Assembly: GCF_947623445.1 (NCBI RefSeq)
Contig: NC_135244.1
Coordinates: 1,612,001-1,676,000, forward strand
Length of the DNA stretch: 64,000 bases
Direction: 5' to 3'
Source: Clavelina lepadiformis
Lineage: Eukaryota > Chordata > Ascidiacea > Aplousobranchia > Clavelinidae
Made by a program: the position numbers and the translations under genes. Below the pieces are notes generated by a model. That model did not search any database. It was not told where the DNA came from and worked only from the letters and a program-made list of their open reading frames with translations. Of this stretch, positions 1 through 64,000 are shown in pieces (the first letter of the stretch is position 1; each line of letters opens with the position of its first letter).

Positions 1-395
1 GACCCTACGGGTTTTTCACCTTTATTCATAGATTTCCTATTGTTACATGCATTTTCCCGGTCTAGACGAGTTGTTTGATGAGATTATGAAACAATGCGTT
101 GTAGCCTATCTCATGTTGTAACAATGGACTCATTGCAATAACAATGGACACTTTAGTTAAGTAAATTGTCAGATTGAAGCTGTACGTCAAACAAATATTT
201 ACTTTACATATCATATACTACCATCAACTTAAACACAATAATTCAGCACTTGCACGGTCAATTTACCTCCCGGTCAATTTTCATTCCGGTCAGTCTGTTC
301 CCGGTCAGTTTGTTCGCGGTCAGTTTACGTGACGTTCAGTTGTCCCCGGTGAGTTTGTTCGCGGTCATTTTCCCGCGGTCATATGTCGTGGAACC
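1..395. mobile_element. MULE family B element, right part only
   Basis: The first ~180 bases match 1678-1865 almost exactly. The end at 391-395 (GGAACC) has the same terminal sequence as the complete family B element at 1375-2046. Bases 258-395 are a subterminal run of degenerate repeats of the type CGGTCAATTTAC / CGGTCAGTTTGTTC, the reverse of the arm motif AAATTGACCG. The left end lies outside the window, so its target duplication cannot be checked. It keeps an internal stretch (about 188-250) that the copy at 1375-2046 lacks but the copy at 48155-48914 has. Confidence 0.75.
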
Positions 396-561
396 GTATA
401 TTTTAATGAACAACTTGATTACGTCTGTTTTAGAGCGTTGCCTTGCCAAGCGTTATATCACGTGACACACAGTTTCTTGTCTAATCGTTCATGCGTGTCT
501 ATTTTGCGTAATTTATAACCAGTTGTAAAATGCGTTTCATTATAATATACGAGGGTTCCAG

Positions 562-868
562 GTCGATTCAACCCCGGACGATTCAACCCGCGGACGATTC
601 AACCCAGGACGATTCAATCCACGGACGGTTCAACCCGCGGACGATTCAACCCGCGGACGATTCAACCCGCGGACCTTTCAACCCCGGACGATTCAACCCA
701 GGACGATTCAACCCACGGACCTTTCAACCCACGGACGATTCAACCCAGGACTTTTCAACCCCGGACTATTCAACCCACGGACCTTTCAACCCCGGACTTT
801 TCAACCCAGGGCGATTCAACCCAGGACCATTCAACCCAGGACGATTCAACCCACGGACCTTTCACGTA
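562..868 (+). repeat. Tandem 15-16 bp array, left arm of MULE A
   Basis: About twenty head-to-tail copies of GGACGATTCAACCC with 1-2 variable linker bases (GC, AC, AG or C). Variants carry GGACCTTTCAACCC or GGACTTTTCAACCC. There is no unique spacer between units, so it is not a CRISPR-like array. The 116-aa reading frame through it is repeat translation, not a gene. Confidence 0.9.
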
Positions 869-1374
869 CTATTGGCTTAGGTTATCACCAAGTTACTTTG
901 TAGCCAATATTATGTAAGCTAAATAAAGCTAATATGTAGGCCTAAGCTAATATAAAGCTTTTTGTGTTTCCTTTTTTTTCTTTTACCACTTCTTGTTAGC
1001 ATTGGTTGTACATCAAAACACTTATTGTTTTCTGCTTTCCAGTAAAACCTTGAATATTGTTATTTTGCCCTATACAGTACTTTGCGTACATTTCTGTCTA
1101 CGCCTGCTATTATTTTTTGTATTTACCCGTGTAGATCGGTTATTATATAAAATGTTCTCCTTTTAGCATTAAGTTAACATTTTTGAAGTTTTTGAAAAGA
1201 CAAAATGCTTTCGACCCACGTACGTAAATGTGTGTATTTATTTTTTTGCATGTACACAAATTACAGATATTTTTATAGACACCTGTTTATACATCGATTA
1301 ATTAGAAAGAAAGTTGTTTTATTTACAGGCAAGCTTAAGAACATGAACCTGAACACAAACACAGCACGTATAAA

Positions 1375-2046
1375 GGGATCACGACATATGGCCGTGAACA
1401 AACTCGCCAGCGACGACTGGTTGTGGACAACTGACCGGCAACAAATTGGCCGGCGATCAAATTAACCGTGACGTAAACTGGCCGGCGATAAAATTAACCG
1501 TCGATAAATTGGCCGGCGATCAAATTAACCGGCGACAAATTGGCCGTCAAAAGGTCAAAATTCTAATTCACTATCTAGTATTCTAGTCGCTATCTAGTCA
1601 CTATCCAATTTAGTATGTGTATTGCAGTCAAGGTTGCCACTCGTAGAGTTTTTTGGCCCCTTGTAGGGTGTAGGGTGACCCTACGGGTTTTTCACCTTTA
1701 TTCATAGATTTCCTATTGTTACATGCATTTTCCCGGTCTAGACGAGTTGTTTGATGAGATTATGAAACAATGTGTTGTAGCCTATCTCATGTAGTAACAA
1801 TGGACTCATTGCAATAACAATGGACACTTTAGTTAAGTAAATTGTCAGATTGAAGCTGTACGTCAGGACTCCCACGGTCAATTTACCTCCCGGTCAATTT
1901 TCATTCCGGTAAGTCTGTTCCCGGTTAGTTTGTTCGCGGTCAATTTACATCACAGTCAGTTTGTTCGCGGTCAATTTACGTCACGTTCAGTTGACCCCGG
2001 TGAGTTTGCTCGCGGTCATTTTCCCGCGGCCATATGTCGTGGAACC
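1375..2046. mobile_element. MULE family B, non-autonomous, nested in MULE A
   Basis: The 9-bp duplication ACGTATAAA flanks the element (1366-1374 and 2047-2055). Inverted ends read GGGATCACGACATATGGCCG and GGTTCCACGACATATGGCCG, differing only at bases 3-6. Each arm holds degenerate repeats around the core AAATTRACCG / GGCCGGCGATCAAATT. No transposase reading frame is present. It lies wholly inside the MULE A element and is therefore younger than it. Confidence 0.88.
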
Positions 2047-2092
2047 ACGTATAAAACACAAAGCTGAAAAGGGTACTACAAACGGTAATTAA

Positions 2093-2590
2093 TTAGCACA
2101 TATGAGCGATTGCACGCAGATACATCAATTTATCTGGCTCATTTGCATAAGTGCAAACCTTTGCCGAAAGTCTGTGAGCCAGGTGCGTGTATTTGCTTCG
2201 TGGTTGGTCCAAATTAACAACTGCTGCGTTTTGAGCACCGAGCCGTTGTATCGCGATATCGCGTTTTATACCGTCCAGAAATGACCAAATGTTCGGATGA
2301 GAACACAGAAATAGTGATTTGAGGGCATTGTGAAACCCTTCTGTGCAATTTGTTGTTTTGGGCTCGCAAAGTATCGCGTCGTCGTAATGATTCCACAACG
2401 AAGGGGGAAATCTAGCCTGTCGTTGCTGGCGTCCTGTTCTTGAACCACGGATATATTTGCTTTCAAAGTAAACTAAAAGATCGTTGCAGGCTACCTCGTC
2501 TGGAAATGTGCTGGCAAGTTGTTCAAAAATACTCTCCAGGTCAGCGACTGCAACAAAAGACAATGCAGACAGCGACTTCACTAACATTTG
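2093..2590 (-). pseudogene. MULE transposase, C-terminal fragment
   Basis: The minus-strand frame contains FPPSLWNHYDD, TTNCTEGFHNALKS and CSHPNIWSFLDGIKRD, then ends YLRAIAHMC and a stop. This is the usual C-terminal layout of animal MULE transposases (WN-Y, T-N-EGFH, HPN-W-F, YLRGIAHN). Upstream the frame runs into the tandem-repeat arm, so the catalytic DDE core and zinc finger are absent. It is not a functional transposase. Confidence 0.8.
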
Positions 2591-2596
2591 GAAGAT

Positions 2597-2931
2597 GCTG
2601 TCGTGGGTTGAAAGGTCCGTGGGTTGAATCGTCCTGGGTTGAATCGTCCGGGGTTGAATCATCCGCGGGTTGAATAGTCCGGGGTTGAATCGTCCTGGGT
2701 TGAATCGTCCGTGGGTTGAAAGGTCCGCGGGTTGAATCGTCCGGGGTTGAATCGTCCGGGGTTGAATCGTCCGCGGGTTGAATCGTCCGCGGGTTGAAAG
2801 GTCCGCGGGTTGAATCGTCCGCGGGTTGAATCGTCCGTGGGTTGAATCGTCCGCGGGTTGAATGGTCCTGGGTTGAATCGTCCGTGGGTTGAATCGTCCG
2901 GGGTTGAATCGTCCGTGGGTTGAATCGTCCG
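2597..2931 (-). repeat. Tandem 15-16 bp array, right arm of MULE A
   Basis: About twenty copies of GGGTTGAATCGTCC, the exact reverse complement of the left-arm unit at 562-868. The two arms could pair as a long imperfect stem around the central ~1.7 kb. Confidence 0.9.
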
Positions 2932-2946
2932 ACCACCATATACGAG

Positions 2947-4019
2947 TACTAAAGTCAAGCAAGTAGCATGGATGCTTATATGTTGTATCTGTGCCAATGT
3001 TTTGTCTAAGTGTGATTGCTGAAAGAAACTTTAATATAATCAGAATATACAGTTGTCATTCCTGTGTAAACATTGCTGAAGAATATTAAAGTTCAGTGTC
3101 AAGTTAGACAACATTATTGTTGGCTTGCAAATGCAACCAGGACTTTGGTCCTGCAATATAGCAGTAGAGGACAAATCATTATAATATTGATCACTGCTAA
3201 TTGGAGCCTGCAAACAGAAAATAAACTATCAAAATGAACAATTAAATCTGTGGGTGATAAAAGCAGACAACGACCTTGAGACTCATCGTTATCACCCGCA
3301 ATAAACAATTCGACAAGCAAATCATTGTAGTGGATTGGGTCAACCTGTCAAGTTCAACTACCATATACCCACATTCCATTACAGAATGTTACATTTCGCA
3401 GTCGTAACAATTGGAAAAGGGTAAAGGAAAGATTGTAAACATTACAACAGTATATATATGGCACACCAGTTCAAGCGAGGTAATTTATCTGACGTCATCA
3501 AGTAGAATTCGAGTTTGGTCAACAAGTGAATCACAAGATTTTACAAAACACCCATGACTCGTGACGTACCGTCACACACTGAAGGCGCAATTCTTTATTT
3601 ATTATAAATTGACGTGAGCATAAAAACGTTTGGCGCGCACGTTGCCTAACCTCCTGCGTGCAAGTGCCAGAATTTCATGAGAGAGTTAAAGAGATTGCAA
3701 AAAGCTGGCTAATGTAATTTGAACCTGGAGCGGATATATAATTTATTAAGCAAGTTGGAACCGGAACCTGGAACGAAGTACTGTAAGACAAGTGTTTGCA
3801 ACAGCTGTGCATTCAATGCAAACCCAAACCGGTAAAATGAAATTTTGTAAAACCTGAACCGGAGTTACGCCATTTTAAACTGTGGTTTGATACCCCAATT
3901 TAAAGCTTCATCTACTTTTTACTATAAACAGGTAATAACATTAAATTAAAATCAATAATATTACCCGCTGCTGGCAACCTTAGGAGCGACAGGCCCTAAC
4001 TGCTTTGATATAAGTAGCA
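2947..4019. other. Intergenic region, 5' flank of TEX264
   Basis: No supported gene. A short minus-strand frame at 3114-3320 has no recognisable content. The only identifiable item is the LTR-like fragment at about 3380-3576. The promoter of TEX264 should lie in the last few hundred bases, but I see no clear core element. Confidence 0.5.
3380..3576 (-). repeat. LTR fragment, same family as 13680-15162
   Basis: Reverse-complemented, this begins TGTGACGGTACGTCACGAGT and follows the 5' part of the LTRs at 13680 and 14751 through the CTTGTGATTCA, GATGACGTCAGATAAATTAC and TATATACTGTTGTAATGTTT landmarks. It is a degraded partial LTR with no internal region beside it. Confidence 0.65.
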
Positions 4020-5658
4020 ATGGTGGAAAGCTTATTTATTTTAGCACTCATCTTCATACTGCTGATTTCTTTTGTCGCTACGGTGGTGTTCTTGTTATCA
4101 TATCTGGGAATACTCGGCCAAGTAAACGTTACTGTTGGAAAACCGATTATCAAAAACGTATGGATTGCTTATAAGCCTCAAAAAGGACCTTACCAAGATT
4201 GTGGTCCTCATTTCACAGAAGCATGCACACTACGCCCAGATCTACCTTGTATTGCGATTTACTACGATGATCCTGAAACAGTAAGTTCGGCTCGTTGCAA
4301 AATGATTTAAATTAAGAAAAATAGTTAAATGATATATAGGCTGTGTGTATAAGTGATTATAGAGCTTTTGACTTGAAGATACAGTAGTGCTACTTGCCAA
4401 TTTTTATAACAATTTTGCTGTGGTTAAAACCTTTTCGTTTGAAGTTGTTAGCTGAACATGGTCATCTTGTACATGTAAAAACAACGTTCTTACTTTTTAT
4501 CCATAACTTATTTCCTGTACACACTGTTTTCCTGTATTTGGGCATCACCATTTATTTGCTCATGCGGCAGTTGTCGTCAAGGAAAGCAATTGTTTTCATT
4601 GCGTGAGGTAGTTGTGGTTGAGTTTGAGTACTTGGCATGAAACATACTGATGAGCTGTAAATGAGCATATCAACGTTTTTGGCTGGTTTTGTTGATTGTC
4701 TTTTGTGACCCTGTGGATATTATGATCAAAATAGCCTGAGCTGACCAGACCAAAGCAAACCATTACAACTGCACACTCATACTGCAGCATACATTCTAGC
4801 TGTCCTTCTTTGTTTAAAGTGATTTTAATTTCATCTCAGGTTCCAAAAGAAGATCTGCGTTACATAGTCGGACTTATCCTAAGTGAGGTTGAGAAACCTC
4901 CAGAGGATCTTGTCAGTCTTGTAACAAATTACGGTTTTCGCATCGCCGAACTACCTGCGATAGATTATGCTGTGAAAGCAGAATTTCCATTTGTGATAGG
5001 CTTGTGTGGTGTTATTGGAGCGTGGAAGGTCTATCCAGCTTTGGGCACGTATATCACAGTATGACAATGTTGGACTATTTTTTCGTTATGAGATTGTTTT
5101 CTGTTAGATTATGTTATTAACTATTTCAGAATGAAATTTTAGCGAGATCATTTTATTTTAAAGGAGCGAAAACTTTCTGCTCATCCTTTCTTGGAGATTT
5201 ATATTAAAAATAAAATCCACTACATGGGACCTCTCAGCAAGCAAAGTGATTTTTTTGTCCCGGAAGTGAAATACAACGTTTATAAATCTGATGATTCCAT
5301 CACAAGGTAAAAGTTGGACATTCAAAATATATCTTCAATGCTCTTGTAACTTCTTCATCACAAAAACACTTACCGTTGAGCTGCAATCCACGTATTTATT
5401 TTAGTATCTGCACCTGTATGGCCATTGACCATGGATTAATACATTGTTGTCTTGTTGAGTAAGCTTTTAGCAACTTTCCATACCATATTAGTACGCATTA
5501 TATACCATATTTGGTCTTTTTATATGATATTGATGTGACAATGAAATTTTGTTTTCAGGTCACCAGGAGTTGGTGCAGAGTTACGAGAGGATTCTTCTGA
5601 CGATGATCAGGAAAGTCAGACAACTTCCTCATCGTTTGAAGATTTAGCATCGGAATAA
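4020..5658 (+). CDS. TEX264: TEX264-like ER-phagy receptor
   Basis: Four exons, 4020-4280, 4840-5058, 5164-5306 and 5559-5658, join in frame with GT-AG introns to give about 240 aa. Residues 5-30 form an N-terminal membrane segment. The GyrI-like domain follows, with ..KNVWIAYKPQKGPYQDCG, FTEAC, AIYYDDPE, PALGTYI, ERKLSAHPFLEIY and DFFVPE, all of which track vertebrate TEX264 in order. The tail is acidic and serine-rich and ends SSSFEDLASE; FEDL matches the F-x-x-L LC3-interacting motif of human TEX264 (SFEEL). TEX264 is an ER membrane protein that links ER to autophagosomes and also assists p97 at DNA-protein crosslinks. The tail is shorter than the human one. The start is the first ATG, directly before the membrane segment. 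Confidence 0.9.
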
Positions 5659-6642
5659 TGAACGACTTTTCACATTGTGTATATTAAACTTCTGCTGTGC
5701 TGGCATGCTTGCTTTTTGCAAGGCTGAGATTTATTTAAGTGTAATGAAGATTTTATTGAATGAGCGCTAAGGTACATACTAGTATAAATCTGCTAAGATT
5801 TGTTTTAGTGCAAACTGATATGTTTGGTTTCATTCTTTTACACATTGGTGCTGTACAGCTTCGGACTGTAGTTTTTCAAATTGTTTTACAATCTTGTGGA
5901 GAATCATAAATGAATAAGTTCTGAAAAAGACTTATGAGCAGCTAATCATTTCTGGTTACTGTGAAAACCTCTGCAATGCTGTTAACAGTGTACTACGATA
6001 AACATTGTGATATGCTTCACTACTTCTTGGTAGTATACATCACGTGTCAAGGAAAATTTCATGTTTATATCATGCACAAGTGTTCAGTGTTTATTGCATG
6101 GTATGTGGTGGCAATATTATCATTATTTCAGCTTTTGTCAATTTTGTTATTCCACGACCCTCATCACTTTGCTTTTACTGCTAGTTTTCCCTCCTTTGAA
6201 GTTTTTACTTATGTTGGTGGCTTAACATACATGTTGCAGTTTCAACTGTTATTCTGTTTCAATAAACTGGCATGATGTAACGCTAAAAACTACTAGACTA
6301 GAGTTAGACAGGAAATTAAGTGCATATTCTAATTTGCTACCAAACAGTAAAAGTGATGTGACAAAATCAAATTTACACAAATAAGAAACATATGAAGATG
6401 ATGAGGTAAAATACCTAGCTATATGAAGTTCAAATTTAATGAGAAAGGGGCTTTCAGCCTGCTGATAGTAGTTCTTATGCTTTCCAACCTTTTCCTGGCT
6501 GTGGATGCCCTAGCTCAAACAATTCCTCTTTCGCGGAACCTCAACTTTAAAATTGGTACTTAATAGATTATCCATGAGGAATTAAAACATAACTCATACA
6601 TCCATTGCGCTACCTTTGGACCCCAGGTTTGGAACTACTGAA
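5659..6642. other. 3' flanks of TEX264 and XRCC4 (convergent)
   Basis: An AATAAA poly(A) signal lies at about 6260, in the sense of TEX264, which would give a 3' UTR of roughly 600 bases. The frame at 5961-6275 is low-complexity UTR translation. Nothing else is recognisable before the XRCC4 stop codon at 6643. Confidence 0.5.
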
Positions 6643-7813
6643 TCAAGCATTTTCAAGCAGGTCGTTCACATCTATTGTTGAATCTGAAGAGAAAGTTGTG
6701 TCTGGATCTGGAACCATGTCGGCAGTGGGTGATTTGTTTGTAACCTTAACTGGAGATACTTTCAGATTTAAAGGTTTAGTTGTCCGTCTTCTTTTTTCCA
6801 AAATTGGAACAATCTCCAAGCTATTGTCTTCGTCTGATTGTTTCACCGCGGTTCTTTCTATCTCTATTGTTTTGCTGCACGTAGCTTTGTCTTCATTTGG
6901 AACAATATCTGTGTTTCCCCCCTTCACTTTATCTTCCAGTTGTTTTATAACAACTCTATCCTCATCAATTTGTCGTTTTAGAGCTCGTATCTTGCTCTTC
7001 TTTTCATTAATTACCAGAACAAATTTCGACATAAGTTCAACTTCCAGACCCTCCTTCAATTCACAACATTTTTCCAGTTCCTTTACTGCGTTCAAGTATT
7101 TACCTTCAAGTTCCAAGCGGGCTTTATTGCTTTCCATTTTGTCAGTGTTCAGTGAAAGCAAGTTGGCATTGCACAAAGTTAACATCTTTTGCATAGCTTT
7201 CACCTGGTCTGTTGACTTCTTTGCACTGATGGTGCCCAAGCAGTATTTCACATCATCTTGCACTCTTTTCCACTCTAGCAGGAGCTTGTTCCCTTCGCTT
7301 TCTTTAATGCCATATTCAAATTCCTTGTAAAACATAGAACATAAGGACAGTTTAGCAGTTAGTGGTTTTAGTAACCACTTTTGAGTCAAGTGCAGAACCA
7401 CAGGATACATTTGTATACTAGGCCCGAGCTACGCAAATTGTGACGTCATTTGGTTGTGCACTTTTGCACTAGATACCCAGTTTTTTTGCAAACAATTAGT
7501 TTTGACCACAGGTTTCATGTAGCATGAACAGGTACAGTAAATACATTGCCTATTTCCACTATACGTATGTTATATTTCGTACCTGACACCGTTCACATCC
7601 CGTTAAAGCTTTTTTCATCAGCTCATAGTAATCGTCATAATTCATTTCTGTTTCAAGAGCTGACAATTCGATTTCTTTTTGGTCCATCTGTCCCTCCCAG
7701 CAACATCTTACGTTAGTTACTAGAATCTTACAGGCTACGTCCTTATCAAACTGTGCTTGAATGAAGTAAGCGTCGGTATTTGCATCTACGCGATGCAGAA
7801 AAACGTCGGACAT
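6643..7813 (-). CDS. XRCC4: XRCC4, non-homologous end-joining scaffold
   Basis: Exon 1 is 7813-7583 (77 codons) and exon 2 is 7323-6643, joined in phase 0 across a 259-bp intron, giving about 303 aa against 334 in human. The head domain spans roughly residues 1-130. The coiled-coil stalk follows, with LMSKFVLVINEKKSKIRALK matching the highly conserved human LYKRFILVLNEKKTKIRSL segment. The tail holds a basic stretch EKRRRTTK and ends in an acidic SSDSTIDVNDLLENA. XRCC4 binds DNA ligase IV and XLF in the nucleus to seal double-strand breaks. The exon junction reproduces the family alignment (..CERCQ / EFEYGIKES with human VYTFNFSKES). The intron carries a short MITE. The plus-strand frame over exon 2 is a shadow. 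Confidence 0.9.
7385..7476 (-). repeat. Short MITE copy in XRCC4 intron
   Basis: Inverted ends of the type GTCTASTGCAGAAGTGCAMAACCA enclose a core with AAATGACGTCACAATTTG and TGTATACAAATG. It is the same family as 8204-8301 and 11829-11924. No clear target duplication is visible. Confidence 0.7.
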
Positions 7814-8004
7814 GTCGACGAAACGCTGAAAATATTAGGTTGCTTCAACTTTTTCGACCTTTTTGAGCTCTGTCGGTTTTAATGAGTCATGATTTCTTTA
7901 CGGTTCGTTGATTTCCGCAAGGACGGCTAAATATGCTGAGTAATAGATTTAACTTCCAATTTTGTGTGAAGGTCGTAAAGAAGTTTTATCTAAATTTTGC
8001 AAAA
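7814..8004. promoter_or_regulatory. Bidirectional promoter region XRCC4 / PRDX3
   Basis: Only 191 bases separate the divergent start codons of XRCC4 (7813, minus) and PRDX3 (8005, plus). I see no obvious TATA box. The shared use is inferred from spacing alone. Confidence 0.6.
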
Positions 8005-10115
8005 ATGTCGTTGTTAAGAAGTTTTTTGTCAAGAGGAATACCAAAGTACGCGGTATGTGATTATTTTTATGCAATACATTGATCGTATTTGTAGACGTGT
8101 TCAGTTATAATCGTGAACAATAAAGGTTTGTGAAGATTTAGGCTAGCCTGCTGGTAAAATCTTTTTGTTAATTATTATCATGCTTTACCCTAAGTTGAAA
8201 CGAGTCTAGCGCAGAAATGCACAACCAAATGACGTCGCAAATTGGGTTGCATGGGCCTTGTATACAAATGCATCACGTGGTTTTGCACTTCTGCAGTAGA
8301 CCCACTAAACTTTTGCAAAACAACACCTTGTGTTTAAAAATCCTGAAATCTGTAATTCATTTAATATGGATTAGGCACAAGTTAAATAAACTTGCACTGC
8401 ATCAGTTTTTCAGTTTCGTTTTTATTCTGTCACGTTTCAGACACCATTTAAAGCTGTGCTTCCATCCAAGAAAATAAGTACGTCAAGTCGATTTCAAGCA
8501 GCGCTGGTGACACAAAAAGCTCCGTCATTTAAAGGAACTGCTGTTGTCAATGGACAGTTCCAGCAAATCACTTCAGATGATTACGCTGGAAAATACATGG
8601 TCCTATTCTTTTATCCTCTTGACTTGTAAGTTTGTCACTGCCGTAAAGTTGTTAATCGCTTGTTGAATAAACTCATTTTGAGATGTAACTATTTTTGTTA
8701 GGTGGCAGCTAAATTTTTAGGATTACTCTTAATCACTGTACAGCTAAAAATTTGCTAAGATGTGATGTATGCTCTTTATTTTGATACGTCGATTGAAGTT
8801 AAAACTGTTTAAGCTAACCTGTTTTGACTGAAAATGTCAATCACTTGTAATGTTAGCAACTTGCATTTCTTGCATGAAGTCAGCAGATGTAACAATAACC
8901 ATACAGTAAGACTGTAGTGCAATGATGCAGCGTGATGGCGATGATGCAGCATAAAATTTGTGTATAAACATGTAGACCAAAATTTTATACAATTGCGACA
9001 AGAACATGTACTGTAGTGATTATATCATTGGGCTTTTATTGGCAGCACATTTGTTTGTCCCACGGAGATAATATCATTCAGTGATAGAGCGGATGAGTTT
9101 AAAGCGATCGATGCAGAAGTTATCGGCGCATCAGTGGATTCCCACTTCAGCCACTTGGCCTGGATCAACACTCCGAGAAAGCAGGGTGGGCTCGGAGAAA
9201 TGAAAATTCCGTTGCTTTCTGACCTGACGAAGAAAATATCCTCTGATTATGGGGTTTTGCTTGAAAGTGCCGGCATTGCATTGAGGTGGAGTTATGTTTA
9301 TATCTTTACCTGAGGTTAAAAATATTTTAATATCAAAATATCCAATTGGAATAAGACTTTGATCCCATTTAGTTAAGTATGGTTAGGATTTGAAAACTTA
9401 CTGTTTTAATAAAAATATTCTGGTCATTTTGAACTTTTAAAGATATTGATATTCATCAGGTATTGATGTAGAAATACGTCTCCATCCAAACATACCATAA
9501 TGTGAAATGACCTAATAATAATGATAATTGCATAATTTGTTTTACATTAGATCTTTATTTTGCTTGTAGGTTGCTTCTGCTAAATAAATGAGCGAACATT
9601 AACATTAGTTGGTAGTTGGCATAATGTTTAGATTGATTATTTTTATGACAAGAAAAAGCGATCATATAAAAAGATGTTGCAGATGTTTTGGGAAGAGCAA
9701 TTGTGCTCCAACCCTAAAAATCTTGTACTTCACTCTGGTTGTAGCATTTTCTTAAAATTATGTCATCAATTCTATTTGTTAATAACAATTCACAACTTGA
9801 CATACAGGGGTCTGTTCATAATAGATGGAAATGGGACAGTTCGTTACGCAGGCATAAATGACCTTCCTGTTGGACGTAATGTAGATGAAGTACTCAGACT
9901 TGTCAAAGCTTTCCAATTCACAGATAAACATGGAGAGGTGTGTCCTGCCAGCTGGACCCCTGGGTCAAAAACGGTAAGGATAATATTGAGTGTTTCTAGC
10001 CCTTACATATTTATGGATTTTGAAATCACATTTTTGTTTAAATTCAAACAAAATTTAATTTCAGATGAAACCAAATGTTGATGGGTCAAAGGAATACTTT
10101 GAATCAGAGAACTGA
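8005..10115 (+). CDS. PRDX3: Mitochondrial 2-Cys peroxiredoxin (PRDX3-like)
   Basis: Exons 8005-8052, 8441-8625, 9046-9285, 9808-9973 and 10065-10115 join in frame to 229 aa. The first ~40 residues ([16 protein letters not shown]..) are basic and Ser-rich, like a mitochondrial presequence. The peroxidatic motif FTFVCPTE is formed across the exon 2/3 junction, [13 protein letters not shown] follows, and the resolving cysteine lies in [12 protein letters not shown]. The C-terminus carries the YF motif (SKEYFES) that makes eukaryotic 2-Cys enzymes sensitive to over-oxidation. It reduces hydrogen peroxide in the matrix using thioredoxin 2. The presequence favours PRDX3 over PRDX1/2/4. An AATAAA lies near 10287. 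Confidence 0.93.
8204..8301 (+). repeat. Short MITE copy in PRDX3 intron 1
   Basis: 98 bp from GTCTAGCGCAGAAATGCACA to the inverse of GTCTACTGCAGAAGTGCAAA; the two ends agree over about 24 bases. The best preserved of the three copies. Confidence 0.75.
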
Positions 10116-10309
10116 TCAACACTCTCAATGCTCATTTCCACTTCTTGCACTCGACACAACATTACCCTTTACTATCATGAGCTTGTATTAACATAATGGA
10201 CGATTTTCCCACTGATTTTGCTCTTGGCAACTCAATTATGTTTAGCATTTACATGTTGCAATGCTAACTTTTATTGCAAAGACAAGAAATAAAAACAGAA
10301 GTGAATCTC

Positions 10310-12263
10310 TTAGAAGTTTTTCAAACAAACAAGTTTATTCGGCTGCAGTTTCTCCCTGCAAAGGGGACATTCAGGTTTAGTGTTAACCCACTCGTGAATG
10401 CAGAACCAACAGAACAGGTGACCACATGAAGTGGTTGTCGTAGATTTTCGCTTTTCTAGGCAAAGTGAACATTTCTGTTGTTCTTCCGGTAAATGACTTT
10501 CATTTGATTCGCTTGAGATTGTTCTGTCAACCGTCTGTGAAGGTTCATTTCTTATAAAGTCGATTTCCTTGCAAAGACTGTAAAGCTGAACACCCAGCAT
10601 AAGGCAGGCTTGAGCCAGAGCAAATTTTCCCAGTACGCCAAACTCGTTACTGTTTGGGGGTTGGTTTGAAAAATACTTCAGGTACTGCACGCCGGATACA
10701 CGCTTTGCAACTGTGTAGTAAAGCGCTTTCATGTAAAAGAGAGACAGATGAAATCGATGGAGTGTCACCAGGACCGATTTGAACTTTGGCAACATTTCAA
10801 GCAGATGTGTTTGGTTCTGTTCACTCACAATCGTCATTCTTTCCATCTGCAGCTTTTTTTCCAGTGAATTCAACAACTTATCAATGGCAAATGGAAGGAC
10901 GGAGTGGAAGAAAATTAACGCAATCCGTCGAGGCCATGATGGGGTGTGAGAAAGCGATCCATCAACCTGTAAATACAATGTCAGAGATGAGATGCATCCA
11001 TCTCAAACAGTTATTCAACAGAAGTAATGAGCGTCAGAGGCGATGCTAGACCTTAAATGTTGCACGCCGACATATATCAGCTATTGCTATCACATAAACA
11101 CATTGACATTACAGGTTTTGAAATATCTTCAACAAAATTTCACTTGGGGGTTACAACATTGGCATTAGTCACCAACGCTTAGCATGGAAATTAGACTTTG
11201 ACAAAACTACGATAAACCAGCTCTTATTAAATGAAGTTCAACAAACAATCTTCCACAATGAACCAAGATGAGTTTAGAAAACTAAATGCCTATTACATCG
11301 GTGGACCACATTGTCTGAGTTGGGTAATTAGTAAGGCACAAAAATGGCTAAATTTTGTTATTAAGAATTAGACAAGAATTAAAGTGATGAATTGAGGTTA
11401 GGATGCAGTTTATGCAAATGGCAGTTGCCACAGAAAGATACCATTAAAGTGAAGAAACACTCTAAATATGGGATAATTTTTCCAACAAAATGGTCACTCC
11501 ATTAGATATGACACAGGCTATAAGAAATACCTGAATTATTCCCGTGTATTCCTCACCGAGAGTCTGCAAGCTCCCTGCAGTGGTTAAGGCATAGTACGCC
11601 ACATCAGCAAAAACATTTATTTCTTTACTCCATTTAAGGGTGGTTGAACTGCCGAGTAACTGTTGAGCACTGTCATTCAACATCCCTGCAAAACAAGCAA
11701 GAACCATGTTTTGAGTTGAGGGCTGGAGTCCAACATACTAGGACCTGCTAAGCCATGAAAATTAGCCTACATCTAGATATAAAGCTATTTAAAATTAGGT
11801 TAACAAAAATCAATTGAATCTACAGGTTAGGCACGGAAGTGTACAACCATAGGATAACTTTGTATATTTGATTCATGCTACTCAAATTGTGATGTCATTT
11901 GGTTGTGTGCTTCTGCACAAGACCCGAATTTACAATCTATTCTTCCAAATATATGAATGTGAGACAAGCTTTGTTGCTTAGAATTGTTATTTTATCACGC
12001 TATTACGGTTAGCGTTTTATTTTTCCTTCCTCAACAGACAATGACGAACAATAAACATTCCAATACAACATAATAATGCAAGATTGATGGCAAAAGCAAA
12101 TTTCGTGACAAATAAAAGTAGTGATTCAAATTCAACATTAAAGAAAGAAAAGTCAAACAAACGTTGCATTTAAAGAAACTCCACCTTTTAAGCTGTTGAT
12201 GTAATATTGGTCTTTCTGATGAGAGCATATTTGAGTTACTGCGTCAGGCGGCACTAAAGGCAT
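10310..12263 (-). CDS. PEX10: PEX10, peroxisomal RING E3 ligase subunit
   Basis: Exons on the minus strand are 12263-12185, 11685-11531 and 10966-10310, joined in frame to 296 aa (human 326). Exon 1 (..PDAVTQICSHQKDQYY) aligns with the human start PPEVIRAAQKDEYY. Exon 2 holds DVAYYALTTAGSLQTLGEEY. Exon 3 ends with a C3HC4 RING: CSLC, CGHLFCWFC, CPLC. PEX10 sits in the peroxisomal membrane with PEX2 and PEX12 and ubiquitinates the PEX5 receptor for recycling. The gene converges on PRDX3 with under 200 bases between stop codons. Intron 1 contains a MITE. Confidence 0.92.
11829..11924 (-). repeat. Short MITE copy in PEX10 intron 1
   Basis: Carries CAAATTGTGATGTCATTTGG and the flanking ends GTACAACCA / TGGTTGTGTGCTTCTGCAC of the family at 7385 and 8204. 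More diverged than the PRDX3 copy. Confidence 0.65.
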
Positions 12264-13000
12264 TGCAATAAATTCCTAAACAAATCGTTTTCTGCAATCT
12301 TAATTTTCTGTACTAGTCGAAATTGTTTTCGACATGATCTTGCAGGGGATTTCCCTATGTAGGTTAAACATTTATGCGTTTGGTGTCCGGTTACGAATGG
12401 GGTGGACCAGGCTAAAGTAAACCCTGTATCATAAACGTATCATAAAATATTGACAAGTTCTAATTTTTGATCTGCTATTTCATGATTTATTCAAAAGATT
12501 ATTCTTGTTTAGGTATGCAGTAAAAGCATTCATTTGTTAAAAAATCTTTAGCTGCATCGAATAGTGTATATTCCGAAAAGATGCCAACTTTCATTAATTA
12601 CAAGATTTCAATGTTTGAACTTTAAACTCTTACCACTACAGCTCTTTTACTGAGTCGGCATTTTGGATCTTTTGATATACTGTATACATATAATAACTGC
12701 ATATATTCAATTACCTTCCAATACTTTATTATCTTGCCACGTGGTGACGTTATTTTTTCTGGAAGTAAAAGAATGGTGCAGACAGTGGAATTAACAGTCC
12801 TACTGGTTTTAATTTTCTTGTGCAAATTATTTACTAACATAAAAATTTTTGAACAAAACTAGCTTGTGTTTCTTATTTTGATGGCGTCTTTTCAACGCCA
12901 CATAATTGGGATTCCCCTTCCTTTTTACCACGTTTTGAAAAAGTTTGTGACAGTAACAGATCTGCCGGTTTAAAGTGGCTACCAAAGAATTTGACTGATC
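12264..13000. other. Intergenic, 5' flank of PEX10
   Basis: No gene recognised. The minus-strand frames at 12622-13075 are short, unlike any family I know, and partly enter the MITE at 13009. Confidence 0.4.
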
Positions 13001-13008
13001 ATCTACAT

Positions 13009-13510
13009 CAGTGGTTCCCAACTGCGGCTCCAAGCTAGCTTTCTTGCGGCTCTCAATGAGCCCTGAAAATCCCACAAAAAAATAAAAAATCTATTTATAA
13101 TAATTAGGGCGATTATTTTTTGACTTTTCAAAAACAGTCAAAAATTGGTCTAAATTGATAGCGTTAGGTCAAAATTGTTTACAAATTTTTCCTTTTACAT
13201 CATACAGTTACACCTTGTAGCCTACTTTATACTGTTGTGAATGGCCCATTGTCGACTTATTGTGAATCATAAACGGCCTCCTGAATCCTAAACCACAATT
13301 GCGCCTCGCTTTGACAAAGTTGTTAAAGCTCAAAGTCAATGCCAAGTTGGACATTAAATTGATTTGTGTTATTTTTCTTGTTAGTGTTGCTATTCGTTGG
13401 TACATGCTTTAAAATTTTCGTTATAATTTCTTGAGTGTTTTCATGCGGCTCCATACGTACTATGAAATTTGAAATTCTCCCCCGACACCAAAAAAGGTTG
13501 GGAACTACTG
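13009..13510. mobile_element. hAT MITE, non-autonomous
   Basis: The 8-bp duplication ATCTACAT lies on both sides (13001-13008 and 13511-13518), and the ends are CAGTGGTTCCCAAC / CAGTAGTTCCCAACC inverted. The 502-bp interior has no transposase. The ends match those of the autonomous hAT at 35797-38487 (CAGCGGTTCCCAACC), so that type of transposase could have mobilised it. Confidence 0.88.
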
Positions 13511-13679
13511 ATCTACATTCTAAATTTCAACGAATTCAAGTTTTTCAACTATTTCAGTTCAAATTTCCAAAAGTTGATGCGTGACCATCAACACAGTCTA
13601 TAACACTGAAACAACTAGGTTAGGACGCAAAAAAGCAAACGGAGTTAATCACTAGTTAAATAGTTTGGTTTGGTTAGGC

Positions 13680-15162
13680 TGTGACGATTACGTCACGAGT
13701 CGAGTTGTTTTCGAAATGCTGGAATTAAATTTTGGAATCTTGTGATTCAGTTGTTTACCGGATTTGAATGGTCCTCGATGACGTCAGATGAATTACTTCG
13801 CTTGGACTGGTTTGCCACATATAAATACTATTGTAATGTTTGCAATCGTTCCTTTTACTTTTACCGTTCTCACTTGTTACCAAGCGCAAAGTAACATTCA
13901 GTAAGCTTTGCCCGAAGGTGAAAGCCTTCGTGTCTGATATAATTAATAAACAAAATGAAAATTATAATTTAGTAATTTGTATAGACAGAAATTAAGAAAC
14001 GAACAGCATTATCAAGCAGCCGAGAAATGACAATCATCTCATCGAGTCAGAAGAAAAACAATCTATCATCTTCAACCATCCTCGATTTTAATATTTGTCA
14101 TAAATTGGTGCCTTGATAAGTTCGAAATTGCTGAGTTAGTTGCACATTGAGCGAGAAAGAATGTTACCAGCTATTTATGAAGTTTTGATGACCAAGTTTC
14201 AACAGCAAGATCAGCCAACTACGAACGCTAGTCAAAGAGGAAGTTTTCAAGACCTTCAATCTCCCATATCAGCAACAAGACCAATTCGGAACCAACAGAA
14301 CTAATCGCATTGATCCATGGTTGATGTGATGAAGTTTTGATCGCCTAACCAACGTGTTATACATCTCCAAGTGCATGAGCAATCTATTGTATATATTTTT
14401 TACGCATCAAGGAACAAAGTCCACTGGACATCGCCACACGGCGCATCTTACTACCGCGAATAAGGCTTGCTATAGCCGCGGAACGACACACGCAGACGTG
14501 ATCGCTCATTTTTTGACCTTCGACACGCAAGGGAATGCGACACTTCTATAAGCTTATGTCTCATGTTTTGTATATCAAGTGAAATGGTGTATCGATATTT
14601 GTTATATTTACCGAGCTCTGTCATTGTACTGTACTAAATTCTTGTTTTGATGACTGTGATGAATATTATAACCACAGAAATAATTTTGTCGAGCTCAGCT
14701 TGCCTTTCAATTTCATTTTCACGCAAGCTTCTCTCTGAGAAAGGACGCTATGTGACGATTACGTCACGAGTCGAGTTGTTTTCGAAATGCTGGAATTAAA
14801 TTTTGGAATCTTGTGATTCAGTTGTTTACCGGATTTGAATGGTCCTCGATAACGTCAGATAAATTACCTCGATTGAACTGGCTTGCCACATATAAATACT
14901 GTTGTAATGTTTGCAATCGTTCCTTTTACTTTTACCGTTCTCACTTGTTACCAAGCGCAATGTAACGTTCAGTAAGCTTTGCCCGAAGGCGGAAGCCTTT
15001 GTGTCCGATACTAAAAAATGGGAACTTTATCATTTAGTAAGTTTAGACAGAATTTAAGCAACTAACAGCATATTCACGCCGTTTGAGTAATGAGAACTCA
15101 TACCATCGAAGCAGAAGCAAATCAAGTTATCAACCATCAATCGACCTCGCTCATATTCGACA
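13680..15162 (+). mobile_element. Small LTR retroelement (fossil), two LTRs
   Basis: Two direct repeats of about 415 bp (13680-14100 and 14751-15162) start TGTGACGATTACGTCACG and end in CA. They flank an interior of only 650 bp. ATTGGTGCC just inside the first LTR resembles a tRNA primer site, and GAGAAAGGACGCTA just before the second resembles a polypurine tract. No coding part is recognisable, so it is broken or a naturally small (TRIM-like) element. The LTRs have diverged visibly along their 3' thirds, so it is not very recent. No matching target duplication was found. Confidence 0.7.
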
Positions 15163-16119
15163 ATTACCGCCAGCATATGCGGTCTTTATGACAGATATTG
15201 TTGTTGTGTAATACTTAACACGAGTAATACACAAACGAAATCTTTATTTGTCATAAGGTCAAGAACAGAAAATAACAATCTGAACTTAGTACCGGTATTT
15301 ATCAATAAAATAACCACCCATGCAGTGAATCAATCAATCATCTCAGCCTTTGCATTCTTTTTTGTTAAAAATTGACGTTAGCACTCGACATTTTTTCCAA
15401 CAGAAGTCGACATCAGAAAATTCTGATCAACTTGTTGTTACATATTCCGCCGGTTGTTTATTGTCTTGCAGTTTTCGTTCAAACCAAATGATCATTATGA
15501 AGACTATAATTAAAAGATGTCCGTGACATTAGCCTACTTTCAGACGGTTTCTTACGAAAATTAAATAGAAAGTATTAAATTTGAAATTCCATCTTTACTT
15601 TAACTTTAAACTTGTCCATATTGAAAAGTACCACAGTTTTCGGCGATAAATCGTCCAAAGACAGAATTTTGGCAACATCATAATTATATGATGCTGTGCA
15701 CTGAAGCTTCAATTCTTTGCTTGATTGGGAAGGAATTGTAAAGTAATACAAATAAAGTTTTGACTATTAATTGCTGATTACTCGATCCACCGTTTAATCA
15801 CCTTTTTGTTGTTGGTTGTTTCCATCAGGTCTAACTTCTCTCTCAAGGATAGGAATCTGTCACGTTAATATTGGAATGTTTTCAATTAGTAGGCCTATTA
15901 TGTAAATATTTTTCTACAAGTTATTGTTATATTCTTGATTTTATTTTTCCACTTACTAAGTCGTCTGTCTTATTCCATCCGCATTCTGTCAATTAGTAAT
16001 TGCCTCTGTCCATTAATGAGGATTTTTGGTTCCAATTTTCACCAAAAGACCTACCAATACTGTTATTTCTTCAACGGTTTTATCTTTTATTGGGCAAGGT
16101 TGGATTAGGGTGCATAGTA
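15163..16119. other. Intergenic, nothing recognised
   Basis: AT-rich sequence without a supported gene, RNA or known repeat. It precedes the putative first exon of the DUF4097 gene. Confidence 0.4.
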
Positions 16120-18600
16120 ATGTTAAAAACAGCTACACTTCTGATCCCGCAACGTATAGTGCTTTGGCTTGCAAATCGACTATTCTCTAAACAACAATCC
16201 ACTCCCGTAAAAACATGGAGTCTTCCTGTTCAGCCATTTTGGCAGTTGAGTGCTGATGTAAAAAATTGCAACATCACAGTCGAATCTCTGTCTCCAGTAC
16301 AAAACGTGGAAGGAGACAAGATGGAAGTTCATTTGCATTCAAGCAGCACAGATGCAATTGGTAGGTTTGGATTTATTGCGCAATCACTTAAATTAATTTA
16401 TTTTCTGCATTATGTTTACAACTTTCCAAATCATGGCGTCCTGTTTGAAGTTTTGAGTAAATTGGAAATGATGTTTCCAAATTATAGCGTTGTATTTGAA
16501 AATCTCATCAACCAGAAAGTAATATTACATAATCATAAGTTCTCAAACTTAAATTCTCAAATCTAAAATGATTTTATATATCTTAATGTGAAAATTGAAA
16601 ACATTTGTTCAACTCTCTACAATTAATCTTTAGAAATGCTTGCAGCATACTTAGCCGTATCTGACGTATCGCATCGCATCGCATCGCAAATTACCTGTAA
16701 ATGCAAAACATTGTTTCACATCTGACAGGTGATTATGAAATTGTCTGCAGTAGCGAGCTCAGGAAAGTGAATATCACAAATAAGATCGGAAAATCAGGAC
16801 TTATTCACGTTCTTCTACCTGTTGCTTTTGGTATGATTTATTTATTTTTATCTTATAAAAGAGATTTTGAGTTGAAACTTTCTGTGTCAGTTTACGTAGC
16901 AGTAAAATCGATAACATTGTATACTGTGTATACTCATTGAAGAGTCCCACATCATTTTTTTAGTCTGAGCTTCTTCCTATTGCTTTAGGTAGATCTGCAA
17001 TTAAACTTGAAAAACCGAGGAAATCTAAAAGTTTCGAATATGGAAGGCGACTCATTCATTTTCAATGTAGAAAATGGGGCAACCACATTATACAGCATTA
17101 AGGAATCTTTATAAATTATTATAAAACATTAAGTTATTTTTAAAAGAACTCTATCTCGATCTATCTATCTATAGCGATTGTAATTCAATATTTTATAAGA
17201 CATACTGTATGATGTCACAATCTTGATCTTTGGACTGAAAAAAGTCTTTACCCGATTTAAACCCGGCGATGACGCCTCATCAATCGATCCCTGGTTACTG
17301 AGCTAGCCTTCGTACAAATTCTAATTGTCACACATTTTTTTGTTTTTTTCATAGTATTGCCCGAATTTAGAACTGTCCACTGGACAAGAACAAGCATCGT
17401 TAATGCCTTGCCCAAGGGCATTACAACGGTAGCGTCGAACACGGCCGCTTGAACCACTCCACTACAGAGGCAACAAATAATATATTAATAAAATGACTGA
17501 TTAAAATCCAGGGCAGAAATATTCAAGTGAAGGTCAGCGATGGTGACATAACCGCAGAGTAGATCCTACAAGGGAACATTTCCCTGGAAACAAAATGTGG
17601 AATCATTAGGACAGAAAAGTTGCAAGGTCCAGCTGTGAGATTAAAAACCTTTCGCGGCCCAATCCAGGCTCAAGACGTGTACGCAGAAGAGTTTGATGCT
17701 CCATCTTGCAATGGAAGTACACGGTGACTGGTAGTGAGATGATTTACTATGTGATACATGACTGTAGATGGAGACGGCAATATATTGTAAGTGTATAACA
17801 TAAGCTATTATAGAAGTTATCAATATTGAACGTAAACATGTTTTCCACATCATTAAAAGCCTGCACGGCAGATCAAATCTTATTACGCAAAATGGGAGCT
17901 TAGTTGTGGGGACGATGGAAGGTGAAATGAGTTGTGAATCTTGCGGAGTCAGTGATGTTGACGTGAACATCATGAACACAACACGCACCGACATCAAATC
18001 AAATTCTGGTGCGTACTGCATGTTGATATCATCTGTAACTTTTGTTGAATTTCTCAATGTGCTGATGACGTCATATTTATTGCTACCATAGGAAATCTTC
18101 GTCTGCTTCAGCAGAGTCATGCAGCAGAGGAGCGGTTTGTGTTCTCGAGCGATGGCCATTGGTCAACTAGCACAAGCAGTCACAGCAAGTCAACTAGGAC
18201 AAGCAGGGTAAAGCGTTTGTATATTTTCTTTTCTTTGGAGTGAATCATAAATAATTACACATACCAAAGAAATGAATATTTAGCGACAGAATGTTATCAT
18301 TATGGGCTTTAAATTCAGGAAACATTGAAAAAATATTTTGATACTTTTTTCTTATGCGTTTCGTTCATTGGGAACAGAAGTTTCATTGAGCTTTATACAA
18401 TAGAGCTTCCAACTATGCAAATTTGTTATAATATCAAGCACTTCCTTGTTGCTTGTGTTGTGTCCATAATTACATCACAAACAATCCTTCGTGCTGAATA
18501 TACTTTTCAGATAACGTCACATTGAACGCTGCTAATTTTAGGGTAAAATAGAATTTATGCACAGCAAAATGAAAATAATAAGAAATCGGGTCGCGAAAAG
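16120..18600 (+). CDS. DUF4097 / FAM185A-like gene, possibly damaged
   Basis: Several plus-strand exon-like blocks share the beta-helix repeat style of DUF4097 proteins such as FAM185A. These are 16120-16360 (start MLKTATLLIPQRIVLWLANR, resembling a mitochondrial presequence), 16729 to about 16808, 16989 to about 17110, 17512-17723, 17860-18008, 18092-18207 and 18542 to about 18600. Typical pieces are GNLKVSNMEGDSFIFN, GNISLETKCGIIRTEKLQG, SLHGRSNLITQNGSLVVG and GKIEFMHSK. Not all junctions keep phase, and the block at 17512 has an in-frame TAG at 17560-17562. Either I have mis-drawn small introns or the gene is decaying. The function of FAM185A is not established. Confidence 0.42.
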
Positions 18601-19171
18601 CAGAGGTGAGAAAACTTTTCTTAGTCGAAGCCGCACTTTAGTTGACCGGCAGTCAGTCAGGTCGCGACTCTTAGATAAAACATTATGGAGGTTGGGTTTT
18701 GTTCGTGTTGTTTATTTCTGAGGCAAGCAAATAGTTAAAAGTACGCACAAATCTATTGAAAAGGCTGCATTCCCCACTCCTTGTCCAGAATAAGTCAAAT
18801 TAAGAAAATATTTAGAGTAAGAAGTATGATAGAATTTAGTTTTAGTGTTGAGTTGCACATTCGTTTGCAACAAACTTTGGAATTAGAATTGCATCGTTTT
18901 GAGAAAAATTGAGTTAAAGACCTATTTGAGATCAAATAAACCAGGTGAGCTACTGCAATTCATACATAATAAACGAAGGATGCAATCATATAAGGATAAA
19001 TATTAAGTTCACAGTTCCAGTGTAGCATTATGACGTATTTATCCGAGAAAAATATTTTTGGAAGTTAAGAATCAATAAAATTTCAGGTAATAATTTAAGA
19101 AATTTTAATTGTATTTTTCTGTTTTTGAAACTTTGTAGCAAGTGCTCACCGGTAATTTGCTTTCACACGAC
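18601..19171. other. Intergenic, 5' flank of the TLR gene
   Basis: No gene or repeat recognised. An upstream non-coding exon of the TLR is possible but not visible. Confidence 0.35.
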
Positions 19172-22100
19172 ATGGGTTGGTTGCTTATATTGTTGCTGAA
19201 GTTTCTTTTATTTTGTCGTGGATCGTCAAGAAATGTCTGGAATCCCTGCGATGAAGTACGCAGAGTGCCTGGAATATATTTGCGGCCAAGGTTCACCTTG
19301 AACCCGATGGAAGATGTCTTTGAAAAAGGGATGTATTTAAAAATTGCTCCTTGGCTTTATAACAATTTTGTTTACATTAATTGTTCGAGACGAGGACTAA
19401 CAGAGGTTCCTCGAAATTTGCCAACTAACGTGGAAGCATTAGATCTCGGATTTAATGAGATTCGACGAGTTGGGGCGACTGATTTTCTTTCTTATCCAAA
19501 TATAACTTTGTTAATTTTTAATGCAAATTGCGTACCTGTATTTTTTGGAACTGGCCTGCCACCGTGCAATGGAAACCTACACATTGAACCAGGTGCGTTG
19601 CAACATCTTGTTCATTTGAAAATCTTGGGATTGACTGGTAGCAATCTTCGAGAGTTTCCGCGACAACTACCGACTTCTATAAAGGGATTGGATATAAGTC
19701 TCACCCTGCTTGGTGACGTCACCGCACAACTGAGACTCTTATCCAGCTTGAGTATTCTAATTAGTTCGGCAAACTGTGATCAATATACAAATATATGTCC
19801 AAAAAACTTCACAATAACGGAGGCATTCTCCTCCAGTTTACAAATTCTGGATTTGAATTGCAACAACTGGAAAATGATACCGGGATATTTACTTGGAAAC
19901 CAACTAAAAATTTTTACCCTTTCTTTGAATCGCTTGCGCCGTTTGAGAAAAAATGATTTTGTGAATGCAACAAGTTTAGAAGTATTAGTTTTGAACTTCG
20001 CTACTACTGTCACACACAAAGCGCTAATTATAGAAGACGGTGTGTTTGATCCACTCCCACATCTCAAGTACCTCAATCTTTCCTTGAACGCGGTTCAGTT
20101 TTTACCGAGCGGAATATTTAAAAACAACAAAAATCTTGAAATCCTAGATCTTTCTTTCAATAGTTTAAAATTTACGATATTCGAACCAACATACTTGGTC
20201 AATCTACAAAAACTACGATTTGTTGATTTGTCCGCAAACAACGCGGAATCACCGGGACCAGCAACATTTGTAACGGCAGTCAAATTACTTCGTTTGGGCC
20301 AAGCTTTTGCATCTTTGTCTTCGCTTGAAACAATAATATTTGGCAATGAAAAAAAGTCTTTTCACCCAGATTTGTTCTTCATGCATTTTCACGAAATCGA
20401 CAATCAATCATTTGCTAATTTATCAAACTCAACTCATCTATCCACAATCGATATCTCCTATTGCAATGTTCATCACATTTCCTCCGACGCATGGTCTGGA
20501 TTACGTCATCTTAAATCCATCCGAGCCTCGAACAATCAATTGACTTTTAGTGGCAATATTTTACGCAAAGGAAAATCTCCAAATTTGGAAGCAAAGAATG
20601 TACAAAAACAATTTATTTTTTCAGGAAATATTCACGAACAGGACAACACAAATGAACGTTTTAAAATACCAGTCTTGGAATGCGACGACAACAGTTTACT
20701 TGATTATTCTAACAACCAAATTACAACCATATCTGAACAAAAGGAACTTCTGTTATCAACGACAACTATTCTTGATTTATCACACAACCAAATAAGAGCG
20801 ATAAGATCAGATGATTTGAAACACGTGATAAATTTGTGCAGCATCGATCTGTCCCATAATCCTATTAACACAATTGATCCTTTAACTTTCAGCAGCTTAT
20901 CCAGTCTTCGTCGGATTGACTTTGTTGAAGAACGCACCGATCTAGCTCTTGATTTTAATTTTTTGTTGCATTTGAATCCTTCTGCCCAAATTAAGTTGAA
21001 AGTTTGGATGCCAGAGTGTTTAGTTGCTCTACTTTTCGAAACATTAAGTAAATTGGACGAAAACTCATCACTGTTGAAACTTGATATAGCGCAAAATGAT
21101 TTGAATTGCAAACCTACATATACAGGAAAAGGTTTGTTAAAATGTATGCCTAAACTCAGATCCCTAGTACTTAGAAATTGCAAGATTGATTCGTATATTT
21201 TGCATTATTGGTTGCAAGGTTTAAATCATCTTGAAATCTTGGACCTGAGTCATAACAACTTTGCCACATTTCCATCGACATTTTTAAAAATCTTGAACAA
21301 GTTGCAATCCTTAAATTTAGATTTTAATAATATCATTGAACTAAACGGAAATTTTACTATTTGCCCCAACTTGAAACATTTTACTATCGCTCATAACAAA
21401 ATCAAGTTTATTCAACCAGGATTCTTTTTGCATTTGAAACTTGAAACCCTTGATCTCAGTCACAACTTCATAAATCAACTGGACTCAAGTATTTTCAGCA
21501 AAGATATGCTGGGTTCACTTCAGTATTTGGACGTAAGATGGAACGAACTCGATTGTTTCTGTCATGAGTGGCAGAAATTTCATCGTTGGTATATTTCTGA
21601 TGCAAGTGACAACACCATACTTCCTGGCTTGTATCCAGAATGCACTTCGATCATTGACCAATATTATGGCGGGTGTGTGGCGTGCCATTCCCCGCTGAAT
21701 TTGCGTGGTCGCGCGGTGTCTCGATATGGATTCAACACATCGTGTGATTTGCAGACACATCTCAAGTACACAATCACATTCACGATATTCTTTGTATTAT
21801 TCATGTTATGCGGCAGTATTGGTTATAGCAAATGGTTCAAGAGATTGATATTTCGAAAAGTCAATGAATATTTCAGAGTTCAAGCATTGAAACCAAGCGA
21901 TGTTTCTTCAACATATTCCACAAACGAAGGCAAGAAAGCTTTTGTATTCTTCGACCACAGCAATGATGAACTGGGTGATTGGGTGGATGATAAACTGGTA
22001 CCTGGAATGATTAACGGAAACCCTTCCATTAAACTTCTCCTAGCTGGTCGTGATATCGATGCTGGTATGTCTCCAAATGAAAATCTTCTCCGTCTTATCA

Positions 22101-22487
22101 CGAAGAGTCGGAAAACAATCGTCATATTTTCTGGCAACTTTTGCGACACTCCGACTTGCAAGTAAACTTGTATAATTATAACGTTTTGGACAGTGATGCG
22201 TGAAATACCAATAATATCAATGCAAATGTTTTAATTGCGTTTACATTTTATTATTCAGATTCGTTTTGCCGGCGCTCCAGGAACTTCAACATTCTGCTGG
22301 AAGAGATCAACTGATATTAGTGGAGTGGCATGGAGAAGAAGCAGCTCGCGTTCCAGAATTAATCCAACGAACTTTCAACCGAAAATTGTACAACTTCCTG
22401 AGATTCGATGAAACAAATGATGACGAAGTGATGTTCTTCGAAACACTGCGAACTGCTTTCGCGAGCAGCACGACACTGCCCGATTAA
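19172..22487 (+). CDS. Toll-like receptor
   Basis: Two exons, 19172-22161 and 22259-22487, joined across a 97-bp intron, give about 1072 aa. The start is MGWLLILLLKFLLFCRGS, a clear signal peptide; an ATG ten codons upstream would bury it. A long leucine-rich repeat ectodomain follows, with repeated LxxLxLSxNxI units (for example LEILDLSHNNF, LQYLDVRWNEL), then one cysteine cluster CFCHEW..C..CVAC near residues 795-835. The membrane segment is YTITFTIFFVLFMLCGS at about 865. The TIR domain starts near 915 with KKAFVFFDHSNDE (box 1), RDIDAG (box 2), KSRKTIVIFSGNF and FFETLRTAF (box 3). Pattern-sensing and MyD88-type signalling are the family role. Box 2 lacks the usual proline (RDxxPG). Confidence 0.9.
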
Positions 22488-24651
22488 ATGGTTGGTGAGG
22501 AATTCTAGATGGTAGAAAATTAAGTAAATTTAAAGCTATACAGACAATGAAATGTGAACAAGCTTTGAAAAGGTTTCAAACCTCACACAACCCTACAAAC
22601 TATAAAATTGTTCATTGACGAAGCAAAGTTATGTCGTTTGACAAACATCATGTTACGTTTCGAATATCTTTCTATCCTGACGATTTTGTTGTGTTGTTGA
22701 ACTGGTCAAGATTGACACTTTGTTATTGACCAGTCGGTGAGCAGAGCTCAATCAACATCATGTTTCCATCATGTTTTTTTCTTAATTAAACTTTCGTTTC
22801 TTTCATAATTTGAAGTAAAAAGTATAATTTGAAGCATCAAGTTAAAAGCGTTGTAAAGTTTATTATTTTCTTATGTTTTACATTCCCGTGTAAATGAAGC
22901 AAGTGCATAGTTACTTTGATTCAGCTCGCGATGAAGTTGCATATTCGTAAACACAGAGCTATTTTAATCGCGGTTGACCCATTGTTGCTTGTGATGACGT
23001 GATCTTATGCAAATGACTTCAAACAAGCAACGTCGTTGACTTGTCTTGAATATTGGGTCTGGGATAATTTGTGCTAATTTCACGCAGAACCAACGTCCAA
23101 CCATATGACGTATTTGCGTCGTATGCAGCGGCCAGCATTGTCCATTAGCGCACGCAATTATTTTGCAGATTTTTGCCAAAAATGTATCAGTAATAATCGC
23201 AAACACCGTTTTATCAAACCTTGTTTTAAACTTTCATTGCAAGCCACTTTACGTATCATTCACAGAAAAAGGTTTTATTTTGGTTTTTTCGGTTTTTGCT
23301 GATGTTATGCGGTTGTCGTTTACACATATGAAGTCGAATATAAGACGCTCTCTAGTAGGAGGTGTGTTTGCATGAAGCTGTCCCTGTTGTCCATGTTGTA
23401 CCTGTTGTCCCTGTTTTAACTGTTGTCTGTTCAATAAACATGAACTCTAATGAACCGCAGTTGTGATCCAGAGAAAGTTTGATGTTTATCCTGCGCAACC
23501 CTTTAATAGACATCTAACATTTAACATAGAAAATTGTAGAAAGTAGCTTTTTCATGCATTGTTTTCACCGAGAACTTATTCTTTCATTAAACTAAAGAAT
23601 TATTGATGAAGAATGAAACACATTGATTTATTATATTCTCTGCACCGAATGTGTTTTACTTGCAATGAAAAATCACTAAAAGCAAAACGTTTTGAACCAA
23701 TATAGACAAGGAAGTAATTTCTGCTTCTTTGCAGTGCACTATATTCGCATGACGCTGTCGCTGTCGCATAGAAATATGATCAAGTCAACCTTGGTTGTAA
23801 CCTCATCAACATAAACCAAATTTATTCATATCAAGAGACAATATCATCGTAAATAGGCTATAGAACTTTTTTACATGTTGGTAATACATCAGCGATAAGC
23901 ATATTCAAATGACAAGGAAGTAAGTAAGTTGCTGCTGTTCTGTATGCGCTTGCACTGGTACGTGATCAATAAGTTTTGTAACGCTGCAAAAAATTAAAAA
24001 AACTAACACCGAATAATTTTAAAGTGATTTGAAGTGAACATATGCTCTATGAGTTGACTTTGCCCAGTTTTTCCTTCCAGACTAATTCCACCACTAAAAT
24101 TTCCGCCATTGATAGACAAATTGTTTAACAATATGACGTCATCGCTATGTTATCAAACGTTTAACTTGTTAAGGCATTAATCTAATCTGGGCCAATTTTC
24201 TCCTCTTTTATTACCAGTTAAAACGTCATATCCGCCAGTGTTTGATTGATAGACGTTGACTTGTTTTAAACATATACGCAGAGTTTAAAACGTTCAGTTT
24301 GGATTCAAGCGAATCTTCTGGTGTTTCGTTGCCTTAATGCTTGCGAGTTCCAGGTGTATTAGGACACTGTCGTGACTACAGAAGTAAGATTCCATTATTT
24401 GGGGTGAACGTTTTTAGTAGGGTTTGTTTTTTTGTCGTTCATTAGGCCTACACTTCGCGTTTAATTATTTATTACTGCATAATACGTCGTATGAATGGTC
24501 AAGAATGCAACTGTTGGATGTCTTATGCTAAAGTTCTTTTGTGTATTGGCATCGTCACATCTCAACCAACTATTGGAAAATTGAAATTGTTTTCACGCAG
24601 CAACTATTTGTTTCCTTTTATACGCCCAATAGTCTGTTTCCTGCTGTAACT
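22488..24651. other. Intergenic between TLR and cytochrome b561
   Basis: Probably includes the TLR 3' UTR. An AATAAA lies at about 23433 after a pyrimidine-rich run of CCTGTTGTCC-like repeats (23378-23425). The short frames here have no recognisable content. Confidence 0.4.
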
Positions 24652-26359
24652 CTATTGATTACGTAGTAATGACGTGGTTTCCTTTGGGGGAGGTGGATAA
24701 TCCGGTGGCGGAGGAAAATTGTCGTCGTTAGATGGAGCTCTTGGCCTAGTTTCTTGTGCGGGGACGTCCCCTTCAGGAGAGCCTGACCGGTTCGAAGCGT
24801 TTCTTTTCCAGTCGTCCCGGTAGAGAAGGTACATCAGGTTGAGGACAGCAATAAGCGAAGTAAGTCCCATCACGTTGAGGACGACAGCGTGAAGTTTGAG
24901 GTCACGATAAGACTTATTGCTCCTGAAACAACAAAACCGCTTTAAATATTATTTTCGCGTGGACTTTTCCTGGAACATTTGAAGAAGGTTTGAAGCAACA
25001 TTTTCCTGAACATCCAGGCTTTATGCTGCATCTTTAACAAAACCTACTGTGCATAGCAATCGACAATATAATTAAAGCTACAAGTCCATTATTTGATACT
25101 GCAGTAGCTTTTAAAAAACAAAGGCTTGTGAAATTTTGTGACATTCAAAGCATGTGCTAATGGGTAACCGTGACTGCAACGTTGTACAAGTTATTGGGGT
25201 CTAGTTCTAGTAAGGTCTAAGGTCTAGGTCTCTAGGCACTAGTAAGCAAACATAATATTCATAAGTAATATTATAAACACGTCATGATCTGTCATTGCTT
25301 TTTTTCTAATGTTGACGTACATAATTGAACCAAACCAGTTATTAAGAGGTTAACGTTAATATTAGTCCAATATGTTTAATACTCTTAACAATACCTATCA
25401 GCACAGGAACTTTTCCTTACATGCATAGATAAATGTCGTCTATCACCCCACTAACGACACTGGCGCCGACCATAGCTAGTATTGCAAGCGACCCGTATCG
25501 ATGCAAGGACAAGTAAGAACGCTTTAAATTTCCATCAACTCCCTTGAAGAGCAGTATTCCCATGCCGAGGAAAAACTGCAACAATTTAGTTTCAGTAATT
25601 GTCCTAGTGGCTAGAATAAAGTACAATCAGTACACTACAATGGTTCCTTTTATTACAATTTAACGGATTAAGTTTTTGTCTTTGCTTTACCTGCAAGGCA
25701 AATGAAGCTACAGTCATCATTCCACACCAGCTGTGTAGGGTGTACATGTCACCGTAGTTCATGTGGTGGTGGTAGATAAAAACAGTGACCACACCTGTAA
25801 GATATCATTTTTTGTTATTTAAATATCCAATTTGACTGACAAAGATAATTTTGATGAACTGTAATGCAATTTAATCGAGAAAAGTACAGGCCTACGTCCA
25901 AACGTTTAACAGCATAGCAACCAATGTTATCACATTATCCTATGTATACAGTGTCAATGGTGACGTTTGAAATATCTGATGACTTACCAAACACAGCCAA
26001 CACAAGCGCAATTCCCATTATGACCAGATGAAGTATTTTGACCTTTGACCTGTTCATGCACGTTACTACTCGATAGGTCAAGGAACCTGCATAAAAAGCT
26101 TAAATCAGTTTCTGCTGCACCGATAGAAAATTGTTTTAAGTGTTTTAGTAAATACGAATTTCTAATTTTATGTAGGAAGAAATTTTAGTTGAAAATAATC
26201 TGTTTCAATGTCTCCACCTTGGCCGTATAGGACCACCATGCTCAGTACCATGACCAGAGGATGAATGGCGAACTGCCGGTTTCTGTCATCCCAAGCAAAT
26301 CCTTTGTTGAAGAAGCATTCCCAAACGACAAATATGACGATGGAGAAAATTCCCAAGAT
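24652..26359 (-). CDS. Cytochrome b561, lysosomal CYB561A3-like
   Basis: Five minus-strand exons, 26359-26218, 26086-25988, 25794-25691, 25575-25421 and 24922-24652, join in phase. The family's helices and likely haem histidines appear in order: FAIHPLVMVLSMV, KVKILHLVIMG, FIYHHHMNYGDMYTLHSW, SLHRYGSLAILA, DLKLHAVVLNVMGL. These transmembrane enzymes pass electrons from ascorbate to ferric iron or monodehydroascorbate. The cytosolic tail has PPPDY, a PPxY WW-binding motif, and ends KETTSLLRNQ. ETTSLL fits the acidic dileucine signal [DE]xxxLL, as in human CYB561A3 (DRQPLL), so a lysosomal location is likely. The first exon with the start codon is not identified; the reading begins ILGIFSIVIFVVWECFF, inside helix 1. 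Confidence 0.85.
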
Positions 26360-29300
26360 CTGATACAAAAAGCAAAAATTGTGACGACGCTGCGATTCGA
26401 TAAACTATTTCTGTGCCTACAGTTTTTTGTTTACTGCACGAATTCTGTTTCTGTCAAAACTGTCTTTGTTCAAGTTTGCCGCGTCCATACCATACACTTC
26501 AATATATGGCGTCTCCTGCCGATACACAAGCGTGCTGTCTCGTTCTTGTTCTTGTTCTGCTGTCTTGTTCTTAGTTCCTATAATTCCCTGAAAATCACTC
26601 TGCGCAGTCCATACTTGCTAAAAGCTTTCAACGTATAAACATCTTAACCAACGAGCCACTAAAATTGGAAGGTATTTGCCTTTAAGGCTGCATTTACATT
26701 GGGAAAAGGGGATTGTTTCTTCGAGTGATTAAAGTATTTCTCTAACGAAAATCTACGCACCGTTCTGCAGTAAGCTAAGTCTTGTGATACGTCGACTATA
26801 CAACGCTTAGATACGGAGGCATGGTAAAACTTTTACCGAGCCATGTTGAAAATGTGGAAAATATAAACAATAATTGTTATTAACTCTAACCTAATAAATT
26901 TTTCATCTAGTTATGTACATAATCTAAGACTTTTTTGACTGATATGTAGGCCTAACTTAGATTAGCCTACTCTCGTTTGACATGTCGATAATAAACTAGA
27001 AACTATCAAAGATAAAGCAAAAATAACGTAGACAACAAACTTGGAAGAATCCAAAAAATATCCAGAATGCCGTCCTATTTTTCGCTTCAGAGGTGGCCAT
27101 GCTTATCGTGATACAAAGTCTTCTTAATAAATAAGACAACCCGTTTTAATTGCTCGACGTCGGATGTTATAAAATTTATTAATAATTACCAACTTCCTGC
27201 ATCCTATACCTCCTTGAGCAACCTGAAGTCGCTTTCATAAATTAAAAACATATTACAATCGACACGTAGTGGTGCTGTTTATGATTTACGCAACATTCAT
27301 GGCATCAGGTTACATAGTGGTCCATAAATTGCCTACTAAAGTATAAACGTGCAGAAAATCTGTTCGCAGATGGGAATAAAGTTCAATAAACCTATTGTTG
27401 TATCATTACGACAGTTCCTGTTACGAAATATTTTAATTAACTTATGGCGAATGATAAGGACATTAATTACATGAAGATATTTCTGTTTCTCTTCCTGAAC
27501 TGAAGCTAACTTGGATTTAGACAAGGAGACATGTGTCGAAGAACAAGCATAATTTGACGTGGGGAGACGGCTGTGTATTACCATGACTAAGCAATGACTG
27601 ATATAAACGGCAAGAAATGAACAACGCAAAGATTTTCGGCAACAAAACGTGATGCTCTGCCGCTAGCTGACGGTCAAGACGAGGTCTACAAACTGACCAC
27701 AAATGGGGTAATTCTGATTTTTGCTTTAAATTAATCAACAATGGTCTACTAGACTTTGAAACTGACCGTGAAAAACCTTCCGGCACAATATAGCAGTCAT
27801 GTCGCTGCAAATAACAACAATACATAAAAAAATCAATTTTAACTTGTATTTCTATCTGTAGCACATGATACAAAATCAGTTAATTTTTAGTTTCCTTAAT
27901 TATGGAGGAAGGTATTCTTACCAACGCTTACTACTGACTAAACAAGCATAGCTGTGTCGTCACAAACATCCTCAGATAAGTGACATGGAAGAAATACATT
28001 GCAAAGAACAGAGCGGCAGATGCGTTGCAAACCACCCTGATTTCCTTGCACATATTAACACTGCAGTGCTCCAAACACTTTTCTACTAATCAACAAAATT
28101 ATCAACATAATAAAAAGATCGACAGAGAGAAAAAACGGCAGAAGGTATAGTCGAAAAAAATTCATCGTGGTTGCAGCATTTGTTTGCATTTTGAAACAGT
28201 AAAAAACTTTCAACACTAACCCCAGAAGGAGTAGTTTGCACAGAACTTATTTGTTTTAAAAGCTGCTGCACCATTTACAAGCATAATCGCAAGTTGGAGA
28301 AGAGCAATGTTGATGATTTACAGCACATAAGCCAATGTGGTTTACAACTGGGGCTGATGTTCAATGGCAGCAAATTGCAACTTCATGATCCTTGGGTGTA
28401 CATATTACATATATATACCTTACAATTCTTGCACGATAAAGCATTTAAAATACACTTCCATATGGTTAATAAGGACCAAACGTTTTGCTACACAATAAAA
28501 TTACGAGGAAATGTTGTTTAAAGCAAATGAGCTAAACTCCCAAAAGAAAGGTTCAGATCTGCTAGAAATAAGCATTTACAGTAACATATTTGCTGCTATG
28601 CTGCAAAATGCTTTGTCTTCAACACAGCAAGTTCCACAGCGCGCACAAGTAACTGGAAAAGTTTCTTTTTAAGTTGCTTTATTGTTCAAATCGATCAGCT
28701 CTTTGAAGAAACCAGAGCTTCGATGGCATTGTCAAGCCGGTACTAGAATTAGCCTGTAGTCTTCTGTGCACTGAACCATGTCAATACACCAAGAGTTAGC
28801 CGCCATTTTATTTGCACTTTGATGTTGTCCAATAAGTTGAAAGTTTCAGTTCCTTGAATTTCTTCAGACAAACGACATCTTACGTTTAAAAGGCCTCGGG
28901 GTTTCTTTGAAGTTCATTCTGCTTTGATCAGTTTCGCCAAATAGTTCTTCTTGTTCATATTTTTTCATTTCAACTAGTCGTTCGATCTGGACCCGCGTGT
29001 TGCAGTTAACAAATAATTAACTTCACAACGTGCCCTTTCTAAACCTTCTTTTTATATATTTGGTTTACTTCCGTCTTAATTTTTTAAGTTTTTCTTTGAC
29101 TTGTCTGAGTTTGAAAAAGATTTCACCAGAAATTATTTGCTGAAATTTTGAAGAGTTGGAAGAAATTTTGAAGAATTTGAGGAAATTGTGAAAAGTTGGA
29201 AGAAATTTTGAAGAGTTTGAGGAAATTTTGAAGAGTTTGAGGGAACCGAATTGAAATCATTGTCTTATGTAGTTTTTAATTATTGTTTTTAAAACCAAGA

Positions 29301-29869
29301 TCGAGTTTTAAAAATTGATACTGAAATGCAAACAATTGAACCAGACCAGGACATATATCTACGCTAAGCCACCTTTAAATGTTATAATGTTGACAAATAG
29401 AGTTTTTGAAATGACGTCAGCAAAGTAATGGCGGTTTTCATGAATGTCCAAGCAAAGTTAAGTTGGATTCATCAAAATATTTTTTCATTTTTAGTTCAGA
29501 AAAAAAACTTACAACTAATTTGAAAATTGATATCTTTGGTCAGTTGACGTGAAGAATGTTGGAAACTTTTTCAAAATTAAACCGCTCTCACAGACAACAA
29601 TTAAATGCTTTTGGACATGACACCTTGAAACAACTTTGGTTTACTTTTGGCAAAGTAAACCAAAGTAGTTAAAACCATTCGACTTACACGCTTAATACGG
29701 ATTGTTGAGTAAAAGCTGAATATTGGGGATGGGCCAACACAAACCAAAACTCTTATAGATTCGCCAAATATTGTTTTTGTGGGAGTTTCGGACGAACCGT
29801 AATACTATACTACTTACGGATTTATCGTCTTTTGTATGAAATAATGATCTATTTTCCTGGCTAAGCTAA
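26360..29869. other. Mostly non-coding; old module Z relic at 28.5-29.05 kb
   Basis: The first exon of the b561 gene should be near 26.4-26.8 kb, where AACG|GTGCGT on the minus strand near 26760 is a fair donor. A minus-strand open stretch at 27517-27873 (..RHDCYIVPEGFSRSVSKSS..) lies between possible splice sites but matches nothing I know. 28550-29050 resembles 57170-57650, including the CACTTTGATGTTGTCCAATA landmark, and is an older copy of the 3' part of module Z. Confidence 0.4.
29135..29243 (+). repeat. Minisatellite, ~20 bp unit
   Basis: Four to five degenerate copies of GAAATTTTGAAGAGTTTGAG, with TTGGAAGAAA alternating. Not found elsewhere in the window. Confidence 0.7.
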
Positions 29870-30384
29870 ACTAGAGTAAACATTTCTTACCGGAAATCAT
29901 TTATTTGAAGATTTTGCTTTTCAAAACGTCTTTTAATCACTAATTTTTAGTAAATAGGTCGCGATACAGGCAAGATTTGGCAACTTTTTGATAGAATTTT
30001 ATCATTTTGTGCTGACACGAAGAGATTCGGGATTGGTTTAGGTTGACTTTTAAGATATTCGGATTCGCATGAACACGAATAATCGTCCTCTCGGAACTTC
30101 CCTACTGAATATAACTACGTTCGTCTTTAAATAGAATTATCAAGCGCTGAAACAAAAAATCTAATGGCCAAATAAATTTTTTAACTTGTATTCAACACGA
30201 AACGGTGGTTTATTTTTATAAAACAAAAACATTTCCAACAAATAGTTCACAAATACCATGGTTCAGTGTTTCTAAAACATTTTATTAATTGCAACTTCAA
30301 CAAATTAGGCAATGCGTAAAAACAAATCAAATGCTACATATCACAGGTAAACACTAAAGCGCATAAACTTACCAGTACATTTAA
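29870..30384. repeat. Module Z tail copy
   Basis: Starts CCGGAAATCATTTATTTGAAG and runs through ATACCATGGTTCAGTGTTTC to CAGGTAAACAC. It matches 49587-50060 and 53620-54110 closely. It joins directly to module T copy 1. Confidence 0.8.
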
Positions 30385-30869
30385 CGAATTAGCTTGATGT
30401 CGTATCAATGATGCGAAACATTTGATTGTTTTTAACATTCAGTTTGTTGAAGTCTCCATACAATAAAATTTCTTTTGTCTTTACAACATCTGTTTTGTTA
30501 ACTTTCCGATGGATTTTTTTGAGCCATCACTTTGATATTTCATTTAAAACAAAAATAAGAACTCTGAATGCGGATCGAGTCGTATCGAAAATTACATTGC
30601 CCTTTATAGACTGTATTACGCAATTTTTTGGAAATCGTACGAGCAGGTTTTAAACTTTTCCAGCTTGGTCACTTTTTAATTCATTAGAGATTAGAGCATG
30701 CTAACAACAACTGGCTTGATTGTTTCGTACCCACCGCGCTTTTAACGAAAAATAAAACGATTGATCCATCGAGTATAAATCCTGAGAGGCAATTGACGAG
30801 TCGACTAACCTCTTCCACAAGTAACGATCGATGAATACAAATTCTCTTTCGTTGTCGTGTATTCGCAAC

Positions 30870-30928
30870 TCCTACATGGTCTAGTGGTTAGGATTCCTGG
30901 CTTTCACCCAGGCGGCCCGGTGTAGGAA
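30870..30928 (+). pseudogene. tRNA-Glu(TTC) pseudogene, T arm lost
   Basis: Identical to the intact tRNA-Glu at 58835-58906 except that 13 bases are missing. The T-arm region CCCGGGTTCGATTCCCGG is reduced to one CCCGG, consistent with deletion between two CCCGG direct repeats. The B box and T loop are gone, so it should be neither transcribed well nor processed. Confidence 0.9.
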
Positions 30929-30934
30929 CACTTA

Positions 30935-31005
30935 GCATTGGTGGTTCAGTGGTAGAATCCTCGCCTGCCACGCGGGGGGCCCGGGTTCGATTCCCGGCCA
31001 ATGCA
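30935..31005 (+). tRNA. tRNA-Gly(GCC)
   Basis: 71 nt with a seven-pair acceptor stem GCATTGG / CCAATGC and discriminator A, A box TGGTTCAGTGG, anticodon loop CTGCCAC, and B box GGTTCGATTCC. No intron. It lies 6 bases after the tRNA-Glu pseudogene. Confidence 0.95.
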
Positions 31006-32650
31006 AATCTCTTTTTCAAATTAACATCGAATATTCTGGATATTGAAAAATCGGGTCCTGGGTGATCATGTAGAATTGTAGATAGATAGATAAATAGATA
31101 TATACTAACACATAGATTAGAGGTAAGCTTTTGATTCTGTGAAATCGCTCCCACGTCACTGATGAAAGCGCCTATAGCCGTAACGATATAGTGAGTAGCT
31201 TGTAGCGCGATTTATTCTACTAATCTGTTTCTGTGGCTTGCATCATTGTTTTCGGTGACTGACTATCTATAGGTTGATGGAACGTTGAATTACAGGACCT
31301 GCTCTATGTTTAAAATAAGGATTAGGCACGCAAAAGTACTTGAAAGTTTTTCTTTCGACATGAAACATTAATAAGATAAAGTCTTATAATCTTAAAATTT
31401 TCGTGCACTAAACGATATTAATACTTTATTTTCGTTTTGATGTTACCCAATAAGTTGAAAGTTTTCAGTCTTACGAATTTCTTATGACAAACGATCTTTA
31501 TTTTTTAACTCCTTTTAATTTCCAAGAACTTTGTACACACAGAAGGCTGGAAAAAGGCTCGCATTGTCCTGGAATCGAAGCATAAAATACTGTACAAACT
31601 TCATATATTGTCGTATTAACTTAAACAACGATTTATGTTTACGGGACTTTGCATAAATTCACTTCAGAATATGTGATGTAGTATGATGCTGATTATTTAG
31701 TCATGTTGTAGGCCCCACACATGAAACGACTTGACCCATTTCCTCATTTCACAAGCTTCGACAATTTAAAAAAAAATTTTTTACTGTAGCTGGTTCCCAC
31801 GATTTACTTAAGATTTGAGATATGTAACACAATGTAAGCTTTTGTTACGCGTTTTGGAAATAAAAAGTTAGAATTTTGTGCAGTCATTTTACATTGGATG
31901 AGTATTGGTTGTTTTGTTAGATTTCTGACTGACACTTTTTTATGTTTCATCAATTAAAGCAAAGTATCAAAAAGAATTTTTAGCAATTAACGAATGGCTG
32001 CGCTTTTGGCGTCAAGCCCCAGAATGCACAGGAGTCAAACCAATTATGATGTTACCAGAATGTCACCTGCGGCGGTTACGCTGATTGCCGAGAGAAACGA
32101 GTTGTGTTTGGGCAATGAAGGAAACAGCGGAGACTTAGCTGTCCAACAAGACGGACGAGGGTCACCACTAAACTGCTCAGAGACAATTTTTGACTGTGTT
32201 CAAAAGGATTATATTGGTGTTTGAGCTGACCATTGATAACGCTTTGTTGCGAAGATTTAAAGCAAGACCAAGCCTAAGTGGCCAGACCTTTTCAATCAAG
32301 GACTCCACTGTTTCGAACAAGCTGCTTTCACAATTGGCAGTTGATCTTAGTTTTCGTTTGTCTATCTCTCGTTGCTTGCAGTTTGCAGTGATTTTAGTTG
32401 GCAGTTGAGTCTCGAACTATGCCTTGAAGTCCAGGACCCGATTTTGCGATCAATTGATCCTGGGTCTTGTAGGTTGTCTTATTGGCATTGGACATGTAAG
32501 AAAATTGCAATTGCTGAATGAAATCCTATTGATCGGACCATTTCCGTTTTTGGCTGAGGTTCACAAAAAAGGGCAATTAGCTTGTATTAACATGGAAAAT
32601 ACGTTGTCAAATCAATTTCCAGACGGTAGGCTTAGCCTGTCCCATTTCGT

Positions 32651-33300
32651 CATTCTGTTTTTTGGTTCAATTCCAATGCCATAATGTATCAAAGGAAAGT
32701 GACCGGCTGGAAACTGTTAAGCGGTGATAAGCACTGCCGGAAGAAGAACTTTGTGACATGGATGTGCGATGTAAGCTTGTAGCGAACTTTTACAACGACG
32801 CAAGTGGCCTACAAGCCGGAGTACCGAAAGCATTTTGTAAACTTGCAACTGCTGGCACTGTTGGCATCAGATGCATTTAACTTTATCATAATCTTCCACT
32901 GGTAAAAAACGTAACAATTTTCGTTTAGCAAACTCTACTGATAAATACACAGATCCTGGGCTGAAGTGCCGAAATGGTCGACATATTTTCGTCACTTACG
33001 TCGCGGTATATTATTATTTCACCCTTGAGCGTAATTTGATGCTTTGTTCAAGATTCATGACCATGAGTGAGAGTCGGAAGAAACGTCACTTCCATTTCCG
33101 GCATGTTTTGCGAGAAAATGTCAATCACGTGTCGTGGACGTTGTCACCATTTTGTCTTGGTTTGCGTACTCGGTCATCAGCCTGGTCCGCAATTGAGTCT
33201 TAATAGTCAACGTAGAACTTGCCTTTGATATTGGTTGATCAAAAAAATAGATTGGTAACAGCCTGTTGAGCCATTCTGTTTACATATCTTTGTTTCAAAA
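32651..33300. other. Non-coding between modules T1 and Z fragment
   Basis: No gene, RNA or recognised mobile element. Confidence 0.35.
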
Positions 33301-34020
33301 TTATACAACAGTAGATAAATCAGAGTTTTCAGTCTTTCCTTGTTTGTTAAATCTAGAATTTATTAAACTACCAATTGCAGCAACAAACAACGCCAACTCT
33401 GAAAATAAATAAATAAATAAATAAATAGACGAATGGTACAGAAATAATCATGGCAACACAAAATACTTAAACACTTTCAACAAAGTTTGTTTCTAGAATC
33501 TAGAGAGAGTTCTCTGCGGCTGAAGTTCATTTGCTCCGTGGGCAAAATTACACGCAGGACCATTGAAGCAGTTTCCATTGAGCCACCTAAAGTCAACGCA
33601 ATGTTTTAATCAGTTTTTTAAAATCCATTAAAAAAACATGAATTCTTGTATCTATGATGATTTCAAACAACGAGTTTAACTCACCGTTCGCATATCTGTG
33701 CCTTATATCCGGGCACTGTAGAAATTGTGATTCGTTTTTCCTGTTCACCGTGAGCATAATTACAATGCGCTCCATATCGGCAATTACCGGTTTCCATAAA
33801 AGTCTTGCACAGTGAAGTTTTGAATTTTGGACTGATTTCACTCCAAGCCTGAAAATAGAAAATTGAATTAAAATTTATTTTCCAAAAATAATTTTTTAAA
33901 TGACAGATTAACAACCATGATTTGATGAGAATTATTAAAGTAAAGACTGCTCCAGAAAGATCTACCTTACGCCCCGAACCTCCTCCGTCTGTTTCCTGTT
34001 GGAGTAATTAAAGTTTCCCA
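33301..34020 (-). repeat. Module Z fragment with two CCCH exons
   Basis: It matches the start of the tandem Z copies (45870, 50290, 54335) up to about 34000, after the AGATCTACC landmark. It then diverges before the exon that would encode fingers 1 and 2. A short (AAAT)n run lies at 33404-33428. Confidence 0.7.
33493..33848 (-). pseudogene. CCCH zinc-finger gene fragment, fingers 3-4
   Basis: Exons 33848-33685 and 33586-33493 encode SLCKTFMETGNCRYGAHC.YAH (C-x8-C-x5-C-x3-H) and ICERWLNGNC..CNFAHGANEL, then stop. The splice phase between them is kept. The upstream exon is absent and the first exon here starts in a different phase from Z copies 2 and 3, so this is likely a dead fragment. Confidence 0.7.
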
Positions 34021-35299
34021 AATCTTTCTGCGTGTATTTGCCATTTTGCAAACCGATGTGTTTTGTACACCTGCAGTGAACTATAGGTATGTATTTCAAA
34101 GCGGTAAAAACTAGGCACGTCTACAAAGCAGTAAAGGCATCGGTAGAATATCATCATCACTCGTAGTAGCAATAGATAAGGCTCAGCCAAATCGACAAGC
34201 GCTTCCATCCTGAGGCAGACATGCGGAATGCGGAATGACAAATCAGGTGTAAAACAACGTAACATTCCACCCCCTCAAATTAATTTCGCTCTGGCATTGT
34301 TTGAACAACAATAAGTATAACAAGCTTTAGGCTAAGTACGCGGTAAATACAGCGACAAACTACAATATAATCACGAAGCAAACGCAATTACTTTTGTTAC
34401 CCAGATGAATTTTGTTGGAAACGTTTTTGACTACGTAAGATATATAGTTGGCTACGTAAAAAAGGTTTCCAAAAACGATTCTTACCAAAACGTTATCAAA
34501 ATTGTTACTCTAATGGCGATCGGCATTTGATCGGTTATTAGCCTAAACAAGTTAGCTCCAGTCAAGGGCACGTCCAACTTCTGGAGGACATCTTTCGGGC
34601 GACAGGCTTGACTATTGGAAGGCATCCTTGTATGATAATTGATAATCTCTTCTGCTTCGCTTTAGTCTGTTAAAATGTATAATACCTTTAACATCCGTTC
34701 ATGATTGCAAATGAGATAATTTACGGGCGGCAAAGCCTCAACAACTTCGTAGATCAAATGAAAAGTTTCAGTGATCATTAATACACGTCATATTTTTATT
34801 ATTGTTAACAAGGCACTAGGCCTATAACCTATGCACTTTTTATTCGCTGCAATTCCACTTAAGTCTACCAACTATAGCAGTTATTTTGTGTATGCATTTG
34901 CAATTCGATGCTGTAGTATATCATCGATTTATTTTACGTTGATTGGTGATTAGCAGTTACATGTTTTATGTTTTGTCTGCAAGCAATAAAGGAACAATCT
35001 GTTCTAACACTAATTAGTTTTAGCGCCATTGTTAATAGTATCAGGAGACAATTCCTTTCGCTTACTGCGTGTTGTTTTGCAAAATGTGCTTGTATATTTT
35101 GTGCCATTAAAAGCTTTCTTATATATCCTAGTAATGTTCATACCCGGTTAAGACAACATTTATACTTTCCATTTAGTTTGTTAACGATTCAACGAAAGCA
35201 GCTGTTTTTTTTCATCTTTCAGCGACCATTTCTTTAGTATTGTTCACAATATAATATATTCTGCAGGACAAGCACATAAACTTATAATCTGGTCACCGA
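34021..35299. other. Non-coding, nothing recognised
   Basis: Frames at 34008-34265 and 34968-35237 are short and without family features. Confidence 0.35.
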
Positions 35300-35796
35300 A
35301 TTAATTTGATGTCGTATTAATAATGGGTAACATTTAATTGTTTTCAACGTTCAGTTTGCTAAAATTTCCATGCAATAGAATTCCTTGAGACACTACAACA
35401 TCTGTTCTGTTAACTTTCCGTTGGATATTTTGTGAGCCAAAACTTGGTGGATGATCTTTCGTGCTTAAAAAACTTAAAACTCGGAATGCAGATTGAGTCG
35501 TATCGAAATTTACCTTGTCCTTCATAGACAGTATCACGGAATATTCTTGAAATCATGCGAGCAGGTTTTGAACTTTTCCAGCTTGGTCAATTTTTTGTTC
35601 ATTAGAATATGCTAATAACAACTGGCTTGATTGTTTCGTACCCACCGCGCTTTTGACGAAGAATAAAATGATTCATCCATCGAGTATAAATCCTAAGTGG
35701 CAATTGACGAGTCGACTACCTCCTCAACATGTAACAATCGACGAATAGAACTTATTTTTCGTTGTCCTGTATTCGCAGCTCCTACATGGTCTAGTG

Positions 35797-38487
35797 CAGC
35801 GGTTCCCAACCTTTTTGGTGACGTGACCCTTTTATAACATTTGCCAAGTTGCGGTGACCCCAAGGATAAAATTAGTTGAGTTGATCCTCCTTCACTGCAC
35901 TTTTGGAGCTAACTAGTAGGCTACTAGGCTATATATTAAATTTGACTTCTAAATAAATAAACAACACAACAAATCAACTTATCAACACAACAATTTGTTC
36001 AGTGAGAAGGCTGTGCTTGCTTCTTTTTAGCCAGATCTGAAATCCTTGGAGCAGTCTTTGCAAGAGCACAACGCAGATCATCTTCTGCATCAAGTCTGCT
36101 CCTGTATTTAGATTTGATAACCAACAAGCTTGAAAAGCCTGTTTCACAAAGGTATGTTGTTGGAAAAGGAAGAATCAGGCGCAATGCGATCTCAGACAGA
36201 ACGGGATATGACTGCAAACTCTTGATCCAAAATTTGGTAACTGACATTGAAGAAAAATCAGTTTTTGCTGCATCACTGGTAATGAGTTCAATGAACTCCT
36301 CTTGTGCATTCTCAGGAACATCTTCAACTCTGATGGTGAATGGGCTTCTAGCAAGTGCAAATGGTGTGTCAGGTAAATTAGGAAAATATCTTGAAATTTC
36401 TTCTTCAAGAATTTTGAAGTGTTCTTTGACAGAAAGTATTGTTCTATTCATTGTTTCCTGTTCAATATCATTTTCCTCAAAGAAAGCAGATAAGTTCGGC
36501 AACATGTAAATTCTATTTTCATCCAATTTTTTTTGCCAAAGTTGAAGTTTCAACTTGAATGCTCGGATCTTTTCTGACAAATCTAGGCATGTTGCATTTG
36601 GTCCTTGGAGAGACAAATTTAACTCATTTAAGATTGCAAAGATGTCAACCAAGTAAGCAATTTTGTGAAGTTGGTTTTTTTCGCCGAAAAGTGCTTCAAA
36701 CTGTGGTTTAGATTTTTGATTAAAAAATGTTTTCAATTCATCACGAAGATCAAAAACACGTTTCAAAACTTTGCCTCTGGACAACCATCTCACACTAGTG
36801 TGAAATAACAGAACATTATTGGATGCATCCAACTCACTGCAAACTTTTGAAAATAGGCGGCTGTTTGAAGCACTAGCTTTTACAAAATTCACGACACTTA
36901 CAACGCTTTTCATTGTATCTTGGAATTCTTGTGGCAAAGTCTTCGTTGCTAACACTTGTCGATGAATCATACAGTGAGTTCCGATGGCTTTCGGTGATGC
37001 ATTGATTACCAAACGTTGAAATCCAGACCTACATCCCAGCATTGCTGGAGCACCGTCTGTGCAAACACCACAAACATTTTCCCAAGGAATGCCATGATTT
37101 TGCAGAAATGATCCAACTGTGTCAAAGACATCGCGTGCAGTAGTTGTCGTTTCAAGTGGTTTGCAAAAAAGAAACTCATCTTTGAAATCACCTTCATAAA
37201 TGTACCTCACGTAAACCAGTAACTGAGAACAGTTTGCCACATCTGTTGATTCATCAAGCTGGATACTAAATATTCCAAGTGGAGCTGATTTCATTTCCTG
37301 GATTACTTGCTCCATAATATCAGCAGACATGTCGTCTATTCTTCTACTGACGGTGTTATTAGACAAGGATATTGTATTCAGTTTGTTAACATATTCAGCT
37401 CCAAGCATAACTCGAACAATGTCTTTGGTTGCTGGCAGCAGCAACTCCTCGGCAATGGTGTGAGGTTTCTTGGCTTTGGCGATTCTGAGAGCCACCAAAT
37501 ATGAAGCTTCAATGGCTGCCACATTTTGCTGTTGGTACTTGCCGCCAGAATCCAGCCTGTTTTTTTGGACACAATCAGCTTTGTTCTTAAAATACTGGAC
37601 ATCCTTGCCCGCAAAGTTTGGATGCTTAGCGTCAAAATGGCGTTTCATTTTGTTGGGCTTCATCGATTCGGCTGACATAATTGTGTTGCAAATGACACAT
37701 TGTGGCTTTTCAATTCCTGCGTCAACTATGAAAGTAAATCCATACTTCAAAAATTCCTCACAATATTTTCTTTTCCTAGGCCTAATACTTGTCTCTCGAT
37801 TCATCATGGGAAATCTGAAATTTTACAAAATAAATTTTAGTTTATGGCGCCCGTTATTCTTAAACTCTTTCCAACGGGTACTTTTTTTGCTTTTTTTTAA
37901 GTCTAGCAAATGTTATCAGTCGCTTTTGAAAGTTCTGTAGGCTAGGCTAGCTATCGTAGGCTACCTATGGTTGATGCCGGGAATTCAATAGTAAGCCTAC
38001 ACTGGCTTGCCTAGGCTATCAACTGATGCAAAAATAATAGCCTAGCTCTCAACATGCTTCCTGACTGCTCAATGTTTGAAGATTTAACTTTTTTTCTCAC
38101 AAATATCAACAAAAATCGCTACCTCAAGTCCAACTTTTGCTTAAATGCATTTCAGGAATCAGCAATTAAATTGTTATTTTCATGGTTTCATGGTATTTTC
38201 ATTCAAAGGCCTTTGTGACGTAATGAATTAACTGAATTAAATGAAACTGCCGTTAAAATCTTGCTTTCCGAGCATATTTGCCATTATTAAACGAAAATCC
38301 TGTAATGAGGCCCAGGGTGTTCTGGTTTGTCTAGTATAGTAAAATCACGATGCGCTCTGTGGTGAGCTGCCCATTGTTAAGAGTTAATTTTCTAAATTTC
38401 TAAACTTTTCAGAAGGCCTCAGGTGACCCCAGGCAAATTGTCAGGCGACCCCAGTTGGGGTCGCGACCCACAGGTTGGGAACCGCTG
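35797..38487 (-). mobile_element. hAT transposon, apparently complete
   Basis: 2691 bp with perfect 15-bp ends CAGCGGTTCCCAACC / GGTTGGGAACCGCTG and a perfect 8-bp duplication GTCTAGTG (35789-35796, 38488-38495). It contains one uninterrupted transposase frame on the minus strand. Perfect ends, duplication and frame point to a recent insertion. Confidence 0.95.
35999..37807 (-). CDS. hAT transposase, ZBED/SCAND3-like
   Basis: 602 aa in one exon. An N-terminal BED zinc finger (PQCVIC ... KRHFDAKH) spans roughly residues 30-68. The RNase H-like core follows, with IQLDESTD (first Asp) and VCTDGAPAMLG (second Asp), an alpha-helical insertion after VRWLSRGKVLKRV, and the C-terminal hATC segment YLCETGFSSLLVIKSKYRSR, whose Glu is the likely third catalytic residue. 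Length and motif order fit the ZBED5/SCAND3-like hAT transposases, also seen as host-domesticated genes. Here the intact ends show it is still part of a transposon. It cuts and pastes DNA in the nucleus. No frameshift or stop is seen. Confidence 0.93.
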   Translation of the reverse strand: MMNRETSIRPRKRKYCEEFLKYGFTFIVDAGIEKPQCVICNTIMSAESMKPNKMKRHFDAKHPNFAGKDVQYFKNKADCVQKNRLDSGGKYQQQNVAAIEASYLVALRIAKAKKPHTIAEELLLPATKDIVRVMLGAEYVNKLNTISLSNNTVSRRIDDMSADIMEQVIQEMKSAPLGIFSIQLDESTDVANCSQLLVYVRYIYEGDFKDEFLFCKPLETTTTARDVFDTVGSFLQNHGIPWENVCGVCTDGAPAMLGCRSGFQRLVINASPKAIGTHCMIHRQVLATKTLPQEFQDTMKSVVSVVNFVKASASNSRLFSKVCSELDASNNVLLFHTSVRWLSRGKVLKRVFDLRDELKTFFNQKSKPQFEALFGEKNQLHKIAYLVDIFAILNELNLSLQGPNATCLDLSEKIRAFKLKLQLWQKKLDENRIYMLPNLSAFFEENDIEQETMNRTILSVKEHFKILEEEISRYFPNLPDTPFALARSPFTIRVEDVPENAQEEFIELITSDAAKTDFSSMSVTKFWIKSLQSYPVLSEIALRLILPFPTTYLCETGFSSLLVIKSKYRSRLDAEDDLRCALAKTAPRISDLAKKKQAQPSH

Positions 38488-38556
38488 GTCTAGTGGTTAG
38501 GATTCCTGGCTTTCACCCAGGCGGCCCGGGTTCGATTCCCGGTGTAGGAACACTTA

Positions 38557-38627
38557 GCATTGGTGGTTCAGTGGTAGAATCCTCGCCTGCCACGCGGGGG
38601 GCCCGGGTTCGATTCCCGGCCAATGCA
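38557..38627 (+). tRNA. tRNA-Gly(GCC)
   Basis: 71 nt and identical to the copy at 30935-31005. Intact, though its tRNA-Glu neighbour is disrupted. Confidence 0.95.
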
Positions 38628-38916
38628 AACCTCTTTTTCAAATTAACAACGAATATTTTGGATATTGAAAAATCCGGTATGGGTTATCATGGAGATAGAT
38701 AGATAAATAATAGTATTCTTATACATAGATTAGAGGTAAGCATTTGATTCTGTGAAATCACCCTCACCTCACTGAGGAAAGAGCCTACAGCCGTAGCGAT
38801 CTAGTGAGTAGCCTGCTGCGCGATTTATTCTACTAATCTGTTTCTGTGGCTGACATCATTGTTTTCGTTGCTGCACCTGCTCTATGTTTAAAAAAAGAAT
38901 TAGCCACGCAGTAGTA

Positions 38917-39845
38917 CAGTGAGACCTCGTTAATCCGGACCACTTCGTTTCGTCAAAAAATGTCGGTTTAGCGGGGTTTCCGGATTATCGGAAAGTAAAA
39001 AATCAATCAATTTTGCAAATGCAGCACCGTGTACAAAACGCAGTATGCACCTTACTCCAATTCTAAGTACCGACTTTCTGGCTGGACAGCAACTAAAATA
39101 AAATTATATTTTTTGTATGATCCGACCCAGTGTCGAACCCCAGAACCACCGTATTAAAGACGAATGCTCTTCAAGTGACGAACATTCGGCCGCAAATCGG
39201 TTTGACAACCGCTCTTGCATGGCGAAGCATTCCGGCGGGACCAGCAGTCTTGAACTTTCTTTGACCTGTTTCCAATCTTTGCGCAATGCGATATCAAAAG
39301 CTGATAGCACGATTGAGTTGCAGTAGTATGTCTTCAATAGATTGCCGCACTCAACCGATGTAATGTACGTATTTTTTTGCGACCGCGGAAGCGTTGTTTG
39401 TTACTGTTGATGAACAATTTATTTTTTCGTTTCTAAAATACTGTACAGTATTTCATAGTATGACTAAAAAGCTGTGCGGCTAAAATTTTTTACAAAGCGC
39501 AATACAGTACTGTACAGTACTGTACTTTTGAATCAATAAAGACCGCAACGTTATTACTTATTATGCGTAGATAATCGGCTATTGTTTCGTCAACTAACTA
39601 CCCAGTGTACATAGTGTATTAGGACAATCGTGAATCATTTTCGCTTAAATGTTAATAATCCGGTTTATCGAATTTTATTGCTATTGATTTAGCACATTTG
39701 TTCCAAAACTTTTGTGTCGGAGTCGGACAGCGGGATTTCCGGATTAAAGGGGTAAAATGCATAGGAAGAAATCCGTTCCCGGCAGTTTTGTGTCGGATAG
39801 CGGGGATTCCGGTTGTTCGGGGTCCGGATTAACGAGGTCCCACTG
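38917..39845. mobile_element. Tigger/pogo-like Tc1-mariner element, degraded
   Basis: 929 bp between TA dinucleotides (38915-38916, 39846-39847). Ends are CAGTGAGACCTCGTTAATCC and, inverted, CAGTGGGACCTCGTTAATCC, the CAGT..CCTCG.TTATCC type of Tigger elements, and further TIR-like copies of CCGGATTA occur internally. A minus-strand stretch at 39104-39337 may be a transposase remnant; no complete frame survives. Module T copy 3 has the uninterrupted site GCAGTAGTACTTGAAAG near 61590. Confidence 0.85.
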
Positions 39846-41199
39846 TACTTGAAAGTTTTTGTTTCGACATAAAACATTCATAATATAAAGTCTTATAATC
39901 TTAAAACTTGCGTGCACTAAACGATAATAATACGACAAAAATTCGCAGCCACTTTATTTGCGCTTTGATGTTGCCCAATGAGTAGAAAGTTTTCAGTCTT
40001 TCGAATTTCTTTTGACAAATGATCTTTATATTTAAATTCATTTTACATTGGACCTGTATTGGTTATTTTGTTAGAATTCTGAGTGAAGCTTTTTTATGTT
40101 TCACCCATTAAAGCAAAGTATCACAAAGCCTTTTTTAACATTTAAGGAATGGTCGCGCTGCTGGCGTCATGCCACAGATTGCAGATTTTAAAAGTCAAAC
40201 CAATTATGACGTCACAGGAATGTCACCTGCGGCGGATACGCTGATTGCTGAGAAAAAACGAGTTGAGCGTGGGAAATGAAGGAAACAGCGGGGATTTAGC
40301 TGTCCAACAAGACGGACGAAGGTTACCACTAAACTGTTCAGAGACCTTTTGACTGTGTTCGAAAAGATTATATTGGTGTTTGAGCTGATCATTGATAACG
40401 CTTTGTTGCGAAGATTTAAAGCAAGACCAGGCCTAAGTGTCTCACTAGGAAAAGAAGATCTTTGTTTTATGTTTTCAAAGTCCATAAAGATAATCTCTAC
40501 ACATCAATGGCATATGGCACTTCACTGTGTTGCCTCATTAGCTTCCGACATCACTTTTTAATCTGGGAATCCACTGATTCGAACAAGCTGCTTTCACTAT
40601 TGGCAGTTGATCTCGGTTTTCGTTTGTTTATCTCTCGTTGCTTGCGGTTTGCGGTGATTTTACTTTGCAGTTGAGTCTCGGACCATGCCTCGAAATCCCA
40701 AACTCGACATTGCGATCAATTGATCCTGGGTCTTGTATCTTGGTTTATTGGCATTTGTTATGTATGAAAATTGCAATTGCTGAATCACAAAGCATATTTT
40801 TCGGAGCATGTCTTTTTCTGAGGTTCACTAAAAATAGCGATTAACTTAACGTCACGGCCAAGTTTGCAGTTATCTTGGGAAAGATTGTTTTGTTTGTGTC
40901 TGTCAATCTTAGCGAGATTTTATGTTACCATTCTCGTCTTCAAACGGAAAATCGTTGCCGCTAGTATTTCTAGATGGTAGGCAAAGCTTGCCCCAGTTCG
41001 TCCACCATTTTTGTAGGTGAAAGCCAACATGTCACAATTCGAAAGCCTGGTGGCTGGTATGCGAAGTTTAAGAGTCTAACTTGGCCTAAGGTATGTTGCA
41101 CATCACGTCATAAAACCGTTGTTTGAAGGTTTATTGCTAACAAGATTATAAGACAACGGTTATTGAGCACTGTATCTACCTATATAATCCTCGCATCGA

Positions 41200-41660
41200 A
41201 GATTGTATACCGAAAAAAAAATTAAAACCAACGAAGCTATTTAAGATCAACCAACATCTGCAGTCACTACTTTTAAGCTAAATTATGACGTTAGAAAATC
41301 GCTTTTTGGTGATTTGTTTTTTCGCAAATTGTATTTGATCGAAAAGCTCGCTATAACCCCACACCATAAATACTATTCGCATTTCTAGGTACCCATTAAC
41401 TCAAGAAAATCCAGTTATGACATCAAAATAACTCAAAAATTCTCTTAAAAGCTGGTTTAATGGTTCACGTTCATTTCTCGTTCGCAAAGAAAAATTTTCC
41501 ACAGAATAAAGTTTTTCCACCGCAGGACATTCAGTTTGTCTGGCATCCATGTGGTTTATGTAACAATTTTGTGTCTAATAAAAATAATACGCTAAAGCAA
41601 GTAAACTTTACATTGGTTGCGACTTTTCCTTGTTCTTTCGCTCGAAGTGACGGCTAAAGC
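41200..41660. repeat. Module Z internal fragment
   Basis: Matches 47300-47770: CACACCATAAATACT, the CAGAATAAAGTTTTTCCACC block, CATTCAGTTTGTCTGGCATC and the AAAGCAAGTAAAC end. Old and shortened. Confidence 0.6.
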
Positions 41661-41677
41661 GAAACCACAATCTTGTC

Positions 41678-41960
41678 TTGGCTTCCGACATCATTGTTCA
41701 ATCAGGAGACTCCAAGGTTTCGAAGAAGCTGCTTTCACTATTGGCAGTTGATCCCGGTTTTCGCTTTGTTTGCTTAGATGGCGAGTCTCGAAAAATGTCT
41801 CGAAATCCCAACCCGACATTAATCGATCCTTGGTCTTGTAGCTTGCCTTATTGGCACTTGACACGCATGAAAATTGCAATTGCTGAATCGAAGCCTATTC
41901 GGAGCATTTCCGTTTTTGATTGATGTTCACAAAAAATGGCGATTAACTTGGGGTCTACGG
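41678..41960. repeat. Second copy of the module T 3' end
   Basis: Repeats the stretch at 40540-40860 (GCTGCTTTCACTATTGGCAGTTGAT, CTTATTGGCA, GAAAATTGCAATTGCTGAAT). This gives a small tandem repeat of the module T tail. Confidence 0.65.
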
Positions 41961-42465
41961 CCGAGTTTTCGGAAATTTATTTCGGATTGTTCAATTTGTC
42001 TAACAAAGGTTTAAGTGATTTCTTCATGAGGGAAACGCTGGCACCAGTATCCACCAAGGCACACACCACTGGCTTATTCCGGAATACTATAGTCACAAAA
42101 CGATGCAAATCTGCGTTTTCTTTGTATCCAGTGACAACAACTTTTTCCAACCTAATCGTAGAAATCCCTACTGCTAACTTATTCATTGGCGTAGACACCC
42201 GTCGGCCTTTGCAACTGCTGTAAATAGAATTATCAAGGCTGTGAATACGTTTTGGACACCCCTTTACAAGGTGTCTTACCGAATCGCATTCAAAACACTT
42301 ACGACGGACGTTGTTGGTTAATAAGCATTGATTATTATCATCTCGGTATAGAAAATCGCTCAAAACCGCATCCATTCGATCGTTGACCCTCTTCCACGCC
42401 AACAGATGGGCATATCTGGGAAATAGCCTTAAAAGTGACGTCGGCCGCTTCCATAAAGTTACATA

Positions 42466-42867
42466 TGTAACCAAGATTTTCCTTAGCCAGGAATCTTCCC
42501 GCTCTAACGGCTAGTCTCTTAGCCGGTTTTGCCTTGTTAACTTTTAATAGCTTTTTCTCTCATAAAAACATCCATCTTACTCTAAAACCAAAACGTAGCT
42601 GCCGACAATCGTCGCCCAGCCGAGCACAGTACTACACCAAACAAATTCCACGCGATGAAGGAATCAACGTGGAACGTAAAATACGATACTAATTAGGCCT
42701 TTGGGGTAACTACGTGAGACGTCACAAGAAATTTGATAAAAACATGTGTACAAGAACAAGTAAAACACGGCAGACCGTGAACATGCATAAAAACAACACA
42801 ATGCGAAGAAAAGACGGTGTATAATGTGGTGTCTACAAAACAGGTGCATAAAAATAATCCCGTGACA
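42466..42867 (-). repeat. LTR (3') of the Gypsy-like element
   Basis: 402 bp, nearly identical to 44720-45123 and similar to the solo LTR at 51471-51882. Confidence 0.88.
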
Positions 42868-44719
42868 TCTCCCCCCAGTCCAGTTCTTTTCCGTCCACGG
42901 AAAAGTTATTCAATATCCGGGTAAAAGCGTGTTTGCCTACGGGCTCGCCGCGGCGGTAGGTTTCTTTCTGTCATGGCCGAAGTGGTCTCGCTGGGAATGG
43001 GGCCGTTCTCTTCGAGGGCAGCTTGACTTGTCTCTATTGTCTCGTTATTGCCCTCCTCTGTGATCCTAAGTTGCCCTACTGCCGAGTATTCCCGTCCTTG
43101 ACTACTGGATAATTGCTCAGTCGCGCTTGTATCGATTGATGTAGCCTCGGATTCTCCGGTGACGATATCCGTTGAATTTAGTGGTATGAACAGCAAACCT
43201 CGGTGGAAGCGGGGACGATCAGGTCTTCAACGATATAAACTTCGTTCCGCTGTAAGGTCACTTTCCCATCGAGCAGGGGTGTCGACGACGATCCTGCTTC
43301 TAGAATTTTGTCTTTGTAGCAGATCCGGCATTGATGATGTTGGACGAAAGCTAACCCAATGATGAAATTTTCTGTGAGTTGATTGACGACGTAGATTTCA
43401 CACTCTGTGATCAAACCAGCCACTTGAACTGATAACGTGACAAGGCCTAACACCTGTAGGGCCGTCCCGCTAGCCGTTGTTAACTGTGTATCTAACATGG
43501 GGTCTAGTGTAGTACTCGGATTTTCGACGAAACTTTTTCCAACAAAGTTTTAGACATGAGTGATACGCTGGTTCCGGTGGCTACCAGAGCACAAATGGGC
43601 ATAGAACACAACATTATATTAACATACTTGCATAACCTTTTCCGGTATTGTTGTTGAGAGGGTGTTGCGGTGACTGGAGTGGTCGGACGGGATCGATTCC
43701 AATTTAACTTTGATCTGTTTACATCAAATGCGTTAGTCCGAGTGTTGTGATTCGTGACTAGGCTTTGACGGTTTAAGCGATCTCGCCTAAATGAATCATG
43801 TTTAGACGGATTTGCATTTGAACGTGGGTTGTTTCGGACCCCACGTGTTTTATCGGAAGGGAACTTACGGTTTCGGTATCGTTGATTTCTACCGTCAGAC
43901 GGACCCGGTGCGCGTGGTCTCCAATGGAGGCGATCAACGTCTCGTTGTAAAGTGTTCATTTGCGTTTTTACTGAAGACACAGTTTCGTCAATACTGGAAA
44001 TCCGGCCTTGAATACTGTCGTTAAACAATTTCATCTCGCCACTTATCTTAGCAAGTTCATTCTTCATCAAAACAGTCGCTTCGTCCTGGCGGCTTTCGTC
44101 TCCATGTGAAAGTCGAGCGACAGTGAACACGTCTGAACACGGAGTCTTTTCCGAGACGTCCCGGGCAATGGCTCGGGCGCTGGTAGTGAAGAAGTCTCTG
44201 CCGATCTCTAGGTCTGCGACTAAGGTTTCTGATATTTTGCGGTTTCTCAAACCCCGGATCAATGCCAAGTAGAGTACCTCATTTTTTACAGGTGACTGAT
44301 CGGCACCAGCATATGCCATGTCACCCTGCTTCCGTAAAGCGTAGACAAATGATCGTGTAGATTCGTCCGGTTCTTGTACCCTATCCAAAATGCTGTTTTT
44401 TAATCTGCTGATTTCCACCTTTGATTACCCTGCTTCTGAAGCCCTTTTCACCAACTCGTCGAACTCTAAGTCGTAGACGGAGGCATCTTTCCCTTGAATT
44501 TCCCAGACAAAGTCCTTATCGAAACTTTCAACGAGGAGGTGTTTCTTAAAACCTTGATTTTCCTTAACGCTGGCGCAGTAAGAGTTAAAAACTTTGAGAA
44601 ACTCCTGAAAGTCTTCATTGGACTTATATCTCGGTTGAGGCAACGTCACATTAAAAGCCATACTGTTAAGCAATATCTTGATACCTTTTTGACTACGGGA
44701 TCCTGACGCGCTCGCCAAT

Positions 44720-45123
44720 TGTAACCAAGATCTTCCTTAGCCAGGAATCTTCCCGCTCTAACGGCTAGTCTCTTAGCCGGTTTTGCCTTGTTAACTTTTA
44801 ATAGCTTTTTCTCTCATAAAAACATCCATCTTACTCTAAAACCAAAACGTAACTGTCGACAATCGTCGCCCAGCCGAGCACAGTATACTACACCAAACAA
44901 ATTCCACGCGATGAAGGAATCAACGTGGAACGTAAAATACGATACTAATTAGGCTTTTGGGGTAACTACGTGAGACGTCACAAGAAATTTGATAAAAACA
45001 TGTGTACAAGAACAAGTAAAACACGGCAGACCGTGAACATGCATAAAAACAACACAATGCGAAGAAAAGACGGTGTATAATGTGGTGTCTACAAAACAGG
45101 TGCATAAAAATAATCCCGTGACA
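44720..45123 (-). repeat. LTR (5') of the Gypsy-like element
   Basis: 404 bp. The sequence just inside it, ATTGGCGAGCGCGTCAGG, occupies the primer-site position. Confidence 0.88.
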
Positions 45124-45540
45124 CATACATACCTGAGAGTTGCCGGGAAAATGCTGACCAATTGTCTGTCTCTCAAGTCTTTGATCAGGCATAAATAGAG
45201 TAGTTCATTCTTTAGGTGACTGTCTTCATCCTTAGGGTACCATCGGTCGCCGAGGGTTTCAGCGCGTAGACGAAATTCCGTGCGTCTTCCTGAGGCAGTT
45301 GCACACGTTGAATCAACTCCAAACGCAAATTGTGAGAACATTCTGCGCCGTTGATTGCTTCGGTAGCTTGCTCAACCAATATGTTGTAAGAGATATTGTA
45401 GATATTTTTGTCCTTTGGTTCTTTCTTTTCAGGTTATGATCGATTGCGTCCAAAAAAAGAACATGGTCGGATGCTTGGACGTTGCCGCAATACGAATTAA
45501 GAACTTTCAAAAACTCGGCGAACTAAAGATACGAACAGAC

Positions 45541-45796
45541 ATTTAAAATAAGTTGGTAAAAAAAGTAATGTTATATCAGTTTATAAAACCGTTTTTTTTT
45601 GCGATTGGTTACGTCACAAAGTTTATCTGAGCAAAAAACACGCATCTATAATTTTTGTCGACACAATTTAGAGCTAGAAATCATCGCTTCAACCTCCCAC
45701 ACCATAAATACTCTTTCACATTTCTATGTTCTCCTTAACTTTTACTGAGCACTTAAACAACTAACGCCTTGATTCGAGCAAATCCAAATCCTCTTA
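45541..45796. repeat. Module Z internal fragment before Z copy 1
   Basis: Resembles 47300-47540 (GTTATATCA.TTTATAAAAC, CACACCATAAATACTCTTTCAC, CTAACGCCTTGA). This suggests a further, mostly lost, tandem unit upstream of copy 1. Confidence 0.6.
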
Positions 45797-46012
45797 ACCA
45801 TCATCGATATACTGAAGGAGATTGACTTTTTGACTGACACAATACGTAAGTTTAAATTGTTGTCTTGCAACCTATACCACTGTTAAAAGTAGAATTCATT
45901 AAACTACCAATTGAAGCAACAAACAACGCAAACTTTGAAAATAAATAGACGAATGGTACAGAAATATTCATGGCAACACAAAATACTTGAATACTTTCTA
46001 CAAAGTTTGTTT

Positions 46013-46741
46013 CTAGAACCGAGAAAAAGTTCTTTGTGGCTGAAGTTCATTTGCTCCGTGGGCAAAATTACACGCAGGGCCATTGAAGCAGTTTCCATTG
46101 AGCAACCTAAAGTCAACGCAATGTTTTAATTAGTTGTTAAATTCAGAAGAAACATTGAACATATTCTCTTGTATCTCTTTTGATTTCAAACAACGAGTTT
46201 AACTCACCGTTCGCATATCTGTGCCTTATATCCGGGCACTGTAGGAATTGTGACTCTTTTTTCCTTTTCACCGTGAGCATAATTACAATGCGCTCCATAC
46301 GGGCAAGTACCGGTTTCCATAAAGGCCTTGCACAGTGAAGTTTTGAATTTGGGGCTGATTTCACTCCAAAGCCTGAAAATGCAAAAAGAAATTAAAAGTG
46401 ATTTTCTAACAACAATAGTTTATTAACAGATTAACAGACATGATTTGTTGAGAATTATTAAAGTAAATACTTCTCCAGAAAGATCTACCCTACGCCCTGG
46501 TAGTACATCATCCTGAAGAACTTACCATGAGCAAAGAGACATTTGGAACCAAAATGACATTTTCCATTTGATATCCAATTCCTACAGACGCGATTTTTAA
46601 ATCTTGCAAAATTCTTTTCTTCCACACCGTGATAGAAACTGCAGTTGTCCTGGTACGGACATCTCCCGAATGCGTGGAAATTGGTGCAAGGCTTTCGTTT
46701 GAAGTTGAGAACATTTAAAGTGCCGCGTAGTTGATTATTAC
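46013..46741 (-). pseudogene. Four-finger CCCH zinc-finger gene, copy 1 (frameshifted)
   Basis: Three exons, 46741-46526, 46372-46208 and 46106-46013, encode CCCH fingers CTNFHAFGRC.., CRNWISNGKC.., CKAFMETGTC.. and the final CNFAHGANEL unit. The middle exon is 165 nt, against 163 in copies 2 and 3: its start reads GCTTTGGAGTGAAATC instead of GCTTTGATGAAATC. This breaks the phase with exon 1, so fingers 3 and 4 cannot be translated with 1 and 2 unless splicing differs. Candidate upstream exon: 47207-47100 (..KFGVESIFNIYN..KLCPR). Confidence 0.65.
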
Positions 46742-48154
46742 CTAAAAGTTCACATTATTACATCATTATTCATGTTGCATATACAGTCAAGAAGTTTTTT
46801 GCTCGAATACATTTACTTATCATTCTTAGATCATAATACCACCTGTTGATGTATGTGACCATTCCGATGATATGGTTGATGGAGTGACGTCATTTTTAAA
46901 TGTTAAACTTTTTGCAGTAAAATAGCGATCACGTGGCCATGTCCTGAATAAATGTTTTTAAAAAAATTCCAAGGTAAATGGCGCGAATGAGTCGAAAATT
47001 CGGTAATTTCATTTTCAATTTGTGTGTATGGTTGGAAATAAACGTACTTCAAATATATTTGGCACTTTAAATGCATTCTAAGAAGTCATAGCCACTGACC
47101 TTGGGCACAGTTTGTTTTCCTGTACGTTATAAATATTGAATATGGATTCTACACCAAATTTTCTTATTGCTTGCGCATACTGATCGTTAATCTCTATAAC
47201 GATGAGTCTAAAAAAAATTAATAAATGATGACATTTAAAATTAACCAACACATGCGGTCACTTTCGTTAACATTTTTTCATCAAACAAACGAGCAAAATT
47301 ATGACGTAAGAAGTGATGTTATATCACTTTATAAAACTGTTTTTCGGCGATTTGTTACGTCACCAAGTTTATCTTAGCCAAGAGCTCGCAACTATAAGTT
47401 TTGATTAAACAATTTAGAGTCAAAACTTTATCGCTTCAACATCCCACACCATAGATACTCTTTCACATTTCTAGGTTCCAATTAAATTTTACTGAGCACA
47501 TATAACAACTAACGCCTTGAATCGAGCAAATCCAATTATGACATCACATTAACGATCAGGGAGACGAATTTTCTCATAACAAAGGCAACTTACTTTGTGA
47601 AGTTGATGATGATTTTAAGCTCATATACATTTTTCTTGGTAAAGAATAAATTTTCACAGAATACATTTTTTCCAACGTAAAGCATTCAGTTTGTCTGAGA
47701 TTGATCTGGCATCTACCTGGTTTATTTAGAAATTTCGTGTCTGAAAAGGTCGCACGCGCTAAAGTAAGCAAATAGTAAATTTTGCACCGATTACGATATT
47801 TAACACTTCTAAACTTTCCCTATCTTTGACTTATCATGGAGCCAGAGATAAAGCCAGTAACTTATTTAAGTTTACTTGATCCAAACTCGTCAACTTGTTT
47901 GTTCGATAATTATCACGATTAACAACGTGAGATAAATATATCACTTGAACTAGCAAATATAGATTAGTCGTTTCATGCGAAAATAACGAAACTTAGCCTT
48001 TGAGTGAAAAAGTTTTATAAAAATATCCAGAATCTCTCAGCGGAATGTGAAGATCGCGTTGAAAGCGCGTAATATGTGACAACCTGTCCTGAAACCGTTC
48101 CTTTGAAGATGTGTCATACTGATATATATTCCTACATTTTTATCTTATTATTAA

Positions 48155-48914
48155 GGTTCCATGACATTTGACCGCGGGAAATCGACCGCGAACAAACTCA
48201 CCGGGAACAGACTGACCGGAATGAAAATTGACCGGGAGGTAAATTGACCGTGCAAGTGCTGAATTATTGTGTTTAAGTTGATGGTAGTATATGATATGTA
48301 AAGTAAATATTTGTTTGTAACTATTTCCTTTGTTTTTAACAAAATTTTTTTTTATTTCAATACACATTGAAACATTTATTGAAATAAACAGAAATATTTC
48401 CGGAAATACGAGAAATACGAGTAACAACATTAAAAGAAGTTCACTGCAAAACACATATGACACTACATAATAAGGACACTAAAATTTACACAAACTGTTA
48501 TTTGACAAATAAGGAAGTTTATTGCGCAAATTGTAGGTTGTGGGCGATGCCTCTGAGAAAATCTAATATGTCACGGTTTGCAAAATCTTCAACGATTGTT
48601 TGAAGTCGCGCATCCAGATCCTTGTATTTTCTCCTTTTGGCAGGAGGCCCTACACCCTACAAGGGGCCAACAAACCCTACGAGTGGCAACCTTGACTGCA
48701 ATACACATACTAAATTGGCTGGGATTAAAGCTGATGCGCGACTAGATAGTGAATTAGAATTTTGACCTTTTGACGGCCAATTTGTCGCCGGTTATTTTGA
48801 TCGCCGGCCAATTTACGTCACGGTTAATTTGATCGCCGGCCAATTTGTTGCTGATCAGTTGACCACTACCAGTTGTCGCCGGTGAATTTGTTCACGGTCA
48901 TTTCACGTGATCCC
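48155..48914 (-). mobile_element. MULE family B element with transposase end
   Basis: 760 bp. Ends are GGTTCCATGACATTTGACCG and, inverted, GGGATCACGTGAAATGACCG, with the repeat-bearing arms of family B (CGCGAACAAACTCACCGGG, GGCCGGCGATCAAATTAACC). The right flank is TTATAGTAA (48915-48923) and the left flank TTATTAA (48148-48154), a 9-bp duplication whose left copy has lost AG. The unoccupied site TTATAGTAA is at 52981-52989 in Z copy 2. A transposase C-terminal fragment lies at 48519-48647. Confidence 0.9.
48519..48647 (-). pseudogene. MULE transposase C-terminus
   Basis: Minus-strand frame PPAKRRKYKDLDARLQTIVE..DILDFLRGIAHNLQ then stop, the typical C-terminal end of animal MULE transposases. 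It starts at an internal deletion boundary near 48648, so only about 42 residues remain. It identifies family B as MULE and corresponds to the YLRAIAHMC end in family A. Confidence 0.8.
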
Positions 48915-50430
48915 TTATAGTAAATATGATGAAAATACATTTCTCTGCTGAACAAGAAGTAAAGCAAAAATTTATTGTAGTGCGTTAATTTGTTGATTTA
49001 TTGCTATCTCCTACCAAGATTTGGGAGAAAATAAGAATAAACACCTTGTTTGTTACAACATTGCAACAAAGTACTGGCCGGTCGGTGTTTAAAAATTGTT
49101 TATAATGTAACCAAAAAATGGATCTAGAAATTTTGAACCAACTCAGGCTGTTGTTTGAGGAAATTTGAACCAGAACCAAGAGTTTATAAATCCTCAATAT
49201 TTTAAATCCTGTTTTTACAAACCCATTTTAAGATTTGTAAAAGCTTAAAATAAAATTCGATTTGACCGAGCAATTTACCAAAGGCGACCGAGCGATATAG
49301 TTTTGAAGCGTCTCTACTAGCTGACTTGGGGAACTTTGTGAAACTTAAATCGGTTTCACGGAAGAGTTTTTAATCAAAATTGCAAGAAACAAGCATTTAC
49401 AGCAGCTACCGATGAAACATTGTCTTCAATGCAGAAAATTGAAAAGGGATCACATGCCTTTGAAAAAGTGTCTTTTGAAGCATTTATTAGTTCAACGCGA
49501 CCAGATCTCTGAAGAAATCAAAGTGAACAAGCTTCAATATCATGGTCACACCGGTAATCTTCTGTGCACTGAACGATATCAATACGACCGGAAATCATTT
49601 ATTTGAAGATTTTGCTTTTCAAATCGTCTTTTAATCACTAATTTTTAGTAATTACGTCACGATACAGGCAAGATTTGGCAACTTTTAGATAGAATTTCAT
49701 CAATTTGTGCTGACACGAATAGATTCGGGATTCGTTCGGGTTAACTTTAAGATATTTGGATTAGCACGAACACGAATACTCGTTCTCTCGGCACATCCCT
49801 ACTGAATATAAATATGTTCTTCTTAAATAGAATTATCAAGCACTAAAACAAAAAATCTAATGCCCAAATTATTATTTTAACTTTTTTTCAACACGAAACG
49901 GTGGTTTATTGTTATAAAACAAAAAAAACATTTCCAAACAAAAATTTCACAAATACCATGGTTCAGTGTTTCTAAAACATTTTAATAATTGCAACTTCGA
50001 CAAATTAGGCAATGCGTAAAAACAAATCAAATGCTACATATCACAGGTAAACACAAAGACATAAAACAATTGTGAAAACACGAAATACTACTAAAATTTA
50101 CAGAATAATATCGATTAATTTTAAGTAACTTTTATTTTTGGCATTACGTTTGTTACGGTATTCATTATGATGAAATGTCAACAAAGTATAATTTAAGAAA
50201 AAAGTCCACTGTTAACCATCATCGATATACAGAAAAAGATTGACTTTTTGACTGACACAATACGTAAGTTAAAATTTTTGTCTTGCAAACTATATCATTG
50301 TTAAATCTAGAATTCATTAAACTACCAAATGAAGCAACAAACAACGCAAACTTTGAAAATAAATAGACGAATGGTACAGAAATAATCATGGCAACACAAA
50401 ATACTTAAATACTTTCAATAAAGTTTGTTT

Positions 50431-51157
50431 CTAGAATCTAGAGAGAGTTCTCTGCCGCTGAAGTTCATTTGCTCCGTGGGCAAAATTACACGCAGGGCCG
50501 ATGAAGCAGTTTCCAATGAGCCACCTAAAGTCAACGAAATGGTTTAATTAGTTTTTAAATTCAGAAGAAAACATGAACATATTCTCTTGTATCTCTTTTG
50601 ATTTCAAACAACGAGTTTAACTCACCGTTCGCATATCTGTGCCTTATATCCGGGCACTGTAGGAATTGTGACTCTTTTTTCCTTTTCACCGTGAGCATAA
50701 TTACAATGCGCTCCATATCGGCAAATACCGGTTTCCATAAAAGCCTTGCACAGTGAAGTTTTGAATTTGGGGCTGATTTCATCAAAGCCTGAGAATGCAA
50801 AAAGAAATTAAAAGTGATTTTCTAACAATAATTGTTTATTAACAGATTAACAGACATGATTTGTTGAGAATTATTAAAGTAAATACTTCTCCAGAAAGAT
50901 CTACCCTACGCCCTGGTAGTACATCATCCTGAAGAACTTACCATGAGCAAAGAGACAGTTGGAACCAAAATGACATTTTCCATTTGATATCCAATTCCTA
51001 CAGACGCGATTTTTAAATCTTGCAAAATTCTTTTCTTCCACACCGTGATAGAAACTGCAGTTGTCCTGGTACGGACATCTCCCGAATGCGTGGAAATTGA
51101 TGCAAGGCTTTCGTTTGAAGTTGAGAACATTTAAAGTGCCGCGTAGTTGATTATTAC
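50431..51157 (-). CDS. Four-finger CCCH zinc-finger protein, copy 2
   Basis: Exons 51157-50942, 50788-50626 and 50524-50431 join in phase. Fingers: C-x8-C-x5-C-x3-H in CINFHAFGRC..CSFYH, CRNWISNGKC..CLFAH and the KTSLCKAF.. unit with CNYAH, then a C-x7-C-x5-C-x3-H unit ending CNFAHGANELQRQRTLSRF and stop. Layout and spacing resemble tristetraprolin/unkempt-type RNA-binding fingers, here four in two pairs. The likely role is binding AU-rich or similar RNA; this is inferred. The 5' end is open: exon 1 starts in phase 1 and its upstream partner is not found. The conserved block at 52019-51912 (..SIFNIYN..) would not splice in phase with it. Confidence 0.6.
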
Positions 51158-51470
51158 CTAAAAGTTCACATTATTACATCATTATTCATGTTGCATATAC
51201 AGTCAAGAAGTTTTTTTGCTCGAATACATTTACTTATCATTCTTAGATCATAATACCACCTGTTGATGTATGTGACCATTCCGATGATATGGTTGATGGA
51301 GTGACGTCATTTTCAATTGTTAAACTTTTTGCAGTAAAATAGCGATCACGTGGCCATGTCCTGAATAAATGTTTTTAAAAAAATTCCAAGGTAAATGGCG
51401 CGAATGCGTCGAAAATTCGGTAATTTCATTTTCAATTTGTGTGTATGGTTGGAAATAAATGTACTTCAGA

Positions 51471-51882
51471 TGTCACGGGATTATTTTTATGCACCTGTTT
51501 TGTAGACACCACATTATACACCGTCTTTTCTTTGCATTGTGTTGTTTTTTTATGCATGTTCACGGTCTGCCGTATTTTACTTGTTTATGTTCTTTTACTT
51601 GTTCTTGTACACCTGTTTTTATCAAATCTCTTGTGACGTCTCACGTAGTTACCCCAAAGGCTTAATTAGTATCGTGTTTTACGTTCCACGTTGATTCCTT
51701 CATCGCGTGGAATTTGTTTGGTGTAGTACTGTGCTCGGCTGGGCGACGTTTGTCGGCAGTTACGTTTTGGTTTTAGAGTAAGGTGGATGTTTTTATGCCA
51801 TTAAAAGTTAACAAGGCAAAACCGGCTAAGTGACTAGCCGTTAAGGCGCGAAGATTCCTGGCTAAGGAAAATCTTGGTTACA
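51471..51882 (+). repeat. Solo LTR of the Gypsy-like family (fossil)
   Basis: 412 bp, TGTCACGGG to GGTTACA, flanked by CAGA / CAAA. Copy 1 has the uninterrupted site ACTTCAAATATATTTGG near 47050. It lies on the opposite strand to the element at 42466-45123. Confidence 0.9.
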
Positions 51883-54254
51883 CAAATATATTTGGCACTT
51901 TAAATGCATTCTAAGAAGTCATAGCCACTGACCTTGGGCACAGTTTGTTTTCCTGTACGTTATAAATATTGAATATGGATTCTACACCAAATTTTCTTAT
52001 TGCTTGCGCATACTGATCGTTAATCTCTATAACGATGAGTCTAAAAAAAATTAAAAAATGATGACATTTAAAATTAACCAACACATGCGGTCACTTTCGT
52101 TAACATTTTTTCATCAAACAAACGAGCAAAATTATGACGTAAGAAGTGATGTTATATCACTTTATAAAACTGTTTATCGGCGATTTGTTACGTCACCAAG
52201 TTTATCTTAGCCAAGAGCTCGCAACTATAAGTTTTGATTAAACTCTTTAGAGTCAAAACTTTATCGCTTCAACATCCCACACCATAGATACTCTTTCACA
52301 TTTCTAGGTTCCAATTAAATTTTACTGAGCACATATAACAACTAACGCCTTGAATCGAGCAAATCCAATTATGACATCACATTAACGATCAGGGAGACGA
52401 ATTTTGTCATAACAAAGGCAACTTACTTTGTGAAGTTGATGATGATTTTAAGCTCATATACATTTTTCTTGGTAAAGAATAAGTTTTCACAGAATACATT
52501 TTTTCCAACGTAAAGCATTCAGTTTGTCTGAGATTGATCTGGCATCTACCTGGTTTATATAGAAATTTCGTGTCTGAAAAGGTCGCACGCGCTAAAGTAA
52601 GCAAATAGTAAATTTTACACCGATTACGATATTTACCACTTCTAAACTTTCCCTATCTTTGATTTCACATGAAGCGAGAGATAAAGTCTGTAACTTATTT
52701 AATTTTACTGGATCCAAACTCGTCAACTTGTTTGTTCGATAATTATCACAATTAACAGCGTGAGATAAATATATCACCTGAGAAAGCAAATATAGATTAG
52801 TCGTTTCATGCGAATATAACGAATCTAGGCCTTTGAGTGAAAATGTTTTATAAAAATATCCAGAATCTCTCAGCGGATTTTGAAGATCGCGTTGAAAGCG
52901 CGTAATATTTGACAACCTGTCCTAAAACCGTTCCTTTGAAGATGTGTCATACTGATATATATTCCTACATTTTTATCTTATTATAGTAAATATGATGTAA
53001 ATACATTTCTTTGCTGAACAAGAAGTAAAGCAAAAATTTATTGTAATGCGTTAATTTGTTGATTTATTGCTATCTCCTACCAAGATTTGGGAGATAATAA
53101 GAATAAACACCTTGTTTGTTACAACATTGCAACAAAGTACTGGCCGGTCGGTGTTTAAAAATTGTTTATAATGTAACCAAAAAACGGATCTAGGAAATTT
53201 GAACCAGAACCAAGAGTTTATAAATCCTCAATATTTTAAATCCAGTTTTAACAAACCCATTTTAAGATTTAAAAACGCGTAAAATAGAATTGTATTTGAC
53301 CGAGCAATTTACCAAAGGCGACCGAGCGATATAGTTTTGAAGCGTCTCTACTAGCTGACTTGGGGAACTTTGTGAAACTTAAATCGGTTTCACGGAAGAG
53401 TTTTCAATCAAAATTGCAAGAAACAAGCTTTTACAGCAGCTACCGATGAAACATTGTCTTCAATGCAGAAAATTGAAAAGGGATCACATGCCTTTGAAAA
53501 AGTGTCTTTTGAAGCATTTATTAGTTCAACGCGACCAGATCTCTGAAGAAATCAAAGTGAACAAGCTTCAATATCATGGTCACGCCGGTAATCTTCTGTG
53601 CACTGAACGATATCAATACGACCGGAAATCATTTATTTGAAGATTTTGCTTTTCAAATCGTCTTTTAATCACTAATTTTTAGTAATTACGTCACGATATA
53701 CAGACAAGATTTGGCAACTTTTAGATAGAATTTCATCATTTTGTGCTGAAACGAATAGATTCGGGATTCGTTCGGGTTAACTTTAAGATATTTGGATTCG
53801 CACGAACACGAATAATCGTTCTCTTGGCACATCCCTACTGAATATAAATATGTTCTTCTTAAATAGAATTATCAAGCACTAAAACAAAAAATCTAATGGC
53901 CCAAATTATTATTTTAACTTTTATTCAACACGAAACGGTGGTTTATTGTTATAAAACAAAAAAAACATTTCCAAACAAAAATTTCACAAATACCATGGTT
54001 CAGTGTTTCTAAAACATTTTAATAATTGCAACTTCGACAAATTAGGCTAGGCAATGCGTAAAATCAAATCAAATGCTACATATCACAGGTAAACACAAAG
54101 ACATAAAACAATTGTGAAAACACGAAATGCTACTAAAATTTACAGAATAATATCGATTAATTTTAAGTAACTTTAAATTTTAACATTACGTTTGTTACGG
54201 TATTCATTATGATGAAATGTCAACAAAGTATAATCTAAAAATAAGTCCACTGTT

Positions 54255-57200
54255 AACCATCACCGATATACAGAAAAAGATTGACTTTTTGACTGACACA
54301 ATACGTAAGTTAAAATTTTTGTCTTGCAAACTATATCACTGTTAAAACTAGAATTTATTAAACTACCAAATGAAGCAAAAAACAGCGCAAACTTCGAAAA
54401 TAAATAGACGAATGGTACAGAAATAATCATGGCAACACAAAATACTTAAATACTTTCAACAAAGTTTGTTTCTAGAATCTAGAGAGAGTTCTCTGCGGCT
54501 GAAATTCATTTGCTCCGTGGGCAAAATTACACGCAGGGCCGATGAGGCAGTTTCCCATGAGCCACCTAAAGTCAACGAAATGGTTTAATTAGTTTTTAAA
54601 TTCAGAAGAAAACATGAACATATTCTCTTGTATCTCTTTTGATTTCAAACAACGAGTTTAACTCACCGTTCGCATATCTGTGCCTTATATCCGGGCACTG
54701 TAGGAATTGTGACTCTTTTTTCCTCTTCACCGTGAGCATAATTACAATGCGCTCCATATCGGCAATTACCGGTTTCCATAAAAGCCTTGCACAGTGAAGT
54801 TTTGAATTTGGGGCTGATTTCATCAAAGCCTGAGAATGCAAAAAGAAATTAAAAGTGATTTTCTAACAACAATAATTGTTTATTAACAGATTAACAGACA
54901 TGATTTGTTGAGAATTATTAAAGTAAATACTTCTTCACAAAATTCGACCTTACGTCCTGGTAGTACGTCATCTTTAAGAACTTACCATGCGCAAATAGAC
55001 ATTTGGAACCAAAATGACAGCTTCCAGTTGACATCCAGTATCGGCAGGGTCGATTTTTAAATCGAGCAAAATTCTTTTCTCCCATATCATGATAGAAATT
55101 ACATTTGTCCTGGTACGGACATCTCCCGAATGTATGGAAATTGGTGCAGGGCTTTCGTTTGTAATTCAGAATGTTTAATGGGCGGCGTTGCTCATTATTA
55201 CCTAAAATTCCACATTATGACGTCATTATTGATGTTGTAAATACAACCAAGAAATACTTTTTTGCAAATACATTTACTTATCATTCTTAGATCATAATAC
55301 CACTTCTTGATGTTTGTGACGATTCCGATGAAACTATTGCAAGAATGACGTCATTTTCAAATGGCGATCTTTCAGCTGCAAAATAGCGATCACGTGGCCA
55401 GGTCCTGAATAAATAATTTTAAAAAAATTCCAAGATCAATGACGTGATTCAAATTCGCAAAATTCAGATTCAATCGGTGTGTATGGTTGCAAATAAATGT
55501 AGTTTAAATACTTAGCACTTTAAATGCATTGTAAGAAATCATAGCAACTTACCTTGGGCATAGTTTATTTTCCTTTATGTTATAAATATTGAATATGGAT
55601 TCCACGCCAAATATTCCAATGGTTTCCGCGTATTCATCGTTATTCTCAAACGATGAGTCTAAAAAAAATTAAAAAACGACGTCATTTAAAATTAACCAAC
55701 ACATGCGGTCACTTTCGCTAATATTTTTTCATCAAACAAACGAGCAAATTTATAACGTAATAAGTGATGTTATATCACTTTATAAAACTGTTTTTCGAAG
55801 ATTTGCTACGTCACCAAATTTATCTGAGCCAAGAGCTCGCAACTATAAGTTTTGATTAAACTCTTTAGAGTCAAAACTTCATCGCTTCAACATCCCACAC
55901 CATAAATACTGTTTTAACTTTCTAGGTTCCAGTTAACTTTTACTGAGCACTTATAACAACTAACGCCTTGAATCGAGCAAAACCAATCATGACATTACAT
56001 TGACGATCAGAAAGACGAATGTTCTCATAACAAAGGCAACTTACTTTGAGAAGTTGATGATGATTTTAAGCTCATATACATTTTTCGTGGTAAAGAATAA
56101 GTTTTCACAGAATAAAGTTCTTCCAACGTAAAGCATTCAGTTTGTCTGAGATTGATCTGGCATCTACCTGGTTTATATAGAAATTTCTCGTCTGATAAGG
56201 TCGCACGCGCTAAAGTAAGCAAATAGTAAATTTTACACCGATTACGATATTTACCACTTCTAAACTTTCGCTATCTTTGACTTATCATGGAGCCAGAGAT
56301 AAAGCCAATAACTTATTTAATTTTACTGGATCCAAACTCGTCAACTTGTTTGTTCGATAATTATCACGATTAACAGCATGAGATAGATATATCGCTTGAG
56401 CTAGCAAATATAGATTAGTCCTTTCATGCGAAAACAACTGTTCTTAACATTTAAACAAAAGTTATATAAAAATATTGCGAAATTCTCATCGGAATTTTGA
56501 AGATCGCGTTGAAAGCACGTATTTTTGACAACCTGACCTAAAATGTTTATTTGAAGTTGTCTCAAACTGATTTATATTGCTACATTTTTTATCTTATTAT
56601 AGTACAGTAAGTGTTATATACTTTTATTAATATTATAGTACAGATCCTATTATAGTAAATATGACGAAAATACATTTCCCCACTGAACAAAAAATAAAGC
56701 GAAGAGTTATTGTAGTGGTTTATTTTGCAGAATTGCTGCAGATTCGTGCCATTATTTAGCGAGATAAAAAAAATTAACACGCGGTTTATTACAACATTGT
56801 ACCATAGTTCTGGCCGGTCATTGTTTAAAAATGTTTTACAAATTACCCCAAAAATTGGATGTAGAAATTTTCCTTGAACTCAGGCCAATGTTTGAGGAAA
56901 TTTGACCCGGAACCAAAAGGTTATAAATCTTCAATGTTTAAACTCAAATTCACTCCGAAACAAAACTGAAGCGAAGTTTGACCAATCCTTTAATGTTGTA
57001 TCCTTGACAAAGTATTTTAACATATCACAGCAGTAAGCACACTTCAAGATTTGTAAATAAAATAAAAATATATTTGACCGAGCAAAACATTTTTAAAGCG
57101 GATCTACTAGATGATTTGGGAAACTTTGTGAAAATTAAACCGGTCTCACGGACGATTTTTTAATTAAAATTGCAAGAAACCACCATTCACAGCAGCTACC

Positions 57201-57650
57201 GATCAAGCATTATCTTCAATACAGCAGATTGAAAACGATTCACATGTCTTTGAAAAAGTTTCGTTTGAAGCACTTATTAGTTAAAAGCGACCAGATCTCT
57301 AAAGAAATCAAAGTGAACAAGCTTCAATATCATAGTCACACCGGTAATCGTCTGTGCGTTGAACGATATTAATACGATAAAAGTCAGCTGACATTTTATT
57401 TGCACTTTGATGTTGTCCAATAAGTTGAAACTTTTCAGTTCCCTGAATTTCTTCAGACAAACGACATCTTACGTATAAAAGGCCGCGGAGTTTCCTTGAA
57501 GTTCATTCTACTTTGGTCAGTTTCGCCAAATTGTTCTTCTTGTTCATACGTTTTCATTTCAACTCGTCGTTTGATGAGGACGCAGGTGTTGAATTTAACA
57601 AATATTAAACTTTTTAACGTGCAGATTCTAAACCTTTCTTGTATATCTTT
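54255..57650. repeat. Module Z tandem copy 3
   Basis: Same order as copies 1 and 2 but visibly more diverged, with neither the MULE nor the LTR. A duplicated TTATAGTA stretch occurs at 56595-56655. Confidence 0.8.
54472..55201 (-). CDS. Four-finger CCCH zinc-finger protein, copy 3
   Basis: Exons 55201-54986, 54829-54667 and 54565-54472 join in phase as in copy 2. Exon 1 encodes NILNYKRKPCTNFHTFGRC.. and CRYWMSTGSCHFGSKCLFAH. Substitutions against copy 2 mostly keep the finger cysteines and histidines, which suggests selection. A possible upstream exon at 55658-55553 (..DEYAETIGIFGVESIFNIYN..) is 2 nt shorter than in copy 1. The start codon is not identified. Confidence 0.6.
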
Positions 57651-58717
57651 GGTCAAACATCAATGAAAACAATAACAAATTATTTCATTCACTATTTGAC
57701 TGTTATTAGTTTATTGATTGTTTTTAATCAATTTTGATTATTATCATGTTAACTTTTTATATTTCGCTTTGATCCGCGACAAAGTTATTGCGTTGTTCAC
57801 AGTGTCACGACTGTAGAGGAGGGTTAGCCCCGACCCTCGGTTTTCATACGTTGAAAATTATGACACTGTGTGGCGAGATAATAAGTTCTAAACTTGGGAC
57901 ATGTTTCCCAATCGGTAGATGGCGCTGTATTAGTTAATTCAAGGCTAGGTAAATTCTTCCCGATTCCAACGGTCAAGTATCGAAGAAGTTAAAAAATGAA
58001 ACGCGGTGTCATGTTGGTTGTGTATTTACACGAAGAATCCGGCAATGCCCAAAGTTTTACCTGGACGTCGATAAAAACTTTGTCCGGTGACAATGAGTCT
58101 AAGAAGGAATGTGTAACTACTGTGACTACTCTTCAAGAAGTTTTTTAAATGTTTCAGCGCTTTTGAGTTGTTACACTTTGATTGATTGTTTTGCTTCATT
58201 TTTATATCATGAGTTTCATTTGTTTGCACGTTTTGTGATTTCTATTTCTTGATGTACCATTTCTTTATGTGGTTTGTTGCGTTCCTTCTATAGAATATTG
58301 GGATTTTAATTTTGTTTTCGTCAACGTGGTTTCCCGCACCTCGAAATTATGCTGCCAGCTTCCTCTGCACTTGCTGATTGTTGAATTCTTTCGTTTCCTT
58401 ATGTCTGCATTTAGACACTTCAAGTCAGTTCGTCTTTGAGAGTTGGGTCGTGTGTTAGTTATTGAAGCTGTTGTATTGCTATTATTGCAAATATTATAAT
58501 TACTGCCAGATACTGTTGTGATTCAACGCCCTTTTTTGTCTACAGTTTTTAAATATAATATATAGAAGTATATAAATAAATAAATAAACATAAATATATA
58601 AGTTTTGGCTCTAAATGTTTCATTAAATATTGGAGTTGCCAGCTCTTGGCTCAGATAACAAATCGCTAAAAAGGGGTTTGACGTCATATAACATCACATA
58701 ATTATATAATAACATCA
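57651..58717. other. Non-coding between module Z copy 3 and module T copy 3
   Basis: AT-rich, with an imperfect 10-bp inverted pair CACAGTGTCA / TGACACTGTG (57799, 57864) and an (ATAA)n run near 58575. No gene recognised. Confidence 0.4.
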
Positions 58718-58834
58718 ATAAAATGATTGATCCATCGAGTATAAATTCTGAGAGGCAATTGACGAGTCGACTACCTCCTCAACGTGTAACAATCGACGAA
58801 TACAAGTTTTTTTTCGTTGTCCTGTATTCGCAAC

Positions 58835-58906
58835 TCCTACATGGTCTAGTGGTTAGGATTCCTGGCTTTCACCCAGGCGGCCCGGGTTCGATTCCCGGTG
58901 TAGGAA
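58835..58906 (+). tRNA. tRNA-Glu(TTC)
   Basis: 72 nt with acceptor TCCTACA / TGTAGGA, discriminator A, A box TGGTCTAGTGG, anticodon loop CTTTCAC, and B box GGTTCGATTCC. The only intact tRNA-Glu of the three. A TATA-like AGTATAAATT lies about 95 bases upstream, shared by all module T copies. Confidence 0.96.
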
Positions 58907-58912
58907 CAGTTA

Positions 58913-58983
58913 GCATTGGTGGTTCAGTGGTAGAATCCTCGCCTGCCACGCGGGGGGCCCGGGTTCGATTCCCGGCCAATGCA
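58913..58983 (+). tRNA. tRNA-Gly(GCC)
   Basis: Identical in all 71 positions to the other two copies; it starts 6 bases after tRNA-Glu, so the two may share a transcript. Confidence 0.95.
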
Positions 58984-59053
58984 AACCTTCTTTTTAAAGT
59001 AACATCGAATATTCTGGGTATTCAAAAATCGGGTCCTGGGTTATCATGTAGAT

Positions 59054-61396
59054 CAGGGGTCGGCAACCTTTTGCTAGTCACGGGCCAAATGTCGAGTGTA
59101 CAACTCTTTGGCGGGCCGGAATTTTCATTAATACTATAATTCACACTCACTTGAGTATATTACACTACATTGCTGCAATCTCAATCATACCAATCACAAA
59201 AAGAACAAAATTTATGTATTTACACTTCAACAACACAGCATTAATGTGACACTTGATGCTGCTTGCTTTGTTTGCTTTGCTTTGCTTTGTTTTTCAAAAT
59301 CTGGTGACAAGTCAGATGAAGCAAGAACCAGAACATTTTCTAAATGGGCGTCGGAAATTCGGGATCTTAGCTTGCTCTTCGTGAATTTCGTTGTTGAAAA
59401 CATTTGTTCACATGTGTACGTGCTACCAAACATCGATGCCATTTCTTTTGCATTGTTGGTCAAGCTAGGATAAACACCACTTTCAAGAAGGTACTTTTTG
59501 TAAAAGTCAAGCAGCGATATGCCCTTTGTATGAAATTTTGCCTTCAATTCGTCACTGCATTGCATTTCAATAAGGTCCATTTGAAATTTTTCGGGAATGG
59601 TATTGGCGTCCACATCAAACGGAGTACTGAATAGCCTGAATTTATTTTGTAGAGAACGAATGTCGGCAAAGCGTGAGGAAAATTCAGTAATTAAATTTCG
59701 TATCACAGTGACAAATGTAGTGTTGCTACTAGGTTTGCTTTCCTCCAGTATAGGAAAGTGAACATAATTTTCTTTGTCCAGTTGACATTCCCAGAGTCGC
59801 AGTTTTGTTTCAAATGCGAATATGTGCTTCCACATCTCATGTATCAGTTGTTTTTTCCCCTGAAGTTGCAAATTCAATTTGTTCAGATGTGACGTTAAAT
59901 CTACTAAGAAAGCAAGATTAGATACCCATTCTGGATTACGAAATTCTGTGGCGTTAATGCTTTTATTTTCAAGGAACGTTGCTATTTCATTTCTCAGCTC
60001 ATACACTCGTGCAAGCATAGCTCCTCGACTTAGCCAGCGAACTTCGCAGAAACACAAGGCATCACCATATTGATTCTCTGCTTCTGGTAACATCTGGCGA
60101 AACTGTCGTTGATTCCGTTTGTGAGACAAAATCATATTCACAGCTTTCACCACTGTGTCCATAACACTCTTCAAGTTTGTTGTCTTGGCGCACAACGCCT
60201 CCTGGTGAATTAAACAGTGTACCTTTGAGATTTTGTCATTGCGTCCGAGATCTTCCAAGTGTTTTTGAAGCAGAGCAACGGCACCTTTATTTTTACCGAT
60301 CATTGCAGGAGCTCCGTCGGTTGTTACCGACACCAATTTTGACAGATCGAGGTTCAAACTGTTAGTGCACTGCAACAGTGCCTTCAGAATATCTGCTCCT
60401 GTTGTAGTGCCCTTCATAGGAACTAACTCAACGAAATCTTCAAAAATATCAAAATTTGAGCTGACTCCACGAACGAATACCGCAAGCTGAGCTGTGTCCG
60501 TTGTATCAGTGCTCTCGTCAATAGCAATCGAAAAGTATTGCAAATTTTTTAGACAATCTTGTTGGCGAGTTTTTACATCCTGTGACATTTCTTCGATTCG
60601 TCGGGTGACAGTTCTTGCAGAAAGGCTAACATCGGAGAATAATTTTTTTTTCTCCGGGCATATGACTTCGACAACGGCCATCAAACAGTCTTTCACGTAA
60701 TCACCCTCAGTGAAAGGTTTCATGTTTTTTGCAATTACTTTGGCGACCTCATAGCTTGCCTGAGTGTTTTTTTCTGATTCAGTGTTTTGCTTTTGAAATA
60801 TACTTTACTGATTTTCTAAGCAGAGTTTAAGACGGTTAATTTTGTCTTTTCTCGTTTGGCCTCTGTACTCCGAAAACTTCGAATGCTTTGTCTCATAATG
60901 ACGCTTAATATTAAATTCCTTGTTTACAGAAACAGACTGATTGCAAATTAAGCACGTGGGTTTACCAAAGTGTAGTATGGAAAAGTACTTTTCCGTCCAT
61001 TCTTCATTAAAACCTCGGCACTCATCATCAACCTTTCGACGTTTCGCTAACATCCTAAATTCCTAAATTATAACAAACTTTAGCTTAAAGCTCGTGTGCG
61101 TCTCTCTTTGTATCTATAACGACTAGTCTAGTCTACTCTACAGACAATCTCGTACTTATTACAAGATACTAGTCTACCGCCTTCTCACCAGATTTATGGC
61201 GTAACAATAGACTAGTACGACGTACTTATGGCGTAACAATACCACAATTTTTTCAAACACTGCTAACACTGCAGTTTGAAACTCAGTAAGACACGGCGGG
61301 CCGTATTCTTGTGATAACTAATTAATATGTCTCGGGCCGGACGATTTCGCATGGCGGGCCGGATCCGGCCCGCGGGCAGGAGGTTGCCGACCCCTG
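59054..61396 (-). mobile_element. hAT transposon, near-complete
   Basis: 2343 bp with ends CAGGGGTCGGCAACC / GGTTGCCGACCCCTG, perfect over 15 bp, and an 8-bp duplication ATGTAGAT (59046-59053, 61397-61404). It belongs to a different hAT family from 35797-38487, with different ends and a transposase of the GTF2IRD2/EPM2AIP1 type. Confidence 0.94.
59227..61053 (-). pseudogene. hAT transposase with one in-frame stop
   Basis: The frame runs from 61053 to 59227 (about 607 residues) with a single TAA at 60805-60807 after ..RLKLCLENQ; the frame resumes at once with SIFQKQNTESEK. An N-terminal BED-type finger (PTCLIC ... KRHYETKH) comes first. The core has IAIDESTDTT and TTDGAPAMIGKNKG, then CEVRWLSRGAML, and the C-terminal segment TYTCEQMFSTTKFTKSKLR. 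It is closest to GTF2IRD2-like hAT transposases. Otherwise intact, so recently active, or read through or edited. Confidence 0.9.
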
Positions 61397-62320
61397 ATGT
61401 AGATAGATAAATAGATATATTCTTACACATAGATTAGTAGCAAGCATTTGATTTTGTGAAATCGCTCTCATTTCAAGGAGGATATAGCCTATAGCCGTAT
61501 TTCCGTGGCTTGACATCATCGGTTGGCTCATTATAGGTTGATCGAGCGTTTAATTACAGGACCTGCTCTGCTTCAAAAAAGAATTAGCCACGCAGTAGTA
61601 CTTGAAAGTTTTTGTTTCGACATAAAACATTCATAATATAAAGTCTTATAATTTTAAAATTTGCGTGCACTAAACGATATTAATACGACCAAAAGTCGCC
61701 GCCACTTTATTTGCACTTTGATGTTGTCCAATAAGTTGAAAGTCATCAGTCTTACGAATTTCTTCTGACAAACGATATTTATTTTTAAACTCCTTTTAAT
61801 GTCCAACAACTTTGTACACACAGAATGCCGGAAAAAGGCTCGCATTGTTCTGGAATCGAAACATAAAGTTTAGTACAAACCTTAAAATATATTGTCGTAT
61901 TAATTTAACAACGATTTAGGTGTGCGGAATTTTAGCATAAATCCACTGCAGAATATGTGATGTAGTGTGATGCTGATTATACGGTCATGTCGTAGTTCCC
62001 ACGCATGAAACGACTTGACCCATTCCTCGTTTAAAAAGTTTGACTATTAAAAATAATTTTTTTCTTATAGCTGGTGCCCATGACTTACTTTAGATTTCGG
62101 ATATGTTACGGAAGCTTTTGTCGCGCATGTTGCTTTTGGAAATAGAAAATTACAACTTGTGCAATCATTTTACATTGGTCCTGTATTGGTTATTTTGTTA
62201 GATTTCTGAGTGAAACTTTTTTATTTTTCACAAATATCAGCAAAGTATCGCAAAGCATTTTTTAACATTTATCGAAGGTCGGACTGTTGGCGTCAAGCAA
62301 CAGAATGCGCATAAGTCAAA

Positions 62321-63789
62321 CCAACCAACAATGTCTTCTGCGGTCCTTGTCTTGTAAATGTCCTCTCCTTCTTAAGATTTATGAACATTTAAAAAACCTG
62401 TGTCATGTGTTGAAAAAACGTCATGTGTTGACGCGCATTGTTGTGTCAATGACGCGCTAAAGCAAAAATGTTCCTGCTTTATTTATGGTGACGTCATGGA
62501 TATCGTCAAAAACACCAGGCCGCTCTTTTCATATTACTTTAAAATGGTGAAAGGGGGTATTAAGTCGCGAATCGTTCTTCGCAATGATAAGCAATATCAG
62601 CGAAAATGTGCATTAATATTATTCCATCAGTAAAATCAAAACAAACATAATTAAAAATTATTGCAATTTTAAGTCTTGGATTAACATTTCAAGATTTACA
62701 CTTCTGTTTAAATTCGGATGTTTTCATACAAATAAGACATTGTTCAAAATAGCCGCTGTCAGAGTGTTCGCCGCGGTCAGGCTTGTAGTAGAAGTACAGT
62801 TTGAGTACAGGAAGTACAGGAATGGCCGGTAGTCAGCTAGTTGCTGAACGTTGCTGTTTCTTTCCTCGGTCAATCTCTCATTTACCTAAAACAACAAAAA
62901 TTAAGAAATGTTAACAATTGAAACTGTTACATCGCATTGAACTTGAACTTGTGAAACTTGACATTATGCATAAATCGTAAACTTAATTCTACTATTAATA
63001 TGATATGCTCGTATTCTGTACGAAAGTTACGGTTCCAGTTTCTGTTAACTTGGCCGTTGCTTCCTAGGTTTGTGTACAATAACAGCAGTAAAAGTTTCTT
63101 GAGTAATCTAGTCTTTCCATAGCTTGTTATGAATCGAAACTGAAAGGTTTGAATAAAACCTGCTTGTTCTGCACATAAAATGCAAATGTATGTTATATGT
63201 GTGTTGTGCAATGTTTGTTTGTCGCAATGCAATGCTTGTCATTCAAGACTACGACAAATGTGAAAATAAAATATGTCATTATGCTATAAACAAAGAACTT
63301 TTATTAGGGGTTGCCCTATAGGGTTTCTTGACTTTTTGCAAGTTTTTACATTTCTTAAATTTTTTTCCCATAAAACAAACTGTATTTTACATTCAAATTA
63401 GAAATACAACAAGCAACAAAGACAAAACCTAAAAACAACAGTCTACAGTAAAAAAGTTCTATGGTTGGTTAAAGTCAGGTTTTCAAAACTAACGAACAAA
63501 TTGAAATTTAAGAGAGCAAAGACTTAACTTTACTTCCTAAATAAAGGGGCAGAGAACTAACCACAGAGCCAAAAATTACTCGGACTGGCCATTCCGATTC
63601 ACAAACAATTGTACAATCAATAAAAATCTATAGCTTTAGACTTAAAGCAATGGAAACAAAAACATTTTATTTAATTCATGAGCAATACCCTTTTCGTACC
63701 GAGGACCGCACACAAAAAAACGGACCTAAATTTTGAAGAAATGATGACAAACTGTGTTAAAGTGAACCCGAGATCACTGACACACCACT
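62321..63789. other. Non-coding, nothing recognised
   Basis: AT-rich with short frames only (for example 62927-63232), none with family features. Confidence 0.35.
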
Positions 63790-64000
63790 GTAAGTTTTAA
63801 AAATGAAATGAAATGGCGGAAAAAGACTCGCATTGTCCCGGAATCGAAACATAAATTTCTGTACAAACTTTATATAATATATTGTTGTATTAAATTTAAC
63901 AATGGTTTAGGTTTGCGGAATTTTAGCATAAATCCACTTCAGAATTGGTGATGTAGTATGATGCTGATTATACAGTCATGTTGTAGGTCCAACGCATGAA
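63790..64000. repeat. Module T copy 4, partial, runs off the window
   Basis: GGCGGAAAAAGACTCGCATT through CAGTCATGTTGTAGG matches 31550-31730 and 61825-62000. The tRNA part is not present to its left. Confidence 0.7.

Follow-up and report, generated by a model that had tools for sequence, protein, structure and literature searches.

A young hAT transposon splits a tRNA-Glu gene of Clavelina lepadiformis, leaving a complete A box at one junction, and sister cassettes carry probable traces of hAT traffic

What becomes of a tRNA gene when a DNA transposon enters its internal promoter, and has the same happened in neighboring copies of that gene? The question is raised by a 64-kb stretch of the Clavelina lepadiformis genome (the window; C5:1612001-1676000), in which a tRNA-Glu(TTC) gene is split by a complete hAT element. 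Comparison with a sister gene at 58835 places 17 bp before the insertion: a 5′ fragment at 35780-35796 (+) made up of the acceptor strand, the two next bases, and the first copy of the target site duplication (TSD). The TSD, GTCTAGTG, occupies 35789-35796 and again 38488-38495; it is 8 bp long and lies within the A box/D arm, where an earlier reading of the letters alone (the sequence-only reading) had put it. The rest of the gene, with its B box, is found at 38488-38549 (+), and a tRNA call at 38557-38627 (+) identifies its partner, tRNA-Gly(GCC). We refer to this Glu-Gly pair as unit B. We conclude that an hAT element has indeed inserted recently into this tRNA gene, an event of a known kind. 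Taken together with an A box rebuilt at one junction and the probable coming and going of hAT elements in sister cassettes, it forms a joint reading that we consider highly probable. Genome-wide counts given below cover 209,060,895 bases in 95 contigs; the assembly, kaClaLepa1.1, is published as 210.1 Mb in 102 scaffolds (PMC10884593).

The element is 2,691 bp long (35797-38487), as delimited by its genome copies, its terminal inverted repeats (TIRs) and the TSD, and we call it Buster-type by its target sites. It begins with CAGCGGTTCCCAACC (left TIR, 35797-35811, +) and ends with GGTTGGGAACCGCTG (right TIR, 38473-38487, −), an inverted copy that is perfect over 15 bp. A CAG terminus is typical of hAT elements. 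The minus strand carries an open reading frame for a 602-aa transposase (35999-37807), in which the hAT dimerization region, PF05699, scores 23.9 bits against a cutoff of 21.4; at the N terminus, zf-C2H2_12 reaches 19.4 bits, under its cutoff of 27.3. The perfect ends and open transposase frame described in the sequence-only reading are thus borne out. The protein also contains LDESTD (residue 184), CTDGAPAM (249), RWLSRG (340), and CETGFS (554), which we take to be candidate catalytic motifs of the DDE/RNase H fold. Its AlphaFold model, with a mean pLDDT of 34.8, is too poor to be used, and a PDB sequence search with it returned no match at E 0.001 and none at E 10. The element is possibly still competent.

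The element is present elsewhere in the genome, a point on which the sequence-only reading had turned. Whole-element search, the counts of which are lower bounds, recovered at least four full copies, that of the window included, and at least two without one end, all at about 100% identity. The full copies differ from one another by 0 to 2 substitutions over 2.7 kb, which upholds the earlier description of the insertion as recent, and all four encode the same 602-aa frame and share the same 15-bp ends of the CAG...CTG kind. Nine base pairs absent from the window copy are present in the three other full copies and in the one-ended copy L009; the other one-ended copy, L010, also lacks them. Each full copy is flanked by a TSD of its own (GTCTAGTG, TCGTAAGT, ATTTAAGG, and GCCTAGTT) with eight of eight bases matching. 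The one-ended copies keep seven of the eight (CCTTAGAC/CCTTAGAG and CTTTAGGG/GTTTAGGG), the latter match sitting two bases past the break. In both L009 and L010, one TIR is gone and the seven TSD bases adjoin the break, L010 having two extra bases there. Fifteen further loci (L011 to L025) have up to about 200 bp in common with the part of the element that precedes the frame, at 79 to 88% identity, and in most of them both termini are of the CAGTGGTTTTCAA type (2 mismatches allowed); these loci look like nonautonomous relatives. Within the window, a 502-bp sequence at 13009-13510 with hAT-type ends and the TSD ATCTACAT is probably a nonautonomous element. The possibility that the split gene is an assembly artifact seems to us extremely remote, given that the TSD is exact, that other copies have TSDs of their own, and that the underlying assembly is a HiFi assembly with a reported QV of 67.4 (PMC10884593).

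The sequence-only reading held that the element had inserted inside the pol III internal promoter. By position this is correct, but the right junction rebuilds an A box. The A-box consensus used for scoring was TRGYNNARNGG. The sequence TGGTCTAGTGG at 38486-38496 (+), composed of the TG of the element, the 8-bp TSD, and a G, matches it at 11 of 11 positions, the same score as the intact gene, under a loose consensus that has 16 matches on the two strands of the window. The B box lies 43 bp from this A box, the same spacing as in the intact gene. With CTG at the end of the element and a TSD that spans A-box positions 3 to 10, the TG of the element stands in for the tRNA's own TG, and a whole A box and B box are found beside the right end. 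At the left junction, the A box in register matches at 10 of 11 positions; an out-of-register match there reaches 11 of 11 and has no B box. The full match at the right junction means that the insertion has parted the acceptor strand from the gene without destroying the internal promoter. Pol III might accordingly still transcribe the 3′ part of tRNA-Glu, with a start within the end of the element, but such a transcript could not be expected to yield a normal tRNA.

Among the 40 of 235 candidates scored for the Glu-Gly pair, four map to C5 in the stretch from 1.64 to 1.70 Mb; we refer to them as units A to D. Unit C, at 58835-58907 (+), is an intact tRNA-Glu(TTC) gene by ARAGORN. The gene in unit D starts at C5:1702056, beyond the window and about 54 kb away from the insertion. 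The sequence-only reading took the copies at 30870 and 58835 as uninterrupted sisters; this is right for 58835, but the copy at 30870 (unit A, 30870-30927, +; alignment and ARAGORN) is missing 13 bp (GTTCGATTCCCGG) between CCCGG repeats in its T arm/B box, which rules it out as an intact sister. ARAGORN calls a tRNA-Gly in all four units and no tRNA-Glu in units A, B, and D; three of the four tRNA-Glu genes are therefore broken, in three ways. RNAfold of the tRNA-Glu variants gave no cloverleaf even for the intact gene. Elsewhere in the window, direct repeats with a spacing of 3.6 to 4.8 kb extend over 45780-57250, and on C4 (19330644-19415525) Glu-Gly tRNA pairs form a large tandem array with a spacing of about 419 bp or multiples of it; the tRNA-Gly of these pairs has a degenerate look.

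The sister unit that bears most directly on the insertion is unit D. Its tRNA-Glu reads TCCTACATG GTCTAGTC A CTCTAGTG GTTAGG and otherwise equals unit C through the tRNA-Glu. At the site occupied in unit B it thus has two copies of the TSD with one A between them, and the two bases that face each other across this A, one at the end of the first copy and one at the start of the second, are complemented. In hAT excision footprints, the end bases are typically complemented. The pattern GGTCTAGN{1,24}TAGTGGTTAGGATTC has a single genomic match, in a count that covers only genes with GTTAGGATTC, and the reversed-pattern control has none. Excision footprints of TcBuster, a Buster-type hAT, have small complementary insertions that were put down to hairpins and end-joining (PMC3499496). 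We consider that an hAT at the same tRNA-Glu site in unit D has probably come, gone, and left a hairpin-type footprint. The earlier suggestion that the insertion may be reversible, with excision leaving a repeat in the D arm, thereby gains support that is indirect, since it comes from what a sister gene carries at that position.

A second complete hAT provides a comparable case in the same cassettes. This element (59054-61396) is 2,343 bp long, has the TSD ATGTAGAT on both sides, and lies 70 bp 3′ of the tRNA-Gly of unit C. Its 498-aa frame (59227-60723, −) encodes a protein with 33% identity to that of the first element, and it has at least nine matches longer than 1.8 kb elsewhere, at 88 to 98% identity (among the 40 of 673 candidates scored). 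At the site paralogous to its TSD, two sister units carry ATGTAGAA-TTGTAGAT: in units A (31068-31083, found by scan) and D the sequence there is ATGTAGAATTGTAGAT, of excision type, with both end bases complemented, and in unit B it is undoubled. An hAT 3′ of tRNA-Gly has probably come and gone in units A and D as well, leaving hairpin-type footprints. Read across both sites, the sequences suggest that hAT elements probably also came and went in the sister cassettes, with the scars being read from paralogues and not from alleles.

How often would such sequences be expected to occur without a transposon? A scan for repeats with both end bases complemented, devised after the unit D sequence had been seen, gave one TA-centered match in the window, where simulations averaged 0.2 with a maximum of 2 in 40, and two in the unit D locus (3.1 kb). 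In all three cases, a sister unit has, at that place, a complete hAT with that TSD. Two further matches of the complemented form, in L012 and L017, were found in 212 kb of loci, overlaps included. In the window, the complemented form accounts for 1 of 23 matches centered on TA and 7 of 137 centered on the 15 other dinucleotides; the form alone is therefore not diagnostic, and we place weight on the coincidence of place and not on frequency. TA-centered short repeats of all kinds are also in excess, with 23 in the window against a simulated mean of 3.2 (maximum 7 in 40), so local duplications of other origin are common. Both this excess and the complemented matches at non-TA centers could favor a different origin for the unit D sequence, namely, that nearby sequence was duplicated from a template while a break was repaired, with no transposon involved. 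However, the repeat in unit D matches the TSD of unit B base for base, and the same form recurs at the site of the second hAT in units A and D, and we regard templated duplication as improbable.

If hAT excision left the sequence in unit D, do units B and D record one insertion or two? The flanks of the two units are 84 to 86% identical beside the genes and 88% identical over a 624-bp piece. Because the flanks have diverged this far and the copies of the element are nearly identical, an insertion that predates the split of B and D is unlikely. An element older than that split should have lost its reading frame, and recent daughter copies would be expected to share the damage. Two accounts are left: a separate insertion in unit D, or gene conversion and a later excision. 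Under the latter, one insertion spread between units by conversion that began in the identical tRNA block and was then excised in unit D only. This fits with a tRNA block that is 99 to 100% identical among units with flanks that are not, and with the presence of four units within 60 kb of one chromosome. Yet the tRNA block of cassettes on C1 is also 99% identical, so selection can explain the identity, and the grouping of B with D has the fewest informative columns (A+B 11/21, A+D 7/21, B+D 3/21), many of the columns being where unit C is misaligned. We consider spread by gene conversion rather unlikely.

Independent insertions in B and D would raise the question of how the site was chosen. 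TA occupies TSD positions 4 and 5 at all six insertion sites of the element family. Genome-wide, there are 651 copies of the TIR core GGTTGGGAACCNCTG, and NNNTA follows 556 of them, compared with a frequency of 7% for TA in the window. When the first 100 of these 556 targets are considered, nTC precedes TA in 27 (4.8% of window TA sites), and six are GTCTA half-sites (0.9%). Given this excess, GTCTAGTG is an ordinary good target, and the tRNA-Glu site fits an nnnTAnnn preference. A boxes that read TCTAGTGGTNAGGATTC number 161 in the genome, or about 0.06% of an estimated 271,000 TCTAG sites, a figure scaled up from the window. One insertion among 161 A boxes is a little surprising, but the case was selected for being striking. 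ATGG precedes 152 of the 161, and the other 9 include units B and D, C4:19384058, and L040 (C6:3387581); the last was ruled out as an interrupted gene, as it differs by no more than a base change immediately ahead of the A box. The sequence-only reading had raised a preference for tRNA genes as something to look for, and the data speak against one: in a test that detects tRNAs with an exact GGTTCGA 25 to 55 bp away and no others, a single one of the 651 TIR-core ends, that of the window itself, lies upstream of such a motif, and on this basis we reject the idea that ends of this TIR class target tRNA genes in general. ARAGORN likewise finds a tRNA in one of six family loci (about 1.5 kb on each side), again that of the window.

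These data bear on the idea that the A boxes of tRNA-Glu genes are a recurrent hAT landing site, through sequence match and open pol III chromatin, and that B and D were hit independently. The 8 bp shared exactly by the insertion in B and the footprint in D, the contrast between diverged flanks and nearly identical element copies, and the excess of GTCTA and nTCTA targets all speak for it, whereas the lone TIR-core end near GGTTCGA and the five of six family loci with no ARAGORN tRNA speak against it; moreover, two events are few, and the footprint in D does not name the element behind it. We hold this explanation tentatively, at somewhat less than an even chance. A stronger version, which we think unlikely, is that the tRNA-Glu A box acts as a self-healing landing pad for Buster-type elements: the TCTAG core would be preferred, TSD and CTG would regenerate the A box, pol III would keep the site open, and elements would repeatedly enter and leave sister genes, leaving D-arm variants. 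For the insertion in unit B itself, our preferred account is that a young hAT element of Buster type entered the D arm/A box of one tRNA-Glu gene, which belongs to a small family of duplicated Glu-Gly cassettes, because GTCTAGTG suits the nnnTAnnn preference well and the gene is redundant.

Related systems share some of these features. TcBuster has the same 8-bp nnnTAnnn TSD and footprints with small complementary insertions (PMC3499496); the Clavelina element differs from it in species and sequence, and its Buster label comes from target sites. Dada elements are DNA transposons with a DDE transposase that also lie inside tRNA genes (PMC3706591). However, their TSDs are 6 to 7 bp, compared with 8 bp in the Clavelina family, and Dada tRNA families keep to particular tRNA genes, whereas one of six Clavelina insertions is in a tRNA gene. 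Ty1 and other pol III-directed retrotransposons are likewise tied to tRNA genes; these retroelements integrate near pol III genes, in contrast to a cut-and-paste element within the gene. Among the matches listed in a search of the open-access literature, no paper title reports an hAT inside a tRNA gene. The available portions of PMC8721813 and PMC7337890 hold nothing bearing on an hAT within a tRNA gene, and a text search of PMC5911963 found no mention of DNA transposon, hAT, or Dada.

The mechanism of hAT insertion is already known; the interesting parts here are the pairs of occupied site and scar and the junction that preserves a promoter. A promoter can stay whole although an insertion falls, by position, within it, and if pol III transcribes the right junction, the locus would be a natural and directly testable source of chimeric transposon-tRNA RNA. 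In the tRNA cassettes of this one genome, an occupied hAT site, an empty site, and an excision-type scar can be read side by side, and they show a DNA transposon able to break tRNA genes one by one.
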